Assembly: GCA_000799755.1 (NCBI GenBank)
Contig: JUHI01000001.1
Location: forward strand, 868,001-932,000
Length of the DNA stretch: 64,000 nucleotides
DNA from: Martinezella tropici
GTDB taxonomy: Bacteria; Pseudomonadota; Alphaproteobacteria; Rhizobiales; Rhizobiaceae
Direction: 5' to 3'
Of the stretch, positions 1 to 64,000 are shown in pieces; the first letter of the stretch is position 1, and the number at the start of each line of letters is the position of its first letter. The position numbers and the translations under genes are program-made. A model generated the notes under the pieces. The model did no database searches and had not been told where the DNA came from. It saw nothing but the letters and a program-made list of their open reading frames with translations.

Positions 1-605
1 TCGAACAGCGGGTGCCGACGGGGCTGGTGGCGCTGATTTCCGATCTGCTGCCGCTCGCGATTGCGGCTCTCTCCCAACCGGTCCTGGGGGAGCGGCTGAG
101 CCGGCGCCAATGGCTGGGAACGGCAATCGCGGTCGCAGGCGTGCTGATCGTATCGCTTGATAGCCTCAGCTTCGGTGCGGCTCCGATCTGGGCCTATGGA
201 TTGACTGTCGGTTCCATGCTGATCTTTGCCTTCGCATCGGTGCTGCACAAGCGGCAGCGAACAGGGCATATGCCCGTTCATCAAAGCCTCTGCATCCATA
301 CCCTGACCGCTTCGGTGCTGTTCGGCATCTGCGCGATGATGCAGGGTGATATCGCCCCGCCGATGACGCGGGGCTTCGCGATCGGCGTCATATGGCTGAT
401 CCTGTTCGCAACCTTCGTCGCCTATTCGGTCTACTATACCAGCCTGCGCCTCTTCCCGGTGGCGCAGGTCAGCGCCGCCATCTATCTCAGCCCGCCCGTG
501 ACCATGCTATGGGCCTGGGCGCTGTTTTCCGAACCATTGACGACAGCGATGTTCGTCGGATTGGCGGTAACGCTGGTGGGGGTGTGGCTGACATCTCGCA
601 GATGA
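1..605 (+). CDS. EamA/DMT-family transporter, 3' part
   Basis: The reading frame is open from the window edge, so the N-terminus lies outside and about 200 C-terminal residues are seen. The product is a very hydrophobic inner-membrane protein with repeated helices, ending in the small-residue-rich last helix typical of the second EamA repeat. EamA proteins usually have about 300 residues and ten helices, so roughly a third is missing. The family exports or imports small metabolites; the substrate cannot be read from the sequence. It is convergent with the ankyrin gene downstream, with 43 bases between the stops. Family call is good, substrate unknown. Confidence 0.8.
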   Translation, partial: EQRVPTGLVALISDLLPLAIAALSQPVLGERLSRRQWLGTAIAVAGVLIVSLDSLSFGAAPIWAYGLTVGSMLIFAFASVLHKRQRTGHMPVHQSLCIHTLTASVLFGICAMMQGDIAPPMTRGFAIGVIWLILFATFVAYSVYYTSLRLFPVAQVSAAIYLSPPVTMLWAWALFSEPLTTAMFVGLAVTLVGVWLTSRR

Positions 606-648
606 GGCGGCCGACGCAGCTCCTCATAACTGCGATCCGCCCACAACA

Positions 649-1203
649 TCAGTCTTTGGCGCCGCTCTTCAACAGTAGGTCGATAAGCTCCTCATCGCCG
701 CTTTCCCGCGCAATGAAAAGGGCCGTCTTGCCTTTGTCATCCTTGGCATTCGGATCTGCGCCGTGTGCAAGCAGGGCCTCGACCACGTCGGGGCCATTTT
801 GCTTTTCGCTCGCCTGCATGATCAAAGGCGTTCGGCCATTCTTGTCACGCGCCTCGATCTGAGCGCCCTTTCTGATCAGGACATCCACGGCATCCGGATC
901 GGTGATGATGTGGAGAATCGTGACGCCGTCTTCGTTCTTCGCATTGATATCGGCTCCATTGGCGAGCAGGAGATCAAGAATTTCTGGCTCGAAATACATG
1001 TCGAGAAGGTGGATGGGTTGGAATTTGTACTGATCGGCTGAAGTCGCTAGAGCCGGATCGCTCGCAAGCATCGTTCTGACTGCCGCGATATCCCCGATAT
1101 GCACGGCATCATGAAATTTCTTGATCAGATTAGCGTCCATTGCCGCCGCCGAACTGAGGGAAAGTCCAAGCGCCGCAATCACGCGCACAAAAAATCGGTA
1201 CAT
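649..1203 (-). CDS. Secreted ankyrin-repeat protein
   Basis: This is a 184-residue protein with an N-terminal signal peptide (MYRFFVRVIAALGLSLSSAAA) and about four ankyrin repeats in residues 45-184, recognisable by the G-A-D-I/P-N-A-K turns and T-P/A-L helices. I chose the start at 1203 because GGAGGGG lies just upstream; an in-frame start at 1233 has no such site. Ankyrin repeats bind proteins; here the signal peptide points to the periplasm. No enzyme domain is visible. A second secreted ankyrin protein of similar build lies at 19161-19673, but the two are not close neighbours and need not act together. Confidence 0.8.
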   Translation of the reverse strand: MYRFFVRVIAALGLSLSSAAAMDANLIKKFHDAVHIGDIAAVRTMLASDPALATSADQYKFQPIHLLDMYFEPEILDLLLANGADINAKNEDGVTILHIITDPDAVDVLIRKGAQIEARDKNGRTPLIMQASEKQNGPDVVEALLAHGADPNAKDDKGKTALFIARESGDEELIDLLLKSGAKD

Positions 1204-1423
1204 TGCCCCTCCAGCCCCCGCGGCGCAGGGCATTCACATTTGAAATCCAGCAAGATCGCCATCGACAAGACGGCCCGCAACACCAAATAGGGCACCTAAC
1301 TACCACTACAATCTGTCCGCCCTCAGCACGAGCTGTCCGATTGAAATCTCTTGCCTGCAGCGTAAAGCGGACACAATTAAAAGGCATTAGCCTACCGCAC
1401 AATTCACGCAGGAGATGCATATC

Positions 1424-1762
1424 GTGAGCAACAGCTGCCCCGTTCCAACACCGGCCGAGAAACAATATCTGGACATTCAGGACCGAGCCGAACGGGCCAT
1501 GTTGACGACGATCTACAAGGCGATCGAGGACGCCAGCAAACAAGCGGCCGAAGACCTACGATCCATCGGATCGCAGGAGGTCCCGCCTGCATATGAATAC
1601 TTTGCCTCCGTCGCGCACCAGAAGCTTTTCCTTCTGTTGTGCGGAGCCGATCCGGAAACCTTCATGGGCGGCAATCCGGAAATTGCCGCTCACATCCTCG
1701 AAAACGGTCGGAACATATCCCAGCACTATTGGGTCAACGGCGGCGATGAACCCGGCCGATGA
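1424..1762 (+). CDS. Hypothetical protein, 112 residues
   Basis: I do not recognise this protein. It is soluble and mostly helical, with an acidic/basic helix near residues 12-45 and no signal peptide or membrane segment. The start is a GTG at 1424: a GGAG sits nine bases before it, whereas the ATG at 1415 touches that GGAG directly and would be too close. It stands alone between two minus-strand genes. Codon use looks like its neighbours, so a real gene is likely. No function is proposed. Confidence 0.55.
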   Translation: MSNSCPVPTPAEKQYLDIQDRAERAMLTTIYKAIEDASKQAAEDLRSIGSQEVPPAYEYFASVAHQKLFLLLCGADPETFMGGNPEIAAHILENGRNISQHYWVNGGDEPGR

Positions 1763-1846
1763 TCTCAGCTTCACGTCATAGGAGAGCGGTCGGGGCTGTT
1801 CTCCGCGCGAGTGAGCAGCCTTGCAAGAGCGCCGTCGGCCTTCAAG

Positions 1847-2791
1847 TCATCGGGCTATCGCCATGCGGCCTATCAGATCCAGCTGCGATACGCTGTATCG
1901 GCGAACCTCCCGGCGGATCGCGAAGCCAAGTTTCCGATACATCGATCGCGCCTTGCCGTTAACACTGGAAACATTGAGGCCGGCGGGGCGGCCGTGATCA
2001 ATCCCAGCAGCTTGCAATGCTCCATAGGCGAGCGCCATCCCAAGACCGCGGCTCTGATGGCCCGGATCAATGGCGATCTGCTCAAGCCAGATCAAGCCTG
2101 GTTCGCACTCCATTCGACAGTAACCCAGAATGCGGGAGTGGTCCCTGACGACCCAAAGCACTTGGCCTTCCTCCGCCAGAATCTGCTGCATCTCGCCGAC
2201 GCTGTAGCTTCGAAACGCAACGTCCAAGGCGAAGGCGGCGTTGTGGAGATCCGCGACCTCAGCCGCCAGATGCCATGGTGCCTCGATGCGCTCAACAACG
2301 ACCGCATCAGGCAAAACGGGCGTCTGCGCCGACAATGACAAGCACCGCATGGTGATCTCGGACTCGATATGCAGAAAGCCAAGCCTTTCCAGAAAAGCAA
2401 GGCCGTCGCGCCAATCGCTGGCCGCCAATGTCTGAAACGAGAGAGCGCTGTCGCGAGCATTCAGCGCCAGGAGCTCCTTCAAGAGAGCCGTTCCCACACC
2501 TTGCCGACGCCTCGAAGGGTCAATCACCAGCTTGAAAAAGCGGACCTGACGGCCGTCCTGATCGCGCAAGGAGGACTCTGCCAGGCCGATGAGCTGATTG
2601 TCTTGGACGGCAACCCGGAAATCCTGCCCGCCTTTATTGTGAGGGCGCTGCACGAAGTCTGTCCATTGGGCCGCCGTAATCGGCCCGATATTGATATCCC
2701 GTGCGGACGCTGCTTCGTACAGGCCGACAATGGCGTCGGTATCATCAGGTCGAAGGCTACGTATCAGAAAATCCGGCACCGAGTGCAACAC
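1847..2791 (-). CDS. Tandem GNAT-family N-acetyltransferase
   Basis: The 314-residue product carries two GNAT domains in a row. In the first the acetyl-CoA-binding motif A is seen as R-R-R-Q-G-V-G-T-A-L near residue 115; in the second a matching H-Q-S-R-G-L-G-M-A near residue 245 follows an I-A-I-D-P strand. Single-domain GNATs are about 150 residues, so this is a duplicated architecture. The family moves an acetyl group from acetyl-CoA to an amine; the acceptor is unknown. The start is uncertain: GTG at 2791 lies only one base from GGAG, and TTG at 2788 or GTG at 2779 are alternatives. No operon partner. Confidence 0.82.
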   Translation of the reverse strand: MLHSVPDFLIRSLRPDDTDAIVGLYEAASARDINIGPITAAQWTDFVQRPHNKGGQDFRVAVQDNQLIGLAESSLRDQDGRQVRFFKLVIDPSRRRQGVGTALLKELLALNARDSALSFQTLAASDWRDGLAFLERLGFLHIESEITMRCLSLSAQTPVLPDAVVVERIEAPWHLAAEVADLHNAAFALDVAFRSYSVGEMQQILAEEGQVLWVVRDHSRILGYCRMECEPGLIWLEQIAIDPGHQSRGLGMALAYGALQAAGIDHGRPAGLNVSSVNGKARSMYRKLGFAIRREVRRYSVSQLDLIGRMAIAR

Positions 2792-2960
2792 ACTCCAAAA
2801 GTCGCCGATTTCTATCTTACCAGCCGAGTTCTAGCAGCAGAGATTTTCTCAACGTCTACCGCCAGTCCGGCTCATTCGCTGCCTGCGATGTGGTCGTCGC
2901 AGCAAGATAGCGACAACGGCAGTGGGCGTGCCGCGCTTATTTCAGCGCGGCTGCCATAGA

Positions 2961-4880
2961 TTATTCGCCCCTCGTCTTCGCAGCCTTGCGTGCGGCCCTG
3001 GAATTCGGCTTGCCGCCCTTCGGCGGGCTGTCGTCCTTGGCAAAAGGCGACTTGCCGGGCTTTTTCGCCCAGGGCTTCTTGTCTGCGCGTTCCGAAACGC
3101 TGCCCTCGCCGGCATGTGCTCGCTCCGGCTTGCGATCGGACTTCCATTTCGGCTTGGGGGCATCGTTCGAGCGAGGCCCCTTGTCGGCGAAAGGCTTCTT
3201 CTTGGCGAAGCCGCCTTCCCGCTTGGCCTGGAAATCCGGCATGCCGGCGAGCTGCTTGACGCGGATGCCGCGCTCAAGGGTCTTGTCCGGGCCGATGGCC
3301 GAGAGGAAGCGCTCGGCTCCCTCAGGCGCAAGCTCGACGAAGGTTTCCTCCGGCTGCATCTTGATCGCGCCGATATCGCGCTTGGTCAGGTTGCCGTTGC
3401 GGCAAAGCATGGGGATCAGCCAACGCGGCTCGGCATTCTGCTTGCGGCCGACGGAGAGCGAAACCCAGACGCCGTCGGTAAAGTCATTTCGTCCGCCGGA
3501 AGAACCCTCATCGCGAGGCGTGACCGGGAAATCGTCGCGGCGGGGCTTTCTGCGCTCGCCTTCTGCCGGCACATCCTGCAATTCCTCGGGCGCGGAGTGA
3601 CCGGCGCGGTACTGCCGCAGGAAGGCTGCGGCGACCTGCTCGGCGCCGTGACGCTCCAGCAGCTGCTGGACGATCGACTGTTCGTCCTCGGCAAGCGGCC
3701 CGGCAAAGACCGGATCGGCGAGAAGACGCTCGTCGTCGCGCTGGCTCACCTCGTCGGCGGACGGCGGCTTTGCCCAGGTGGCGCGGATGCGGGCGGCTTC
3801 CAGCAAACGTTCCGTGCGACGGCGGGCGCTGAGCGGCACGATGAGGGCGCTGACGCCCTTGTTGCCGGCGCGGCCGGTACGGCCGCTGCGGTGCAGCAGC
3901 GTATCCGGGTTGGTCGGCAGATCGGCGTGCACCACCAGCTCAAGGCCCGGCAGATCGATGCCGCGAGCGGCAACGTCGGTTGCGATGCAGACGCGGGCGC
4001 GGCCGTCGCGCATGGCCTGCAGCGCATGGGTGCGCTCGTTCTGGCTGAGTTCGCCCGAGAGGGCGACGACCGAGAAACCGCGATTGTTGAACCGCGCCGT
4101 CAGATGATTGACGGCGGCACGCGTCGAGCAGAAGACGATGGCGTTGCGCGCCTCATAATAGCGGAGCACGTTGATGATGGCGTTTTCCCTGTCGTTCGGC
4201 ACCACGGTCAGCGCGCGGTAGTCGATATCAACATGCTGCTTGGCTTCGGAAGCAGTGGCGATGCGGACGGCGTCGCGCTGGTAGTTTTCGGCGAGCTTGG
4301 CGATCGAGCGCGGCACGGTCGCGGAAAACATCAGGGTGCGGCGCTCGGAGGGCGAGGCTTCCAGAATGAATTCCAGATCCTCGCGGAAGCCGAGATCGAG
4401 CATCTCGTCGGCCTCGTCGAGAACGACGGCGCGCAGCTTGGAAATATCGAGCGAGTTGCGGCGAATGTGGTCGCAGAGGCGGCCGGGCGTGCCGACGACG
4501 ATGTGGGCGCCGCGTTCCAGTGTGCGCCGCTCGGTACGCATGTCCATGCCGCCGACGCAGGAGGCGATCGTTGCACCGGTCAGCGCATATAGCCATTCCA
4601 GCTCGCGCTGGACCTGCAGCGCCAGTTCGCGCGTCGGGGCGATCGCCAATGCCAGCGGCGCTCCGGCGGGGCCGAAGCGCTCCGAGCCATCGAGCAGGCC
4701 GGGCGCCAGCGCCAGGCCGAAGGCAACCGTCTTGCCCGAACCCGTCTGGGCGGAAACGAGCGCGTCCTTGCCGGCGAGGCCCGGATCAAGCATGGCCTTC
4801 TGCACCGGCGTCAGCGTTTCGTAACCGCGCTTCGCCAAAGCCTGGGCAATCGCCGGAGCGATGCCTTCGAAATCAGTCAT
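2961..4880 (-). CDS. DEAD-box ATP-dependent RNA helicase
   Basis: This 639-residue cytoplasmic helicase unwinds RNA using ATP. From the chosen start (4880) the Q motif T-P-V-Q is at residues 24-27, Walker A A-Q-T-G-S-G-K-T at 44-51 and P-T-R-E-L-A at 82-87; then come D-E-A-D, S-A-T, and H-R-S-G-R-T-G-R-A-G. Past the two RecA lobes there is a region resembling the DbpA RNA-binding domain and a long Lys/Arg-rich tail of low complexity ending near the stop. This layout fits the DeaD/CsdA-like group active in ribosome assembly and cold response. The start is one of two adjacent ATGs (4883 and 4880); the longer reading from 4967 has no support. Exact RNA target unknown. Confidence 0.9.
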   Translation of the reverse strand: MTDFEGIAPAIAQALAKRGYETLTPVQKAMLDPGLAGKDALVSAQTGSGKTVAFGLALAPGLLDGSERFGPAGAPLALAIAPTRELALQVQRELEWLYALTGATIASCVGGMDMRTERRTLERGAHIVVGTPGRLCDHIRRNSLDISKLRAVVLDEADEMLDLGFREDLEFILEASPSERRTLMFSATVPRSIAKLAENYQRDAVRIATASEAKQHVDIDYRALTVVPNDRENAIINVLRYYEARNAIVFCSTRAAVNHLTARFNNRGFSVVALSGELSQNERTHALQAMRDGRARVCIATDVAARGIDLPGLELVVHADLPTNPDTLLHRSGRTGRAGNKGVSALIVPLSARRRTERLLEAARIRATWAKPPSADEVSQRDDERLLADPVFAGPLAEDEQSIVQQLLERHGAEQVAAAFLRQYRAGHSAPEELQDVPAEGERRKPRRDDFPVTPRDEGSSGGRNDFTDGVWVSLSVGRKQNAEPRWLIPMLCRNGNLTKRDIGAIKMQPEETFVELAPEGAERFLSAIGPDKTLERGIRVKQLAGMPDFQAKREGGFAKKKPFADKGPRSNDAPKPKWKSDRKPERAHAGEGSVSERADKKPWAKKPGKSPFAKDDSPPKGGKPNSRAARKAAKTRGE

Positions 4881-5235
4881 CATCTGTCTTTCGGAATTCT
4901 TCGCGCGCCAGCAGGCGGCGATCATCGTGGCTCGCACGTCGCGAACCTCTTCTTCAGCCGTGCACATACTTGCTCACCGCGATAATGTACAGAGGAGAGG
5001 CGTTTTCGTGCGGAACGAAACGAAAAAAAGGCAGCGAATCGCGCTGCCTTTGAAGTTTATGCTGTCGAAAGCAAGCTCGAGTCGGCAAACTTCATGTCTC
5101 GGGAGCCAAGGGCAGCTCCAATCCGCTCCAGCTCATGCGAACGGTCTCAAGTCGGCTTTTACCTTTGACCAAGCTTTCTTAACGGCAAGTTACCAAATGA
5201 GGGTCATCGTTTGCCCCTCAGTTTTAAGGCCCACC
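4881..5235. other. Intergenic region between helicase and acsA2
   Basis: This stretch of 355 bases has no convincing ORF. It holds the hairpin at 5027-5051 (listed separately) and, between that hairpin and 4880, about 145 bases that must contain the helicase promoter and leader. Short ORFs crossing it show no family resemblance or ribosome site. Confidence 0.6.
5027..5051 (-). terminator. Probable rho-independent terminator of acsA2
   Basis: AAAGGCAGCG (5027-5036) pairs perfectly with CGCTGCCTTT (5042-5051) around a five-base loop. On the minus strand the stem is followed by a T-rich run (the A-tract at 5023-5029). It lies about 185 bases beyond the acsA2 stop and before the helicase leader, so it probably separates the two transcripts. 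Confidence 0.65.
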
Positions 5236-7188
<1,953 letters not shown>

Positions 7189-7354
7189 ATTTCTCTCTCC
7201 CGCTTTTCGCTCTATATAGCGATGCTGCAGCGCATTATAAAATCACGGTGTTGTGGGTATTGCCAGTGCGTGGTGTTTGCATCCGACAAACATTTCCTAT
7301 ATCCGGCAAACTCAGGCAGATTATCCCTATCAGTTCAAGAGTCTCCACGGGATC

Positions 7355-9253
7355 ATGAGAGCTTCGAAAAACAATAGATGGCGGTTGACGATGCGTTCGG
7401 CCTCACGCTGGCTGCCTGCCGTTGCTCGCACGACCGGCATCATTCTTCTCACGATCCTCATCGTGTTCGCTGTCTTCAGAGCGACCGCGCCTTTCCTGAT
7501 TTCAAGTGGGCTGGTGCGCTCCGGCATCGAGAAGGCCTTGTCGGACTGGACGGGATATCGCGCCCAGATCGAGGGCGATCCGACGCTGGAATTCTGGCCG
7601 ACGCCGCGCGTGACTCTCAATCAGGTCACTATCCGCGAGCCGACGCGCAACGGCAAAGTCCTCGGCCATGTCGACAGTCTTTCAGCGGATTTCTCCCTGT
7701 GGTCGGCGATCCGGGGGCACGCGCATTTTCACGAATTCCATTTCCTGCGCCCCATCCTCTATATCCGCCGTGACGAAAACGGCCTGATCGACTGGACGAA
7801 CGAAGGCCGTCTTTCCAAGGCGATCGAGCAGGTGGAAACGTCTTCCGGCCAGGGCTTGCCGATGCGGAAGGATCAGGACGCCGCCATCGGCATGCTGACC
7901 ATCGAGGACGGCAGCGTCGAGATGACCGACGAGCGCAGCGGCAACATCTACAAGCTGGGCGCGGTCAATGCCGACATCTCCTGGCCGCGGCTTTCCCAGG
8001 CGCTGAGCGCCGTCATCCTTGCCCGCTTCAACGGCCAGGACATCAAGCTGAATTTCGATTCGGCGCAGCCGCTGCTCTTCTTTGCCGGCAAGAACGTGAA
8101 CACCACGACCAGCTTCGTCTCGCCGGTGATCAGCTGGACTTATACCGGCGTCACCAGCATATCGGACTTCTCGGCTCTGTCGGGCAACCTGGACCTCAGC
8201 GTGCCGAATGTGCCTTCCTTCATCGCCTGGAGCGGCCAGCGCCTGCCGGCCGCCGACGCTCTCAAGAATATTTCGCTCAGCGCCAATATCGCGGCGATCG
8301 ACAACGGCCTGCGCTTCAACAATCTCAGCTTCAAGATCAATGATTCCACAGCCTCCGGCATCATGGACCTGAACTACACCAAAGCGGGCAAGCCGAAGAT
8401 TTCCGGCACACTAGCCTTCGACCAGATGAACCTCAATCCGTTTCTGGCCGCCTTCTCCATGCGTCTTGCGGCCGAAACCGCCATCGACGCGCTGCTGAAC
8501 GGCAATCCGTTGCAGCGGCTCGATCTCGATATGCGCCTTTCATCGAACAAGGCGGCTCTGGGGCCCTTCCGGTTCGAGAATATCGGCGCCAGCCTGCTGG
8601 TGGCAGGCGGCAAGGCCAAGTTCGACATCGGCGACAGCGGCTTCGAAAGCGGGTCGCTGACGGCGCATCTCGAGGTCGCTCCGGGCGATTTCGACGGCGG
8701 CGGCAAATTGCAGATATCGATCCGAAATGCGGATTTCGGCGGTCTCTTCACGCGGCTGAAGCTGATAGGTCCGCTGCCGATGCCGTCATCGGCGTCGCTC
8801 GATCTTTCGCTCAGCACCACCAAGCCGATCTGGGTTGCGAACCTCAGCGACGTCGCCGGCACCCTGCATTTCACGTCGTCGGCAGGGTCGTTTCGCCAGT
8901 TCGATATCTCAACCTTCCGGACGCTTGCCGCCGAAAAGGCCTTCTTCCGGATGAGCGACATCGCCGATTCATCCTTCGACTTCGACAGCATCAATGTCGA
9001 TGCAAGTTTCGCCAAGGGTTCTGCCGAGGTGCAGAATGCAGCCATCACGGGCCGCAACGAAACGATCAGCTTCAATGGCGTCGTTCCGTTCCGCACCAAC
9101 GGTCTGGCGCTTTCCGGCGCAATCGAGGCGACATCGCCCTCCGATGCCGACGAACTGCCGATGCTGCCCTTCTTCATCGGTGGCAGCTGGCCGAATCCGG
9201 TGATTTCGCCGGTTGCGACACTCCTGCAGAAGCCGGCACAGCCGCAGCAATAG
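7355..9253 (+). CDS. AsmA-family protein
   Basis: The product of about 632 residues has one N-terminal membrane helix (within residues 25-48) and a long region of beta-strand-like repeats outside the cytoplasm. The part after the helix, with Y-R-A-Q-I-E-G and the P-x-P-R-V-T-L pattern, is the usual AsmA N-terminal signature, and the C-terminal third resembles the AsmA C-terminal domain. AsmA-like proteins are bridge-type lipid-transport or outer-membrane homeostasis proteins; a specific role here is not visible. The start is uncertain: ATGs at 7355 and 7391 are both possible and neither has a strong ribosome site. It is divergent from acsA2 and convergent with potI. Confidence 0.8.
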   Translation: MRASKNNRWRLTMRSASRWLPAVARTTGIILLTILIVFAVFRATAPFLISSGLVRSGIEKALSDWTGYRAQIEGDPTLEFWPTPRVTLNQVTIREPTRNGKVLGHVDSLSADFSLWSAIRGHAHFHEFHFLRPILYIRRDENGLIDWTNEGRLSKAIEQVETSSGQGLPMRKDQDAAIGMLTIEDGSVEMTDERSGNIYKLGAVNADISWPRLSQALSAVILARFNGQDIKLNFDSAQPLLFFAGKNVNTTTSFVSPVISWTYTGVTSISDFSALSGNLDLSVPNVPSFIAWSGQRLPAADALKNISLSANIAAIDNGLRFNNLSFKINDSTASGIMDLNYTKAGKPKISGTLAFDQMNLNPFLAAFSMRLAAETAIDALLNGNPLQRLDLDMRLSSNKAALGPFRFENIGASLLVAGGKAKFDIGDSGFESGSLTAHLEVAPGDFDGGGKLQISIRNADFGGLFTRLKLIGPLPMPSSASLDLSLSTTKPIWVANLSDVAGTLHFTSSAGSFRQFDISTFRTLAAEKAFFRMSDIADSSFDFDSINVDASFAKGSAEVQNAAITGRNETISFNGVVPFRTNGLALSGAIEATSPSDADELPMLPFFIGGSWPNPVISPVATLLQKPAQPQQ

Positions 9254-9268
9254 CCTGCCTCGTCGGCC

Positions 9269-10084
9269 TCAGGCCGCGGCGGCGGCCTGTTCATCCCGCT
9301 GCCGCTGAACCTCGCGACGCTTGGTCACGATGGAGGCGCAGATGACGCCGACGGCGACCACGCCGATCAGGATGGTGCAGATGGCGTTGATTTCCGGCGT
9401 TACTCCAAGCTTGACCTGGCTGTAGATCAGCATTGGCAGCGTCTTGGCGCCGGCGCCGGATGCGAAGGTTGCAATCACCAGATCGTCGAGCGAGAGGGTC
9501 AGCGCCAGCACCCAGCCCGAGAAGACGGCCGGCGCGATGATCGGCAGCGTCACCTCGAAGAAGGTGCGCACCGGCGGCGCGCCCAGATCCAGCGCCGCCT
9601 CCTCGATCGAGCGATCGAAGGTCAGAAGGCGCGACTGCACGACGACGGCGACGAAGCACATGGTCAGCGTCGTATGCGCCATGACGATCGTCCAGAAGCC
9701 ACGGTCGACGCCTGACGTTACGAAGAGCAGTAACAGCGACAGGCCGGTGATGACGTCGGGCATGACGAGCGGCGCGTAAATCATCCCCGAGAACAGGATA
9801 CGGCCGCGGAAGCGCGTGTAGCGGACCAAGGTGATGGCCGCGAACGTGCCGAGCACGGTGGCAATGGTTGCCGACAGCAGCGCGATGCGCACCGTCAGCC
9901 ATGCGGCGCTCAGCATGACGTCATTGCTGAAGAGGTGGACGTACCACTGTGTCGAGAAGCCGCCCCAGACGGTGACGAGGCGCGAACTGTTGAAGGAATA
10001 GATGACCAGCAGCAGGATCGGCAGGTAAAGGAAAGCCAGGCCGAGCGTGACCGAGACGATATTGAAGCGGGACCAGCGGATCAT
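9269..10084 (-). CDS. potI: Putrescine ABC transporter permease PotI
   Basis: This 271-residue inner-membrane permease is the second channel subunit of the putrescine importer. Six hydrophobic helices are visible, and the EAA coupling loop for the ATPase appears as E-E-A-A-L-D-L-G-A-P-P near residue 170. Length and motif agree with PotI/PotC. The gene starts three bases after the potH stop with GGGGAG upstream, and it is the last gene of the potFGHI operon. The C-terminal tail is polar and Ala-rich. It is tightly convergent with the AsmA gene, with 15 bases between stops. Confidence 0.93.
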   Translation of the reverse strand: MIRWSRFNIVSVTLGLAFLYLPILLLVIYSFNSSRLVTVWGGFSTQWYVHLFSNDVMLSAAWLTVRIALLSATIATVLGTFAAITLVRYTRFRGRILFSGMIYAPLVMPDVITGLSLLLLFVTSGVDRGFWTIVMAHTTLTMCFVAVVVQSRLLTFDRSIEEAALDLGAPPVRTFFEVTLPIIAPAVFSGWVLALTLSLDDLVIATFASGAGAKTLPMLIYSQVKLGVTPEINAICTILIGVVAVGVICASIVTKRREVQRQRDEQAAAAA

Positions 10085-10087
10085 TGG

Positions 10088-10999
10088 TTATCTCCCCTTC
10101 TCGTCGGCCTTGGCCTGGAAATGCTGAAAGAAGACGATGGGCACCACCAGCACCAGAAGCAGGATGGTCGCCACCGCCGAGGCCAGCGGCCAGTCGGTAT
10201 TGCTGTAGAATTCCGTCCAGAGCACTTTGCCGATCATCAGCGTTTGCGAGCCGCCCAGCAGATCGGGGATGACGAATTCGCCGACGGCCGGAATGAAGAC
10301 CAGCATGCAGCCGGCGACGACGCCCGGAATGGAGAGCGGAAACGTGACGCGCCAGAAGGCGCCGATCGGCGTGCAGCCGAGATCCTGCGCCGCCTCGATC
10401 AGCGTGCCGTCCATCTTCTCAAGTGAAGAATAAAGCGGCAGCACCATGAACGGCAGGTAGGAATAGACCATGCCGATATAGACGGCGGTATTGGTGTTGA
10501 GGATGACGAGCGGCTGGTGGATGATACCGAGCGCCATCAGCAGCTGGTTCAACAGCCCCGTGGTGCTCAGGATCGACATCCAGGAATAGACGCGGATCAG
10601 GAAGCTCGTCCAGAAGGGCAGGATGACCAGCATCAACAGGGTCGGGCGGATCGTGCGCGGGGCCTGCGCCATGCCATAGGCGATGGGATAGGCGATGATG
10701 AGCGTCAGAAGCGTTGAGATGCCGGCGATCTGCAGGCTCTCGATATAGGCGTTCATGTAGAGCGGGTCGCCGGTCAGCCACACGTAGTTGTCGAACGACA
10801 TGGTCTGCAGCTTGTCCCACCAGTCGGCGAAACTGTCGCTCCAGGCGAAGGACGGGTCATAGGGCGGCACCGACAGGGCCTTCGTCGACAGCGAAATGCG
10901 GAAGACGATGAGGAAGGGCGCGAGAAAGAAGAGCAGCAACCACGTGTAGGGGACGATGATGACGAGGCGCTGATAGATTAGGGAACCGAGCGCTCTCAT
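10088..10999 (-). CDS. potH: Putrescine ABC transporter permease PotH
   Basis: This 303-residue protein forms the other half of the membrane channel. It has a helix near the N-terminus, a long periplasmic loop (about residues 35-85), then five more helices, with the EAA loop E-A-A-Q-D-L-G-C-T-P near residue 205. That layout is the PotH/PotB pattern. I use the ATG at 10999, two bases after the potG stop and with AAGGA upstream; a TTG two codons earlier overlaps potG and is less likely. It is cotranscribed with potG and potI. Confidence 0.93.
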   Translation of the reverse strand: MRALGSLIYQRLVIIVPYTWLLLFFLAPFLIVFRISLSTKALSVPPYDPSFAWSDSFADWWDKLQTMSFDNYVWLTGDPLYMNAYIESLQIAGISTLLTLIIAYPIAYGMAQAPRTIRPTLLMLVILPFWTSFLIRVYSWMSILSTTGLLNQLLMALGIIHQPLVILNTNTAVYIGMVYSYLPFMVLPLYSSLEKMDGTLIEAAQDLGCTPIGAFWRVTFPLSIPGVVAGCMLVFIPAVGEFVIPDLLGGSQTLMIGKVLWTEFYSNTDWPLASAVATILLLVLVVPIVFFQHFQAKADEKGR

Positions 11000-11001
11000 G
11001 G

Positions 11002-12147
11002 TCAATCCTTCAGCAAGACGCCGGCATTTTCGTCGAAGGAGACCCAGACGTCCTGGTCGTAGGCGAAGGGCTCTTCCACGGCGCGAACCGCGTTCAGCGA
11101 CGATGCCTTCACGACCTGCCCGCTCTTCAGCTTGACGTGGAAGACGGTCATGTCGCCGAGATAGGCGATGTCCCAGATCTCGCCTTCGGCGGCGTTGAGG
11201 GATGCATTGGCGGGCGGCCGCGGCGACACCCTGAGCTTTTCCGGACGGATCGCGAGGCTGGCGCGGCTTCCGGCCGATGGCGTATCGCCGGCGGCCGTGC
11301 GCACGGTGAAGCCCGCATCAACCGCGATCTCGACGATGCCCGATTGCGACGACGTGACATTGCCATCGAGGATGTTCACATCGCCGATGAAGTCAGCGAC
11401 GAAACGGCAATTGGGCGCCTCGTAGATCTCGGCCGGCGTCGCCACCTGCACCACCTTGCCGTGGCTCATCACCGCGATGCGATCAGCCATGGTCATCGCC
11501 TCTTCCTGATCGTGGGTGACGACGACGAAGGTGAGCCCCAGGTTCTGTTGCAGATCCATCAGTTCGAACTGGGTTTCCTCGCGCAGCTTCTTGTCGAGCG
11601 CGCCCAGGGGTTCGTCGAGCAGCAGCACCTTCGGTCGCTTGGCAAGCGAGCGGGCGAGCGCCACGCGCTGACGCTGGCCGCCGGAAAGCTGGTTGGGCTT
11701 GCGCTTGGCAAACTGCTCGAGTTTGACGAGCTTCAGCATCTGCGCGACGCGGTCGTCGATCTCGGCCTTCGGCATACCATCCTGCCGCAAACCAAAGGCA
11801 ATGTTCTTCTCAACCGACATATGCGGAAACAGCGCATAGGACTGGAACATCATGTTGACCGGGCGACGATAAGGCGGCGTGCCGGCCAGATCCTGGCCAT
11901 CGAGCACGATCTCGCCCGTCGTCGGCTGCTCGAAACCGGCGAGCATGCGTAGAAGCGTGGACTTGCCGCAGCCGGAGGCGCCGAGAAGGGCGAAGAATTC
12001 GCGATTGTAGATATTCAGGGAGAGGTCGTCGACGGCGGTAAAATCACCGAACTTCTTCGTCACATTCTTGAAGGAAATGTAAGGCTTGGCCGAAGGATCG
12101 GTCCAAGGAGCAAAAGAACGCCGGATATTACCGAGTGACTTCATCAT
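11002..12147 (-). CDS. potG: Putrescine ABC transporter ATPase PotG
   Basis: This 381-residue cytoplasmic ATPase drives the importer. Walker A G-A-S-G-C-G-K-S-T is near residue 58, the ABC signature L-S-G-G-Q-R-Q-R-V near residue 154, Walker B L-L-L-D-E-P followed by the D-loop L-G-A-L-D near residue 175, and the switch histidine in V-V-T-H-D-Q. The last 120 residues are a TOBE-type domain as in spermidine/putrescine ATPases. GGGGATAG precedes two adjacent ATGs. It is separated from potF by 182 bases that hold a hairpin and a repeat element. Confidence 0.94.
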   Translation of the reverse strand: MMKSLGNIRRSFAPWTDPSAKPYISFKNVTKKFGDFTAVDDLSLNIYNREFFALLGASGCGKSTLLRMLAGFEQPTTGEIVLDGQDLAGTPPYRRPVNMMFQSYALFPHMSVEKNIAFGLRQDGMPKAEIDDRVAQMLKLVKLEQFAKRKPNQLSGGQRQRVALARSLAKRPKVLLLDEPLGALDKKLREETQFELMDLQQNLGLTFVVVTHDQEEAMTMADRIAVMSHGKVVQVATPAEIYEAPNCRFVADFIGDVNILDGNVTSSQSGIVEIAVDAGFTVRTAAGDTPSAGSRASLAIRPEKLRVSPRPPANASLNAAEGEIWDIAYLGDMTVFHVKLKSGQVVKASSLNAVRAVEEPFAYDQDVWVSFDENAGVLLKD

Positions 12148-12183
12148 CTATCCCCAAATGGATGCCCTGATGGGCTTGCCTAG

Positions 12184-12235
12184 AGCATTTCCGCATTCCG
12201 GACGGAAAACCGCTGCGCAATTTCCTAGAAATGCT
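12184..12235. repeat. Short palindromic intergenic element (RIME-like)
   Basis: The element is bounded by AGCATTTC (12184-12191) and its inverted copy GAAATGCT (12228-12235), with an inner GC-rich section containing CCGGACGGAAAACCGC. It resembles, from memory, the short mosaic palindromes common between genes in Rhizobiaceae. It lies inside the potF-potG spacer, so it is probably transcribed. No second copy was noticed in this window. Confidence 0.5.
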
Positions 12236-12297
12236 TCGGCGCCGGCTCTTCCCCGTCCCGGCGCGCTCGTGATTCCTGAACTATCCTCATAAGGAAA

Positions 12298-12321
12298 GGC
12301 CCGGACGTTGCCGTCCGGGCC
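12298..12321 (-). terminator. Hairpin after potF (attenuating terminator)
   Basis: GGCCCGGACG (12298-12307) pairs perfectly with CGTCCGGGCC (12312-12321) around a four-base loop. On the minus strand it begins nine bases past the potF stop and is followed by TTTCCTTATG. The stem is strong but the T-run is short, which fits partial termination or 3' end protection, giving more PotF than permease. Confidence 0.7.
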
Positions 12322-12329
12322 GCTTCGAA

Positions 12330-13427
12330 TTATTGGCCTGTGGTGACCTTTGTCCACAAGCGCGTTGCCACGCGCTGCGTTTTCGCGTCCCACGGGGTCA
12401 GCGTGAACAGCTTCTCGCGGACCGCATCGGTCGGATAGACGGCCGGATCATCAAGCACGTCCTTGCTCACGAACTGCTGCGATGCCTTGTTGCCGTTGGC
12501 GTATGCGGTGAAGTTGCTGGCCTTGGCGATGACTTCGGGCTTCATGATGTAGTTGAGGAAGATATGGGCTTCTTCGACATGCGGCGCATCGGCCGGGATC
12601 GCCATGACGTCGAACCACATCTGCGCGCCCTTGGTCGGGATCGAATAGCCGATGTTGACGCCGTTCTTGGCTTCAGCGGCACGGTTACGGGCCTGCAGCA
12701 CGTCGCCGGAATAGCCGAAGGCGATGCAGATATCGCCGTTGGCGAGCGCATTGATATATTCCGAGGAATGGAACTTGCGCACGAAGGGGCGGATCGAGGT
12801 CAGGAGATCCTCAGCCTTCTTGAAGTCTTCCTGCTTGGTCGAATTCGGATCGAGACCGAGATAACGCAAGGCGGCCGGAATGACGTCCGTCGGCGAATCC
12901 AGCACGTAGATGCCGCAATCCTTGAACTTGGCCGCGAGCGCCGGATCGAAGATCACGTTGATGTCGGGTGCAGCATCGGTGCCAAGGATCTGCTTCACCT
13001 TGTCGACATTGTAGCCGACGCCGCTGGTGCCCCACATATAGTCGATGGCATACTGGTTGCCGGGGTCATAGGTCGCGATGCGCTGCTGCACCGTATCCCA
13101 CATGTTGGAGATGTTGGGCAACTTCGACTTGTCGAGCTTCTGGAATACCCCGGCCTTGATCTGGCGTTGCAGGAAATAGGCCGTCGGGACGACGACGTCG
13201 TAGCCGGTTTTGCCGGCCAGCAGCTTGGTTTCCAGCGTCTCGTTCTGGTCGAACGTGTCGTAGACGACCTTGATGCCGGTTTCCTTGGTGAAATCCGCAA
13301 GGATCGAATTATCGATATAATCCGACCAGTTATAGATATTGACGACCTTGTCTTCTGCCTGAGCGACTGTTGCCAGCGAAACGACCGCGAAAGCCGTTGC
13401 TGCAAGCCGTGCGAACATGGACTTCAT
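12330..13427 (-). CDS. potF: Putrescine-binding periplasmic protein PotF
   Basis: This 365-residue protein captures putrescine in the periplasm and delivers it to PotHI. A signal peptide ends at A-Q-A (about residue 24), and the mature part begins with the typical V-N-I-Y-N-W-S-D-Y-I-D strand of spermidine/putrescine-binding proteins. Length agrees with PotF. The ATG at 13427 has GGAG upstream and directly starts the signal peptide; the longer frame to 13469 has no such features. It is the first gene of potFGHI and is divergent from the aldo/keto reductase, with about 330 bases between the starts. Confidence 0.93.
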   Translation of the reverse strand: MKSMFARLAATAFAVVSLATVAQAEDKVVNIYNWSDYIDNSILADFTKETGIKVVYDTFDQNETLETKLLAGKTGYDVVVPTAYFLQRQIKAGVFQKLDKSKLPNISNMWDTVQQRIATYDPGNQYAIDYMWGTSGVGYNVDKVKQILGTDAAPDINVIFDPALAAKFKDCGIYVLDSPTDVIPAALRYLGLDPNSTKQEDFKKAEDLLTSIRPFVRKFHSSEYINALANGDICIAFGYSGDVLQARNRAAEAKNGVNIGYSIPTKGAQMWFDVMAIPADAPHVEEAHIFLNYIMKPEVIAKASNFTAYANGNKASQQFVSKDVLDDPAVYPTDAVREKLFTLTPWDAKTQRVATRLWTKVTTGQ

Positions 13428-13756
13428 AGTCTCTCCTGTTTTGTTCAAGGGCATCCCGACGATACCCAACCCTCTGTTTTTCCCGTTAGACTAGAAAGGA
13501 AATCGGAAGGCTACAAGGGAAAAAGCAAGCCGGCATGAGCTTTAGCGGTTTTGTCCGAAGGCGATTGATCGCTTTGGAAAGAGGCCGGCCAGGAGACGAT
13601 GCGGTTCGCACGCGATTGTGAACTCAAGGCCCGCTTCACAGGTGAAGACGGAAACCAGCTTTGCTAACATCAAGCTGTTCTCCTCCCCGAGCAGTCTCAA
13701 ACCCGCTTCGCCATCCCGCCCGCGGGCAAACTCAAACCCATCATCAGGGGCTCATC

Positions 13757-14755
13757 ATGCAGTATCAGAAATTTGGCAATACCGGTCTCAGCGTCTCGCG
13801 CCTGTGCCTGGGCACGATGACATTCGGCCTGCAGATCGAGCAGGAAGACATCGCCCATGCCATCCTCGACAAGGCGGCCGATGCCGGCGTCAACTTCATC
13901 GACACCGCCGATGTCTATCCGCTCGGCGGCGGCGAGCAGCTTGCCGGCCGCACCGAAGAGATCGTCGGGCGCTGGCTGAAGGGCAAGCGCGACCGCTTCA
14001 TCGTCGCAACCAAGGCCGTCGGAAAGGTCGGGCCGTCTCCCTGGGACCAAGGGGCGTCGCGCAAACATCTTCTCGACGCTATCGACGCTTCGCTGCGGCG
14101 CCTCGACACCGATTATGTCGACCTCTACCAGCTGCATTCCGATGATCGCGAGACGCCGATCGACGAGACGCTGGAGGCACTCGATGTCATCGTGCGCTCG
14201 GGCAAGGCGCGCTATGTCGGCGTATCGAATTTTCTGGCCTATCGCCTGGCCCTGGCGCTCGGCCGCGCCGATTTTCTGCGCACCGCCCGCTTTGTCTCGG
14301 TGCAGCCGCGCTACAATCTCTTGTTCCGCCAGATCGAGCGTGAACTGCTGCCGCTTGCCGAAGAGCAGCGCATCGCCGTCATCCCCTATAATCCGATCGC
14401 CGGCGGTCTTCTCACCGGCAAGCACAAGCATGATGTCGCGCCGACAGAAGGCCGTTTCAGTTCGCAGCTGCGCAACGCCGGCACCAACTATCTGCAGCGC
14501 TATTGGCACGAACGCGAATTCGCGACGATCGAAAAGCTGCGCGGCATCGCCGAAGAAGCCGGCCATTCGCTCACCAAGCTTGCCGTCGCCTGGGTGGCAG
14601 CCAATCCGGTCATCACCTCGGCCATCATCGGCGCTAGCCGTCCCGATCAATTGACGGATACGCTGGCCGCTATCGACCTCAAGCTCGATCCGGAGCTGAA
14701 GGCGAAGCTCGACGACGCCACGGTCGAGTATCGCTGGGGCGACGCCGCGCGCTGA
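13757..14755 (+). CDS. Aldo/keto reductase
   Basis: The 332-residue TIM-barrel enzyme reduces carbonyl compounds with NADPH. The catalytic tetrad is visible: Asp in F-I-D-T-A-D near residue 52, Tyr in D-V-Y-P a few residues later, Lys in V-A-T-K-A near residue 84, and His in Y-Q-L-H-S-D near residue 127. The cofactor region I-I-G-A-S-R-P near residue 297 is also present. The start at 13757 opens directly with the M-Q-Y-Q-K-F-G-N-T-G-L-S strand usual for the family. Substrate is unknown. It is convergent with a LysR regulator that may or may not control it. Confidence 0.9.
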   Translation: MQYQKFGNTGLSVSRLCLGTMTFGLQIEQEDIAHAILDKAADAGVNFIDTADVYPLGGGEQLAGRTEEIVGRWLKGKRDRFIVATKAVGKVGPSPWDQGASRKHLLDAIDASLRRLDTDYVDLYQLHSDDRETPIDETLEALDVIVRSGKARYVGVSNFLAYRLALALGRADFLRTARFVSVQPRYNLLFRQIERELLPLAEEQRIAVIPYNPIAGGLLTGKHKHDVAPTEGRFSSQLRNAGTNYLQRYWHEREFATIEKLRGIAEEAGHSLTKLAVAWVAANPVITSAIIGASRPDQLTDTLAAIDLKLDPELKAKLDDATVEYRWGDAAR

Positions 14756-14763
14756 GGAAGAGT

Positions 14764-14790
14764 GAACCGGCGGTCCGTTGCCGCCGGTTC
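14764..14790 (+). terminator. Hairpin between convergent genes
   Basis: GAACCGGCGG (14764-14773) pairs perfectly with CCGCCGGTTC (14781-14790) around a seven-base loop, followed by TTTCAC on the plus strand. It sits nine bases past the aldo/keto reductase stop and just before the end of the LysR gene, so it can serve both transcripts. Confidence 0.65.
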
Positions 14791-14792
14791 TT

Positions 14793-15665
14793 TCACAGAT
14801 AGGTCGGGCGCTTGCCGGCAAACAGTTCGGAATGGCTTTTCAACAGCTTGGCCATGCGGTCGACCACGGTGCGGATTTCCCGGCGATGACGGTCGGCATT
14901 GTTCATGACGATCCATTGCCGATGGCGCAGCGCGGCGATTTCCTCGCCGACGCGCGCCAGCCGTGGCTCCTGATCGCCGACGAAACAGGGCAGCACGGCA
15001 ATACCGGACCCGGCGAGCACCAGATCGTGCAGCGAGCGCGGGCGACTGACCGTGAAGGCGATTTCCTCGCGCTTGTTCTGATGCGGCCAGCGCAGATAGG
15101 CCGACACCGCCTCCTCCTCCGCCACCGCGATCCAGCGCGCCGGACCGGAAAAACGCATGTTGCGGGCCTGATAGGCGGCATAGGCAACATCGCCGGTCTT
15201 GATCGCCGCGAGATTGGTCTCCTGCGGCTCGAAGGCGCGGATGCCGATATCGCTTTCGCGATGGGCGAGGCTGGCGCGACGCTCGCCAAGGTAAAGGTCG
15301 ATGCGGAAACTATCCCGCTCCGAGCAGATGGTCGGCATGTTCTGGCTGAGCAGCCAGCCGACCCATGTGCCAGCAGCGATGCGCACGACCGACATGCCCT
15401 GGGCATCGCGCTGCCAGCTATCGACCTTGCGGGCGGCGGCCTCCATCTCCAACAGCTGATCGAACAGCGCCTGGCCGTCGCCCGTCAGCGCGTAACCCGC
15501 CTGGCTGCGCTCGAACAGCGGGCGGCCGATCTGCGCTTCCAGTTCCAGCATGCGCCGGCCGATGGTCGCCGGGCTGAGGCCACTCGACGCGACGGCGCCG
15601 GTGAGGCCACCGCCCCGGGCGACATCGAGAAAGAGCTGATAGGAATCCCATGTCGTATTTTTCAT
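14793..15665 (-). CDS. LysR-family transcriptional regulator
   Basis: This 290-residue regulator has the LysR winged helix-turn-helix in the first 65 residues (F-L-D-V-A near 12-16, S-P-A-T-I-G-R-R near 31-38, F-E-R near 51), followed by an effector-binding domain. The order of elements is standard and the length is typical. The start ATG at 15665 gives the usual short lead into the first helix, although no clear ribosome site is seen. The target is unknown; the nearest divergent gene is the small ORF at 15754, the usual position for a LysR target, and the convergent aldo/keto reductase is another option. Confidence 0.88.
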   Translation of the reverse strand: MKNTTWDSYQLFLDVARGGGLTGAVASSGLSPATIGRRMLELEAQIGRPLFERSQAGYALTGDGQALFDQLLEMEAAARKVDSWQRDAQGMSVVRIAAGTWVGWLLSQNMPTICSERDSFRIDLYLGERRASLAHRESDIGIRAFEPQETNLAAIKTGDVAYAAYQARNMRFSGPARWIAVAEEEAVSAYLRWPHQNKREEIAFTVSRPRSLHDLVLAGSGIAVLPCFVGDQEPRLARVGEEIAALRHRQWIVMNNADRHRREIRTVVDRMAKLLKSHSELFAGKRPTYL

Positions 15666-15753
15666 AATTGAAAAACATAGGGTGAAAACGGCTGTTTATA
15701 AAGAAAATTCCGATGTGTAGTTGAAGGGATGCCTCACAGGAAGGAGACATCTC

Positions 15754-16011
15754 ATGATGGACGGCATCGCACTGGCGAGAGCCTTGGAAATACAAAACCT
15801 GGCGCGCGAAGAACAAAGGCGCCGAAACGAGGATCTGTTCTATCTCGACTATGGGCTTGAGCCCCCGCGCCTCTTCATTTGGATCGGACGGATGCTTGCC
15901 GCCTTAGGCAGCCGTCACGAAGCAATGAAAAAGGCGGATCCGCCGGAAATCGGCCAACCCGCCTGTGATGGCAATGATTACTGCGGTCAGGCCGCCTGCT
16001 CTCGCATGTAG
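15754..16011 (+). CDS. Small hypothetical protein, 85 residues
   Basis: I do not recognise this protein. A very good AAGGAGA lies ten bases before the ATG at 15754. The N-terminal half is a charged helix (residues 5-30), followed by a short hydrophobic stretch around I-W-I-G-R-M-L-A-A-L-G (about 45-55); two cysteines occur near the C-terminus. It begins 88 bases from the divergent LysR gene and overlaps the 3' end of the convergent chemoreceptor gene by 25 bases. The ribosome site supports translation, but the last 20 codons run into the neighbour and may be under mixed constraint. Confidence 0.5.
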   Translation: MMDGIALARALEIQNLAREEQRRRNEDLFYLDYGLEPPRLFIWIGRMLAALGSRHEAMKKADPPEIGQPACDGNDYCGQAACSRM

Positions 16012-18524
16012 TTTACGCTGTAGCCGGCCTCGATCTTGAACTGCAGGATGAGGTGCAACAAGGCATCGGCTTCGCCGGCGAGTTCTCGGCTCGCCGCCGT
16101 GGTCTCTTCCACCATGCCGGCATTCTGCTGGGTCATCTGGTCCATGTGGTTGACCGAGGAATTGACCTCCTGCAGGGCGCTTGCCTGATCGTGGCTGGCG
16201 CGGGCGATCATTTCCACATGATGGCTGATCGTCACGATCTGGCTGCTGATCTGCGCGAGAACCGAGCCGGCCTCCTGCACGAACTGCGAACCGGAATTGA
16301 CCTCCTCGGTCGACTTGTTAATCAGCCCCTTGATTTCCTTGGCGGCAGCGGCCGAGCGCTGCGCAAGCTCGCGCACCTCCATGGCGACGACCGCGAAGCC
16401 CTTGCCGGCCTCGCCGGCGCGGGCGGCTTCGATACCGGCATTGAGCGCCAGAAGGTTGGTCTGGAAAGCGATCTCGTCGATGACGCCGATGATCTGCTCG
16501 ATCCGACGGGAGGCGTCCTCGATGCGTGACATGGCGTCGATGGCGTTGCCGACGACGACGGAGCTGTCATCGGCGCTGCGCTTGGCCTCGCGTACGATCG
16601 CATCCGCATCCTTGGCGCGCTCGGCGGACGAACGGACCGTCGTGGTGATCTGGTCGACCGCGGCGGCGGTCTGCTCCAGCGAAGAGGCCTGCTGTTCGGT
16701 GCGCTTCGACAAATCTTCGGCTGAGGCCGCCATCTGCGCGCCGTTGCTCTGGATCATCTCGACATTGCTGCGGACCTGGCTCAGCGTCTGCTGCAGGCGC
16801 GACAGGGAGCTGTTGAAATCCTGGCGGAGCTGCTCGAGACGGCCGATGAACGGGGTATCGATCGTCGCGGAGATATCGCCCTGGGCAAGACGCTCAAGAC
16901 CGGCGGCAAGCTCGCTGACGGCATAGTCGATCTGGCGGTCGAGCTCGCGCTTGTCGGCATCGTTGCGCTGGCGCTCATGCTCTGCGGCTGTACGCTCCTC
17001 GTCGCTCTGCTCCTCGATGCGGATCTTCGAAATGGCGTTTTCCTTGAAGATGCCGAGAGCGCGGGCCATGTCGCCGATTTCGTCGCGGCGCTGCTCGCCG
17101 GAGATCGACGTCTCCAGCATGCCGTCGGCGATGCGGCGCATGGCGGCGGTGATCTGGCCGATCGGACGCTGCAGGGTCAGGACGAGCGCGATACCGCCGG
17201 CAACCGAAAGGATGATGCCGAGAGCAGTTGCCAGGATGGAAATATAATTCGCCTGATTGCGTTCGGTGCCGGCGCTCTGCTTCTGCGTCTCGGCGAATGC
17301 GGTCAGCTCGCTCCATACCTGATCGAGCTGCTGGCGGGCAGTCGCATATTCGCCGATGCGCTGCGTGATGGTACCGACCAGCTTGCCGCCGGCATCATCC
17401 ATGGATTGGATCGCCGGGCGAATGGCCGAGTCGATATCGCCGGCAAAATCCATGCTCTTGGCGCTCTGATTCAGAGTATCGATGTCACCGGCGAGCTTGG
17501 AGACTTCCTGATGCAGCCGGACGAGATTGTCCTTGTTGGTATTGGCATTGAAATCGGCAAGCACGAGCTGCAGCGAATAGATGGAGTCTTCAAGGCGTCG
17601 CGTATCCTGCAGGACCGAATTGGTCTGCGCGACGCGAGCATCTAGCGACACGAAGGTCGTGGTCGCCTGACGCATCATCTGCGTCGCCGTCAGCTGCGTG
17701 TAGGTCGAAGTCTGGCGGAAGCGCGACAGCAGCCTGCTGATATTGGCAACGGTATCATCGGTCGGAACGTCGGTGCTTTCGGTGAAAGCGGTGAGATCCT
17801 TGATCGTGCTCACCAGCGACTGGACGACGCTCTTCTGGTTTTGCGGCAATGCGAGATCGATGGAGCGCTGCGCCCTGTTCAGGTCCGGCAGGCGATCCTT
17901 CAGAAGCTTGACCTTGTCGGCCGGCGTCGCCGCCTTGTTGAAATCCTCCGTCACGGAGACCAGCAGATCGCCGCCCTTCAGCAGCCGGTCGGCCGAGCGC
18001 AGGGTCGAGGTGGCGTCCGCCTGATCCTGGCGCATCTGGTCTTCAAGCTGCTGGCTGTTGAAGTTGACGTTGAAGCGGGCGCTGATCAAAGCGCGCTGCG
18101 CGTCGTCGATCGTCTTGCGCAGCGAGAGTTCCTGCTCGTGCAGCGACCAGAGCCGGCCGACGAGGTTGGACATGTCGGCTGTCTTGGCGGCGGCTCCGGT
18201 CAGGTTGTCGCGGCCTTCCGCCTCATCGCCGAGCTGGCCGAGGGTCGAATTGAGCACGCTCTGCTGCGACTTGATGTCTTCATAGAGCTTGTCGCGCTGC
18301 TGCGCGTTGGTGATGCGCAGGAAATCATCCATCGAGCCATAGAGATTCTTGAATCCCGTCAGCGACTGTAGGACGCTGTTGGAAATCTCCATGCGCCCCT
18401 GGAGCAGGCCTGATGCGTAAAGCCCGGTTAGGCCCACGGCGGAAATGCTGATAACGAACGGCAGGACGAAAATCAGAACCTTCGTCTTGATCTTGAAACG
18501 TGACAATATCTTATCAATGAACAT
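15987..18524 (-). CDS. Methyl-accepting chemotaxis protein
   Basis: This 845-residue chemoreceptor senses a ligand outside the membrane and controls CheA. Helix 1 lies at about residues 17-37; then come roughly 390 periplasmic residues that look entirely helical, a second helix near 430-450, a HAMP domain (R-P-I-G-Q-I near 453), and the signalling domain. The conserved hairpin tip is I-A-F-Q-T-N-L-L-A-L-N-A-G-I-E-A-A-R-A-G near residue 690. The periplasmic part is about twice the length of a simple four-helix sensor. No C-terminal CheR/CheB pentapeptide is seen. No che gene is nearby; the flagellar block lies 24 kb away. Ligand unknown. Confidence 0.92.
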   Translation of the reverse strand: MFIDKILSRFKIKTKVLIFVLPFVISISAVGLTGLYASGLLQGRMEISNSVLQSLTGFKNLYGSMDDFLRITNAQQRDKLYEDIKSQQSVLNSTLGQLGDEAEGRDNLTGAAAKTADMSNLVGRLWSLHEQELSLRKTIDDAQRALISARFNVNFNSQQLEDQMRQDQADATSTLRSADRLLKGGDLLVSVTEDFNKAATPADKVKLLKDRLPDLNRAQRSIDLALPQNQKSVVQSLVSTIKDLTAFTESTDVPTDDTVANISRLLSRFRQTSTYTQLTATQMMRQATTTFVSLDARVAQTNSVLQDTRRLEDSIYSLQLVLADFNANTNKDNLVRLHQEVSKLAGDIDTLNQSAKSMDFAGDIDSAIRPAIQSMDDAGGKLVGTITQRIGEYATARQQLDQVWSELTAFAETQKQSAGTERNQANYISILATALGIILSVAGGIALVLTLQRPIGQITAAMRRIADGMLETSISGEQRRDEIGDMARALGIFKENAISKIRIEEQSDEERTAAEHERQRNDADKRELDRQIDYAVSELAAGLERLAQGDISATIDTPFIGRLEQLRQDFNSSLSRLQQTLSQVRSNVEMIQSNGAQMAASAEDLSKRTEQQASSLEQTAAAVDQITTTVRSSAERAKDADAIVREAKRSADDSSVVVGNAIDAMSRIEDASRRIEQIIGVIDEIAFQTNLLALNAGIEAARAGEAGKGFAVVAMEVRELAQRSAAAAKEIKGLINKSTEEVNSGSQFVQEAGSVLAQISSQIVTISHHVEMIARASHDQASALQEVNSSVNHMDQMTQQNAGMVEETTAASRELAGEADALLHLILQFKIEAGYSVNYMREQAA

Positions 18525-18848
18525 TTTGGCCCAGACCTCTCACACACCGCTCCCCCGTCGACGCCGCCTCGGCGCTGACCGGATGTATAACCATCGTTCT
18601 TGAAATATCCGCAGGCGGGGTTCCCGAGTATAAGATCAGGAAGCAATCATTGCTTCGGCTCCAACGTTCAGTAGAGCGCCCCAAGAAATCGGTTGGGATT
18701 GTCGGTGTGATTAATTAATTTTCAGATAAGGGCGTTGTGTGGCCCGCGGCATACAATCAAACGCTGAAAAGCGGATGGTAAACCTTACATCTGCGCGCGA
18801 GCCCGGGCCGTCGACGGGCGACGGCCAAGAGCAACGAAGCGGCTGAAA
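18525..18848. other. Intergenic stretch upstream of the chemoreceptor
   Basis: I see no gene in these 324 bases. They must include the chemoreceptor leader and promoter. An AT-rich TTAATTAA lies near 18711-18719 in otherwise GC-rich sequence. No strong hairpin or repeat was found. Confidence 0.5.
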
Positions 18849-18992
18849 TCAGAAGCCGCGTACGCTAAGGTAGGCGATGCAAACGGCGGTGACGCCGGTC
18901 GCCAACATCAACAGTCTGGCCGCCAGAAGCCTGGCGTTGTCACGGGTCTGAGCGATTGCAATGGCGCGAGCGCGACGCTGTGTTCTGTTCAT
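18849..18992 (-). CDS. Small single-span membrane protein, 47 residues
   Basis: The predicted product has a positively charged N-terminus (about 20 residues with many Arg) and one hydrophobic segment of about 19 residues ending in V-R-G-F. The ATG at 18992 has a weak GGGA upstream; a longer reading to 19130 would add a cysteine-rich stretch with no support. Charge distribution suggests the N-terminus stays in the cytoplasm. No family is recognised. The case for a real gene rests on a sensible membrane topology only. Confidence 0.4.
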   Translation of the reverse strand: MNRTQRRARAIAIAQTRDNARLLAARLLMLATGVTAVCIAYLSVRGF

Positions 18993-19160
18993 GAGTATAT
19001 TCCCATTTTCGCACTGACACGATAACCGGCAAATGGTGCATTCGGCAACTGCCAATGTATTCACGAAAGATGTAGGAAAGGAAAACACAAATACCAGAGG
19101 TTGGCCGCAAGTGTCGCACGCATCGCTCATTGACCCGAGATCGGGCGACGGGAGCGTGCG

Positions 19161-19673
19161 CTATTTCAACAACGCGGCGATGGCGGGCTCGCTAGCCATT
19201 TCGGCGGCAGTCTTTCCGGAGGTGGACTTGATGGTCTTGTCGGCGCCATCCTTCAACAACGCCTTGACAACTGCCGGATCGCGCTGCTGGCTCGCCATGT
19301 GCAACGGGGTCCAGCCGTCGAAATCCCCGCGCGCATTGACGTCGGCGCCTTTGGAGACCAGGAGATCGATCATGCTCGCCGGGCCGTAGTAAGCTGCGGT
19401 ATGCAGCGGGGCCCAACCCTCCGTCGTCTTCAGGTTCACCTCGGCACCGCAGGCCAGCATCTTCTTGACGACATCGATCTTCTTGTCGCGGATCGCAATG
19501 GCGAAATTGGTATCGCCACCGCTATCCCGGCCGTTCGGGTCCAGCTTGCTGCATTGTGCGGATGCGGCGCTGGCACCTGATACCGTCACGGCAAGCATGC
19601 CAAGCGACATCGTCACGGCCACAGCTATGCCTGCAACATTAGCTCGACGAAGTGTCTGGATTTTGAACGTCAT
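19161..19673 (-). CDS. Secreted ankyrin-repeat protein
   Basis: This 170-residue protein has a signal peptide (hydrophobic core about residues 13-32, ending near A-S-A) and three clear ankyrin repeats: W-A-P-L-H-T-A-A near residue 90, W-T-P-L-H-M-A-S near residue 125, and a shorter last repeat. A pair of cysteines (C-S-K and A-C-G-A) could form a disulfide after export. AAGGAAAG precedes the ATG. It is a likely periplasmic protein-binding protein of unknown partner, with the same architecture as the ankyrin protein at the left of the window. It stands between two minus-strand genes without tight spacing. Confidence 0.82.
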   Translation of the reverse strand: MTFKIQTLRRANVAGIAVAVTMSLGMLAVTVSGASAASAQCSKLDPNGRDSGGDTNFAIAIRDKKIDVVKKMLACGAEVNLKTTEGWAPLHTAAYYGPASMIDLLVSKGADVNARGDFDGWTPLHMASQQRDPAVVKALLKDGADKTIKSTSGKTAAEMASEPAIAALLK

Positions 19674-19745
19674 AATTGCTTTCCTTGCATATCCTCGCGC
19701 TGGAGATGCTTCTTGCCCAGTTTGCGGCCCGTTGGCAAGATCAAT

Positions 19746-20927
19746 TCAAACCGCTTCACCGGCCACATGGCCCGACGCCCATGCCCACTGGAAATTGTAG
19801 CCGCCGAGCCAGCCGGTCACATCGACGCACTCGCCGATGAAGAACAGGCCGGGAATGGCCTTGACCTCCATCGTCCGCGAATCGAGACAGGCCGTGTCGA
19901 TGCCGCCGAGCGTCACCTCCGCCGTGCGGTAGCCCTCCGAGCCTGACGGCTTGACCGGCCAGGACTGTACGGCGGCGGCGAGCTGCTGCAGGCGCTTGTC
20001 GGATTGATCGGCCATGTTGCCGGATATGCCGTCGCTCTCGACGATATGTTGCGCCAGTCGTTTCGGCAGGATTTCGGCAAGCGCAGTCTGCGCCGACTGC
20101 CGGCCATTGACCTGTTTGGCTTTCTTGAGCAGCGCCAGGATGTCGATATCCGGCTCGATCACGACGGTAATGTCCTCGCCCTCCCGCCAATAGGAGGAAA
20201 TCTGCAGGATAGCCGGACCGCTGAGGCCGCGATGGGTGAAAAGCAGTGCCTCGCGGAAGGACGTCTTGCCGTGACGGATTTCGGCAGGCGCGGCGATGCC
20301 CGAGAGCGGCGCCAGGCGCTGAAGCAATTGCGGATCGAGCGTCAGCGGCACGAGGCCCGGCCGGGTTTCGATGAGCGGCAATCCGAACTGCTCGGCGACG
20401 CGATAGGCAAAGCCGGTGGCGCCCATCTTGGGGATCGACTTGCCGCCGGTGGCGACGACGAGCGAGGACGCCTGGAAAACGCCTTCTGAGGTACTGACGC
20501 GATAGCCGTCTGCTGACTGCTCTACATTGCTTATATCAGTACGCAACCATAGTTCTGCGCCGGCAGCGCGCATCTCGTCGGTCAGCATGCGGATGATATC
20601 CTTGGCGCTGTCGTCGCAGAAGAGCTGGCCGAGCGTCTTCTCATGCCAGGCGATACCGTGGCGCCCGACCATGGCGATGAAATCCTGCGGGGTGAAGCGG
20701 GCCAGTGCCGATTTGGCGAAGTGCGGATTGGCCGACAGGAAGTTCTTCGGCCCGGCATGAATATTGGTGAAATTGCAGCGGCCTCCGCCGGAAATGCGGA
20801 TCTTCTCGCCCGGCGCGCGGGCATGGTCCAGCACGGCAACGGAGCGACCGCGCTGGCCTGCCCGGATGGCGCACATCATCCCGGCAGCGCCCGCACCAAG
20901 GACGATCACATCATATCTGCCAGCCAC
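19746..20927 (-). CDS. HI0933/BaiN-family flavoprotein
   Basis: This 393-residue FAD-binding protein has the dinucleotide fold V-L-G-A-G-A-A-G-M-M at residues 10-19, the family signature I-R-I-S-G-G-G-R-C-N-F-T near residues 43-54, and the closing block G-W-L-G-G-Y-N-F-Q-W-A near residue 375. The HI0933 family are FAD-dependent oxidoreductases; most members have no proven substrate, though the BaiN name comes from bile acid reduction. The start is a GTG at 20927 with AAGGG upstream. It is divergent from puuA, with 137 bases between starts, but a functional link is not shown. Confidence 0.88.
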   Translation of the reverse strand: MAGRYDVIVLGAGAAGMMCAIRAGQRGRSVAVLDHARAPGEKIRISGGGRCNFTNIHAGPKNFLSANPHFAKSALARFTPQDFIAMVGRHGIAWHEKTLGQLFCDDSAKDIIRMLTDEMRAAGAELWLRTDISNVEQSADGYRVSTSEGVFQASSLVVATGGKSIPKMGATGFAYRVAEQFGLPLIETRPGLVPLTLDPQLLQRLAPLSGIAAPAEIRHGKTSFREALLFTHRGLSGPAILQISSYWREGEDITVVIEPDIDILALLKKAKQVNGRQSAQTALAEILPKRLAQHIVESDGISGNMADQSDKRLQQLAAAVQSWPVKPSGSEGYRTAEVTLGGIDTACLDSRTMEVKAIPGLFFIGECVDVTGWLGGYNFQWAWASGHVAGEAV

Positions 20928-21064
20928 GCTTCAGCCCTTCATTCTTCGCCGCACGCTCTCGTCATTTTTCCATCATACGGCGAAAGTCCGAGCGGTTTTC
21001 CCCCTCGCCAATTGGCAAACTGCAGTTATGATGCAATCACCGATCAACCCAAATACGGTGTTTT

Positions 21065-22501
21065 ATGCCCGCGAGAAAGACCCCGCTGAAAGCTTCCATA
21101 CCCGTCTCGAAAGCACCGATGGTGCCTCCCGGTCTGAGATCGGCACGTGGCGTGGCAAACTGGAAGGAAGCGGCGCAGTGGCTGCGGGCGCGCGGGATCG
21201 AAGACATAGAATGCATCACGCCGGACCTTGCGGGCGTACCGCGCGGCAAGATGATGCCGACCTCGAAATTCACTTCCAATACGTCGTTGGCGCTGCCCTC
21301 GGCGATCTATCGTCATACGATCTCGGGTGAGTATCCTGAGGAGACCGAAAGCTTCCGCTACGAACCGCGCGACAACGACCTTAAGTTGGTGCCGGATCTC
21401 TCGACGCTGTCGGTCGTGCCTTGGGAGACCGACCCCACGGCGCAGGTGATCTGCGACATCGTCAACTCCGAAGGCCAGGAAGTTTCCTACACGCCGCGTA
21501 ACGTCCTGAAGCGCATCATGGGCCTTTACCGCGACCGCGGTTGGAAGCCGGTGGTGGCGCCCGAAATCGAATTCTACCTCGTCGCCAAGAACGACGATCC
21601 GGACTATCCGCTGCATCCGCCGAAGGGCCGCTCCGGCCGCTCCATTCTCGGCGGTCAGGGTTATTCGATCGCCGGCATCAACGAGTTCGACGAACTGATT
21701 GACGATATCTATCACTTCTCGGAAAAGCAGGGATTGGAGATCGATACGCTGATCCACGAAGAGGGGCCGGCGCAGCTCGAAATCAACCTGCGTCACGGCG
21801 ATCCGATCGAGCTGGCCGACCAGGTGTTCATGTTCAAGCGGACGATCCGCGAGGCGGCGCTGAAGCACGGCATCTATGCGACCTTCATGGCCAAGCCGAT
21901 GCAGAGCCAGCCGGGATCGGCGATGCATATCCACCAGTCTGTCGTCAACATCGAGACCGGAAAGAACGTCTTCACCAATCCGGACGGCAGCCCCTCGCCC
22001 GAATTCTTCTATTTCATCGGCGGCATGCAGCGCTTCGTGCCGAATGCGCTTGCCATGCTGGCGCCCTATGTGAACTCGTATCGCCGGCTGGCGCCGAACA
22101 TGTCCTGCCCGGTCAACAACGCCTGGGGCTACGACAACCGCACCACCGCCTTCCGCGTGCCTGTTTCCGATCCGCAGGCGCGGCGCGTCGAAAACCGGCT
22201 GCCGAGTTCCGATGCCAATCCCTATCTGGCGCTCGCCGCCTCGCTTGCGTCGGGCCTGCTCGGCATCATGAAGCAGGTGGAGCCGACAGCGCCGACCGAG
22301 GACTCGGCCAATGAAGGCTCCATCGATCTGCCGCGCGGCCTTCTCGAAGCCATTGCTCTCATGGAGGACGAGCCGGCCTTCGAAGAGGTCTTCGGCCAGG
22401 ATTTCATCGGCATTTATGCCGGCGTGAAGCGCGGTGAATTCGAGACCTTCATGCAGGTGATCAGCCCGTGGGAGCGGGAATTCCTTCTGCTCAACGTGTG
22501 A
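21065..22501 (+). CDS. puuA: Glutamine synthetase-family ligase, probable gamma-glutamylputrescine synthetase
   Basis: The 478-residue enzyme belongs to the glutamine synthetase fold. The ATP-binding block A-K-P-M-Q-S-Q-P-G-S-A-M-H is near residues 276-288, and the R-x-E-N-R-L-P-S-S-D-A-N-P-Y region near residue 380 closes the active site. It lacks the adenylylation loop and length of GlnA I. The next gene, 12 bases on, is a PuuB-type oxidase, and a putrescine importer lies 8 kb away, so ligation of glutamate to putrescine is the most likely reaction. Other gamma-glutamyl-amine ligases remain possible. The ribosome site before 21065 is weak. Confidence 0.82.
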   Translation: MPARKTPLKASIPVSKAPMVPPGLRSARGVANWKEAAQWLRARGIEDIECITPDLAGVPRGKMMPTSKFTSNTSLALPSAIYRHTISGEYPEETESFRYEPRDNDLKLVPDLSTLSVVPWETDPTAQVICDIVNSEGQEVSYTPRNVLKRIMGLYRDRGWKPVVAPEIEFYLVAKNDDPDYPLHPPKGRSGRSILGGQGYSIAGINEFDELIDDIYHFSEKQGLEIDTLIHEEGPAQLEINLRHGDPIELADQVFMFKRTIREAALKHGIYATFMAKPMQSQPGSAMHIHQSVVNIETGKNVFTNPDGSPSPEFFYFIGGMQRFVPNALAMLAPYVNSYRRLAPNMSCPVNNAWGYDNRTTAFRVPVSDPQARRVENRLPSSDANPYLALAASLASGLLGIMKQVEPTAPTEDSANEGSIDLPRGLLEAIALMEDEPAFEEVFGQDFIGIYAGVKRGEFETFMQVISPWEREFLLLNV

Positions 22502-22513
22502 AGGGAGGCGCCC

Positions 22514-23812
22514 ATGACGCTGCAGGAAACATGGCAGAGCCCGATCGCCCCGGGCCTTTCCTTCTATCAGGCGACCGTCGGCCCGCGCGCGAGCTATCCG
22601 AAGCTCGACGGCTCGCGCCGGGCTGACGTCGCCATCATCGGCGGCGGCTATACCGGCCTCCAGGCCGCCTACAACCTCGCGGAGGGTGGCGCGCAGGTGG
22701 TGCTGATCGATGCCAATCGCTTCGGTGACGGCGCCTCCGGCCGTAATGGCGGACAGCTCGGCACCGGGCAGCGCTCTTGGCCGGAAGAGATTGAAGAGAA
22801 GATCGGCTACGAGCGCTCGAAAGCCCTCTTCGACATTGCCGAGGACGCCAAGCGTCATCTGCTCGTTTTCTCCTCGGAGCATGGCATCGACATCGACTTC
22901 CTGCCCGGCCAGATGAATGTCACGCACAAGCGCAGCTACAAGCGCGACTACATGGACAATGCGGAGATCGCGGCGACGCGCTATGGCTATCCGCATATGC
23001 AATTCATGGATCAGGCCGAAACCCAGGAGCGGCTGGGTTCGCAATTCTATCTCTACGGCGTCCGGGATATGGGCACGGGCCATATCCATCCGCTGAAGCT
23101 GCTCATCGGCCTTGCCCGCGTTGCGGCAGAAGCCGGTGCTTCCCTCTTTGAAATGACGAAGGCCAAGGGCTTCCGGCAAGCGGGCGGCAAGACGATCATC
23201 GAAACGGATGGTGGCGAGATTACCGCCAACCGGATCCTGATCGCCTGCAACGGCTACATCGGCAATCTGGAACCGGTGACGGCAAGCCACGTCATGCCGA
23301 TCCGCTCCTTCATCGGCGCCACCGAACCGCTCGACAGGTTTCCGAGCGTGCTGCCCGGCAACGAGGCGGTGGCCGATTCGCGTTTCGTCGTGCGCTATTT
23401 CCGCAAATCGAAGGATGGGCGGCTGCTGTTCGGCGGGCGTGAGGCCTATACGGCAGACAATCCGCGCGACATAACGCAGCACATCCGCCGGCAGATCACC
23501 GAGATCTATCCGGCTCTCGGCGATATCAAGATCGATTACGCCTGGGGCGGCTCGGTTGGTATCACCATGCCCCGGCAGCCTTTCGTGCGCGAGGTCATGC
23601 CTGGTGTCACCTCCATCGGCGGCTATTCCGGCCACGGGGTGATGCTGTCAAATTATTGCGGTAAACTCTATGCGAAAACGGTTCTCGGGAATGCGGACGA
23701 GCTTCACCTCTTCAAGGAGTTGAACATACCGCCCTTCCCCGGCGGTGCGCGCATGCGGGCGCCTCTGCTGTTCCTGGCGCTCTCGTGGTTTGCGTTGCGC
23801 GACAGGTTTTAG
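22514..23812 (+). CDS. puuB: FAD-dependent oxidase, probable gamma-glutamylputrescine oxidase
   Basis: This 432-residue DAO-type flavoprotein has the FAD fold I-I-G-G-G-Y-T-G-L-Q near residues 41-50, the G-A-S-G-R-N-G-G-Q-L block near residues 75-84, and the C-terminal G-G-Y-S-G-H-G-V block near residue 375. The ending F-P-G-G-x-R-x-R-x-P followed by an aromatic L-R-D-R tail is like PuuB/OrdL. It would oxidise gamma-glutamyl-putrescine to the aldehyde, releasing ammonia and H2O2. GGGAGG precedes the ATG and the gene follows puuA by 12 bases. PuuC and PuuD are not next to it. Confidence 0.85.
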   Translation: MTLQETWQSPIAPGLSFYQATVGPRASYPKLDGSRRADVAIIGGGYTGLQAAYNLAEGGAQVVLIDANRFGDGASGRNGGQLGTGQRSWPEEIEEKIGYERSKALFDIAEDAKRHLLVFSSEHGIDIDFLPGQMNVTHKRSYKRDYMDNAEIAATRYGYPHMQFMDQAETQERLGSQFYLYGVRDMGTGHIHPLKLLIGLARVAAEAGASLFEMTKAKGFRQAGGKTIIETDGGEITANRILIACNGYIGNLEPVTASHVMPIRSFIGATEPLDRFPSVLPGNEAVADSRFVVRYFRKSKDGRLLFGGREAYTADNPRDITQHIRRQITEIYPALGDIKIDYAWGGSVGITMPRQPFVREVMPGVTSIGGYSGHGVMLSNYCGKLYAKTVLGNADELHLFKELNIPPFPGGARMRAPLLFLALSWFALRDRF

Positions 23813-23944
23813 AAACCGGAAGATGATTTCTTCCGCCGGCAATCCGCTCTAAAAAGCCGAGTCTGAATTTTGCGATGCACACTGGCCTTTTTAAATCGAT
23901 TAGATTAAAAGGGGCCTCAACCAAGACCGATTGAGAGATAGCTC

Positions 23945-25420
23945 ATGAGCAGCCAAATCATTCCCGTTGAACCATTTGATTATGTCGTTTTCGGCGGCAG
24001 CGGCGACCTTGCCGAGCGCAAGCTCCTGCCCGCTCTTTACCATCGTCAGGTCGAAGGCCAGTTTTCCGAGCCGACGCGCGTCATCGGCGCTTCGCGCAGC
24101 GCGCTTTCCAACGAAGAATATCGCAAGTTCGCCGACGCCGCCCTCAAGGAACACCTGAAGAAGGGCGAATATGACGAAGCCGAAGTCAAGAAGTTCCTGG
24201 CTCGCTTGTTCTACGTGCCGGTCGATGCGCGCAGCGATGCCGGCTGGGATCAGCTGAAGAAGCTTCTGGACGAAGGCAAGGAGCGCGTGCGCGCCTTCTA
24301 TCTCGCGGTTGCTCCGGGCATCTTCGGCGACATCTCGCAGAAGATCCACGAACACAAGCTCATCACCAAGCAGACCCGCATCGTCGTCGAAAAGCCGATC
24401 GGCCGCGACCTCGCCTCGGCGCTGCAGCTGAACGACACGATCGGCAAGGTCTTCAAGGAAGAGCAGATCTTCCGCATCGACCACTATCTCGGCAAGGAAA
24501 CCGTGCAGAACCTGATGGCGCTGCGCTTTGCCAACGCGCTCTACGAGCCGCTGTGGAACGCCAACCATATCGACCACGTGCAGATCACGGTCGCTGAATC
24601 GGTCGGCCTCGAAGGCCGCGCCGGTTACTACGATACTGCCGGCGCGCTGCGCGACATGGTGCAGAACCATATCCTGCAGCTGCTTTGCCTGACCGCGATG
24701 GAAATCCCATCCTCGATGGATTCCGAAGCCGTTCGCGACGAGAAGCTGAAGGTCCTGCGCGCGCTGAAGCCGATCGACGCTTCCAACGTCGAGCAGGCAA
24801 CCGTTCGCGGCCAGTACCGCGCCGGTGCTTCGGCGGGCGGCCCGGTCAAGGGCTATCTCGATGAGCTGGAAGGCGGCGTTTCCAACACCGAGACCTTCGT
24901 CGCCATCAAGGCCGAGATCGGCAACTGGCGCTGGGCCGGCGTTCCCTTCTACATCCGTACCGGCAAGCGTCTTGCCGGCCGCGTGTCGGAGATCGTCATC
25001 ACCTTCAAGCCGATCCCGCACAACATCTTCGATCAGGCTGCCGGCCGCATCGTCGCCAACCAGCTCATCATCCGCCTGCAGCCAGACGAAGGCGTCAAGC
25101 AGTCGCTGATGATCAAGGACCCCGGTCCGGGCGGCATGCGCCTGCGCAACGTCTCGCTCGACATGAGCTTCGCGTCGGCCTTCAACGTCCGCAATCCGGA
25201 CGCTTACGAGCGTCTGCTGATGGACGTTATCCGCTCTAACCAGACGCTGTTCATGCGCCGCGACGAAGTGGAAGCCGCATGGGAATGGGTAGATCCGATC
25301 CTCAAGGGTTGGGAAGCAACCGGGCAGCAGGTGCAGGGCTATACTGCCGGCACATGGGGTCCGAGCCAGGCTATCGCGCTCATCGAACGTGACGGCCGCA
25401 CCTGGCACGACGACATCTAA
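23945..25420 (+). CDS. zwf: Glucose-6-phosphate 1-dehydrogenase
   Basis: This 491-residue enzyme oxidises glucose 6-phosphate to 6-phosphogluconolactone with NADP. The dinucleotide motif G-G-S-G-D-L-A-E-R-K is at residues 17-26 and the active-site signature R-I-D-H-Y-L-G-K-E-T is near residues 178-187. Length is normal. GAGAGATAG precedes the ATG. It is the first gene of zwf-pgl-edd; the 14-base gap to pgl indicates one transcript. The 132 bases before it hold an AT-rich stretch (about 23888-23910) that is the likely promoter area. Confidence 0.97.
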   Translation: MSSQIIPVEPFDYVVFGGSGDLAERKLLPALYHRQVEGQFSEPTRVIGASRSALSNEEYRKFADAALKEHLKKGEYDEAEVKKFLARLFYVPVDARSDAGWDQLKKLLDEGKERVRAFYLAVAPGIFGDISQKIHEHKLITKQTRIVVEKPIGRDLASALQLNDTIGKVFKEEQIFRIDHYLGKETVQNLMALRFANALYEPLWNANHIDHVQITVAESVGLEGRAGYYDTAGALRDMVQNHILQLLCLTAMEIPSSMDSEAVRDEKLKVLRALKPIDASNVEQATVRGQYRAGASAGGPVKGYLDELEGGVSNTETFVAIKAEIGNWRWAGVPFYIRTGKRLAGRVSEIVITFKPIPHNIFDQAAGRIVANQLIIRLQPDEGVKQSLMIKDPGPGGMRLRNVSLDMSFASAFNVRNPDAYERLLMDVIRSNQTLFMRRDEVEAAWEWVDPILKGWEATGQQVQGYTAGTWGPSQAIALIERDGRTWHDDI

Positions 25421-25434
25421 TCAGGACAACGACG

Positions 25435-26133
25435 ATGACAGCCAACATGCATGCTTTTGCCAATGGTGCCGAACTCGCGGGCAAGCTCGCGGACAAGGTG
25501 GCCGAGACCCTCTCGGCCGCTGTCGCCGCGCGCGGCTCCGCAAGCATCGCGGTCTCCGGCGGCTCGACGCCGAAGGCTTTCTTCCAGGCGCTGTCATCGC
25601 GCTCGATCGACTGGGGCAAGGTAACGATCACCCTCGTCGACGAACGGTTCGTGCCGGCGGACAATCCGCGCTCGAACCACCTGCTCGTTCAGGAAAACCT
25701 GCTGAAGGACAAGGCGGCTGCCGCCAACTTCCTTCCGCTCTATCAGGCTGCTGCCACCGTCGAGGAGGCAGCAGTCATCGCCACGGAAGAGACCAAGGCT
25801 GTCGGCCATCCCTTCGACGTCGTCATCCTCGGCATGGGCAATGATGGCCACACAGCTTCCTTCTTTCCGGGCGGCAGCAACCTCAAGACCGCACTCGATC
25901 CGAATACCCCGCGCGGCATCATCACGATGGAAGCCGACGGTGCCGGTGAGCCGCGGCTGACATTCACCTTCTCCAGTCTTCAGGATGCCCGATTGCTGGT
26001 GCTCCATATCGAGGGAGAAGCGAAGAAGGACGTTTTGGCCAAGGCCGAAGCGTCGGGTGAAGAAACCGAGATGCCGATCCGCGCCATGCTGCGCCGGGCG
26101 GCTTCCCCGGTCGAAATTTATTGGGCTCCGTGA
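25435..26133 (+). CDS. pgl: 6-phosphogluconolactonase
   Basis: This 232-residue cytoplasmic enzyme hydrolyses 6-phosphogluconolactone to 6-phosphogluconate. The sugar-phosphate isomerase-type loop V-S-G-G-S-T-P-K is near residues 41-48, the D-E-R-F-V-P strand near residues 69-74, and the family signature G-M-G-N-D-G-H-T-A-S-F-F-P near residues 133-145. It is the DevB-type form, standard for proteobacteria. AGGAC lies before the start, and zwf ends 14 bases upstream. It is cotranscribed with zwf and probably with edd. Confidence 0.96.
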   Translation: MTANMHAFANGAELAGKLADKVAETLSAAVAARGSASIAVSGGSTPKAFFQALSSRSIDWGKVTITLVDERFVPADNPRSNHLLVQENLLKDKAAAANFLPLYQAAATVEEAAVIATEETKAVGHPFDVVILGMGNDGHTASFFPGGSNLKTALDPNTPRGIITMEADGAGEPRLTFTFSSLQDARLLVLHIEGEAKKDVLAKAEASGEETEMPIRAMLRRAASPVEIYWAP

Positions 26134-26299
26134 CACGGCCTTAGGCCCGTCATCGAACCTTGAATGACACAGCAACCTATGCTGCGCCATGTGCCCTTGC
26201 GGGCGCAGCGGCAAAGCATTGACTTTTGGACCCCGCGCCACGCCCTCTACCGAAACAGATCTTCGGGCATTGCGCAAAACAGACGGAGGCAGATCGACC

Positions 26300-28123
26300 A
26301 TGGCCGCTGACGCCCGCATTTCCAGGATCACCGCACGCATCGTCGAGCGCTCGAAGCCGACGCGCGAACGCTATCTGGACCGCCTGCGCAATGCAGCAAC
26401 CAAAGGCGCGCAACGCTCCGTGCTCGGCTGCGCCAATCTTGCACATGGCTTTGCCATCTGTTCCCCCTCCGAGAAGGATGCACTGGCGGGAGACCAGGTG
26501 CCCAATCTCGGGATCATCACCTCCTATAACGACATGCTTTCGGCGCATCAGCCCTTCGAGACCTATCCCGCGATCATCCGCCAGGCGGCCGCCGAAGCGG
26601 GTGGGATCGCGCAGGTTGCCGGCGGCGTGCCGGCCATGTGCGATGGCGTCACGCAGGGGCAGCCGGGCATGGAGCTCTCGCTCTTCTCGCGCGACCTGAT
26701 CGCCATGTCGGCGGCCGTCGGTCTGTCGCACAACATGTTCGATGCGGCCGTCTTCCTCGGCGTCTGCGATAAGATCGTCCCCGGCCTCGTCATCGCCGCC
26801 CTCTCCTTTGGCCATCTGCCCGCCGTCTTCATTCCGGCCGGACCGATGACCTCGGGCCTGCCGAACGACGAGAAGTCGCGCGTGCGGCAGCTCTATGCCG
26901 AAGGCAAGGTCGGCCGCTCCGAACTGCTCGAAGCGGAATCGAAGTCCTATCACGGCCCCGGCACCTGCACCTTCTACGGCACGGCCAATTCGAACCAGAT
27001 GCTGATGGAGATCATGGGCTTCCACATGCCGGGTGCCTCCTTCGTCAATCCCGGCACGCCGCTGCGCGAAGCGCTGACCCGCGAGGCGACCAAGCGTGCG
27101 CTTGCGATCACCGCCATGGGCAACGAGTTCACGCCCGCCGGCGAGATGATCGACGAGCGCTCGATCGTCAACGGCGTCGTCGGCCTGCACGCCACCGGCG
27201 GCTCGACCAACCACACGATGCACATCGTCGCCATGGCGCGCGCGGCCGGCATCGTGCTCACCTGGCAGGATATTTCCGAGCTGTCCGACATCATCCCGCT
27301 GCTTGCTCGCGTCTATCCGAACGGGCTCGCCGATGTGAACCATTTCCATGCTGCCGGCGGCATGGGCTTCCTCATCAAGGAACTGTTGAAGAAGGGGCTG
27401 CTGCACGACGACGTGCGCACCGTCTACGGCCAGGGCCTCAGCGGCTACTCCATCGACGTCAAGCTTGGCGCCGATGGCAATGTCGTGCGTGAGCCTGCCC
27501 CGGACAAGAGCCATGACCCGAAGGTGCTGGCCAGCATCGAGACCCCCTTCCAGGGCAGTGGCGGCCTGAAGATGCTCCGCGGCAATATCGGCAAGGCTGT
27601 TATCAAGATCTCCGCCGTTAAGCCTGAGCGCCATATCGTCGAAGCGCCGGCCGTGATCTTCCACGACCAGCTGGAAATGCAGCAGGCTTTCAAGGACGGC
27701 AAGCTGAACCGCGATTTCGTTGCCGTCGTCCGCTTCCAGGGACCGAAGGCCAACGGCATGCCGGAGCTGCACAAGCTGACGCCGGCGCTCGGCGTGTTGC
27801 AGGATCGCGGCTTCCGCGTGGCACTTCTGACCGATGGGCGCATGTCGGGCGCGTCGGGCAAGGTTCCGGCCGCCATCCATGTGACGCCGGAAGCCGTCGA
27901 CGGCGGCCCGATCGCCCGCATCCAGGAAGGCGACATCATTCGCATCGACGCCATCGCCGGCACGCTGGAAGTGCTTGTTGATGCCGCCGACATGGCCGAG
28001 CGCGAGCCCGTGGTCGTCGATCTCTCCGAGAACGAGTTCGGCATGGGCCGCGAGCTCTTCGCGCCCTTCCGCCATGCCGCAGGGCCGGCGGATCAGGGTG
28101 CGAGCGTGCTGTTCCGCCACTAA
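26300..28123 (+). CDS. edd: 6-phosphogluconate dehydratase
   Basis: This 607-residue iron-sulfur enzyme makes 2-keto-3-deoxy-6-phosphogluconate, the committed Entner-Doudoroff step. The first ILVD/EDD signature is [11 protein letters not shown] near residue 115 and the second is [12 protein letters not shown] near residue 512; cysteines at the expected cluster positions are present. I chose the ATG at 26300, preceded by GGAGG, over an upstream in-frame start at 26189. The gap of 166 bases after pgl is long, so a second promoter is possible. The aldolase gene eda is not in the window. Confidence 0.96.
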
Positions 28124-28202
28124 GGTTGTTGCGTCACAGGACTGACAACGGAATTGACTAATCCCTTGGGCATAGCATGCAATTCCCGGGGGATTAAAAT
28201 TC

Positions 28203-29573
28203 ATGTTCAAGTCATTGCTCGGACGCCGTCAGGCTTTGAAACTTCTCGCCGGCACGGCCGTCCTGCCGGCTCTGCTTTCGGCTACGCCCGTTGCTGCCGC
28301 GCAAAAGCCTCTTCGCGCCTTTATCCTGTCGGATCTGCATTCGGCTTACGAGCGCATGGGGCAGTTGCTGGCGACGATCGAAAGCCAGATCGCGGCCAAG
28401 GACGGCCCGTATCTGATTCTGTTGAACGGTGACTTGTTCGAGTCAGGCAATGTCGTGGCCACGCGGTCGGGCGGCGAGATCGACTGGGCCTTTCTTGCAG
28501 CGCTCGCCAAGCTGGCGCCGACTGTCGTCAATATCGGTAATCATGAGCCCGATCTCGACAATGATCTCGCCAATTTCGTCACGCGAGCCCGCGGGCTTGG
28601 CGTCACCGTGCTCAGCAACATCGTCGACAAGCGCGCCGGCGCGCCCTACACGCAGGCCTCCGCCCATCTGACGCTCAACGGCCAGTCGATCACCATCGCC
28701 GGCTTTGCGACGGATGCGGTCAAGACCTACCCCAAGGCGACGCGCGACATGCTCGACATTCCGCAGCCGGTGGAATGGGCCAAGAAGAACCTGCCGGGCA
28801 TTCTCGGCAAGGACAGCATCAACATCGTGCTCAGCCATGCCGGTGTGGTTGCGGATCGCGATATCCTGCCGATCCTCCCCGACGGCACGCTCATCGTCGG
28901 CGGGCACGATCATCTGAACCTCACTCATGAACAGGGCGCCACGCGCTACGTTCACACAGGTTCCTGGTCGACGGCGATTACGGTTGCGACCCTTGCCGCG
29001 CCCGGCACGGCAGCGATGCTTCAGCGCATCGAGATCGATTCGACCGGCGCTCCTTCTGCCGCGCTGAAGGATCTCATTCCGGCCGTCCTTGCCCGCCATC
29101 TGACGGATGAGGATCGCGCCATCGTCGGCAAGAACGGCAAGACGATGCCGGTGGATGAAGTCGGGCGCTTCGTGGCCGATTTGATGGCCAGGAAGGTGAA
29201 AGCGGATGTCGGCTTCGTCGGCCACACCTCGTTCGGCGCGGGCCTGCCTCAAGGCGAAGTCAGCCGCTATAGCTTCAATTCCTCAGTGCGGTTCGACGGC
29301 AAGCTTATGCGAACGGAAGTCGACGCCGCTGTACTTGCGGCCATTCTTGCCCGCTGTAATCAGGAAGGCGACATACCGCTTGCGGCGCGCACCGGCGACT
29401 ATCTCCATGCCGCACCCGTCGATCAGCCCAAGAAGGAGCGCTATACGCTCGTCTGCAACGATTGGTCGGCCATCAATCAGAAGAGCTATTTCGGCCGCGA
29501 GGATCTGGTGTTCTCGGAAGTGGCCGATGCAAAGCTGAAGCAGGTGGTTCTCGACACGTTAGCTGCTGGATAG
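28203..29573 (+). CDS. Exported metallophosphoesterase, 5'-nucleotidase type
   Basis: The 456-residue protein begins with a twin-arginine-like signal (R-R-Q-A-L-K-L-L-A-G) and a hydrophobic core, so export of a folded protein is likely. The metal-binding blocks are in order: S-D-L-H-S near residue 42, N-G-D-L-F near residue 78, G-N-H-E-P near residue 113, S-H-A-G near residue 216 and G-G-H-D-H near residue 236. The C-terminal 200 residues resemble the 5'-nucleotidase C domain of UshA-like enzymes. It probably removes phosphate from nucleotides or other phosphoesters in the periplasm. GGGGGATTA is upstream of the ATG; a link to edd, 79 bases before, is not evident. Confidence 0.85.
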   Translation: MFKSLLGRRQALKLLAGTAVLPALLSATPVAAAQKPLRAFILSDLHSAYERMGQLLATIESQIAAKDGPYLILLNGDLFESGNVVATRSGGEIDWAFLAALAKLAPTVVNIGNHEPDLDNDLANFVTRARGLGVTVLSNIVDKRAGAPYTQASAHLTLNGQSITIAGFATDAVKTYPKATRDMLDIPQPVEWAKKNLPGILGKDSINIVLSHAGVVADRDILPILPDGTLIVGGHDHLNLTHEQGATRYVHTGSWSTAITVATLAAPGTAAMLQRIEIDSTGAPSAALKDLIPAVLARHLTDEDRAIVGKNGKTMPVDEVGRFVADLMARKVKADVGFVGHTSFGAGLPQGEVSRYSFNSSVRFDGKLMRTEVDAAVLAAILARCNQEGDIPLAARTGDYLHAAPVDQPKKERYTLVCNDWSAINQKSYFGREDLVFSEVADAKLKQVVLDTLAAG

Positions 29574-29749
29574 CCCCTGCTCGCAAGTGTTTCTCATCAA
29601 CCCTGAGCGCGATTCCGCTGTGAATGGAGCCATTGAAACACTCCCTCACGGCGGAAGTTGCCAGTCTGCCACTAGTGGAAAATTTGCCGCGAAACCTCGA
29701 CTCTCAGTTGAGATTCTGTTTCACTCCAGGCGGGAAATTGGGGACCATC

Positions 29750-30379
29750 ATGAAATTAAAGATCGCATCTGCGCTCGTCTTGAGCGCATTCCTTACTGCG
29801 TGCCAATACAAGGCCGAACCGCTGCCCGTCGCGACCTATAACGTCTATTCGTCATACGACGGCAAGCTGCCCGGAAAATATCTCCTCTACGTTGATGCGG
29901 CCAAACTGGACAGGGCGATAAAGCCTTCCGATTTCAACTGTGCGGCGCATACTTTCCCGCTCAACGTGTCGACAAGCTTCGCAAGCTCCGTCCGGCAGAC
30001 ATTTGCCAATCTGGTGACCGAATTGGAGGTCGTTCAGCAACCGGTCGGTCGAGATCAGCTGAAGGCCCGGGGCGCTCGCGGCATGATCATCGTCCGCGGC
30101 GAGGAGCTGAACGGGCGTCTGCGCGTGGTTCCCGGATTCTGGTCTGCGGGGATGGAGACCGAGGTGGAAATGGCCGCTTCAATTACGGTCGACGGTGTTA
30201 ACGGCCGTCTTCTCGGGGCCACGGTCTCCGGAAACGGCAATGGCCAAACCGATGCAGGGTTTGCCTGCGAAGGCGGAGCCAAATCCCTCGTCGACTCTGC
30301 AGAGCACGCCCTCAAGGAGACGCTCGGCCGACTGGGCGAAGCGCTGACGAACTCCGAGCGTGTCCGCAAGGGGATTTAG
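29750..30379 (+). CDS. Putative lipoprotein of unknown function
   Basis: The 209-residue product starts with a lipoprotein signal: basic M-K-L-K, a hydrophobic core and the lipobox L-T-A-C with Cys at residue 18. The mature part is alpha/beta without a recognised domain; a further Cys pair (N-C-A-A near residue 65 and F-A-C-E near residue 175) may form a disulfide. The ATG at 29750 is chosen since it alone places the lipobox correctly; GGGGACC is upstream. Membrane of destination is unknown, but no Asp follows the Cys. It ends just before a strong terminator. Confidence 0.7.
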   Translation: MKLKIASALVLSAFLTACQYKAEPLPVATYNVYSSYDGKLPGKYLLYVDAAKLDRAIKPSDFNCAAHTFPLNVSTSFASSVRQTFANLVTELEVVQQPVGRDQLKARGARGMIIVRGEELNGRLRVVPGFWSAGMETEVEMAASITVDGVNGRLLGATVSGNGNGQTDAGFACEGGAKSLVDSAEHALKETLGRLGEALTNSERVRKGI

Positions 30380-30392
30380 ACAATATCGATGC

Positions 30393-30430
30393 AGAAAGGC
30401 CCGCGCGGTTTCAATCGCGCGGGCCTTTCT
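30393..30430 (+). terminator. Rho-independent terminator after the lipoprotein gene
   Basis: A perfect 15-base stem, AGAAAGGCCCGCGCG (30393-30407) with its inverted copy at 30416-30430, encloses an eight-base loop and is followed by GTTTTT on the plus strand. It lies 14 bases past the lipoprotein stop and before the convergent PilZ-like gene. This is the clearest terminator in the left half. Confidence 0.9.
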
Positions 30431-30441
30431 GTTTTTGCCTG

Positions 30442-30855
30442 CTAAGCCCTGATATCCAGCACGCGGTTCTTGTGAGCCGGATGCGTGCTGTAGACGAAGA
30501 TCTTGTTCAGTTCCTTCTCCGTGAGGAGACGCAGGAAACGGACCTCGACCGTGTTGTTGGAGAAGACCTTCATCAGCACGCAACCGACCTTGGTGATGCG
30601 GGCGTCGGGGATATCCAGATAGAATTGCTTCGGCAGATTATACTGGGTGAGGATCGCGAGAACCGCGCTGCTCTGCGAGATACGGATGATATCGCAGCGG
30701 CGGGACGCAAGGTTCATCACGCCTTTTTCGGTGTATTCGAGGCGCGCCGCGTTCATCGTATCTTCCATGCGGAACCGCACTTCGCGGTCATACATGAAGG
30801 ATTCTTCTTTGTTGAGGAAATGCTGACCCGAATTAGCTCTGCCGAACGCGGCCAT
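30442..30855 (-). CDS. PilZ-like domain protein
   Basis: This 137-residue soluble protein has a central region (about residues 45-115) with the strand pattern of PilZ domains: a short N-L-A-S-R turn, a P-x-x-F-x-L-D-I-P strand, and V-G-C-V-L-x-K then V-x-V-R-F-L. PilZ domains bind cyclic di-GMP through an R-x-x-x-R plus D/N-x-S-x-x-G set; here a canonical set is not evident, so the protein may be degenerate or bind otherwise. The start at 30855 has AGGGG ten bases upstream; Met at residue 21 is an alternative. It is a single gene between two terminated transcripts. Confidence 0.6.
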   Translation of the reverse strand: MAAFGRANSGQHFLNKEESFMYDREVRFRMEDTMNAARLEYTEKGVMNLASRRCDIIRISQSSAVLAILTQYNLPKQFYLDIPDARITKVGCVLMKVFSNNTVEVRFLRLLTEKELNKIFVYSTHPAHKNRVLDIRA

Positions 30856-30985
30856 CTTAGTAGACCCCTGGGGTATATTATGATGGGAGACTAACAGCGG
30901 GTCTTTAACAGAAGGTTTGAACGCGCCGGCCCAGGATGAATTTTGTCATTCATCTTTGCTTGAGCCGGCGCCGTCCCGTAAGCGA

Positions 30986-32074
30986 CTACTTGCGATAGGA
31001 ATGACCGCTGGCATCGAAGAGATGCAGCTTCTGCCGGTCCGCGGCAAAGCGCATCTTCTCGCCACGATGGATATCGGCAATACCGGGAATCTTGACGATG
31101 ATCGGCTCACCGTCGACAAGACCTTCGATGTAGAGCTGCGTGACTTCGCCGAGCGCTTCGACGATAGAAACCTCGCCTTCGAAGAGATAATCGTCGCCGC
31201 TCGCAAGGCGCAGGTCTTCCGGACGCACGCCGAAGCTCGCCGTCTTGCCCTTCTCGGAAGCCTCGGTGGGCATGTCCAGCGTCACGGACTTGCCGCCGGT
31301 CAGCGTCACGGTCGTCGTGGCACCGGTCGCGGTGATCGTTGCGGGGATGATGTTCATGGCTGGCGAGCCGATGAACTTGGCGACGAAGAGATAGGCCGGG
31401 CGCTCGTAGAGTTCGAGGGGAGCACCGACCTGCTCGACGCGGCCGGCCGACAACACCACGATGCGGTCGGCGAGCGTCATCGCTTCCACCTGGTCGTGGG
31501 TCACGTAGATCATCGTCGTCTCGGGCATGGAGTCGCTGAGCTTGGCAATCTCGATGCGGGTCGCAACGCGCAAAGCAGCATCGAGGTTCGAGAGCGGCTC
31601 GTCGAACAGGAAGACCTTCGGGTTGCGGCAGATGGCACGGCCGATGGCGACGCGCTGGCGCTGACCGCCCGAGAGCGCCTTCGGCAGGCGTTCGAGATAC
31701 TGAGTGAGCTGCAGGCTGGCGGCCGCCGCACGCACCCTGCGGTCGATTTCCTGCTTGTTTTCCCCGGCGATGCGCATGCCGAAGGCCATGTTGTCGTAGA
31801 CGGTCATGTGCGGATAGAGCGCATAGGACTGAAAGACCATGGCGATGCCGCGCCGGGACGGCGGGACCTCGTTCACCTTCTGCCCGGCAATCATCATATC
31901 GCCGGCGGTGATGCTTTCCAGCCCGGCAATCATCCGGAGCAAGGTGGACTTGCCGCAGCCGGAGGGGCCGACGAAGACGATGAACTCGCCCTCGTTGATC
32001 TCCAGATCGATGCCGTGCAGCACGTGCACGCTGCCGTAGGATTTCTTGATATCCTTCAGAACAAGTCCCGTCAT
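30986..32074 (-). CDS. aglK: Alpha-glucoside ABC transporter ATPase AglK
   Basis: The 362-residue ATPase energises the alpha-glucoside importer. Walker A G-P-S-G-C-G-K-S-T is near residue 37, signature L-S-G-G-Q-R-Q-R-V near 134, Walker B L-F-D-E-P then S-N-L-D near 157, and V-T-H-D-Q near 187. The C-terminal third has the MalK-type regulatory fold with G-V-R-P-E-D near residue 280. GGGAGGAGGG precedes the ATG at 32074; upstream in-frame starts read into aglA. It is last in aglEFGAK and may also energise other carbohydrate permeases, as MalK-type ATPases often do. Confidence 0.93.
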   Translation of the reverse strand: MTGLVLKDIKKSYGSVHVLHGIDLEINEGEFIVFVGPSGCGKSTLLRMIAGLESITAGDMMIAGQKVNEVPPSRRGIAMVFQSYALYPHMTVYDNMAFGMRIAGENKQEIDRRVRAAAASLQLTQYLERLPKALSGGQRQRVAIGRAICRNPKVFLFDEPLSNLDAALRVATRIEIAKLSDSMPETTMIYVTHDQVEAMTLADRIVVLSAGRVEQVGAPLELYERPAYLFVAKFIGSPAMNIIPATITATGATTTVTLTGGKSVTLDMPTEASEKGKTASFGVRPEDLRLASGDDYLFEGEVSIVEALGEVTQLYIEGLVDGEPIIVKIPGIADIHRGEKMRFAADRQKLHLFDASGHSYRK

Positions 32075-32096
32075 GATGCTCCCTCCTCCCAAAGGC

Positions 32097-33749
32097 TCAG
32101 GCAAGACGCGCGAAATAAGCGCCCCAGGCCGGAATGTCGATTTTGTTGCCGTAGTTGTTGCTGGTAAAGCCATGCCCCGTCAATGCCTGCCAGTTGCCTT
32201 CCGGCAAGGTTGCCATGGCTTCCACAGGGCTCATGTTGAAGGCGCAGAGAATCGTTTCGCCGGCGTAGGTACGGGTGTAGATCAGCACGTCACCCTGCGG
32301 TTCCGAAAAAGCGATCTCGCCCTTGGCGAAGGCCGGATGCTGCTTGCGGAAGGCGAGGAAGCGGCGGTACTGCTCCAGCACTGAATTTTCATCGCCCTGC
32401 TGGACGCTGACGGCACGCAGGATGTGCTCGACCGGCACCGGCAGCCAGGGCTTGACGGTGGAGAAGCCGCCCTGTGCGACCTGGCTGTCCCAGACCATCG
32501 GCGTGCGGCAACCGTCGCGGCCCTTGAACTCCGGCCAGAACTGGATGCCGTAGGGGTCCTGCAGATCCTGATAGGCAAGATCGGCCTCCGTGAGCGCGAG
32601 CTCTTCGCCCTGATAGAGGCAGACCGAACCGCGCAGGGTGAGCAGCAGCGCCGCGTAAAGCTTGGCGAAGGCATCCCGGTCGGCGACCAGATTGCCCCAG
32701 CGGCTGACATGGCGCACGACGTCATGGTTGGAGAAGGCCCAGCAGGCCCAGCCTTCCGGGGCTGCCGCGTCGAAGTCGTTCATCACTTCTTCGACACGCT
32801 CCGGCGAGAGCGCATCCGGCGCCAGGAACTCAAAGGCGTAGCACATGTGCATCTTGTCGCCGCCCGACGTGTATTCGCCGACGATTTCGAGGCCGCGCTG
32901 GCTGTCGCCGACTTCGCCGACGGCGGCGATTGCCGGATACTCGTCGAGCACGGCACGGAAGCGCTTGAGAAATGCCAGGTTCTCGGGACGGTTCTTGTCG
33001 TAGAGATGCTCCTGGAAATTATAGGGATTGACCGCCGGCGCGGTGGAGGCGTTGCGGCGCGAAGGTTCCAGCGCCGGGTTGTCGCGCAGTTCCTTGTCGT
33101 GGAAGTAGAAGTTGATGGTGTCGAGGCGGAAGCCGTCGACGCCACGGTCGAGCCAGAAGCGCACGACATCGAGCAGCCGGTCCTGCACCTCCGGATTGTG
33201 CAGGTTCATATCCGGCTGCGAGGTCAGGAAATTGTGCATGTAATATTGCATGCGGGTCGGGTCCCACGCCCAGGCCGAACCGCCGAAGATCGACAGCCAG
33301 TTGTTGGGCGGCGTGCCATCCGGCTTCGCATCGACCCAGACATACCAATCGGCCTTGGGATTGTCCTTGCTCGAGCGGCTTTCGACGAACCAGGGATGAC
33401 GGTCCGAACTATGCGACAGCACCAGATCGATCATCACCTTGATGCCGAGACGATGGGCTTCCGCGACCATGGCATCGAAATCGGCGAGCGAACCGAAGAT
33501 TGGATCGACGTCCTCATAATTGGAGACGTCATAGCCGAAATCGCGCATGGGCGAGGTGAAGAACGGCGAAACCCAGATGGCATCGACGCCAAGCGCCGCG
33601 ACATGCGGCAGGCGGACGGCGATGCCCTTGAGATCGCCGATGCCGTCGCCATTGGAATCCTGATAGGAGCGCGGATAGATCTGATAGATCACGGCGCCGC
33701 GCCACCAATCCTTGTCAACTTCCGATGCCGGGTGAGGAGCAATGCTCAT
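32097..33749 (-). CDS. aglA: Alpha-glucosidase AglA (GH13)
   Basis: This 550-residue cytoplasmic GH13 enzyme hydrolyses imported alpha-glucosides such as sucrose, maltose or trehalose to hexoses. The four conserved GH13 regions are seen: D-L-V-L-S-H-S-S-D near residue 105, G-F-R-L-D near residue 205 with the nucleophile Asp, G-E-V near residue 280 with the acid Glu, and F-S-N-H-D near residue 347. Region I has S-H where most family members have N-H. No signal peptide is present. AGGACC precedes the ATG. It lies between aglG and aglK with short gaps, inside the operon. Confidence 0.94.
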   Translation of the reverse strand: MSIAPHPASEVDKDWWRGAVIYQIYPRSYQDSNGDGIGDLKGIAVRLPHVAALGVDAIWVSPFFTSPMRDFGYDVSNYEDVDPIFGSLADFDAMVAEAHRLGIKVMIDLVLSHSSDRHPWFVESRSSKDNPKADWYVWVDAKPDGTPPNNWLSIFGGSAWAWDPTRMQYYMHNFLTSQPDMNLHNPEVQDRLLDVVRFWLDRGVDGFRLDTINFYFHDKELRDNPALEPSRRNASTAPAVNPYNFQEHLYDKNRPENLAFLKRFRAVLDEYPAIAAVGEVGDSQRGLEIVGEYTSGGDKMHMCYAFEFLAPDALSPERVEEVMNDFDAAAPEGWACWAFSNHDVVRHVSRWGNLVADRDAFAKLYAALLLTLRGSVCLYQGEELALTEADLAYQDLQDPYGIQFWPEFKGRDGCRTPMVWDSQVAQGGFSTVKPWLPVPVEHILRAVSVQQGDENSVLEQYRRFLAFRKQHPAFAKGEIAFSEPQGDVLIYTRTYAGETILCAFNMSPVEAMATLPEGNWQALTGHGFTSNNYGNKIDIPAWGAYFARLA

Positions 33750-33785
33750 GCTGAATGGGTCCTGTCTGAACGATATGATCTTGGC

Positions 33786-34940
33786 TTAGCCCCCCTTCAC
33801 CGACCCGGCAAGCAGACCGCGCACGAGATAGCGCTGCAGACCGAAGAAGACGAGGAGCGGAATGATGATGGTGACGAAGGCCGATGCCGTCAGGATTTCC
33901 CAGTTGCCGCCACGCGAGCCGAGCAGCGCGTTCAAGGCAGCCGTCAGGACCAGGTGATCCTTGTCGGTGCCGAGAAACACCATCGCGATCAACAGGTCGT
34001 TCCAAACCCAGAGGAACTGGAAGATCGCAAAGGAGGCAAGCGCCGGGAAGGACAGCGGCAGGATGATCTTGACGAAGATATCGAAATCGCTGGCGCCGTC
34101 GACGCGGGCGGATTCGATGATCTCCTTCGGCAGGCCGGCGATGTAGTTGCGCAGGAGATAGATGGCGAGCGGCAGACCGAAGGCCGTGTGCGCCATCCAG
34201 ATGCCGGGATAGGTTTTCGACGGCACGCCGAAGATCTGACCGATCTCGTTATAGATGCGCAGAAGCGGGATCAGCGACATCTGCAGCGGCACGACGATCA
34301 GGCCGACGACGAGCGCGATCAGGATCGCGCGGCCGGGGAACTCCATCCAGGCGAGCGCGTAAGCGGCAAAGGCGGCGATCAGGATCGGGATGACAGTCGC
34401 GGGGATCGTCACCGTCAGCGAATTGATGAAGGACTGGCCGATACCCTCGCCGCCGAGCACGTTGCGATAGTTGTCGAGCGTGAATTGCGGCGGCGTGGCA
34501 ACGGTGAGATAGACGCGCCGGGCACGCGCATCGGCTTCGAAGGCGCCGTTCTTCTGATAGCGGTAGCTGCCATCGGAATTGATCGTCAGCGTCTCGCCGT
34601 TCTCGAGTTCCGCCGGCGAGCCAGCCTTGTAAGCCGCAGGCTCCTGCACGCGCAGGCCGAAGGACTGGATCGTGCCGCCGCCCTCAATGGCGAGCGTGCC
34701 CGAAATCACGAAATTCGCGCCATCGGGCTTGGCTTTGTCGGGACCATCGAGGCGGGCGGCCGTCGTGCGCGAGGAGCCGGCAAAGGACGTCCACCAGCCG
34801 GAAGCGACGATCTGATCCTTGTCGCGCAGCGCGGTCACGAAGATACCGAGTGTCGGCAGCAGCCAGAGCAGCACGATCAGGAGTACCGCGGCATGAACGA
34901 AGATGCGGGCGGGGCCGATGCGACCGAGATTTCCAATCAT
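33786..34940 (-). CDS. aglG: Alpha-glucoside ABC transporter permease AglG
   Basis: This 384-residue permease is one half of the membrane channel. After the first helix (about residues 10-32) there is a polar segment of roughly 120 residues outside the membrane, then five helices with the EAA loop E-S-A-R-V-D-G-A-S-D near residue 286. Ordinary MalG-type permeases are about 280-300 residues, so the loop is an insertion; AglG of S. meliloti is also long as I recall. The ATG at 34940 is one base past the aglF stop. It is translated together with aglF. Confidence 0.92.
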   Translation of the reverse strand: MIGNLGRIGPARIFVHAAVLLIVLLWLLPTLGIFVTALRDKDQIVASGWWTSFAGSSRTTAARLDGPDKAKPDGANFVISGTLAIEGGGTIQSFGLRVQEPAAYKAGSPAELENGETLTINSDGSYRYQKNGAFEADARARRVYLTVATPPQFTLDNYRNVLGGEGIGQSFINSLTVTIPATVIPILIAAFAAYALAWMEFPGRAILIALVVGLIVVPLQMSLIPLLRIYNEIGQIFGVPSKTYPGIWMAHTAFGLPLAIYLLRNYIAGLPKEIIESARVDGASDFDIFVKIILPLSFPALASFAIFQFLWVWNDLLIAMVFLGTDKDHLVLTAALNALLGSRGGNWEILTASAFVTIIIPLLVFFGLQRYLVRGLLAGSVKGG

Positions 34941-34941
34941 G

Positions 34942-35958
34942 TCAGCGCCCCTTCGTTTCTGCGTTTGCACGGCGGATGTTCCAGATCATGATCGGTGTGA
35001 CCGCGACCATGATGACGAGCGCGATGACGGCGCTGCGGCCGCTGTCGCCGCCGCCGCGGAACATCCAGTTGAACATCAGATTGGCGAGAACCATCGTGTT
35101 CCACTGGCCGTTGGTCATGGTGAGCACGATGTCGAAAACCTTGAGGACGAGGATGGTGATGGTGGTCCAGACCGTGGCGATCGTGCCCCAGACCTGTGGC
35201 ACCATGATCTTCCAGAAGATCTGCCAGCCATTGGCACCGTCGATGACGGCCGCTTCGATGGTTTCCTCGGGAATGCCGCGCAGGGCCGCCGACAGGATGA
35301 CCATGGCAAAGCCGGTCTGAATCCAGATCAGCATGACCATCAGGAAGAAGTTGTTCCAGAAGGGAATGGTGATCCAGACTTCCGGCGTACCGCCGAACAG
35401 CTGAACGACGGCGTTCAGAAGGCCGATCTGCGCATCCGTGCCGCCGCGATATTCATAAATGAACTTCCAGATGACCGATGCTCCGACGAAGGAGATCGCC
35501 ATAGGCATGAAGATGACGGCCTTGGCGATATTCCCCCACCAGATGCGGTCGGTCATGACGGCAATCACGAGGCCGAAGAAGGTGCACGCTGCCGGTACGA
35601 CGGCGAGCCAAAGGATGTTGTTGAAGATCGACTGGCGGAATTCGGTGTCGCTGAGCGCCCAGAGATAGTTGGCGCCGCCAACGAATTTGCTGCCATCCGG
35701 CCCGTAGAAGGACAGGATGAAGGTCGCCACGACGGGATAGACGAGATAGACGACGAGCAGGAACAGCGCCGGGCCGAGGAACAGCCACGGGCGAACGAGA
35801 CCACGGCGCCGAAGATTGACGGCGGCCTGATGGACGTCATCGCCCTCTCGTGCCGGGAAAATCAAATCCAAAAGCTTGTTGGAGAACCAGAAATAAGCGG
35901 CGCAAATGGCAACGCCGAATATCATGGCGCCAATCGCCGATACGATCTGCGAAAACAT
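34942..35958 (-). CDS. aglF: Alpha-glucoside ABC transporter permease AglF
   Basis: This 338-residue inner-membrane permease pairs with AglG. Two hydrophobic segments lie before residue 90, with a basic stretch between them, then the core of six helices with the EAA loop E-A-A-V-I-D-G-A-N-G near residue 245. The extra N-terminal helix is common in MalF-type subunits. GGGGAGGG precedes the ATG. The gap to aglE upstream is 125 bases and contains a strong hairpin; the gap to aglG is one base. Confidence 0.92.
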   Translation of the reverse strand: MFSQIVSAIGAMIFGVAICAAYFWFSNKLLDLIFPAREGDDVHQAAVNLRRRGLVRPWLFLGPALFLLVVYLVYPVVATFILSFYGPDGSKFVGGANYLWALSDTEFRQSIFNNILWLAVVPAACTFFGLVIAVMTDRIWWGNIAKAVIFMPMAISFVGASVIWKFIYEYRGGTDAQIGLLNAVVQLFGGTPEVWITIPFWNNFFLMVMLIWIQTGFAMVILSAALRGIPEETIEAAVIDGANGWQIFWKIMVPQVWGTIATVWTTITILVLKVFDIVLTMTNGQWNTMVLANLMFNWMFRGGGDSGRSAVIALVIMVAVTPIMIWNIRRANAETKGR

Positions 35959-36041
35959 CCATTCCCTCCCCGAATTTAGCTGCTTGAAGCCGTCAGTCCG
36001 ACATCGGTCGCGCGCAAGGGCGTGCCGTCATATGCTTGAAG

Positions 36042-36068
36042 GCGCCGCCGGCGATTTGCCGGCGGCGC
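36042..36068 (-). terminator. Hairpin after aglE (attenuating terminator or 3' stabiliser)
   Basis: GCGCCGCCGGC (36042-36052) pairs perfectly with GCCGGCGGCGC (36058-36068) around a five-base loop, beginning 15 bases past the aglE stop on the minus strand. The following sequence is not T-rich, so partial termination or protection of aglE mRNA is more likely than a full stop. The same layout is seen after potF. Confidence 0.65.
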
Positions 36069-36083
36069 TTGGGCCACTATGTC

Positions 36084-37445
36084 TTACTTGATGGCGTCCC
36101 AGGACTTCTGGATCTGATCGGCAACATCCTGTGCGGACTTGCCGCCGACGAAGTCCACCATGCCGGTCCAGAACGAACCCGAGCCGATCTTGCCCGGCAT
36201 CATGTCGGAACCGTCGAAGCGGAAGGTCGTGGCGGAGGTGAGAAGCTCGCCTTCCTTGCGCAGCGTGTCGTTGGCGTAGGCTGCGGTATTGACGCCCTTG
36301 TAAGGCGTCAGGAAGCCGGACTGCGCCATCCAGACTTCCTGGGCGATCGGCGTCTGCAGGAACTGGATGAAGGCGCGGGCGGCCTTGGAGTCCTTGGTGA
36401 TGGTCGCCAGCGTACCTGCACCTTCGACCGGCTTGCCGAGTTCAGGATGCGAGGCGAAGGGCGGGAAGTAGAAGAAGTCGGCATCCTGGCCGAGCTTGGT
36501 GCCTTCCGGGAAGAAGGACGGGATGAAGGATGCCTGCTTGTGCATGTAGCACTTCGGCGGAACCGAGAAGAGACCCTTCGGGCTGTCGCGGAAGTCGGTC
36601 GAGGCAACCGCCGCGACGCCGCCGGCGACATATTTCGGGTTCTTGGCGAACTTGCCGAACTCTTCGATCGCGGCAACGACCTTCGGATCGTTGAACTTCA
36701 GGGTATTGTCGACCCAGTGATCGTAATCCTGCGGCGTGTTCAGGCGCAGCATCAGGTCTTCGACCCAGTCCGTTGCGGGCCAGCCGGTGGCGCCACCCGA
36801 GCCGAGGCCGATGCACCAGGGCGTGCCGCCATCCTTGACGATCTGATCGGAAAGCTTGACCAGATCTTCCATGGTCGTCGGGACCTTGTAGCCGGCTTCC
36901 TCGAAGTTTTCAGGAACATACCAGACCAGCGACTTCAGGTCGGCCTTGTAGGGGAAGGCATAAAAGGCATCCTTGCCGTCCTTGCCCTTGTAGGTGCCGT
37001 AGCCGGCCCAGCTGTCGCCGGCGCCGTAGTTCGTCTTGACCCAGTTCGCCAGATCGTCGCCGAGCGGCGTCAGGTAGCCCTTGCTGGCGAGGTTGGCGAG
37101 AAGGCCCGGCTGCGGCAGGATAGCGACGTTCGGCGGCGAACCGGCCTGCGTGTCGATCACGATCTGCTGCTCGTAGTTTTCCGAGGACGAATATTTGGCG
37201 GTCACGCCGGTCGCTTCGGTGAAATAGTTGAGGACGCTGGTGAAAAGAGCCTCGTCCTCGCCGCGCCAGGGACCGAAGATGGTCAGCGTCTCGCCCTTCA
37301 GGTCGGCGTGCGCGGCCTTGAAGTCGTCATAGCTCTTCCAGTTGAACTTGGAGTCCTGACCGGGCTGGAACTTCAGATCCGCGGCCATAGCCGCACCCGT
37401 CGCTAGAGCGACGGCAGCAACAGTCATCAAAAGCAATTTTTTCAT
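36084..37445 (-). CDS. aglE: Alpha-glucoside-binding periplasmic protein AglE
   Basis: The 453-residue protein binds alpha-glucosides in the periplasm for AglFG. A signal peptide (M-K-K-L-L-L-M-T-V-A-A-V-A-L-A-T-G-A-A-M) ends near A-M-A-A, and the rest has the fold of family 1 solute-binding proteins, with the L-T-I-F-G-P-W strand near residue 50. GGGAGGAC precedes the ATG at 37445; a longer reading to 37487 has no signal peptide at its start. It is the first gene of aglEFGAK, transcribed away from aglR across a shared control region. Confidence 0.93.
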   Translation of the reverse strand: MKKLLLMTVAAVALATGAAMAADLKFQPGQDSKFNWKSYDDFKAAHADLKGETLTIFGPWRGEDEALFTSVLNYFTEATGVTAKYSSSENYEQQIVIDTQAGSPPNVAILPQPGLLANLASKGYLTPLGDDLANWVKTNYGAGDSWAGYGTYKGKDGKDAFYAFPYKADLKSLVWYVPENFEEAGYKVPTTMEDLVKLSDQIVKDGGTPWCIGLGSGGATGWPATDWVEDLMLRLNTPQDYDHWVDNTLKFNDPKVVAAIEEFGKFAKNPKYVAGGVAAVASTDFRDSPKGLFSVPPKCYMHKQASFIPSFFPEGTKLGQDADFFYFPPFASHPELGKPVEGAGTLATITKDSKAARAFIQFLQTPIAQEVWMAQSGFLTPYKGVNTAAYANDTLRKEGELLTSATTFRFDGSDMMPGKIGSGSFWTGMVDFVGGKSAQDVADQIQKSWDAIK

Positions 37446-37513
37446 GCGGTTGTCCTCCCAAATAACGAAACCCATGAGCCCAAACACAGTTTTGTGCTGC
37501 GCGCTCCATTCCT

Positions 37514-37525
37514 CAAAGCGCTTTG
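37514..37525. promoter_or_regulatory. Candidate AglR operator 1
   Basis: CAAAGCGCTTTG is a perfect palindrome of the LacI/GalR type, with the central CG these regulators usually contact. It lies about 70 bases before the aglE start, in a position that could block aglE transcription. Confidence 0.75.
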
Positions 37526-37676
37526 GCTACATCTCTCATCCATTGAGAGCAGCATAAAGTCAAGCGATTTTCAGATTCCACTAAATATTCACAGCATTTC
37601 TCGCATTGCAGCATAAAATGCGCGTCAATATTTTGCTATTTAACTTGTCTCCCGCGCTTCTCCTGCTACATATTTG

Positions 37677-37686
37677 AAAGCGCTTT
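37677..37686. promoter_or_regulatory. Candidate AglR operator 2
   Basis: The same core AAAGCGCTTT recurs here, about 70 bases before the aglR start, with flanking TTTG and GAAA. Its centre is 162 bases from that of operator 1. Two identical cores flanking the divergent promoters suggest joint repression, possibly by looping, and control of aglR by its own product. Confidence 0.72.
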
Positions 37687-37755
37687 GAAAGCCTGAGACT
37701 TTTCGGGAGGTTGTCTCAACATCTTAGCGGCCTGCAGCTGGAGGAGCCAAAATTC

Positions 37756-38784
37756 GTGAATCTGAAACAGCTATCGCAATTGCTCGGGCTGTCGCAGACG
37801 ACAGTCAGCCGAGCATTGAACGGATATCCCGAGGTTAATCGCGAGACGCGCGAGCGTGTTCTCAAAGCGGTTCGGGAAACCGGCTATCGACCCAACAAGG
37901 CGGCGCAGAGGCTCGCGACCGGCAAGGCCGGCTCGATCGGACTGGTCATGCCGACATCGTCAGCCAATTCCTCCGACGCGCATTTCAGCGAGTTCCTGAC
38001 CGGGCTCGGCGAAGAAGCCCTGCGGCACGATTTTCATTTCGTTCTGACACCAGCCGACCCGAACGACGAGGTCGGCGCCTTGCGGCGGCTCGCGGCCAGC
38101 GGCAATGTCGATGCGCTCTTCGTCAATTACATGCGCGGCAACGACCCTCGGCTGGAGATGCTGAAGTCGCTGTCCATGCCCTTCCTCGTGCATGGGCGCT
38201 CGATCGGCTCCGAACCCGATTATCCTTTCCTCGACATCGACAACGAGGCCGCCTTCTACGACGCCACGAAGCTACTGCTGCAGCTCGGACATCGGCGCTT
38301 CGCCCTGCTGAACGGCCCGATCTACCTCGATTTCGCCATCCGCCGGAAGAACGGCATGGATGCGGCCCTTGCCGAGCGTGGCCTGGCGCTTGACGAGGCC
38401 TGCATCAGTCATACGCCGATGACCGACGAACAAGGCCTCTTTGCCATGGAGCGCATCCTGCAGATGGAGAAAGGCAAGCGCCCGACGGCGGTGCTCTGCT
38501 CCAGTACCGTGCTGGCGCTCGGCGCCGTACGCGCCATCAACCAGGCAAAGCTCAGGCTCGGCGAGGATATCTCGATGATCGCGCACGACGACGTGCTGAC
38601 CTTGCTCAAACCGGAAAACTTCACCGTGCCACTGACGACCACGCGCTCGTCGCTGCGAGCGGCAGGCGTGCGCATCGCCGAACGGCTGATCGGGGAAATC
38701 AAGCACACTGAGACATTTCCGGCCCAGGAATTGTGGAAGGCGGAATTGATCGTGCGCGCCTCGACCGGCGTCGCGCCGGCCTAA
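37756..38784 (+). CDS. aglR: LacI-family repressor AglR
   Basis: This 342-residue regulator has the LacI helix-turn-helix at the N-terminus ([18 protein letters not shown]) and the hinge Y-R-P-N-K-A-A near residue 47, followed by a periplasmic-binding-protein-like sugar domain. I use the GTG at 37756, with GGAGGAG nine bases before; the TTG at 37711 touches its GGGAGG and adds 15 residues not usual for the family. It is divergent from aglEFGAK and most likely represses it until an alpha-glucoside or derived sugar binds. Its stop overlaps the end of the convergent folD by a few bases. Confidence 0.9.
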
Positions 38785-39680
38785 AACTTCGGCGGCTTTC
38801 TGCCGGCGGCACGATGAGCTGCGATGACGGTATTGGCCATCAGCATGGCGATCGTCATCGGCCCGACACCGCCCGGAACCGGCGTAATGGCTGCGGCAAC
38901 GTCAGAGGCCTCCGCGTAGGCGACATCGCCCACCAGACGGCTCTTGCCCTCACCCCGCTCCGGCGCATCGATCCGGTTGACACCGACATCGATGACCGTC
39001 GCACCCGGCTTCACCCAATCTGCCTTCACCATCTCCGGACGGCCGACGGCCGCCACCAGAATATCGGCGCCCTTGGCGACAGAGGCCAGATCCTTCGTCC
39101 GTGAATGCGCCGTCGTGACCGTCGCATTGGCGTTGAGTAGCAATTGCGCCATCGGCTTGCCGAACAGGTTGGAGCGGCCAATGACCACGGCATTCAGGCC
39201 CGACAGGTCTTCGCCGTGAATCGAGCGTACCAAAAGCATGGCGCCGGCCGGCGTGCAGGAGATCAGCCCGGTCTCAAGATCGCCGGTCGCAAGCTTGCCG
39301 GCATTGACCACATGCAGGCCGTCGACATCCTTCTCCGGCCTGATCGACTGGATGATCGGCTCGGAATTCAGATGCTTCGGCAGCGGCAGCTGCACGAGAA
39401 TGCCGTGGATCGAGGCGTCCTCATTCAGCGACTGCACGAGCCTTGCCAATTCACCTTGAGACGTCTCGGCCGACAGCGTGTGCTGGATGGAGTTGAAGCC
39501 GCATTCCTTGGCCATGCGGCCCTTGGCGCCGACATAGGTGTGGCTGGCCGGATCGTCGCCGACGATGACGACCGCAAGCCCGGTCTTCACGCCGGTCTCG
39601 GCCTCAAGCCCTGCCGCCGCAACCTTCACAGCCTCGATTACCGAAGTTGCAGCCTTCTTTCCGTCGATCACTGTCGTCAC
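38781..39680 (-). CDS. folD: Bifunctional methylenetetrahydrofolate dehydrogenase/cyclohydrolase
   Basis: This 299-residue enzyme interconverts 5,10-methylene- and 10-formyl-tetrahydrofolate with NADP. The catalytic Tyr and Lys are in S-H-T-Y-V-G-A-K-G near residue 50, the NADP loop is [11 protein letters not shown] near residue 165, and the closing signature P-G-G-V-G-P-M-T near residue 270. The start is a GTG at 39680 with GGGAGA upstream. It is convergent with aglR, with overlapping ends, and stands as a single gene. Confidence 0.96.
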
Positions 39681-39797
39681 GCTCGTCTCCCGATCATGAA
39701 TTCGGTGGCAATCTACAGGCCATCAGCCCGAGAGAATTGCCTGCAAACGTCCTATCGTGTCTGAAAGCGGTAATTGCAAGGGAAAACGATGAGGCGT

Positions 39798-41729
39798 TCA
39801 GCCGCGGTCCGAATGGCGGCGTACCGCATAGGTTTCGACCTTGGCGCGCAGGACCGCAAGCTCCTGCTGGATGCGAGCCCACTCATCCGCAACCTCGAGC
39901 TCACCGACATCGTCGGGAACCGGAACAGGCGACGGTCCGGATGCAATCTCAGGCAATGACGGCATCGCCGTGCGATCGTGGTCATGCGAAACGAAAGCTG
40001 CCGGCATCATCTCTTCGTCAATCAAGCTGCTTTCGGCACCCCCGGCACCGGCGAACCATTTGCGCAGAAATACGGCGCAAAGTGCCAGGCCGAGTCCCGC
40101 CAGGAAGCCGGCACCCTGACTGCTCGCGAGGTGATCGTCGAGCGGCGCGGCGGATGCCACGGCCTGAGATAGCACCGTCAGCGGGGGCCTGACTTCGGGA
40201 ACCGTCATGGCGGCGCTCTGCTGGTCGGCATCGTAACGGCTCTGCCCAGCGGCAACGGCATCCTGCAGTTGCGTGAGGCGACCGAGATCGATCTCGCTCT
40301 GAGCCTGACCGGCGGCAGTCATCTGCACCGAGAGAGCCGTCTGCTTTTCGACAGCCGCCTTCACCTCGGCTTCGGTGCTGACGGTCAGCCGCTGCAGCTG
40401 GCCACGCATGTTCGCGGCGAGATCATCAACCGTAGCCTGCTGCGCGAGCAGACGAGGATGGCGAGGCCCGAGCTGCACGGAAAGCTGCGTAAGCTGCGAT
40501 TTGGCGGCATTGTAGCGGCTGCGCAGATCGTCAAGCCCAGGTGACGAAAGATCTCCCGACAATGCGCCGCTCATCACGGACGCAGGCGTCGCCGATTTGA
40601 CTGCTGCGAGGCGCGCCTTGGCGGTACTCACCGCGAGATCGGCTGCCTTTATCTGGACATCCAGCTGCTGACGCTGCTGCTGCAGTGCTAGCGCAGCCGC
40701 GATCTTGTCTTCGCCATAACGCGCCTTGAACTCGGCAAGCGCGGCGGAGGCGCGGTCGAGTTCCTTGCGACTGCGATCGACAGGCGTTTCGACCGCCAGT
40801 GACGTGCCGGCCGTCTTCGCAACAGCGGCATCATAGAGGATGGCAATAGCCAGGCGATTGGCGATATCGGCCGACCTGGCGGGATCGCTCGAGGTCACGA
40901 TCAGGCGCAGCAAACCGGTCTGCCCGTCGATATCGACCGCGATGCCTTTGCGCAACGCCGTCTGCGCGCGTGAAGGCGCATCCGATGCATTGCCACTGCC
41001 GGAGAGGAGATCGACGGCAACGCCGAGAGCACCGGAGCGGCTGCCGGTAAAGTCCGGATCGCGATCGAGCTTCATTCGCGCAACAACGTCTGACAATACG
41101 GACGGGGCGACGGCGCGCTTTGCGGCAACATCCAACAGCGCCTGGCGCCCGCTGCCCTGACCTTCCGCATGCAAGACCGCCTGGGACACATAAAGCGGCG
41201 GCGGGGCGAGCAAGGTGGGGATGACCGCTCCCGTCAACGCGGTTGCCGCAACGAAGCAGAGCGCAGGAAGGCCGAGAGACCAGCGGCCAGTGTTCGACAC
41301 ATGCCCGGAGACGGCCGGCGTGACGGATTGCCGGGGCGGCTCCGTTACTCCTTCCAGCAGGTCGGGCACGAATTCCAGCAGATCCGGCACGGGTTCCGAT
41401 GTCGGCTCATGTGCCTGTTGGTATTCCGGACGACGTGAGGGCCTGATGTCCTCGACCTCGCCCGGCGCGATTGGAGCCTGGCGCGCGGTTGCGGCCATGC
41501 GGCCTCTCTCGCCGGACAGCGGATAGGGATCACCATTCAACCTTCTGCGCAGGATCTCGCGCAGTTCGGCATCGCGTGGGTCGTCGGAATTCGCGGCCCG
41601 CAGATCGGCGATGCCATCCAGGTCGTCATCTTCGCCATAGGAGGACACATGCCGGCCGGATCGCCGCGAAACTTCTGAGAGTTCCGCATCGTCGGGGTGG
41701 AATCCGGTCCTGGCTTTGCTTTCAAACAT
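39798..41729 (-). CDS. Wzz/GumC-type chain-length domain protein without kinase
   Basis: The 643-residue protein has an acidic cytoplasmic N-terminus of about 150 residues, a helix near residues 152-175, a Wzz-like periplasmic part with two long coiled-coil stretches (about 320-380 and 400-480), a second helix near residue 545, and a cytoplasmic tail. The order is that of polysaccharide co-polymerases such as ExoP or GumC, but no Walker A kinase motif follows the second helix. It is therefore a kinase-less form that may need a separate kinase. The neighbour 99 bases upstream in transcription is a WecG-type transferase, supporting a polysaccharide role. Which polymer is unknown. Confidence 0.75.
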   Translation of the reverse strand: MFESKARTGFHPDDAELSEVSRRSGRHVSSYGEDDDLDGIADLRAANSDDPRDAELREILRRRLNGDPYPLSGERGRMAATARQAPIAPGEVEDIRPSRRPEYQQAHEPTSEPVPDLLEFVPDLLEGVTEPPRQSVTPAVSGHVSNTGRWSLGLPALCFVAATALTGAVIPTLLAPPPLYVSQAVLHAEGQGSGRQALLDVAAKRAVAPSVLSDVVARMKLDRDPDFTGSRSGALGVAVDLLSGSGNASDAPSRAQTALRKGIAVDIDGQTGLLRLIVTSSDPARSADIANRLAIAILYDAAVAKTAGTSLAVETPVDRSRKELDRASAALAEFKARYGEDKIAAALALQQQRQQLDVQIKAADLAVSTAKARLAAVKSATPASVMSGALSGDLSSPGLDDLRSRYNAAKSQLTQLSVQLGPRHPRLLAQQATVDDLAANMRGQLQRLTVSTEAEVKAAVEKQTALSVQMTAAGQAQSEIDLGRLTQLQDAVAAGQSRYDADQQSAAMTVPEVRPPLTVLSQAVASAAPLDDHLASSQGAGFLAGLGLALCAVFLRKWFAGAGGAESSLIDEEMMPAAFVSHDHDRTAMPSLPEIASGPSPVPVPDDVGELEVADEWARIQQELAVLRAKVETYAVRRHSDRG

Positions 41730-41828
41730 AGCGGGCTATCTCGCGCACACGGTCGAAGACCAATGCAAATGGTTAACCCACTCTAAAATTTCATGCCAAA
41801 GAAAGAGTTAACGCGAGGCCCGCAAATA

Positions 41829-42668
41829 CTAACTTGCTAATTTATTCGGCGGTGCGATGCGCCGCTGCGGCAGCGGATGAGGCTCCGCGCGAAGGACCCG
41901 CTCCTTGCGGCCGAACTGATGCCTGGCAACCTGATAGAGGAATAGCGGTATGCCGAGCACGTAGCGCCGCCAGAGCCGGCTCGGTTCGAGCACCAGGCGG
42001 AACAGCCACTCGCTGCGTAACGCCCGCACCAGCCTCGGGGCCCGCGGCACCGTCTCGGAAACGAAATCGAACAGGGCGCCGACGGTCAGGACGAGGCGCG
42101 CATGTTGCGGCCCGACATGCTCGGCGACCCATTTTTCCTGCAGCGGCGTGCCCATGCCGACGATCAGCATGTCGATCTTCTGGCGGCCGATTTCCGCCGT
42201 CACGGCATTGCTTCTTGCCGGATCGAAGAAGCCATCCGATACGACAACAAACTGATGCCACGGTGCATGCTGACGGAATTTCTCGGCCGCCTTTTCGACA
42301 ACGGAACGCTTGCCACCCAAGAGACCGATCCGCCTCGGCCTCTCCATGAATGTCAGCAGCGCCGGCACGAAATCCGTGCCGTTCAGATTGGCGGGGAAAG
42401 GCTCGCCATGGGCGACGCGAGAGGCAATATCGAGGCCGACGCCATCGGGAAGAACCAGATTGCGCTCAAGGACGTCGCGGTAGCCGTCATCGCGCAGCAT
42501 GACAAGCATGTTGTGAGCATTGACGAAGGAGATCGAGGTCTGTCCGACCGGCAGGGAAGCCAGCTCGTTGACGAAGGTCAGCGCATCATCCCAATCAAGA
42601 TCGCACACCGGCAGATCGAAGATCATGCGGCGTGACGCGACGACAGCAAAATCGGCTACCTGGTTCAA
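41829..42668 (-). CDS. WecG/TagA/CpsF-family glycosyltransferase
   Basis: The 279-residue protein fits the WecG/TagA family, which transfer an amino sugar or mannuronate to a lipid-linked sugar at the inner face of the membrane. Family marks include F-V-N-A-H-N near residue 45, L-P-D-G-V-G near residue 72 and the G-x-G-T-P-x-Q-E-K-W block near residue 178. I favour a TTG start at 42668 because AGGAGG lies eight bases before it; GTG at 42758 and ATG at 42626 are alternatives. The C-terminal tail is basic and may bind membrane. It likely works with the Wzz-like gene downstream. Confidence 0.82.
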   Translation of the reverse strand: MNQVADFAVVASRRMIFDLPVCDLDWDDALTFVNELASLPVGQTSISFVNAHNMLVMLRDDGYRDVLERNLVLPDGVGLDIASRVAHGEPFPANLNGTDFVPALLTFMERPRRIGLLGGKRSVVEKAAEKFRQHAPWHQFVVVSDGFFDPARSNAVTAEIGRQKIDMLIVGMGTPLQEKWVAEHVGPQHARLVLTVGALFDFVSETVPRAPRLVRALRSEWLFRLVLEPSRLWRRYVLGIPLFLYQVARHQFGRKERVLRAEPHPLPQRRIAPPNKLAS

Positions 42669-42790
42669 TCCCACAACCTCCTGTCCGGCATCGCAAATGC
42701 GCCTGATGCCGGTGACGACAGAACTATGTCTCTTCACTATCGATAAGCATGGCGACAATGAGACATTGCTGGGAAGTATTTATAGCAAGA

Positions 42791-42828
42791 CAAATCCAAC
42801 TTTCCGTTAGGAAGGAAGGTTGGATTTG
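42791..42828 (-). terminator. Hairpin downstream of the flagellar operon end
   Basis: CAAATCCAAC (42791-42800) pairs perfectly with GTTGGATTTG (42819-42828); the intervening bases add TTTCC/GGAAGG pairing with bulges. On the minus strand it lies about 75 bases past the last flagellar-operon gene and is followed by TCTTGCTATA. It may end that operon before the polysaccharide genes; the T-tract is imperfect. Confidence 0.5.
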
Positions 42829-42901
42829 CTGAAAGCCATCAGGAATTTGTTAAGCATGCCTGAAGATGGGGGTCATGCTCGCGCCGGCAGCCGGGGCAAT
42901 A

Positions 42902-43429
42902 TTACTCGACCGGCACTTTGTCCTTGGCCGCATCCTGCACGATCTTGACGGGCTTGACCGTTCTCTTGCCGACGCTTTCTCCGCCGTGGGTCTCTTCCTT
43001 GGAGAGATAGTCGAGCTGTTCGATCAGCACGTCCGCGACATAATCGCCGCCAAGCCGCTCATTCATCCGCTTCTTCAGGTCGCTGCGGAAGGCCGCAACG
43101 TCGAAGTTCTGCGTGTGGGCGATATCGATCGCCTTATTGCCAACCAGCAGTGAAAAGAGCTCGTCGGTCGTCAGCTCCGGCAGCGGAATCTGAAGTGCGC
43201 TCGCTTTGCCCTTCTCCATCATGAAGGAGATGCGCGTCAGGAAATAGCCGGTCACCTGGCCGTTGGCGATGACGGGAACGTTGATCGATTCGCCCTTGAC
43301 CAGCTCCTGCTGCGCCTTCTTGGCGTCGTCAGGACTGATCGCGGGCGCCGTCGCCACCTGCACCGAAAAATAGACCGAAGCCAACGTTACGGCGCAGACC
43401 CACAGGCCGGTGATAACGAGCTTGATCAT
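42902..43429 (-). CDS. Membrane-anchored protein of the flagellar operon, FliL-like layout
   Basis: The 175-residue product has one N-terminal helix (residues 4-24) and a periplasmic part of mixed strands and helices. That layout, and the stretch around residues 45-100 with E-S-I-N-V-P-V and F-L-T-R-I-S-F, resembles FliL proteins, but the match is by architecture only and a classical fliL usually lies elsewhere in rhizobia. The start overlaps the preceding stop as ATGA, so translation is coupled to the chaperone-like gene. It is last in the flagellar run. A role at the basal body or motor is inferred from location. Confidence 0.55.
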   Translation of the reverse strand: MIKLVITGLWVCAVTLASVYFSVQVATAPAISPDDAKKAQQELVKGESINVPVIANGQVTGYFLTRISFMMEKGKASALQIPLPELTTDELFSLLVGNKAIDIAHTQNFDVAAFRSDLKKRMNERLGGDYVADVLIEQLDYLSKEETHGGESVGKRTVKPVKIVQDAAKDKVPVE

Positions 43430-43812
43430 CCGGCCTCACGGACGCGGAATTGCTCCTGAGAATAGGTGCCATCCGCATCGGCGTTCTGAACGGCATCCTT
43501 CAGAATCTCGGCAACGGCGCGCACGGCCTCGAGATGAGCCTCGACGCGGCGGGCGTTCAAAACCAGCTTCTTCTTCAGATCATGAAGCTGCTCGATATGA
43601 GCGGCGGCGAGATCGGCCGGATCGGTATCGCGAAACAGCATCGACAGTTCATAGAGGCAACGGCTCTTGTGCGCGTTCGATACCTTGAGATCGAATTCCG
43701 GGTCGGAGCCGATCCGGTTGTTTTCATTGTCGATGATCATCTCCAGACGGCCAAGGACAGACTTGATCCGATAGTCCTGCGACATCATTTCCATGTTTGT
43801 TACCTCGCTCAT
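43426..43812 (-). CDS. Small helical flagellar protein, FlgN-like
   Basis: The 128-residue protein is almost entirely helical, with charged heptad-like stretches at about residues 15-35 and 60-110. Its size, composition and place next to a rod-binding FlgJ gene fit a flagellar export chaperone such as FlgN, which holds FlgK and FlgL before export; both clients are encoded in the same run. Primary-sequence evidence for FlgN is weak. ATGA overlaps connect it to the genes on both sides. Confidence 0.55.
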   Translation of the reverse strand: MSEVTNMEMMSQDYRIKSVLGRLEMIIDNENNRIGSDPEFDLKVSNAHKSRCLYELSMLFRDTDPADLAAAHIEQLHDLKKKLVLNARRVEAHLEAVRAVAEILKDAVQNADADGTYSQEQFRVREAG

Positions 43813-44405
43813 GCTTTCTGGGACGTCAACGAATTCTTGTTGGTGATGCCGGTGGTGCCGTCGTTGTCGGCATCAGCGGCGGCCAGCGTCTTACGCTGGA
43901 AATCGGTGATCGCGCTCAGCGCCATCTTCTTATCGTTCTCATCGGTGGCGGTGTGGATGGCGCCGCTATTTCGCATCTTGTCGAGCTGTTCCTTGTACAT
44001 CTTTTCGGCGATGCCGACGCCGCCGTTCTTGGAGATCGTGTCGCCCAGCTGTTCGGCCATCATGCCCTTCCAGATCTCGCCGGCGGAGCCCTTGCCGTAG
44101 AGCGTCTCGCTGCTTGGCAACATGTTCTTCACGAAGTTCTGCAGCACCATGGACTCGAACTTCCGATAGGCTTGCGGAACCTTGGTCCCAGCCGCATGCG
44201 TATTGGCATTGGCAAGGCCGGCCTGGGTGGCGGCGCTGTTGAGTGCGTCCACAGATGCGCCGAAGCCCTGGCCGTTCTCGGCCAGGCTGGTGGCAGCAAA
44301 GGCGGCTCTGTTGGCGGCAAGCTTTGCCTGCGCCACCTCGACATCGGCGGGGTTGGCCGCCTTGACGACATCGAGGACCAAATCACTCGGAGGCGAAATA
44401 GCCAC
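43809..44405 (-). CDS. flgJ: Flagellar rod-binding protein, FlgJ N-terminal type
   Basis: The 198-residue protein contains the rod-binding domain: Y-R-K-F-E-S-M-V-L-Q near residue 80, followed by W-K-G-M-M-A-E-Q-L near residue 112 and G-G-V-G-I-A near residue 126. It helps assemble the rod in the periplasm. Gammaproteobacterial FlgJ carries a C-terminal muramidase of about 150 residues; here that is absent, and a separate lytic transglycosylase gene lies at 53660-54292. The start is a GTG at 44405 with AAGGAGA upstream. Its stop overlaps the next start as ATGA. Confidence 0.85.
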   Translation of the reverse strand: MAISPPSDLVLDVVKAANPADVEVAQAKLAANRAAFAATSLAENGQGFGASVDALNSAATQAGLANANTHAAGTKVPQAYRKFESMVLQNFVKNMLPSSETLYGKGSAGEIWKGMMAEQLGDTISKNGGVGIAEKMYKEQLDKMRNSGAIHTATDENDKKMALSAITDFQRKTLAAADADNDGTTGITNKNSLTSQKA

Positions 44406-44536
44406 GTCACGTCTCCTTCTGCTCTCGCATACCCTGACAATGCGCCGCTCGGCGCTCTTATCGGGACATGACGAATCAAACTGTCAAAGCAGATCGGCAA
44501 CCCAACGATGCGAATCCTGCTTCATGATCGCGATGA

Positions 44537-44956
44537 TTATGGTTTTTGAACCTTGCTGGAGGCTGGCGTTGCGCCAGCGAAGCGCTGGTCGATGATATCG
44601 TAGACGGCATTGTCGTCCGATTCCCGCAGCTCGAGCTCGCGGGCATCCTTCATGTGCTCCTCCAGCCGGTCGCCCTTGGTACGCTCCTGCTGGACCTTCA
44701 TCTGGATGAGCGTCTGGATATTTTCCAGCTGCTGATCCCGGATCATGAGGCGGCCATAGCGTTCGGCGTAATGGATCGAGAATGCCATGTGCACCGGATC
44801 GACCGAGCCGATGGCAACCATGACCCGCTCCATCGATTCGGTCACCTCCGAACGCTGCCGGGTCGTATCGGCAAGCTCGTTTTCGGCGATCCTCTCCAGA
44901 TGGCGCTGCACCGCGACCAGGCGCTTCAGTTTTTCGGAACGGTTTTTCTCCGCCAT
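44537..44956 (-). CDS. Coiled-coil flagellar operon protein, FliJ-like
   Basis: The product of about 139 residues is charged and helical throughout, with a heptad pattern over residues 5-110. FliJ, an export-apparatus protein of about 145 residues with the same look, is a likely relative, and the position right after fliR supports an export role. No signature residue is firm. Two starts are possible, GTG at 44962 or ATG at 44956; the ribosome site GGGTAGG fits either. A 131-base gap separates it from flgJ. Confidence 0.55.
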   Translation of the reverse strand: MAEKNRSEKLKRLVAVQRHLERIAENELADTTRQRSEVTESMERVMVAIGSVDPVHMAFSIHYAERYGRLMIRDQQLENIQTLIQMKVQQERTKGDRLEEHMKDARELELRESDDNAVYDIIDQRFAGATPASSKVQKP

Positions 44957-45025
44957 CGCCACCTACCCGCCGGTTGCTTTTTCCGGCCGTGCTCGAATCG
45001 ATTTCGCCTCTCAGCCGTTTGCGGG

Positions 45026-45778
45026 CTAATGCCCGTTGAAGACGGCAAGGAACGAATTGGAAAACTGACTGACCAACGCCGCTATGGTGAGATAGAGCAT
45101 GAACAGCCCTCCCATCAGCAGATATGGCGTCGAAATGAAATAGATCGGGATCTGCGGCGCCAGCTTGTTGATGAAGCCGATCGAAATCTGGAACATCAGA
45201 CCATAGAGCACGAACGGGCTCGCCAGCCGCAGCATGATGAAGAAGGTCGTCGCCAGCGTATCGGTAATCGAGATCAGCGCCGAGCGTGGCTCGATGTGAC
45301 CGCCGAAGGGAATGACCGAATAGGAATCGACCAGCGCCTGTAGGACATAATGGTGAAAATCCAGAATGAAGAGAATCATCAGCCCGCAAAAGCTGACGAG
45401 GCTGGTGAGCGACGTCTCGTTCGAATCCTCGATGATATCGGCGCCGCCTGGGGCGTTGAAGCCGATCATCATCGATATGACGGTGCCGGTGAACTGCAGG
45501 CCCAGCGTGTAGATCCGCGCCATCATCCCATACATCAACCCGATGACGGTTTCGGTGAAGATGAGGCCGATATAGTTCGCATCGCCCTTCGACACCTCGG
45601 GATAGATCGTGTTCCAGAGCAGCGGCAGGATCGCCATCGTCAGGCCCGCGGAAAGAAGCAGCCTGATCTGAGGGGGAACACGGCCGGAGGAAAATCCCGG
45701 GAGGACCATCATGCAACCGCCGATGCGGCAGAAGGCGACGAATAGCGCCAGAATGGTCCCCTGGGGGTCGGTTATCAT
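45026..45778 (-). CDS. fliR: Flagellar export gate protein FliR
   Basis: This 250-residue inner-membrane protein is part of the type III export gate with FliP and FliQ. About six hydrophobic segments are seen, with the early [13 protein letters not shown] stretch near residue 16 and R-V-P-P-Q-I-R near residue 33, both typical of FliR/SctT. Length is normal. The start overlaps the flhA stop as ATGA, showing coupled translation. Confidence 0.95.
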
Positions 45779-47862
45779 GAAATCGAACCTAGAATCTTGA
45801 TCTCGATCCCCTTGGCCAATTCCACATGCGACAGGACCGGAAGGGTCGCGAACAGGCGTTCGATGATCATGCGCACATAGGAGCGCGTTTCCGGCGACGT
45901 GACAAGAACGAAGGGCATGCCCCGGTCCATGTATTCACGGATAACTTTGCCTGCCTGTTCGCTGAACTCTTCCAGGCTGCGCGGATCGATGTCGAATTCG
46001 ACGACCTCGCCTTTCTGGTCACGCTTCAGCGCCTGATGGAAGATCAGGTCCCACTTGCTGCCGAGTCGCAGGACCCGCAATACGCCATTGTCGGCGAGGT
46101 CGCCGCAGAGTTGCTGCGCCATGCGCACGCGCACGTGCTCGACGATCTGCTCGGTCTTGCGGACATGCGGCGCGAGTTCTGCCACGGCTTCGAGAATGAG
46201 ATGCAGGTTGCGGATCGAAACGCGCTCGGCAAGCAAAAGCTTCAGCACGGCTTGCAAGCCGGAATAGGACATGTGCGACGAGCAGATCTCGTCGGCGAGT
46301 TTTTTGTATTCCGGGTCGAGACGCTCGATCAGGATCTTCACATCTTTATAGGAGAGAAGCGCCGGCAGGTTGTTGCGGATGACTTCGCTCATATGCGTGA
46401 GAACGACCGAGACATTGTCGATCGGCTGAAAGCCTTCGCGCTTCAGGTCGTCGGTGAAGGCTTCGAGCACGGAAACGGCCGGCATGCCGAAGGCGGGTTC
46501 GCGGATCTCGTCTCCGGGCACGGTCGGCTTGCGGCCGGAACCTGTGACGACAAGCACTTCGCCGACGCGCAGCATGTTGGAGGCGATCGTCGTGCCGTGA
46601 ATCCGGATCTGGTAGGACTTGTCGGCAATCGCCATGTCGTCGATCACCTTGATCTCCGGCACGACGAAACCGTATTGCGTCGCGAACTTCTTGCGCATCT
46701 TGCCGACGCGGAAGGCCAGCTCCTGATGGGCGCCGAGCAGGCGGGTGGAAACGATCTTGCCGAGCGCCAATTCAATCTCGGCGGTCTTCAGAACCGACTT
46801 GACCGAATCCTTTTCGATTTCCTTCGTCTGCATGACCTTCTGCTCTTCAGCGTCGCGGCGAAGCTTGTTCTCGGCCTCGATCTGGCGCGGGATGAACCAG
46901 GCGCCGGTAGCCATGAGGCCACCAAGGACGAGGAAGGGGAAGAGGGGCATGCCCGGCATAATGGCCAGAATGCCCATGAGGACTGCAGAGACGGCGAGCG
47001 CGCGCGGATAGCCGCTCAGCTGGCTGACGACGGCCTGGTCGGTGGAGCCGGAAGTGCCACCGCGCGAAACGAGAAGGCCGGCTGCGAGGGAGACGATCAG
47101 CGCCGGCATCTGCGAAACCAGGCCGTCACCGACGGAGAGCTTGACGAAAACGTCCGCAGCCTGGCTGATCGGCATGCCGTGACGGAAATAGCCGATGATG
47201 ATGCCGCCGAAAACGTTGATGCAGGTAATCAGAAGGCCGGCGACCGCGTCGCCGCGCACGAATTTCGAGGCACCGTCCATCGCGCCGAAGAAGGAGCTTT
47301 CCTCTTCCAGTTCCTTGCGTCGCCGCTGCGCCTCCTTTTCATCGATCAGGCCGGCCGACAGATCGGCGTCGATCGCCATCTGCTTGCCGGGAATGGCATC
47401 GAGAGTAAAGCGGGCGCCGACTTCGGCGATACGCGTCGCGCCCTTGGTGATGACGATGAAGTTGATGGTAATGAGGATCAGGAAGACGATCAGACCGATG
47501 ACGAAATCACCGGACATGACCAGGCTGGAGAAGCCGGCGATGACGCCGCCGGCCGCATCATGCCCTTCGTAGCCGTGCGAAAGGATGACGCGGGTCGTGG
47601 CGATGTTCAGCGCCAGACGCGTCATCGTGGCGATCAGCAGGATCGTCGGGAAAGATGAGAATTCCAGCGGCTTCTTGATCCAGAGCGCCACCATGAGGAT
47701 CAGCACGGAGAAAGCGATCGAGAAGGCCAGCCCAAGGTCGATCAGGAACGGCGGTATCGGCAGGAACAGCACGCACAGAATGACCATGATACCGAGGGCG
47801 AACCCGATATCACGAACACTGGGATTGGCTTTGGGAAGTGCTATTGCGGGTGGTTGTGCCAT
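45775..47862 (-). CDS. flhA: Flagellar export gate protein FlhA
   Basis: This 695-residue protein forms the cytoplasmic ring of the export gate. The N-terminal half has about eight helices, with the FHIPEP-family cytoplasmic loop [17 protein letters not shown] near residue 148 and D-A-D-L-S-A-G-L-I near residue 170; the C-terminal 350 residues are the soluble substrate-docking domain. I use the ATG at 47862 (M-A-Q-P-P), with ACGGA upstream; earlier in-frame starts lack a site. It is followed directly by fliR, and fliQ lies 149 bases upstream. Confidence 0.96.
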
Positions 47863-48011
47863 CGACCGGTTCCGTCTCTTCATGAGAGGAGGCAAACGGC
47901 TGACCCGCCTGCCCTATTGGAACCGACCTCTAAAGGTCGAAGCTTGCGCGAGGCATGGCCGTCGCCATCGATGCGCATGATCCGTGAGCCCGAACGGCCC
48001 CCGGATCTCCC

Positions 48012-48278
48012 TTAGAAGCCCGATTGAATACGGGAGAAGACGAGATTGGTGAAGATCGAAATCTGCGCGCCGACAAACGGCGCCGAGATGCCGATGGTAA
48101 CCATGACGGCGACGATCTTCGGGACGAAGGTCAGCGTCGCCTCCTGCACCTGGGTCAGCGCCTGGATCAGGGCGATGACCAGACCGACCACCATGGCCGC
48201 GATGACAGCGGGGCCGGAAGCCACCAGCACCGTCCAGATCGCCGCCTGGAAAATATCCAACGCATCGGCTTCGTTCAT
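48012..48278 (-). CDS. fliQ: Flagellar export gate protein FliQ
   Basis: This 88-residue protein has two membrane helices separated by the conserved Q-A-L-T-Q-V-Q-E-A-T-L-T-F-V-P-K loop near residues 40-55, which is diagnostic for FliQ/SctS. Four copies sit in the export gate with FliP and FliR. Size is normal. GGGAGTGG is upstream of the ATG at a slightly long distance. It sits between flgD and flhA; fliP is not in the window. Confidence 0.95.
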   Translation of the reverse strand: MNEADALDIFQAAIWTVLVASGPAVIAAMVVGLVIALIQALTQVQEATLTFVPKIVAVMVTIGISAPFVGAQISIFTNLVFSRIQSGF

Positions 48279-48307
48279 CGCATGTCCACTCCCGGTTCAG
48301 CGGCACC

Positions 48308-48823
48308 TCATGTGCCGCTGGTCTGATCCGTACTGTCGGACGAATCACTGCTGCTACTATCGCTCGACGAGGTCGGCTGATCAATGGTCGTGCCCGCAGG
48401 AGCAATAGTCACGCCGGCCTGGATCAGAATCTTGTCGCCGGCATCAGTCTGGGCAATGATACCGTCCGTGTAGACGGTAACTTCCTTGATCGTGCCCGTC
48501 GTCTTGCCATCGGCGCTCATGATCTGCTTGCCGATATAATCCGAGGCCTGCGAGATCCACTGGTTCTGCAGCACCGTTTCCAGGTGCGAATTCGTCTGGA
48601 TCTGCTGCTCGACCTGAGAGAAGCTCGCCAGCTGAGAAATCTGCTGGCTGGCATCCATCGGGTCCGTCGGGTCCTGGTTCTGCATCTGCGCGATGAGAAG
48701 CTGCAGGAAGTCGTTATAGTTCAGATTGGCGCTCGCCGACGCGGCGGCGCTGCTCGAGGAACTGCTGGAAGAGCTGCTGCTGCTGCTGTTGCTGGCGCTG
48801 TTGACGGCGTCTACCGCTGCCAT
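48308..48823 (-). CDS. flgD: Hook-cap protein FlgD with serine-rich ends
   Basis: This 171-residue protein caps the growing hook. The N-terminal FlgD core is clear: [21 protein letters not shown] near residues 36-56, with [11 protein letters not shown] near residue 65. Before it is a run of about 15 serines, and the C-terminus ends in a Ser/Asp-rich tail. The protein is shorter than enteric FlgD, which has about 230 residues, but short forms are usual in rhizobia. GGGAGATCG precedes the ATG. It overlaps flbT by 13 bases. Confidence 0.92.
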
Positions 48824-49263
48824 GGAGCGATCTCCCGGCGAATGTGCTCGATCGTCGCCGCAGGCATTTCCTGGTTGTGCAGAATATTGTCCTCAATCGG
48901 ATAGAGGCCGCGGATCGCCTTCAGCGCGTCGAAGGCGCGGCCCGTCGCCACGAGGCCGTCGATGCGCTTCAGCTCGGCCAGCACTTCCTCATTGTGGAAG
49001 CACGACAGCAGCATGACGATCGACTTGCGGAACATCGCCGTGGACTGCTCCTTGCCCTCCGGATTGATGAGGATCATCTGCGCGATGAAATAGAGCTGAC
49101 GCAGAGGCGTCGTCGCATCCTCAGGCTGGAGCACGTGGTTTTCGAGCAGGAATGTCACATCATTCAGGAATTCCAGAGCAACCTTGCGATCGACGCGCAG
49201 GACGGCTCCGTTGATAAAGATCTTTTCCCCGGCTTTAAGCGATATGCGAAGCGTACTTTTCAT
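48811..49263 (-). CDS. flbT: Flagellin translation regulator FlbT
   Basis: This 150-residue protein is the alphaproteobacterial FlbT, which in Caulobacter binds flagellin mRNA and promotes its decay until the hook is complete. The N-terminal block [17 protein letters not shown] near residues 5-21 and the middle L-L-E-N-H-V-L stretch are typical. In some rhizobia it instead acts positively, so the direction of control here is open. The start overlaps the flaF stop as ATGA. Paired flaF-flbT is the normal order. Confidence 0.94.
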
Positions 49264-49607
49264 TTAAGTCCATCCCTGATGATGGTGGTGACATCGATGA
49301 TGCCTTGATAGTTTACCGACTGACGCCGCTGTATCCGTTCGCATTCCTTCAATATCCAGATGGCGATCGAAATTAGGTTGGCGCGCAGTTCGACATTGAG
49401 CTGGTTCTCCGGACTTTTGAGGTCCTCGACGAAGCTGATCCATACGCGCCGCGTATAGTACACTGCCTCGATCGCTTCACGGCCGTATTTCCCGGCATCA
49501 CGGGCCGCAGAGAGAAGAGCAACCGACCGGTCCAGAACTTGTCGTTCTCGTTCCTTGGCGTCGGCCACAGCATCCTGCATGACTTCCGCATATGAGAACT
49601 GATACAT
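49260..49607 (-). CDS. flaF: Flagellin synthesis regulator FlaF
   Basis: This 115-residue helical protein matches FlaF, needed for flagellin secretion or synthesis and acting with FlbT. Marks are the M-Y-Q-F-S-Y-A-E-V start and the conserved W-I-S-F-V-E-D-L near residue 53. AGGAAGG precedes the ATG. The gap from flgL is 37 bases; a short palindrome (about 49635-49651) overlaps the flgL stop and may shape the mRNA end. Confidence 0.93.
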
Positions 49608-49644
49608 TCATGCATCCTTCCTGGTCATTACTTCCCTTTGATCA

Positions 49645-50712
49645 TCAAAGGTAATTTACAAGGCTTAGCTGCTGGATCTTGGATACAATAGTGTAAGCCG
49701 TTTCGAGCTGAGTCTGGAGGCTGTTGACCTTGGTCGAAGCCTCATAGGGATCGACCCCGGTCAGGTCGCCGATGCTGGTGTTGAGAATGGTCTTCTGGGC
49801 GTTCAAAGTCGTATTCGCGTCCGTCAGACGCGCCTGCGAGAGGCCGAGCTGGCTTGCCTGAGTGTTAAGGCCGTCGATCGACTGGCGCGTGTAGCTGATC
49901 GCCTGTTGCGTGACGGCGTTCACCGCGCTTTGATTGAGGCCGGGCGGCGTACCCATCAGGGCGTTCGTCACGCTGGTCGCCAGCGCCAGATATCGCATGC
50001 CGGATGAATTCGAATTCGTCGATGTATCCACGACTTCGGAGTTGCTGATGCGGCTCGTCATGTTCTGATCGGACGCACTCGACCAATTCGCCCAACCACT
50101 ATCGGATGTGAACATCGGCGCGACGGTATTGGTGATGAAGGTCGTTATCTGGCCTGCACTCAGATCGCTCGCCGAGTTAACCGGAGGAGTCAGCCCCTGA
50201 CTTTTCAACGTGTTCACATAGTCATTAAGCTTGCTTTGGATAGTCGCGTTCGCCGTCGAGGAATAATCGGTCATCGGCTGAACGTCGGTATTGGTCCCGG
50301 CAAAGAGATATTCGCCATTCACCATCGTATTGGCGGAGCCGATGACGCTCGACAAGGTCGATGTCGCAGCCTGCTGCGCCAGGGCGACACTGCTGCCGTC
50401 GCCATTGCCGCTCAGCGCCACAAGCTGATCCATCAGGGCCTGCGCCTGCGTGCCCATATTGGTCAGCGCGGTCTGCGACGTCGTCATGCGCTGGTTGGCG
50501 ATGGAATTGCTGCTGAGAATGGAGTCAATGCGCGACACTTCCCGCGTCAGATTCACGTTCTGCGACGTATTGGCGCCGAGCGCAACCCCGATGTCCGCGT
50601 AGACGCCCGTGGTCGCCTCCGTCGAGGCACTCGTCATCTCATTCTGCGCCTGACGGATCGTCTGGCGCATGGCGTTCTGAATTGCTGTGCTCGAAATGGA
50701 AGAAAGTTTCAT
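49645..50712 (-). CDS. flgL: Hook-filament junction protein FlgL (HAP3)
   Basis: This 355-residue protein joins the hook to the filament on top of FlgK. It has the flagellin-like helical ends: the N-terminal segment with M-T-S-A-S-T-E-A-T-T-G near residue 25 and the C-terminal helix ending with A-Y-T-I-V-S-K-I-Q-Q-L-S. The middle is Ser/Thr/Asn-rich and variable, as expected for an exposed domain. No signal peptide is present since export is through the flagellar channel. The start lies three bases after the flgK stop. Confidence 0.93.
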   Translation of the reverse strand: MKLSSISSTAIQNAMRQTIRQAQNEMTSASTEATTGVYADIGVALGANTSQNVNLTREVSRIDSILSSNSIANQRMTTSQTALTNMGTQAQALMDQLVALSGNGDGSSVALAQQAATSTLSSVIGSANTMVNGEYLFAGTNTDVQPMTDYSSTANATIQSKLNDYVNTLKSQGLTPPVNSASDLSAGQITTFITNTVAPMFTSDSGWANWSSASDQNMTSRISNSEVVDTSTNSNSSGMRYLALATSVTNALMGTPPGLNQSAVNAVTQQAISYTRQSIDGLNTQASQLGLSQARLTDANTTLNAQKTILNTSIGDLTGVDPYEASTKVNSLQTQLETAYTIVSKIQQLSLVNYL

Positions 50713-50715
50713 GGC

Positions 50716-52218
50716 TTAGCTCGCAATATCCAGTACCGATTGAAGCATCTCGTTGACTGCGTTCAATATCTTCGTTCCAGCCTTGTAGGACTGCTCGATA
50801 TCCATCATCAGCGTCAGCTCTTCGTCGAGGTTGACACCCGTCGCATTCGAATAGGCGCTTGAGGAGCGCGAGAGGGCGGCAGAGGTGTTTTCCGCCGCAG
50901 TCGTTGCCGTGCTGCGCTGGCCCTCGAGCCAGCCGATGGAGCTCGACGAATAATCCATGAGGCTCGCATTGGTGCTGGAGCCGGCACTTCCGTCGAAACT
51001 CGTCTTCGTATTCATGGCGGTAATATAGGCGTCCAACTGCGTGGAATAGCCGCTGTCGCCACTGGTATTCTTCGTGTAACCAGTGTTGGTAGCGGTGTTA
51101 TTAATACCACCATCACGCACCAAGTTCGGATTTGCCACCGCTGCGGAACTGAGCTTGATGGAGCCGGCCAGACCGCTGATGACCGCCGCATTGCTTGGCC
51201 CTGTACCGCTTGTCCAGGTCGTCGCGCCGGAGTAGGTGAACAGACCGGTCGCCATGACCGGGCTGCTCGGGTTCGTATTGTTCGTTTCCGCGAACGTCGT
51301 CACTAGACCGCGCGCGATTTCATCGAGCTGCTTCTGGTAGGTCGGCGCAACGTCGTCTCGGATCTGGAGCGCTGCCTGAAGGGTGCCCTGCGCCGTCGTA
51401 TTGGCGCCCTGGCCAGGGGTCAGCGCAACGCCATCGATATAGACGCTGTTGCCGGGACCGGGCGCATCGGCCGTGTAAGTACTCGTCGGCTGGAATGTCA
51501 CCGTGCGCGGAATGGTTTCGAACAGCGTCGTCCCGCTCGTGGTATAGAGCGCCATGTCGTTGTTGCCGCGCGTCACGGTCGTCACGCCGACAATCTGTGA
51601 GATCTGGCCCAGGATCGAATCGCGCTGATCCAGCGCGTCTGCAAGGGCGTTAGATGTTGGACCGGCTGATGCAGTGGCCGATTTTACCGCGTCGTTGGCC
51701 TGCTGGAACTGCGACAACAGGCTGTTCAGCGTGGTGACATCGGAAGCGATCTGCTTGTCCGCATCGGCGCGGGCGCCCTGCACCGCCGTCGTCGCGTTGT
51801 TCAGCGATGTCACCAGGCTCTGGGCGGCGTTGATAGCGGATTGAGCGGCGGTCGCGTTGGACGGCGATCCCGCATAATTCTGCATCGCATCCTGAAATGC
51901 CGACAGATAGGTCGCCGGCGCGATTTCATTGTTATTGCCGCCAATCGTTGCCGACTGAAGATTGCTGTATGCGTTCAACAACAGTTGCTGCGCCGAATCC
52001 GACGACGACGAGCCGAGATAGGCCTTCTGCAGCGAAGGCTCGCTGCTGCGAGAGATCTGCACCACCTGGGCGCCAGCCATGTTGGTGGTCAACACCGCCT
52101 GCCGACGCGAATAATTCGTGTTGTTGGCATTGGCGATATTGTTCGACACGACGCTGCTCTGCGTGCCGGTATTGTTGAATATTGCCTGCGCGTTGTTGAG
52201 AGCTGTTGTGAGCGACAT
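50716..52218 (-). CDS. flgK: Hook-filament junction protein FlgK (HAP1)
   Basis: The 500-residue protein forms the first junction layer. The N-terminal block with S-S-V-V-S-N-N-I-A-N-A-N-N-T-N-Y-S-R-R near residues 20-38 is the flagellar rod/hook signature, and the C-terminus has the conserved G-V-N-L-D-E-E-L-T-L-M-M-D-I-E-Q-S-Y-K-A-G block near residues 460-480. The central part is low in complexity (Thr/Asn/Ser). The ribosome site is weak. It is first in a run flgK-flgL-flaF-flbT-flgD-fliQ-flhA-fliR; flgE, expected before it, is absent. Confidence 0.95.
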   Translation of the reverse strand: MSLTTALNNAQAIFNNTGTQSSVVSNNIANANNTNYSRRQAVLTTNMAGAQVVQISRSSEPSLQKAYLGSSSSDSAQQLLLNAYSNLQSATIGGNNNEIAPATYLSAFQDAMQNYAGSPSNATAAQSAINAAQSLVTSLNNATTAVQGARADADKQIASDVTTLNSLLSQFQQANDAVKSATASAGPTSNALADALDQRDSILGQISQIVGVTTVTRGNNDMALYTTSGTTLFETIPRTVTFQPTSTYTADAPGPGNSVYIDGVALTPGQGANTTAQGTLQAALQIRDDVAPTYQKQLDEIARGLVTTFAETNNTNPSSPVMATGLFTYSGATTWTSGTGPSNAAVISGLAGSIKLSSAAVANPNLVRDGGINNTATNTGYTKNTSGDSGYSTQLDAYITAMNTKTSFDGSAGSSTNASLMDYSSSSIGWLEGQRSTATTAAENTSAALSRSSSAYSNATGVNLDEELTLMMDIEQSYKAGTKILNAVNEMLQSVLDIAS

Positions 52219-52242
52219 GACTGACTCGATACCCTATTCGTT

Positions 52243-52446
52243 TTAGCGCGGCAGCTTGGCCGAAGTGTCGGAATAGCCTGCCAGAGCAAGGCCGGCGAAA
52301 TAGACCAGGTGATCCTTTACCGCGGATGGAAGATCATCAGAGCGAACCGGCACCGCATCGGCAAAACCGCCGCGAGCGACGCCCAGGCAAGTCGCCCGTG
52401 CTTCTGCTTTCGTGCATGCGATCCTGATGCTGCCGAAATTCCTCAT
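52243..52446 (-). CDS. Small ORF of unknown function upstream of flgK
   Basis: This 67-codon frame has a good GAGGA site before its ATG and ends 24 bases before flgK. The product has no membrane segment and two cysteines (T-K near residue 11 and A-T-C-L near residue 20); the C-terminal half contains V-Y-F-A-G-L-A-L-A-G. I recognise no family and see no likeness to FlgE. It occupies the place where flgE would be expected. It may be translated with flgK or be a leftover of rearrangement. Confidence 0.4.
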   Translation of the reverse strand: MRNFGSIRIACTKAEARATCLGVARGGFADAVPVRSDDLPSAVKDHLVYFAGLALAGYSDTSAKLPR

Positions 52447-52646
52447 CTGGAATCCTCGTTATCCTTCATACGACTGAGAGTAGGTGGCGGGCCTTGCGTG
52501 AAGCTGTCTGAGAGGACGAAAAACCGATCATCGCGAAAAGCTTCGCGGCGAGTGCCGCTCGCCCGCATCGCAGCCGGTCATCACGCATCGAAACCGTAAG
52601 AGACGGCGCACCTTCCAACGCTATGCCAATCGCTTGCACCGAAAAA

Positions 52647-52684
52647 GAACAGGCCCGGGAATCATCTGATTCTCGGGCCTGTTC
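52647..52684 (-). terminator. Rho-independent terminator after rem
   Basis: An 18-base stem with one mismatch (52647-52664 with 52667-52684, arms beginning GAACAGGCCCG) is followed on the minus strand by TTTTT. It lies 36 bases past the rem stop. It separates rem from the flgK run, which therefore needs its own promoter in the 200 bases before 52446. Confidence 0.9.
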
Positions 52685-52719
52685 AGCAATTTGATGACCA
52701 GGATGCGCGACTGGCGGCA

Positions 52720-53379
52720 TCAGCTCCAGTCGATGCAGTAGCCAAGGAAGCGCTTGGAATCGACCGGATCGAAACCGAGCTTCTTGCGCAGCTTGGAGAT
52801 GTGGCTTTCGACTACGTTCTCTTCGACTTCCTCGTCGAAGATGCCGTAGATGGCGTTGAAGATCTGCGTCTTCGTCACGCGGCGACCGCGATTGGCGATC
52901 AAGTATTCGAGGATGCGGCGCTCGCGGCGCGGCAAGGCGAAGACGGAACCGTTGATTTCCGGATCGCGGCCATCCGCAAAGACCCGAATAGGGCCGATAT
53001 CGGTATAGTTGCTGATCGCCTTCAACCGGCGGCGGATCGCCGCGGCCCGCGCAAGGATCTCGCGAGGATGCACCGGCTTGCGCACGACGTCGTCCACGCC
53101 ACAATCGAAAAGTGCAAGGGTTGCTTCCAGCGAGGGCTGGTCGCTGACCGCGATGACAGGTGCTGTCGTCCGGTCTCGAATCGCCCTGGGAAGCTCGTGC
53201 ACCTGCTGGCCCTGCCCGATCAGAAAGGCCTCGACTGCGGCAATGTCGCCCTCTGCCGCAGTCGTGACCCATTCGCCGAATTCGCGTGGATCAAACCCCG
53301 TGGAAGGGATGCCCTCGCGCCCAAACAGTGATGTATATCCGTCCTTAACGAGCTCTCGCTCATCAACCACTACGATCAT
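52720..53379 (-). CDS. rem: Flagellar class III regulator Rem, orphan response regulator
   Basis: This 219-residue OmpR-type protein has a receiver-like domain (residues 1-118) and a winged-helix DNA-binding domain (about 125-219, with [10 protein letters not shown] and H-I-S-K-L-R-K-K-L). The receiver keeps the acidic start V-V-D-E-R-E and the K-P-V-H-P block near residue 102, but the middle strand reads A-V-E-A-F-L where the phosphorylated Asp should be, so phosphotransfer is unlikely. Rem activates late flagellar and chemotaxis genes during exponential growth in S. meliloti. GGAGGCGG precedes the ATG. The long upstream region and the terminator mark it as its own transcript. Confidence 0.9.
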
Positions 53380-53614
53380 TCGTCCGCCTCCGAATCAGTG
53401 TGGTGTTTCGATGACCTATGGGTACGAATCGGGCGAATCACGAACAACTGTCGGAAATGAGTGGCGGAAATTAATAATTGATTAACCATAAGGGTGCGAT
53501 TTGCACTAGATATAGTAGGTCATCGGCGATTTACACCGATAAAAAAGTTGTTAGCGAGCATATTATTAACAGGCGCATTTTAGGCAAATCCACGGCAGTC
53601 AACCGCTTCGATTT

Positions 53615-53632
53615 GGTTAGCGACGGCTAACC
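53615..53632. promoter_or_regulatory. Inverted repeat upstream of rem
   Basis: GGTTAGC (53615-53621) and GCTAACC (53626-53632) form a perfect 7-4-7 inverted repeat in the 280-base gap between rem and the transglycosylase gene, about 30 bases past the latter's stop. It may be a regulator site for rem or a weak transcription stop for the gene before it. Confidence 0.4.
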
Positions 53633-53659
53633 CGAACGCCAATACAACCTATGGGTTGT

Positions 53660-54292
53660 CTAATTCCGGCAGAACGTCGCCGCATTGGGCGTCCATTTCC
53701 CGTAACCGGTGGCGACAAGATTGGCGATCACGCGGCAGACATAGACCTTCTGGGCGGGGTCGTTGTTCGGACCGGCGTGGTATCTCGCTACCGCCATTGT
53801 CCAGGTCTCATGCCTGTCGTGCAGATTGCGGAGAAACTTTGCAGCATACTCGACATTACTACGCGGATCGAACATGGCGGCGACGGACGTGAAGTTTTCG
53901 CCATGGAAATACTGATTGATCTGCATGCATCCGACATCGATAAGCTTGGCCCCGTTCTGCCGTGCGGCAGCAAATATCTGCAGCGCGGCCCCTTCCGACG
54001 GCGGAAACATGGGCCGTCCCTCGACATTGAGCGCGTAGGGATAAAGCGATCCCTTGCGTCCGGTTTCGGTCAAACCGACCGAATAGAGAATCCCTTCCGG
54101 TATTCCATATTTCGCGGCGGCGGATTGAATTTCGCGTTCGCAGAGGCCAGCCGCGCCATTATCAGGCGGCGCAGGATTGCCCGAAGCAGACGCCTCAGAG
54201 GTAAACCGCGCCAGAGCGAGGCCGCAGCACGCCACCAGCAGAGCCATCCTCAACACCGCGCTCACCCGAACTGCGATTGCCGTCGTTTCCAT
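53660..54292 (-). CDS. Periplasmic lytic transglycosylase of the flagellar cluster
   Basis: The 210-residue product has a signal peptide (hydrophobic core about residues 14-30) and an SLT-type domain: Y-G-I-P-E-G-I-L-Y-S-V-G-L-T-E-T-G near residues 62-78, with the catalytic Glu in T-E-T-G, and V-G-C-M-Q-I-N near residue 119, then A-R-Y-H-A-G near residue 173. It cleaves peptidoglycan, probably to let the rod pass, replacing the muramidase domain missing from FlgJ. The start at 54292 overlaps fliK by 98 bases; ATG at 54247 would shorten the overlap but leave a shorter signal. Confidence 0.87.
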   Translation of the reverse strand: METTAIAVRVSAVLRMALLVACCGLALARFTSEASASGNPAPPDNGAAGLCEREIQSAAAKYGIPEGILYSVGLTETGRKGSLYPYALNVEGRPMFPPSEGAALQIFAAARQNGAKLIDVGCMQINQYFHGENFTSVAAMFDPRSNVEYAAKFLRNLHDRHETWTMAVARYHAGPNNDPAQKVYVCRVIANLVATGYGKWTPNAATFCRN

Positions 54293-55805
54293 TTGTCTGC
54301 TGCCCCGAATAGTTCTGGCCCTTGGGACGCGCGTCGCCCCCCTGCCCCTGGTTCAACAGAGACTGCTGTTGCTGCTGATTCGATCCGGAATTGCGACTGC
54401 TATCCGACTGCTGATCCGCGCTGGATGCCAGGGTGACGGTGATATTGTCGACCTGATAGCCCTGGGCGCGCAGTGCATCGACCATGCGGCTCTGATCGGC
54501 ATGAAGCTGCCTGTAGGCTTCTCCTGTCTGCACCTTCAGATCGACACTCAGCTGGTCTCCGGAAAGCCGCATGGTGGCCGTGACGTCGCCGAGATTGTCG
54601 GGGCGCAGCTGGATCTTCAGCGTGTTGACGACTTTGCCGGTGCTCGTCAGATTCGCTGCATTGGAAAGCGCCGAACCGGGCTGCATCGCCGCCGACCATT
54701 CGTGATCGCCCGCCAGGCTTCCGGCGACGAGCGCCGAGTTGGAATTGGCGGCAAGTCCCAGATAACGGCGGGAATCCAACACCGTGACCGTCGGCATGTC
54801 GCCGCCTGCGGGCTCACTCGCCTTGACTTCCGCTGCATCATCACCGCTCTTGCTGATCGAAAGATCGAGCGCACGCCCGTCAGCCCGGGTCAGGCGGAAG
54901 GTCTGCGAGGCATCCGTTCCATTGCCGTCATTCGGCAGCGACACTGTCGTATCCGATACGGTATCCGCAATCGCCGCCTTGCCGAGCGGCACGCCCTGAG
55001 CCTTCGCATCCTCGACAGCCTTGCCCGCCTGTGCGGTGCCAGCCTGCGCTGCAGCGATCGGCTGAGCGACGTTCAGGAGCGAGAGGGCATCGGTGATCGT
55101 ATTGGCTGCCTGACTTGTCTGCGTCGGCACAGACTTACCATCATCCGTTGTCGATTGCGCGTCCTTGCCGCCTTTCGTAACGGAACCTTTGTCATCGCCC
55201 TTCACCGGCATCGCCGGGCCAGCGGTCGGCGCGATATCCGCCAGCTGCTGCGCCATCTCGGCAAGCTGATCGAGCGCAGCGGACTGTGCCGGCACTTTGC
55301 CCGGATCGATCGCCGGCATGGCTGGGTCTTTCGTTGCGCCAGGCTGATCACCTTGAACGGGGGCCGCATCGCCTTCGGCGGCGGCCGAGGCAGCCTTCTG
55401 CAGCTCGATCAACGACTTGGAGAGCGTGGTAGCGCTCTGGCCCTGCGAAGCTTTTGCGCCCTTATTCAAGCCGACGAGGTTGACGAAGTTGGCTCCGGAG
55501 GTGTCGATCATTCCAGCTGCGGCCTCAGCGCTGTCGTCAATGGTGAAAGCTACGGCCGTGGAATTGCCCGCGGTCGTCTTTGCCGCACTTGCATCCGTGT
55601 CGGCATCGTCGCCGGCAGCCGTGTTCGCATTGGCCGACGCGTCTGCGCCGGCATTCTGGCTTGAGGATTTGCGGCCGTTGCCGAGCGAACTTGTCAGTGC
55701 ATCGATGAAGCCCTTGCCGTCGTCCTGCTTCGAAGAGCGGGCGCCTTTGGCAACAGCAAGGATATCCGCCCCCGATGAGGCGTTAGACACACCGATGTCG
55801 TTCAT
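54195..55805 (-). CDS. fliK: Hook-length control protein FliK (formerly MotD)
   Basis: The 536-residue protein measures hook length and switches export specificity. The N-terminal 350 residues are low-complexity and Ala/Ser/Asp-rich, as in other FliK rulers. The conserved C-terminal domain starts near residue 405, with L-K-I-Q-L-R-P-D-N-L-G-D-V-T-A near residues 412-426 and V-D-L-K-V-Q-T-G-E-A near 437. In S. meliloti this gene was called motD before its FliK role was shown. A Gln-rich run lies near residue 500. It sits in the motB-motC-fliK operon, one base from motC. Confidence 0.9.
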   Translation of the reverse strand: MNDIGVSNASSGADILAVAKGARSSKQDDGKGFIDALTSSLGNGRKSSSQNAGADASANANTAAGDDADTDASAAKTTAGNSTAVAFTIDDSAEAAAGMIDTSGANFVNLVGLNKGAKASQGQSATTLSKSLIELQKAASAAAEGDAAPVQGDQPGATKDPAMPAIDPGKVPAQSAALDQLAEMAQQLADIAPTAGPAMPVKGDDKGSVTKGGKDAQSTTDDGKSVPTQTSQAANTITDALSLLNVAQPIAAAQAGTAQAGKAVEDAKAQGVPLGKAAIADTVSDTTVSLPNDGNGTDASQTFRLTRADGRALDLSISKSGDDAAEVKASEPAGGDMPTVTVLDSRRYLGLAANSNSALVAGSLAGDHEWSAAMQPGSALSNAANLTSTGKVVNTLKIQLRPDNLGDVTATMRLSGDQLSVDLKVQTGEAYRQLHADQSRMVDALRAQGYQVDNITVTLASSADQQSDSSRNSGSNQQQQQSLLNQGQGGDARPKGQNYSGQQTNGNDGNRSSGERGVEDGSAGGVLRPRSGAVYL

Positions 55806-55806
55806 A

Positions 55807-57111
55807 TCAATGACTTTCCTGCTTCAACAGACCGTCGATGGCATCCAGCTTCGAGCGGCTCGTCGTGACGAATGCGTTGAACGAAGAGTCGGCCTCCTGC
55901 CGCCCTCCCTCCGGGGCGGGAGCCACGCTTGCCGAGGCTCCCTGCTCAACACCCGCCGTGCCGGGAGATTGGCCTCCCGCTTGATTCGTCACAGCAGCAT
56001 CGTGTTCAGTCTTCTGTTGGTTGGGCAGGTTAGGAACCTTGCCTTGCCCGAGGCTTGCAGCATCGGGCGTCCGCAATATCTCCTCTGCCACGGCCTTTGC
56101 GGCATCGCGCAATGCGCGATCCCTAGCGTTCAATTCGCCCGCCGGCATCTGGTTCACATCGTTGATCGCCGACTTCAGCTCAGGCGTCGATATGCCCGCC
56201 ACGCCGCCGTAGAAATTCGCAAGCGCACCGAAGGCATCGCTGCCGTCGCTGGAGATCGCCTGGGCACGGCCGGCCGCGAGCGCGGCAAGATCGGCCTTGC
56301 CGGCGATCGCCGCCCGGCGCGCCATGCGGAGATAGATCTCCCGTTGTCTCGGCGGGTCCATGAAGGACAGGATGTCGATGATGTCCTGCTGCTTGACGTC
56401 GGTATCGTGGTCCACCACCAGCTGCACGAAGAGATCGGCGAACTGGCTTGCATAGGGCGAATGCAGGAAGCGCCTGGTGTAACGCTGCGCATAGTCGAGC
56501 CCCCGCGGCACCATTCCCGCATCCGCACATAGAGCCAGCGAGCGGCGCAGCGCCGATTCCTCGACGATCGTGCCGGGCGCCATCAACCGCGCCCAGTCAT
56601 AGAGCTGCAAGGCGGCCTTGGCATTCTTGCCCGACATGACGTTTCCGGCAACCAGCGAGAGATAGGGACCGATCGGCTTGTCGCGGTATTCCTTGGCTAT
56701 GTCTGCAAGCGTATTGACGACGAGCAGCCCCTTACCGTTCAGATATTTCCTGAGGACATCCGCGACGCGATTGTCGAAATTACCATTGACGTCGCGCGAC
56801 ATCAGATATTCGAGCGTCTCGGGATTGCCGCCGCTCATGGCATAGATCAGCGCCGCATCAACATTGCGATTGTCCTCGAAGACGGATTTATCCGCATTGC
56901 GTAGACGTTCATCAATGGTGGCGAGCAGGAAACGCTGCATCTCGCCGGCGGAACTATCCCCCGCGACAACGGAATCCTGAACGAATTCAAGCGAGCGCAG
57001 CATCTTGTAGAGCGGCAGGCTGTCCTGCCCCTCGGCACTGGCAATCCCCGGCATCAGGATACCGAGGGTGAGCGTAAGCGCGAGGCGATGACGATGCTGT
57101 TTGCGCGCCAT
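55807..57111 (-). CDS. motC: Periplasmic motility protein MotC
   Basis: This 434-residue protein has a signal peptide (hydrophobic stretch L-A-L-T-L-T-L-G-I-L-M-P-G-I-A-S-A, cut after about residue 26), a helical middle, and an acidic C-terminal tail. MotC is specific to rhizobia, where it stays in the periplasm and binds MotB to help torque generation. No enzyme motif is present. It is three bases from motB and one from fliK, so the three are translated from one message. Confidence 0.92.
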   Translation of the reverse strand: MARKQHRHRLALTLTLGILMPGIASAEGQDSLPLYKMLRSLEFVQDSVVAGDSSAGEMQRFLLATIDERLRNADKSVFEDNRNVDAALIYAMSGGNPETLEYLMSRDVNGNFDNRVADVLRKYLNGKGLLVVNTLADIAKEYRDKPIGPYLSLVAGNVMSGKNAKAALQLYDWARLMAPGTIVEESALRRSLALCADAGMVPRGLDYAQRYTRRFLHSPYASQFADLFVQLVVDHDTDVKQQDIIDILSFMDPPRQREIYLRMARRAAIAGKADLAALAAGRAQAISSDGSDAFGALANFYGGVAGISTPELKSAINDVNQMPAGELNARDRALRDAAKAVAEEILRTPDAASLGQGKVPNLPNQQKTEHDAAVTNQAGGQSPGTAGVEQGASASVAPAPEGGRQEADSSFNAFVTTSRSKLDAIDGLLKQESH

Positions 57112-57114
57112 GAG

Positions 57115-58524
57115 CTATCCCTGCTTGCCTTGGCTCGGCTTGACCTTGCCCGGAGCAGGCTTGGCGGGCGTCTGAGGGTCCGTGACCGCTTGGTCCGCGG
57201 GTGTCGCGATCAGGATCTCGATGCGGCGATTGGCGTCGTTGAAGGGGTCGGCGGGCAGCTTCAGGCGGCGATCCGCGAAACCGGAGACTTGCGCAATCCG
57301 CTTTTCGTCCAGACCGCCGCTGGTCAGCATGTAATAGGCGCTCTGGGCGCGATCGAGCGACAAGCGCCAGTTGTCGTTGCGTCCGCCAACCATATAGGGG
57401 CGTCCGTCCGTGTGGCCGCGGATCAGGATCGAGCCCTTATGTTCGGCCAGGATCTTGCCGATCTTTTCCATCGCCAACACCATCTCGCGCCGCGGAACCG
57501 CCGAACCGATATTGAACATCGGATCGTTGCTCTGGTCGGAAATCGTCACCAGCACGCCGCCTTCGGCGGCGGTAACCTGCAGCCCCTCGGCCAGTTGACC
57601 GGCAACACCCTTGATCTCGGCCTGGATGGCCTGCTGCAAATCCTTGGCCTCCTGCTGCTGTGCCTTGGTCGGCGGGATGTCCTTGGCCTGAGGCAAGGCG
57701 GCATTATCCTCGAGCATCGAAGCATCGCTTTGCGCGGAGGCCTTGGCGAGCTGCTGCGTCTGCTTGTCCTGCTTGCTGCCCTGCGTCTGCTGCTCGCTGA
57801 CCGTCGGCTGCTGTTCGGGCGTTTGCGGCTGATCTGCCGGCTGACCGGCATCGGCGGCTGTCGCCTTCGACAGGGCGATGACTTCGCCCTTCGGCGATTG
57901 ATCCGACTTGGCGGACTGTTCCTCGTTTGCCTTCTTTGACGCGCTGGAAACCTGAACCTGCTTCGTCCAGAAATCCGGATCGAACGGATCGCGGTAGGCC
58001 TGGCCGCCATCCGCGCCGGTTGCCGGACCGGATTGAGCCGCTCCGCCGTCGCCCTTGGCGCTGACGTTTGCCTGTTGGCCGACTTCCTGCGCGATTTCGG
58101 CCAGCACCGAATAGGGATTCTCGAAGAAATCCGCTTCGGAGTAATTCGTCTGGTCGCCGGAGGTCGATGTCAGGTCTTCACCCGTTTTGGCTGATTTGCC
58201 GTTGTTCGGCTTGTCCTGGGCCTTGTCCGACTTCTGCTGGTTCTTTTCACCCTCGGCCTGATCGACGGGCTTCTTGAGGCCCTTTTCGGTGGGCTTCTCA
58301 TCGGCAAGCTTGATAGGATTGAAATAGGAGGCGACGGACGCCTTCGTTTCCTCGTTTGCGGCGTTGACCAACCACATCACGAGGAAGAAAGCCATCATCG
58401 CAGTCATGAAGTCGGCATAGGCGATCTTCCATGCGCCGCCATGCCCGCCTTCGTGATCGCCGCCGCCATGACGCTTGACGATGATGATCTCGTGCTTGCC
58501 GTGATTTTGATCGCCGTCGCTCAT
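57115..58524 (-). CDS. motB: Flagellar motor stator protein MotB
   Basis: This 469-residue stator subunit anchors the proton channel to peptidoglycan. The plug-helix segment W-K-I-A-Y-A-D-F-M-T-A-M-M-A-F-F near residues 32-47 contains the essential Asp, and the OmpA-like domain has I-R-G-H-T-D-G-R-P near residue 375 and R-A-Q-S-A near 405. A Gln/Lys/Ala-rich linker of about 270 residues joins the two and is much longer than in enteric MotB. Its start overlaps the previous stop as ATGA. motA is not in the window. Confidence 0.95.
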   Translation of the reverse strand: MSDGDQNHGKHEIIIVKRHGGGDHEGGHGGAWKIAYADFMTAMMAFFLVMWLVNAANEETKASVASYFNPIKLADEKPTEKGLKKPVDQAEGEKNQQKSDKAQDKPNNGKSAKTGEDLTSTSGDQTNYSEADFFENPYSVLAEIAQEVGQQANVSAKGDGGAAQSGPATGADGGQAYRDPFDPDFWTKQVQVSSASKKANEEQSAKSDQSPKGEVIALSKATAADAGQPADQPQTPEQQPTVSEQQTQGSKQDKQTQQLAKASAQSDASMLEDNAALPQAKDIPPTKAQQQEAKDLQQAIQAEIKGVAGQLAEGLQVTAAEGGVLVTISDQSNDPMFNIGSAVPRREMVLAMEKIGKILAEHKGSILIRGHTDGRPYMVGGRNDNWRLSLDRAQSAYYMLTSGGLDEKRIAQVSGFADRRLKLPADPFNDANRRIEILIATPADQAVTDPQTPAKPAPGKVKPSQGKQG

Positions 58525-59153
58525 TTCAAGATCTCTTTCAGACTGGCGGCCCAGGCGGACATGCGGGTTACGAGAACGCTCTCGCCGATCGTGACGGTGA
58601 GATCGATGTCGTCAGCCTCGACGTGGCGCAGGAGCGAACCGTCATCGCCGAGACGGTCGTGAAGGACCTCGAAAAGATGGCGCGGGCCGCTGACCGAGAT
58701 CGGGCCGGCGCTGCCGTCGAGAATCGCAACCCTCACCAGTTCGGCGAGATCGGCGACGGCCTTGGTCGTCAGCGTCTCGGTCATGATCGGCGCAAGGATG
58801 GCGGCGACTTCGGTGCTGATCGCCTGCCCGAGCATCGCGGCGATCCGCGTCACATCCGCCGCGATCTTCTCCGCCGCCTGCTCCTCGTAGCGTATGCGCA
58901 TCGCATCCATTTCGGCCCGAGACGCTGCGTCCCTTGCCTCAAGCTCGGCCTGATGCTTCTGCGTCAATTCCTGCGTCGCCGCTTCGTGCCCTTCCATATA
59001 GGCGGCACGACGCTCGGCCTCGATATCGATGGGCGGTGCGAGCGGGCTTTCGATGAACTCCGCCGGCTCCGCAAAAACCATATCCTCGACGTGGGGAGGA
59101 ACAACCTGCTCGGCGCTGAAATCCTTGAGATATCGGGATAATGTCAGGCTCAC
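58521..59153 (-). CDS. FliH-like flagellar operon protein
   Basis: The 210-residue protein has a short N-terminal section, a charged coiled coil (about residues 45-95) and a C-terminal alpha/beta part. This is the layout of FliH, the stator-like partner of the FliI ATPase, and its place at the head of motB-motC-fliK is in keeping with a flagellar role. Sequence identity to FliH is not something I can show. The start is a GTG at 59153 with GGGGAG upstream. The next gene overlaps as ATGA. About 245 bases before it are free and should contain the promoter. Confidence 0.6.
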   Translation of the reverse strand: MSLTLSRYLKDFSAEQVVPPHVEDMVFAEPAEFIESPLAPPIDIEAERRAAYMEGHEAATQELTQKHQAELEARDAASRAEMDAMRIRYEEQAAEKIAADVTRIAAMLGQAISTEVAAILAPIMTETLTTKAVADLAELVRVAILDGSAGPISVSGPRHLFEVLHDRLGDDGSLLRHVEADDIDLTVTIGESVLVTRMSAWAASLKEILK

Positions 59154-59397
59154 GCGCGCATCTCCCCATGCGCGTCACAAAGACGCTGCAAGTCGATGCC
59201 ACCAAGGGGCCGATCCATTCCCATTCTCAAAACGTCGATCATCACGCTTCCGGTTTCCGTCCTCGTGCCACGCTTTCGGAGACCGTTGTCACCGGCACAT
59301 TGCGCAACCAAGCCAATGCGAAAGACCGTAGGCAGTCAAACTTGTGCGAGGATGAATGCGATGCGCTATTGCCGATCCGACGCAGCCGCCCCGACGA

Positions 59398-60378
59398 TCA
59401 TTTCGACTGGAGGATAATCAACACCTTGCTCGCCATGCTGTTGGCGATCGACAATGCCTGGACACCCATCTGTTGCGCAGTCTGCAGAGCGCTCTGTCGA
59501 ACCGAGGCTTCTTCCATATTCGTATCGACGAGATCGCCGACGCTGCTCTTGATGGCATCGCTGAGTTTGGAGATGTAGTCCGACTGGCTATCGATATTCG
59601 ACTTCATCAGACCCAGCGTCGAATCCGCAGAGGTCGCCGACTTCAGGAGCGAATTGGTGACGTTGATCATATCCGTCAGCTCGTCGGCGGTTGTGCTGCT
59701 CGACAGAGCGATCTCGGTCCCGCCCGCCGGCGTCGAGCCGCCGCTGGCCGCCAGGAGATAATAGTTGCGAGCTGTGCCGCCGCTGCTGCTGGAAGTGCCG
59801 AGCGTGCTGGCATCCACATTTTTCGTCAGCAAGCCCCGGCTGGGATTTGCGGTGTCGATCATCAAGGTCTGGGAACTGTCGTAGTTGATGGTCGTGAAGC
59901 TGATCTGCCCGCTTGTTCCGCGCGTGAAGTTGCTGATCACGGATTGCTGCGTGGTGGGCTGCTGCGCCGAATTGTAGAGCCAGTTCTCACCGGAGAAGGA
60001 AGCCGACTGGGTTACCGATTGCAGCTGCCCCTTGAGCTGCTGAATATCGGAATTGATGGCATCCTTGTCGGTACCCGCCTCCGTAGCAGAAACCAGCTTG
60101 GCCTGGATCTGGGTCAGCAGGCTGACGACCGTATCCATGGCGGTGGACGCGGTGTCGACCTTGGACGCGCCGAGACCCAGCGCATCGGTAATCGTCGAAA
60201 GACTGCTCTGGTCCGAGCGCATGGTGGTCGCCATCGACCAATAGGTCGGATCGTCGCTTGCCGTCTGGATGCGGTAACCGGATGAGACCTGCTGCTGCAC
60301 GACACCGAGATCTGTGTTGATTCCGCGCAGCACGGTCAGCGCCGCCGACGCGGCAGGATTCGTCGTCACATTGCTCAT
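59398..60378 (-). CDS. Divergent flagellin
   Basis: This 326-residue protein has both conserved flagellin ends: V-S-S-G-Y-R-I-Q-T-A-S-D-D-P near residues 30-43 and the C-terminal helix with N-M-E-E-A-S-V-R-Q-S-A-L-Q near residues 288-300. It differs strongly from the flagellin next door in the first 40 residues (M-S-N-V-T-T-N-P rather than M-T-S-I-L-T-N) and in its Ser/Thr/Gly-rich middle. I use the ATG at 60378, since the longer frame to 60444 adds residues not found in flagellins. It is probably a minor filament subunit. Confidence 0.88.
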   Translation of the reverse strand: MSNVTTNPAASAALTVLRGINTDLGVVQQQVSSGYRIQTASDDPTYWSMATTMRSDQSSLSTITDALGLGASKVDTASTAMDTVVSLLTQIQAKLVSATEAGTDKDAINSDIQQLKGQLQSVTQSASFSGENWLYNSAQQPTTQQSVISNFTRGTSGQISFTTINYDSSQTLMIDTANPSRGLLTKNVDASTLGTSSSSGGTARNYYLLAASGGSTPAGGTEIALSSSTTADELTDMINVTNSLLKSATSADSTLGLMKSNIDSQSDYISKLSDAIKSSVGDLVDTNMEEASVRQSALQTAQQMGVQALSIANSMASKVLIILQSK

Positions 60379-60634
60379 CTGAAAATCCGTAATTCCATTG
60401 GGAGTGGCAAGCCGGGCCGATCCGGCAGCAACGATTGGCCTCATGCCCGCCAGCGGGAGATCTCCCAGCGCGGCCCGTCGCTAAAACACGACCCGGCTGC
60501 CGCTCGAGAAAGGAACGAAAGCCGGATCTGCACAAAGACTGCAAATCAATTGGCGGCAAGGTTAACAAAAGCTTGTACGCGGCGACAAGAGAGAAAAGCC
60601 GCCGCGCCATATCAACGCAAGCTCCAGTCAAGGC

Positions 60635-61555
60635 TCACTTGAAGAGGGCGAGAACGTTTTGCGCACTGGTGTTTGCGATCTGCAGCGACTGGATGGCCAA
60701 CTGCTGCTGGGTCTGGAGCGCCGACAGCTTGCTCGACTCTTCTTCCATGTCCGCATCGACCAGCTTGCCAACGCCGGAATCGATCGTGTCGCGCAGGGTG
60801 GAGACGAAGCTCGTCTGGAGATCGATGCGGGTCGAGAGCGAGCCGAGCTGCGAAGCCGTGCTGTTCATGGCGTTGAGAGCGCCTTGTACCAGGTTCATCG
60901 CCTTGCCGATATCGCCGCTCGTCATGTTGGTGATGTCGAGGCTGAAAACGGAATAGGCCTTGCCGCTGATGGTCTGCTTGCTGCCAAGGATCCCCGAACC
61001 CGTGTCGATCGTTCCATTGCTTTTCGCACCGAAGAGGACGTTGCCCTGCGAGCCTGTGTTGAAGGCGTAGCTGGTGCTGTTGACGGAAACCGTGCCGTTA
61101 TTGTTGCGCACGAAGGAGGAGACGACCGAGGCCGAAGCACCGTTGACGGCATACATCCAGTTCTGCCCCGAGAAGGATGCGGATTGAGCAATGCTCGCCA
61201 GCTGCTGCTGAAGCTGTGCGATTTCCTCCTGGACGTCCGATTTCGACACGCTGTTTTCGGTTGCCGCGACGAGCTTGTCCTTGATCTGCTGAACGACCGT
61301 GATGGAGTTATCCATTGCGGTATAGGCCGTATCGACCTTGGCAGCACCCAGGCCCAATGCATCCGAGACGGCGGAGAGCGCGCTGTTGTCGGACCGCATG
61401 GTCGTCGCGATCGACCAATAGGCGGCGTTGTCGGATGCCTTGGCGACCTTGTAGCCGGAGGAAACGCGGCTTTGCGTGTCCTGCAGGCTTGCGTTGATGG
61501 TGCGCAGGGTTTGGAGGGCGGACATCGCCGCGTCGTTTGTGAGGATGCTTGTCAT
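60635..61555 (-). CDS. Flagellin, standard rhizobial type
   Basis: This 306-residue filament protein starts with M-T-S-I-L-T-N-D-A-A, followed by S-R-V-S-S-G-Y-K-V near residues 29-37 and A-L-G-L-G-A-A-K-V-D-T-A near residues 66-77, and ends with the conserved Q-I-A-N-T-S-A-Q-N-V-L-A-L-F helix. It is like FlaA/FlaC-type flagellins of rhizobia and slightly short, with a reduced outer domain. AAGGGGC precedes the ATG at 61555. Upstream lies an unusual array of GTTAAC sites. The divergent flagellin gene follows after 256 bases. Confidence 0.92.
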   Translation of the reverse strand: MTSILTNDAAMSALQTLRTINASLQDTQSRVSSGYKVAKASDNAAYWSIATTMRSDNSALSAVSDALGLGAAKVDTAYTAMDNSITVVQQIKDKLVAATENSVSKSDVQEEIAQLQQQLASIAQSASFSGQNWMYAVNGASASVVSSFVRNNNGTVSVNSTSYAFNTGSQGNVLFGAKSNGTIDTGSGILGSKQTISGKAYSVFSLDITNMTSGDIGKAMNLVQGALNAMNSTASQLGSLSTRIDLQTSFVSTLRDTIDSGVGKLVDADMEEESSKLSALQTQQQLAIQSLQIANTSAQNVLALFK

Positions 61556-62011
61556 CGAAAAGTGCCCCTTGTGGCTGAATTTGGAAGGGACATTCCGGTC
61601 TGCGGCCGGGAACGGCAATCAGCCTCATGCTTGTTAACCGCCTCTTAGGAGAGGTTAACCAACCGTTGCGCTAGCTGCAACTGACAGCATCAGGGTTAAT
61701 AAAAGGTTAACTCCACCTCAAAAAGTTAACGGAATCGTTTGTACCGTTAACAGGCTCGCTCGATATCATGCCGCCGACACCGCCACCTTTCATTGAACCC
61801 CATGGCGCACTATCCGTCTGGCGTGCGCAGAGATCGGCTTTTCGAGCCAAAGATCGCCGTTTGACGGGTCGCAAGGGCCGCAGGTCAGCTTCGCGCCACC
61901 TTCGGCGGCGTAGCATGCCCGCGATGCGTCCATGTCCGGGCGAGAAGTGGCCAGTGCCTCGGCGGCACTCCACGGCGGGGCCGTCATCGGCGGTCCCTAT
62001 GTGAGGTTGAG
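61556..62011. other. Divergent intergenic region between flagellin and decarboxylase genes
   Basis: These 456 bases hold no convincing gene. The left third (61633-61751) has the repeated GTTAAC sites listed separately. The right half is GC-rich and has several short overlapping ORFs; one on the minus strand from 61987 to 61790 (65 codons, with AGGGA upstream) is the only one with a plausible start, but it has no recognisable family. Confidence 0.5.
61633..61751. promoter_or_regulatory. Array of GTTAAC sites
   Basis: The palindrome GTTAAC occurs at 61633, 61654, 61706, 61725 and 61746, and a variant GTTAAT at 61695. The spacings of 21, 41, 11, 19 and 21 bases are close to multiples of one helix turn, so the sites face about the same side of the DNA. 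The array lies 78-196 bases before the flagellin start and may bind its activator. One more GTTAAC lies before the divergent flagellin, at 60561. Confidence 0.5.
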
Positions 62012-63499
62012 ATGTTCAGTTTGCAGGACGCCGGACGAGCGGCGGTCGATCGCCACGAGCGAACGAGCCTCGACCCCGATGATTGGCAGGCCCTGCGCAA
62101 GCAGGGCCATCAGATGCTCGACGACATGTTCGATCATCTCCAGTCGCTTGGAACGAAGCCTGTCTGGCAGCATCCCCCCTCCTCCGCCCGCGCCTTGCTC
62201 GATGCACCGCTGCCCACCAAGGCCAGTGATCTTGCCGAGATCCATGCCATCTTCCGGGAGAATATCCTCCCCTATGGCAGCGGCAATATTCATCCGGGCT
62301 TCATGGGCTGGGTCCAGGGCGGCGGCACGGTTACCGGCATGCTGGCCGAGATGCTTGCGGGCGGGCTGAATGCCAATCTCGGCGGGCGCGACCACATGCC
62401 GATCGAGGTCGAGCGCCAGATCATCCGCTGGACGCGCGAGATCTTCTCTTTTCCGGAGACGGCGGGCGGCATTTTCCTGACCGGCGCATCGCAGGCCAAT
62501 TTCGTTGCGGTGCAGATCGCCAGATGCCGCAAGCTCGGACGCGACGTGCGCGTGACCGGCCTCTCCGACGAATCCCGGCTTGTCGCCTATGCCTCAAGCG
62601 AGGTGCATGGCTGCGTTCCCCGCGCCTTCGAAATGTCCGGCATCGGCAGCGATCAGCTGCGACGCATCCCGGTCAATCATCTCGGCCAGATCGACGTCGA
62701 TGCACTGGAACAGACCATCCTTCGTGACAGACAGGAGGGTTTCGTGCCGTTCCTGGTCATCGGCAGCGCGGGGACGGTCAATACCGGCGCCGTCGACGAC
62801 CTCGCCGCGCTGCGACGTATCGCCGACGGCTACGATCTTCATTTTCACGTCGACGGCGCGCTGGGCGCCCTCGGCATACTGAGCCCTGACCTTGCGCCTC
62901 TGTTCGCCGGGATCGACAGCTGCGATTCGCTTGCCTTCGATTTCCACAAATGGGGCCAGGTGCCCTATGATGCCGGCTTCCTGCTCGTGCGGGACAGCGA
63001 ATGGCAGCGGCAAACCTTCGCCTCGGATGCCGCCTATCTCAGCCGCGCCACCACGGGGCTTGCCGGCGGAGACTGGTGGCCCTGCGACTACGGCCCGGAT
63101 CTGTCGCGCGGCTTCAGGGCGCTGAAGACCTGGTTCACGCTGAAAACCCATGGCACCGAAGCGCTGGGGAATGCGATGAGCGCCAATTGTAGGCTGGCCC
63201 GCGCGCTCGCCGGGCGCATCGAACGGGAACCTACCCTGAAACTGCTCGCACCGGTCGCGCTCAATATCGTCTGCTTCGCCTATGTCGGCCCGAACGGGAC
63301 GGCGCCTGCATCGGTCAATTCCCATATCGTCGAGCGGCTACATGCCGAAGGCCGCGTCGCTCCATCCCTGACCCATCTGAACGGGCAGCCGGCAATCCGC
63401 GCCGCGATCGTCAACCACCGCACGCGGCAGGCCGACATAGACGCGCTCGTTCACAGCGTTTTGACAATCGGCTCGCAACAGGACCTCCCCCAATGCTGA
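62012..63499 (+). CDS. PLP-dependent amino acid decarboxylase (group II)
   Basis: The 495-residue enzyme has the group II decarboxylase fold. H-x-G-F-M near residues 93-97 forms part of the substrate pocket, F-H-V-D-G-A-L-G near residues 278-285 holds the cofactor-binding Asp, and D-F-H-K-W-G-Q-V near residues 311-318 holds the PLP-binding Lys. The family includes aromatic amino acid, glutamate, diaminobutyrate and cysteine-sulfinate decarboxylases; the D-G-A in place of the usual D-A-A and the general pattern do not decide the substrate. It is followed by an overlapping partial gene, so the amine it makes may be used by that product. It is divergent from flagellin. Confidence 0.88.
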   Translation: MFSLQDAGRAAVDRHERTSLDPDDWQALRKQGHQMLDDMFDHLQSLGTKPVWQHPPSSARALLDAPLPTKASDLAEIHAIFRENILPYGSGNIHPGFMGWVQGGGTVTGMLAEMLAGGLNANLGGRDHMPIEVERQIIRWTREIFSFPETAGGIFLTGASQANFVAVQIARCRKLGRDVRVTGLSDESRLVAYASSEVHGCVPRAFEMSGIGSDQLRRIPVNHLGQIDVDALEQTILRDRQEGFVPFLVIGSAGTVNTGAVDDLAALRRIADGYDLHFHVDGALGALGILSPDLAPLFAGIDSCDSLAFDFHKWGQVPYDAGFLLVRDSEWQRQTFASDAAYLSRATTGLAGGDWWPCDYGPDLSRGFRALKTWFTLKTHGTEALGNAMSANCRLARALAGRIEREPTLKLLAPVALNIVCFAYVGPNGTAPASVNSHIVERLHAEGRVAPSLTHLNGQPAIRAAIVNHRTRQADIDALVHSVLTIGSQQDLPQC

Positions 63500-64000
63500 T
63501 GACCAAAGCCCCGACCATCGATCCGGTTTCGCCCAGCACGCCTGACGCCTCGCGCATTCTCGGTATGCAGAGGATCGTTTCGCTCGTCTATGCCGGTCGC
63601 GACGTGACGCCGCTGTGGAACGAGCTCATGCAGCGCGTGACGGCGGACCCGACCGATGCGGCCGCATTCATGGATCTCGCGATTATCCTACAGACCCTCG
63701 GCCGCACCGAGGAGGCTCGCCAGATCCTGAAAAACGCCGTGCAATTGCGCCGCGACTTTTCTGTGGTCCATGGCAATGGAACCGGGCGACATCTGCTGGC
63801 CTTCGTCACCGAAGGCGACTTCATGGCCAACACGCCTCTGGATTTTCTGCTGGCGGGCAGCAATTGCGTGCTGTTGCTGCGCTACGTCAACCTGGAAGTC
63901 ACTGAAATCACCGATCTGCCGGATCACGACGTCGCCTTCATGGCGATCGGAGAGTCGACCGAAAACGCGCCGCTGCTTGCCCATATGCAAAAACTGCTTG
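63493..64000 (+). CDS. 5' part of a TPR-containing, possibly ATP-grasp-type protein
   Basis: The frame opens with ATG at 63493, overlaps the decarboxylase stop by 7 bases and is still open at the window end; 169 residues are seen. Residues 25-85 form a helical repeat pair with a TPR pattern (A-F-M-D-L-A-I-I-L-Q-T-L-G-R-T-E-E-A). From residue 98 an alpha/beta segment begins: L-L-A-F-V-T, G-D-F-M-A-N-T-P-L-D-F-L-L, then D-H-D-V-A-F-M-A-I-G-E-S near residue 147. This second part resembles the pre-domain of ATP-grasp ligases. The ligase idea is from memory of similar proteins and needs the missing part. Confidence 0.6.
   Translation, partial: MLMTKAPTIDPVSPSTPDASRILGMQRIVSLVYAGRDVTPLWNELMQRVTADPTDAAAFMDLAIILQTLGRTEEARQILKNAVQLRRDFSVVHGNGTGRHLLAFVTEGDFMANTPLDFLLAGSNCVLLLRYVNLEVTEITDLPDHDVAFMAIGESTENAPLLAHMQKLL

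Follow-up and report, generated by a model that had tools for sequence, protein, structure and literature searches.

A decarboxylase gene overlapping a TPR-like and ATP-grasp-type gene among the flagellins of Martinezella tropici: a candidate flagellin-modification module

Introduction

What might an amino-acid decarboxylase and a ligase-like protein do together when their genes overlap and lie among flagellin genes? Such a pair closes the window analysed here, i.e., the whole stretch of 64,000 nucleotides from the Martinezella tropici contig JUHI01000001.1 (G000:C1:868001-932000). An earlier sequence-only reading of this DNA proposed a group II PLP-dependent decarboxylase (DEC below) followed by a gene with a TPR-like section and a supposed ATP-grasp ligase part (LIG below), together making up a small amine-conjugating pathway; it made no mention of the flanking flagellin genes or of a third gene, C2, that accompanies the pair elsewhere. 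A search of open-licence PMC papers found no prior report of this gene pair.

Results

Gene Pair and Decarboxylase

The DEC-LIG pair of the window locus sits between flagellin genes and on the strand opposite to them (Table 1). The DEC stop codon TGA (63497-63499) falls within the beginning of LIG, which bears out the overlap pointed out in the sequence-only reading. All 23 related DEC-LIG loci compared have identical overlapping start and stop codons and an equally long overlap. A ribosome-site-like motif ACAGGA, recognised by eye, precedes the LIG ATG by about 9 bases in the same number of loci (23/23).

Table 1. Features of the DEC-LIG locus; positions are those of the window, and the entire LIG gene is given in window-equivalent positions.
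Feature	Position	Strand	Evidence
DEC, group II PLP-dependent amino-acid decarboxylase, 495 aa	62012..63499	+	PF00282, active-site residues
LIG, TPR-like + predicted ATP-grasp ligase gene, 5' part	63493..64000	+	AlphaFold 2 fold of 90%-identical relative, structure searches
LIG, entire	63493-64743 (L002:2493-3743)	+	416 aa, from genome continuation
Overlap of DEC stop and LIG start, 7 bases, ATGCTGA	63493..63499	+	Sequence
AGGA, possible LIG ribosome-binding site within the end of DEC	63480..63483	+	Sequence; ACAGGA in 23/23 loci
Flagellin gene directly upstream of DEC	60635..61555	-	PF00669 at 61148-61546 (G000:C1:929148-929546); tblastn, 69% to the flagellin downstream of LIG
Second flagellin gene of the array	59398..60378	-	PF00669 at 59968-60369 (G000:C1:927968-928369); tblastn, 41%

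DEC matches the family profile PF00282 (E-value 3.3e-59; score 201 bits, cut-off 27). Across an alignment of 16 members, His199, Asp281 and Lys313 do not vary, the last as part of an equally constant H312-K313-W314 triplet, and these residues align with those of solved decarboxylases; we take them to be the stacking histidine, the pyridine-binding aspartate and, in the motif D-x-H-K-W, the lysine that binds PLP. The family match and these residues bear out the assignment of a group II PLP decarboxylase with its catalytic motifs. The nearest solved chains are 4obu, a pyridoxal-dependent decarboxylase, and several DOPA/tyrosine decarboxylases; none of the NCBIfam equivalog cut-offs is reached by DEC, the best score being 134 bits against 900. 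The segments HPxFMGWVxGxG and GLNxNxGGR are unchanged across the 16 aligned members of the DEC family that pairs with LIG, which suggests that this family shares one common substrate.

Predicted Structure of LIG

The continuation of the genome past position 64000 completes LIG, and the remainder of the protein is predicted to have an ATP-grasp fold. AlphaFold 2 modelling used a 90%-identical LIG relative from the locus L004, with 18 alignment rows from named genome records, and gave five models with mean pLDDT values of 73, 63, 59, 55 and 53 and a best pTM of 0.72, i.e., of medium confidence. A Foldseek search with the model revealed similarity to LysX/ArgX (E-value 9.9e-13), and also to inositol kinases, which have the same fold; among the families compared, VIA gave a Z-score of 18.8 with RimK (rmsd 3.5 over 274 residues), 18.5 with ArgX and 17.1 with glutathione synthetase. 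These comparisons indicate that residues 97-416 of LIG have a predicted ATP-grasp fold of the RimK, LysX/ArgX and glutathione synthetase kind. The segment GDFMANTPLDFLL, which had been supposed to be the pre-domain of an ATP-grasp ligase, falls near the N-terminal end of the region aligned with ATP-grasp structures, which runs from residues 97-99 to 416; N113 and P115 within this segment are invariant in 28 homologues.

Profile searches give a fainter picture of the same part of the protein. The profile of 28 LIG relatives found TPR proteins in the PDB and, weakly (E-value about 0.008-0.02), carbamoyl-phosphate synthase, 3vpd (S6-modification-type) and D-Ala-D-Ala ligases. The Pfam ATP-grasp match of the window LIG is weak (CPSase_L_D2, 11.3 bits against 19.8); at E-values up to 0.1, GSH-S_ATP was matched by 3, RimK by 1 and CPSase by 1 of the 28 members, and PF08443 (RimK) had no match in the window LIG at E-values up to 5 and matched one of the 28 members at 0.0069. 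An hhalign comparison of LIG with the RimK/GshB-like protein of its own genome was also weak (P 0.064), with the glycine-rich loop and the R...DG strand aligned.

ATP-grasp enzymes usually possess a phosphate-binding lysine and metal-binding residues of the pattern D...E-x-N. In LIG, R239, P240, H244, G246, K287, R289, D361 and E374 are invariant in the 28 relatives; Arg239 occupies the position of the lysine that binds the ATP phosphates in related enzymes, and the metal site reads E-x-D in most members and E-x-N in a longer paralogue and in the locus L127. Because of the arginine in place of lysine and the predominance of E-x-D over E-x-N, ligase activity of LIG is not certain. At the level of the predicted fold, the ligase identity proposed from the visible 5' part holds, with a predicted ATP-grasp fold and partly matching motifs encoded past position 64000.

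The TPR-like section stands in part. Four helices are predicted between residues 25 and 84 of the close relative (25-33, 39-51, 53-68 and 72-84; pLDDT about 65-75 there), while the section is short and stays below the Pfam cut-off in the window protein: the best whole-protein match, TPR_19, has a sub-threshold score of 22.9 bits against a cut-off of 25, and the part of LIG inside the window scores 24.6 bits against the same cut-off. TPR models also match other members of the 28-member family, the best of them, in one member, at 2.5e-9.

Conservation and Distribution of the Pair

A search of genome contigs revealed 24 loci encoding a close LIG relative, and in 23 of them DEC is placed directly before LIG with flagellins on both sides, the exception being L026. 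LIG relatives, with the own genome included in each count, were found in 53 of 148 genomes of the genus sample (E-value 1e-20), 8 of 199 of the family sample (1e-5), 15 of 249 of the order sample (1e-10) and 20 of 249 of the phylum sample (1e-10). The conservation of the pair in other genomes, named as a check in the sequence-only reading, extends far beyond the genus.

In a comparison of 64 loci, which include many close relatives and are not independent, DEC adjoined LIG in 47. This set omits repeat copies of one place, relatives that are longer or more distant (e.g., L046-L048, L059-L069 and L079-L085) and the genus loci L086-L114, in all 29 of which DEC stands beside LIG. The other 17 of the 64 loci contain LIG with no adjacent DEC; no DEC was found in 16 of them, and L145 has a DEC-C2 arrangement with a LIG relative some kb away. 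Since these 17 loci exist, DEC is either not always needed by LIG or located elsewhere.

Plasmid copies are present in seven records, so spread by plasmids is possible; a plasmid of Rhizobium tropici CIAT 899 carries a second LIG of 48% identity. A distant plasmid relative of LIG is annotated in its record as a RimK family ligase, and the annotation of another plasmid gives a tetratricopeptide repeat-containing protein and a hypothetical protein. As regards a phage origin, a scan of viral contigs with two peptide patterns revealed no relative of LIG.

The Third Gene

In 18 of the 47 DEC-LIG loci, C2 (about 440-590 aa by mechanical gene calls) is adjacent as well. The order of the trio is DEC-LIG-C2 in f88, f69 and G749, LIG-C2-DEC in the type-2 loci of the genus and in g73, and C2-LIG-DEC in f35, and some of the trio genes overlap by 4 bases; the preservation of the trio in three orders, together with these overlaps, points to DEC, LIG and C2 being one functional unit. 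L147 retains a C2 remnant only, and the contig of L078 ends before the possible place of C2. The locus type of the window is without C2; the genome G000, to which the window belongs, and G723 each carry one C2 relative elsewhere.

Searches of C2 against Pfam and NCBIfam revealed no family at the thresholds used; at E-values up to 10 Pfam gave two unrelated matches, each in one member, and the search of the C2 profile against the PDB found unrelated proteins only (E-value 0.04-0.9). C2 contains an invariant Asp232 and an invariant Lys259, with a GSK motif, which is reminiscent of a PLP enzyme. The hhalign comparison of C2 with the DEC family is weak (P 0.033, probability 1.5) and colinear, and it brings the Asp and Lys of C2 close to the Asp and Lys of DEC; a comparison with three of the genome's own class V aminotransferase-type proteins gave a 40-column match (P 0.019) that misses both residues. 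The two residues and the alignment with DEC may be read as a hint, and not an identification, of a second PLP enzyme.

Genomic Surroundings

In the cluster of the window type, a gene encoding a TPR + GT41 glycosyltransferase follows DEC-LIG (L002:6267-8210); of the 24 loci, 21 have this gene, and two of the other three are truncated at a contig end. A flagellar setting recurs in other lineages. In G749, of the same genus, DEC-LIG-C2 is located between flagellins; in f35/g143 (G232, G338 and G409) the trio lies between flgE-flgK-flgL-like and flbT-flagellin genes, the flgL-like protein of f35 being below the FlgL cut-off; in G249 (f52) a flagellin is 9 kb from LIG, with genes of the flgE, flgK and flgL cluster beside DEC. 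In G514 (f88), belonging to another class, the order is flagellin-flaG-fliD-DEC-LIG-C2; a partial GT41-like match (152 aa) precedes the flagellin, where the sequence examined ends. Counted by family-level lineage, three in all besides that of the window, from the same phylum, have the pair within 10 kb of flagellin genes. In G184 and G300 a LIG lacking DEC is no more than 16 kb away from a flagellin.

Altogether, 5 of 11 arrangements are near flagellin, which becomes 4 of 10 when both arrays of the same genus count as a single event; the 11 leave out g310 (G578; its 6.8 kb contig is too short for a judgement) and g205 (G381; DEC-C2 with no LIG adjacent). Positions no more than 10 kb from a flagellin match make up about 1% of the own genome, and the comparison of 4/10 with 1% gives P of about 2e-6, uncorrected for kinship and for the choice of genomes. 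In the phylum sample, each of the 20 genomes with LIG also has flagellin, versus 183 of the 228 others (Fisher P 0.015, uncorrected for kinship); flagellin is likewise present in 36 of 37 genomes with any LIG-type match.

The six arrangements not near flagellin are the type-2 loci of the same genus, g73, g235, g298 (judged on a 12.5 kb contig), g255 and g265. The type-2 loci had no flagellin or hook match. Three of them, L149, L150 and L152, have a common block of neighbours, in which an EptA-type phosphoethanolamine transferase was found in L149, the one scanned; the flanks of L148, L151 and L153 are different. An EptA-type gene is also annotated about 8 kb upstream on a R. tumorigenes plasmid.

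In some loci leuA (2-isopropylmalate synthase) and tyrS adjoin the trio; leuA is, at a guess, a housekeeping neighbour. A tyrS neighbour of the trio, seen in G541 and recognised through clustering in G578, led us to consider tyrosine as the DEC substrate. This lead was dropped: this tyrS is the sole TyrS over the cut-off in each of the two genomes, and so it is a housekeeping gene giving no clue to the substrate.

Discussion

Once the flanking flagellins and the third gene are taken together, flagellin or its glycan becomes a likelier target than a free small molecule. The overall interpretation of the sequence-only reading is kept in part: the ligase, as judged by the predicted fold, and the conservation of the pair stand, and a free small molecule no longer appears the likelier target. 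The reading that we tentatively favour, with a confidence falling somewhat short of even, is that DEC and LIG, and C2 where it is present, form a flagellin-modification module acting on flagellin or on its glycan.

In such a module, DEC would strip the carboxyl group from an amino acid, yielding an amine, and LIG, a putative RimK/LysX/GshB-like enzyme with a short N-terminal TPR part, would activate a carboxylate as an acyl phosphate and couple the amine to it, presumably forming an amide. The likeliest acceptor, either the flagellin protein or an acidic or peptidyl group on its glycan, might be held via the TPR part of LIG before export; C2 would probably prepare or trim the amine precursor. 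A narrower version, which we regard as unlikely, is a protein amidation in which TPR-guided LIG would couple the DEC amine directly, with no sugar involved, to carboxyls of flagellin (side chains or the C-terminus), and which, as a mobile module of three genes, would have spread among Proteobacteria. The decoration of flagellin influences filament assembly and host recognition, and rhizobia make their living in contact with plant roots. If the module does act on flagellin, its chemistry, with amine synthesis paired with ATP-grasp ligation, would be unusual for this protein, and a first role could be given to the plasmid-encoded proteins annotated as tetratricopeptide repeat-containing, hypothetical and RimK family ligase.

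A small-molecule pathway, in which LIG would couple the DEC amine to a free amino acid or other acid, giving, e.g., a gamma-glutamyl amine, and the flagellin site would be a landing site or reflect shared regulation, appears to us a substantial possibility, though a doubtful one. The ATP-grasp relatives GshB and LysX take small substrates. The trio looks self-contained and mobile, with its differing flanks and plasmid copies, six arrangements are not flagellar, and leuA and tyrS adjoin some loci, though both look like housekeeping genes; the archaeal pair MfnA/MfnD provides a precedent (PMC8141765). Against these points, the flagellar setting recurs in different families and classes, well above the approximately 1% expected, G749 holds the whole trio between flagellins, and no methanofuran gene was recognised in the scanned selection of neighbour proteins.

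The replacement of Lys by Arg and of E-x-N by E-x-D, the match to inositol kinases of the same fold and the 17 of 64 loci with no adjacent DEC would fit a divergent ATP-grasp protein that has ceased to ligate amines and serves as a nucleotide-binding regulator, flagellin chaperone or kinase, with DEC merely adjacent; we consider this improbable, as the putative catalytic residues are strictly conserved in 28 sequences and DEC and C2 accompany LIG even where the gene order differs, a sign of linked chemistry. Modification of another surface or secreted protein, lipid or polysaccharide, with flagella as one of several settings, has the loci away from flagella, the EptA-type block of L149, L150 and L152 and the EptA-type gene of the R. 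tumorigenes plasmid in its favour, but is similarly held to be a slight chance, since the block belongs to three related loci of one genus and the flanks of L148, L151 and L153 differ, whereas the flagellar setting recurs across families.

Comparison with Known Systems

The closest structural counterparts of LIG are RimK, LysX/ArgX and glutathione synthetase, whose fold is predicted for residues 97-416; LIG differs from them in having Arg for Lys and an added TPR part, and the Pfam RimK model matches 1 of 28 members. The joining of a TPR part to a catalytic domain is found in the Caulobacter protein FlmG, which combines an N-terminal TPR with a glycosyltransferase and modifies flagellin (PMC7591256). 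The DEC-LIG cluster also holds a TPR + GT41 gene; FlmG is a glycosyltransferase, whereas LIG is a predicted ligase.

The succession of a PLP-dependent decarboxylase and a ligase resembles the synthesis of methanofuran, where the tyrosine decarboxylase MfnA makes tyramine and the tyramine-glutamate ligase MfnD joins it to glutamate, forming gamma-glutamyltyramine (PMC8141765). Unlike in that system, DEC scores 75.1 bits with the MfnA equivalog model, below its cut-off of 299.4, LIG has a TPR part, and the scanned neighbours included no recognised methanofuran gene.

Amines such as taurine can come from group II decarboxylases; nothing here shows that taurine is the product of DEC. In Clostridioides difficile, the peptidylamido-glycan of flagellin ends in taurine-Ala-Gly, with taurine as an amine-type cap (PMC5207245), and the type B flagellin locus has an ATP-grasp gene near the genes for flagellin glycosylation, its role being a suggestion of the authors; the genes named in the passage on this locus include FemAB-like and ornithine-cyclodeaminase-like ones and, unlike at the DEC-LIG loci, no decarboxylase (PMC5207246). 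Similarly, the SfmABCDE operon of Shewanella oneidensis contains the gene of SfmE, a 412-aa predicted ATP-grasp carboxylate-amine ligase, the deletion of which shifts the flagellin mass and reduces spreading on soft agar (PMC3765264). It resembles the present locus in placing an ATP-grasp ligase in a flagellin-modification operon, as LIG is placed among flagellins, and differs from it, going by its description, in having neither a decarboxylase nor a C2-like gene (PMC3765264). By analogy with SfmE and with the C. difficile type B gene, a role of an ATP-grasp gene such as LIG in flagellin modification would have precedent (PMC3765264, PMC5207246).

Paralogues and relatives of LIG at other loci

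The genome that contains the window also encodes two paralogues longer than LIG, the gene for a TPR protein with a predicted ATP-grasp ligase domain. The N-terminal part of one of them (L048) is extended, with what appear from the sequence to be many TPRs; by eye, its C-terminal domain is the same as in LIG, and the putative metal-site motif reads E-x-N where LIG has E-x-D.

Relatives of LIG were also found on plasmids. In Paraburkholderia sp. FT54, the relative overlaps a serC-annotated gene by 4 bases, which gives a further PLP-enzyme neighbour, here in a different lineage; in Cupriavidus sp. EM10, two annotated frames make up one split relative, with flgB and three glycosyltransferase-type genes nearby. 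At locus L132, a relative without the decarboxylase gene DEC is abutted by a multi-TPR sulfotransferase gene. The frame in L040 may be a fusion or else mechanically over-extended; no Pfam family matched its long N-terminal part at an E threshold of 0.001.

Coordinates of LIG relatives and of associated genes
Feature	Location	Strand	Length
TPR and GT41 glycosyltransferase gene	L002 (window's locus continued):6267-8210; window-equivalent 67267-69210	+	
Open frame ending in LIG relative	L040:6992-11251		1419 aa
Multi-TPR sulfotransferase gene touching LIG relative	L132:9209-10990		
LIG relative and serC-annotated gene	L169 (FT54 plasmid), 9016-11381		
LIG relative in two annotated frames	L170 (EM10 plasmid), 8956-10205		
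Longer LIG paralogue, L047	G000:C40:8380-9330		about 630 aa
Longer LIG paralogue, L048	G000:C4:293303-294181		about 630 aa

Neighbouring genes

Three type-2 loci (L149, L150 and L152), where the trio has the order LIG-C2-DEC, have a neighbour block in common; in L149, the one locus of the three whose genes were scanned, it includes a gene for an EptA-type transferase and another that is phosphatase-like. At the window's own locus, the TPR-GT41 gene lies downstream of the flagellins, inside the flagellar cluster, and was found in 21 of the 24 related loci; its product is likely a flagellin glycosyltransferase.
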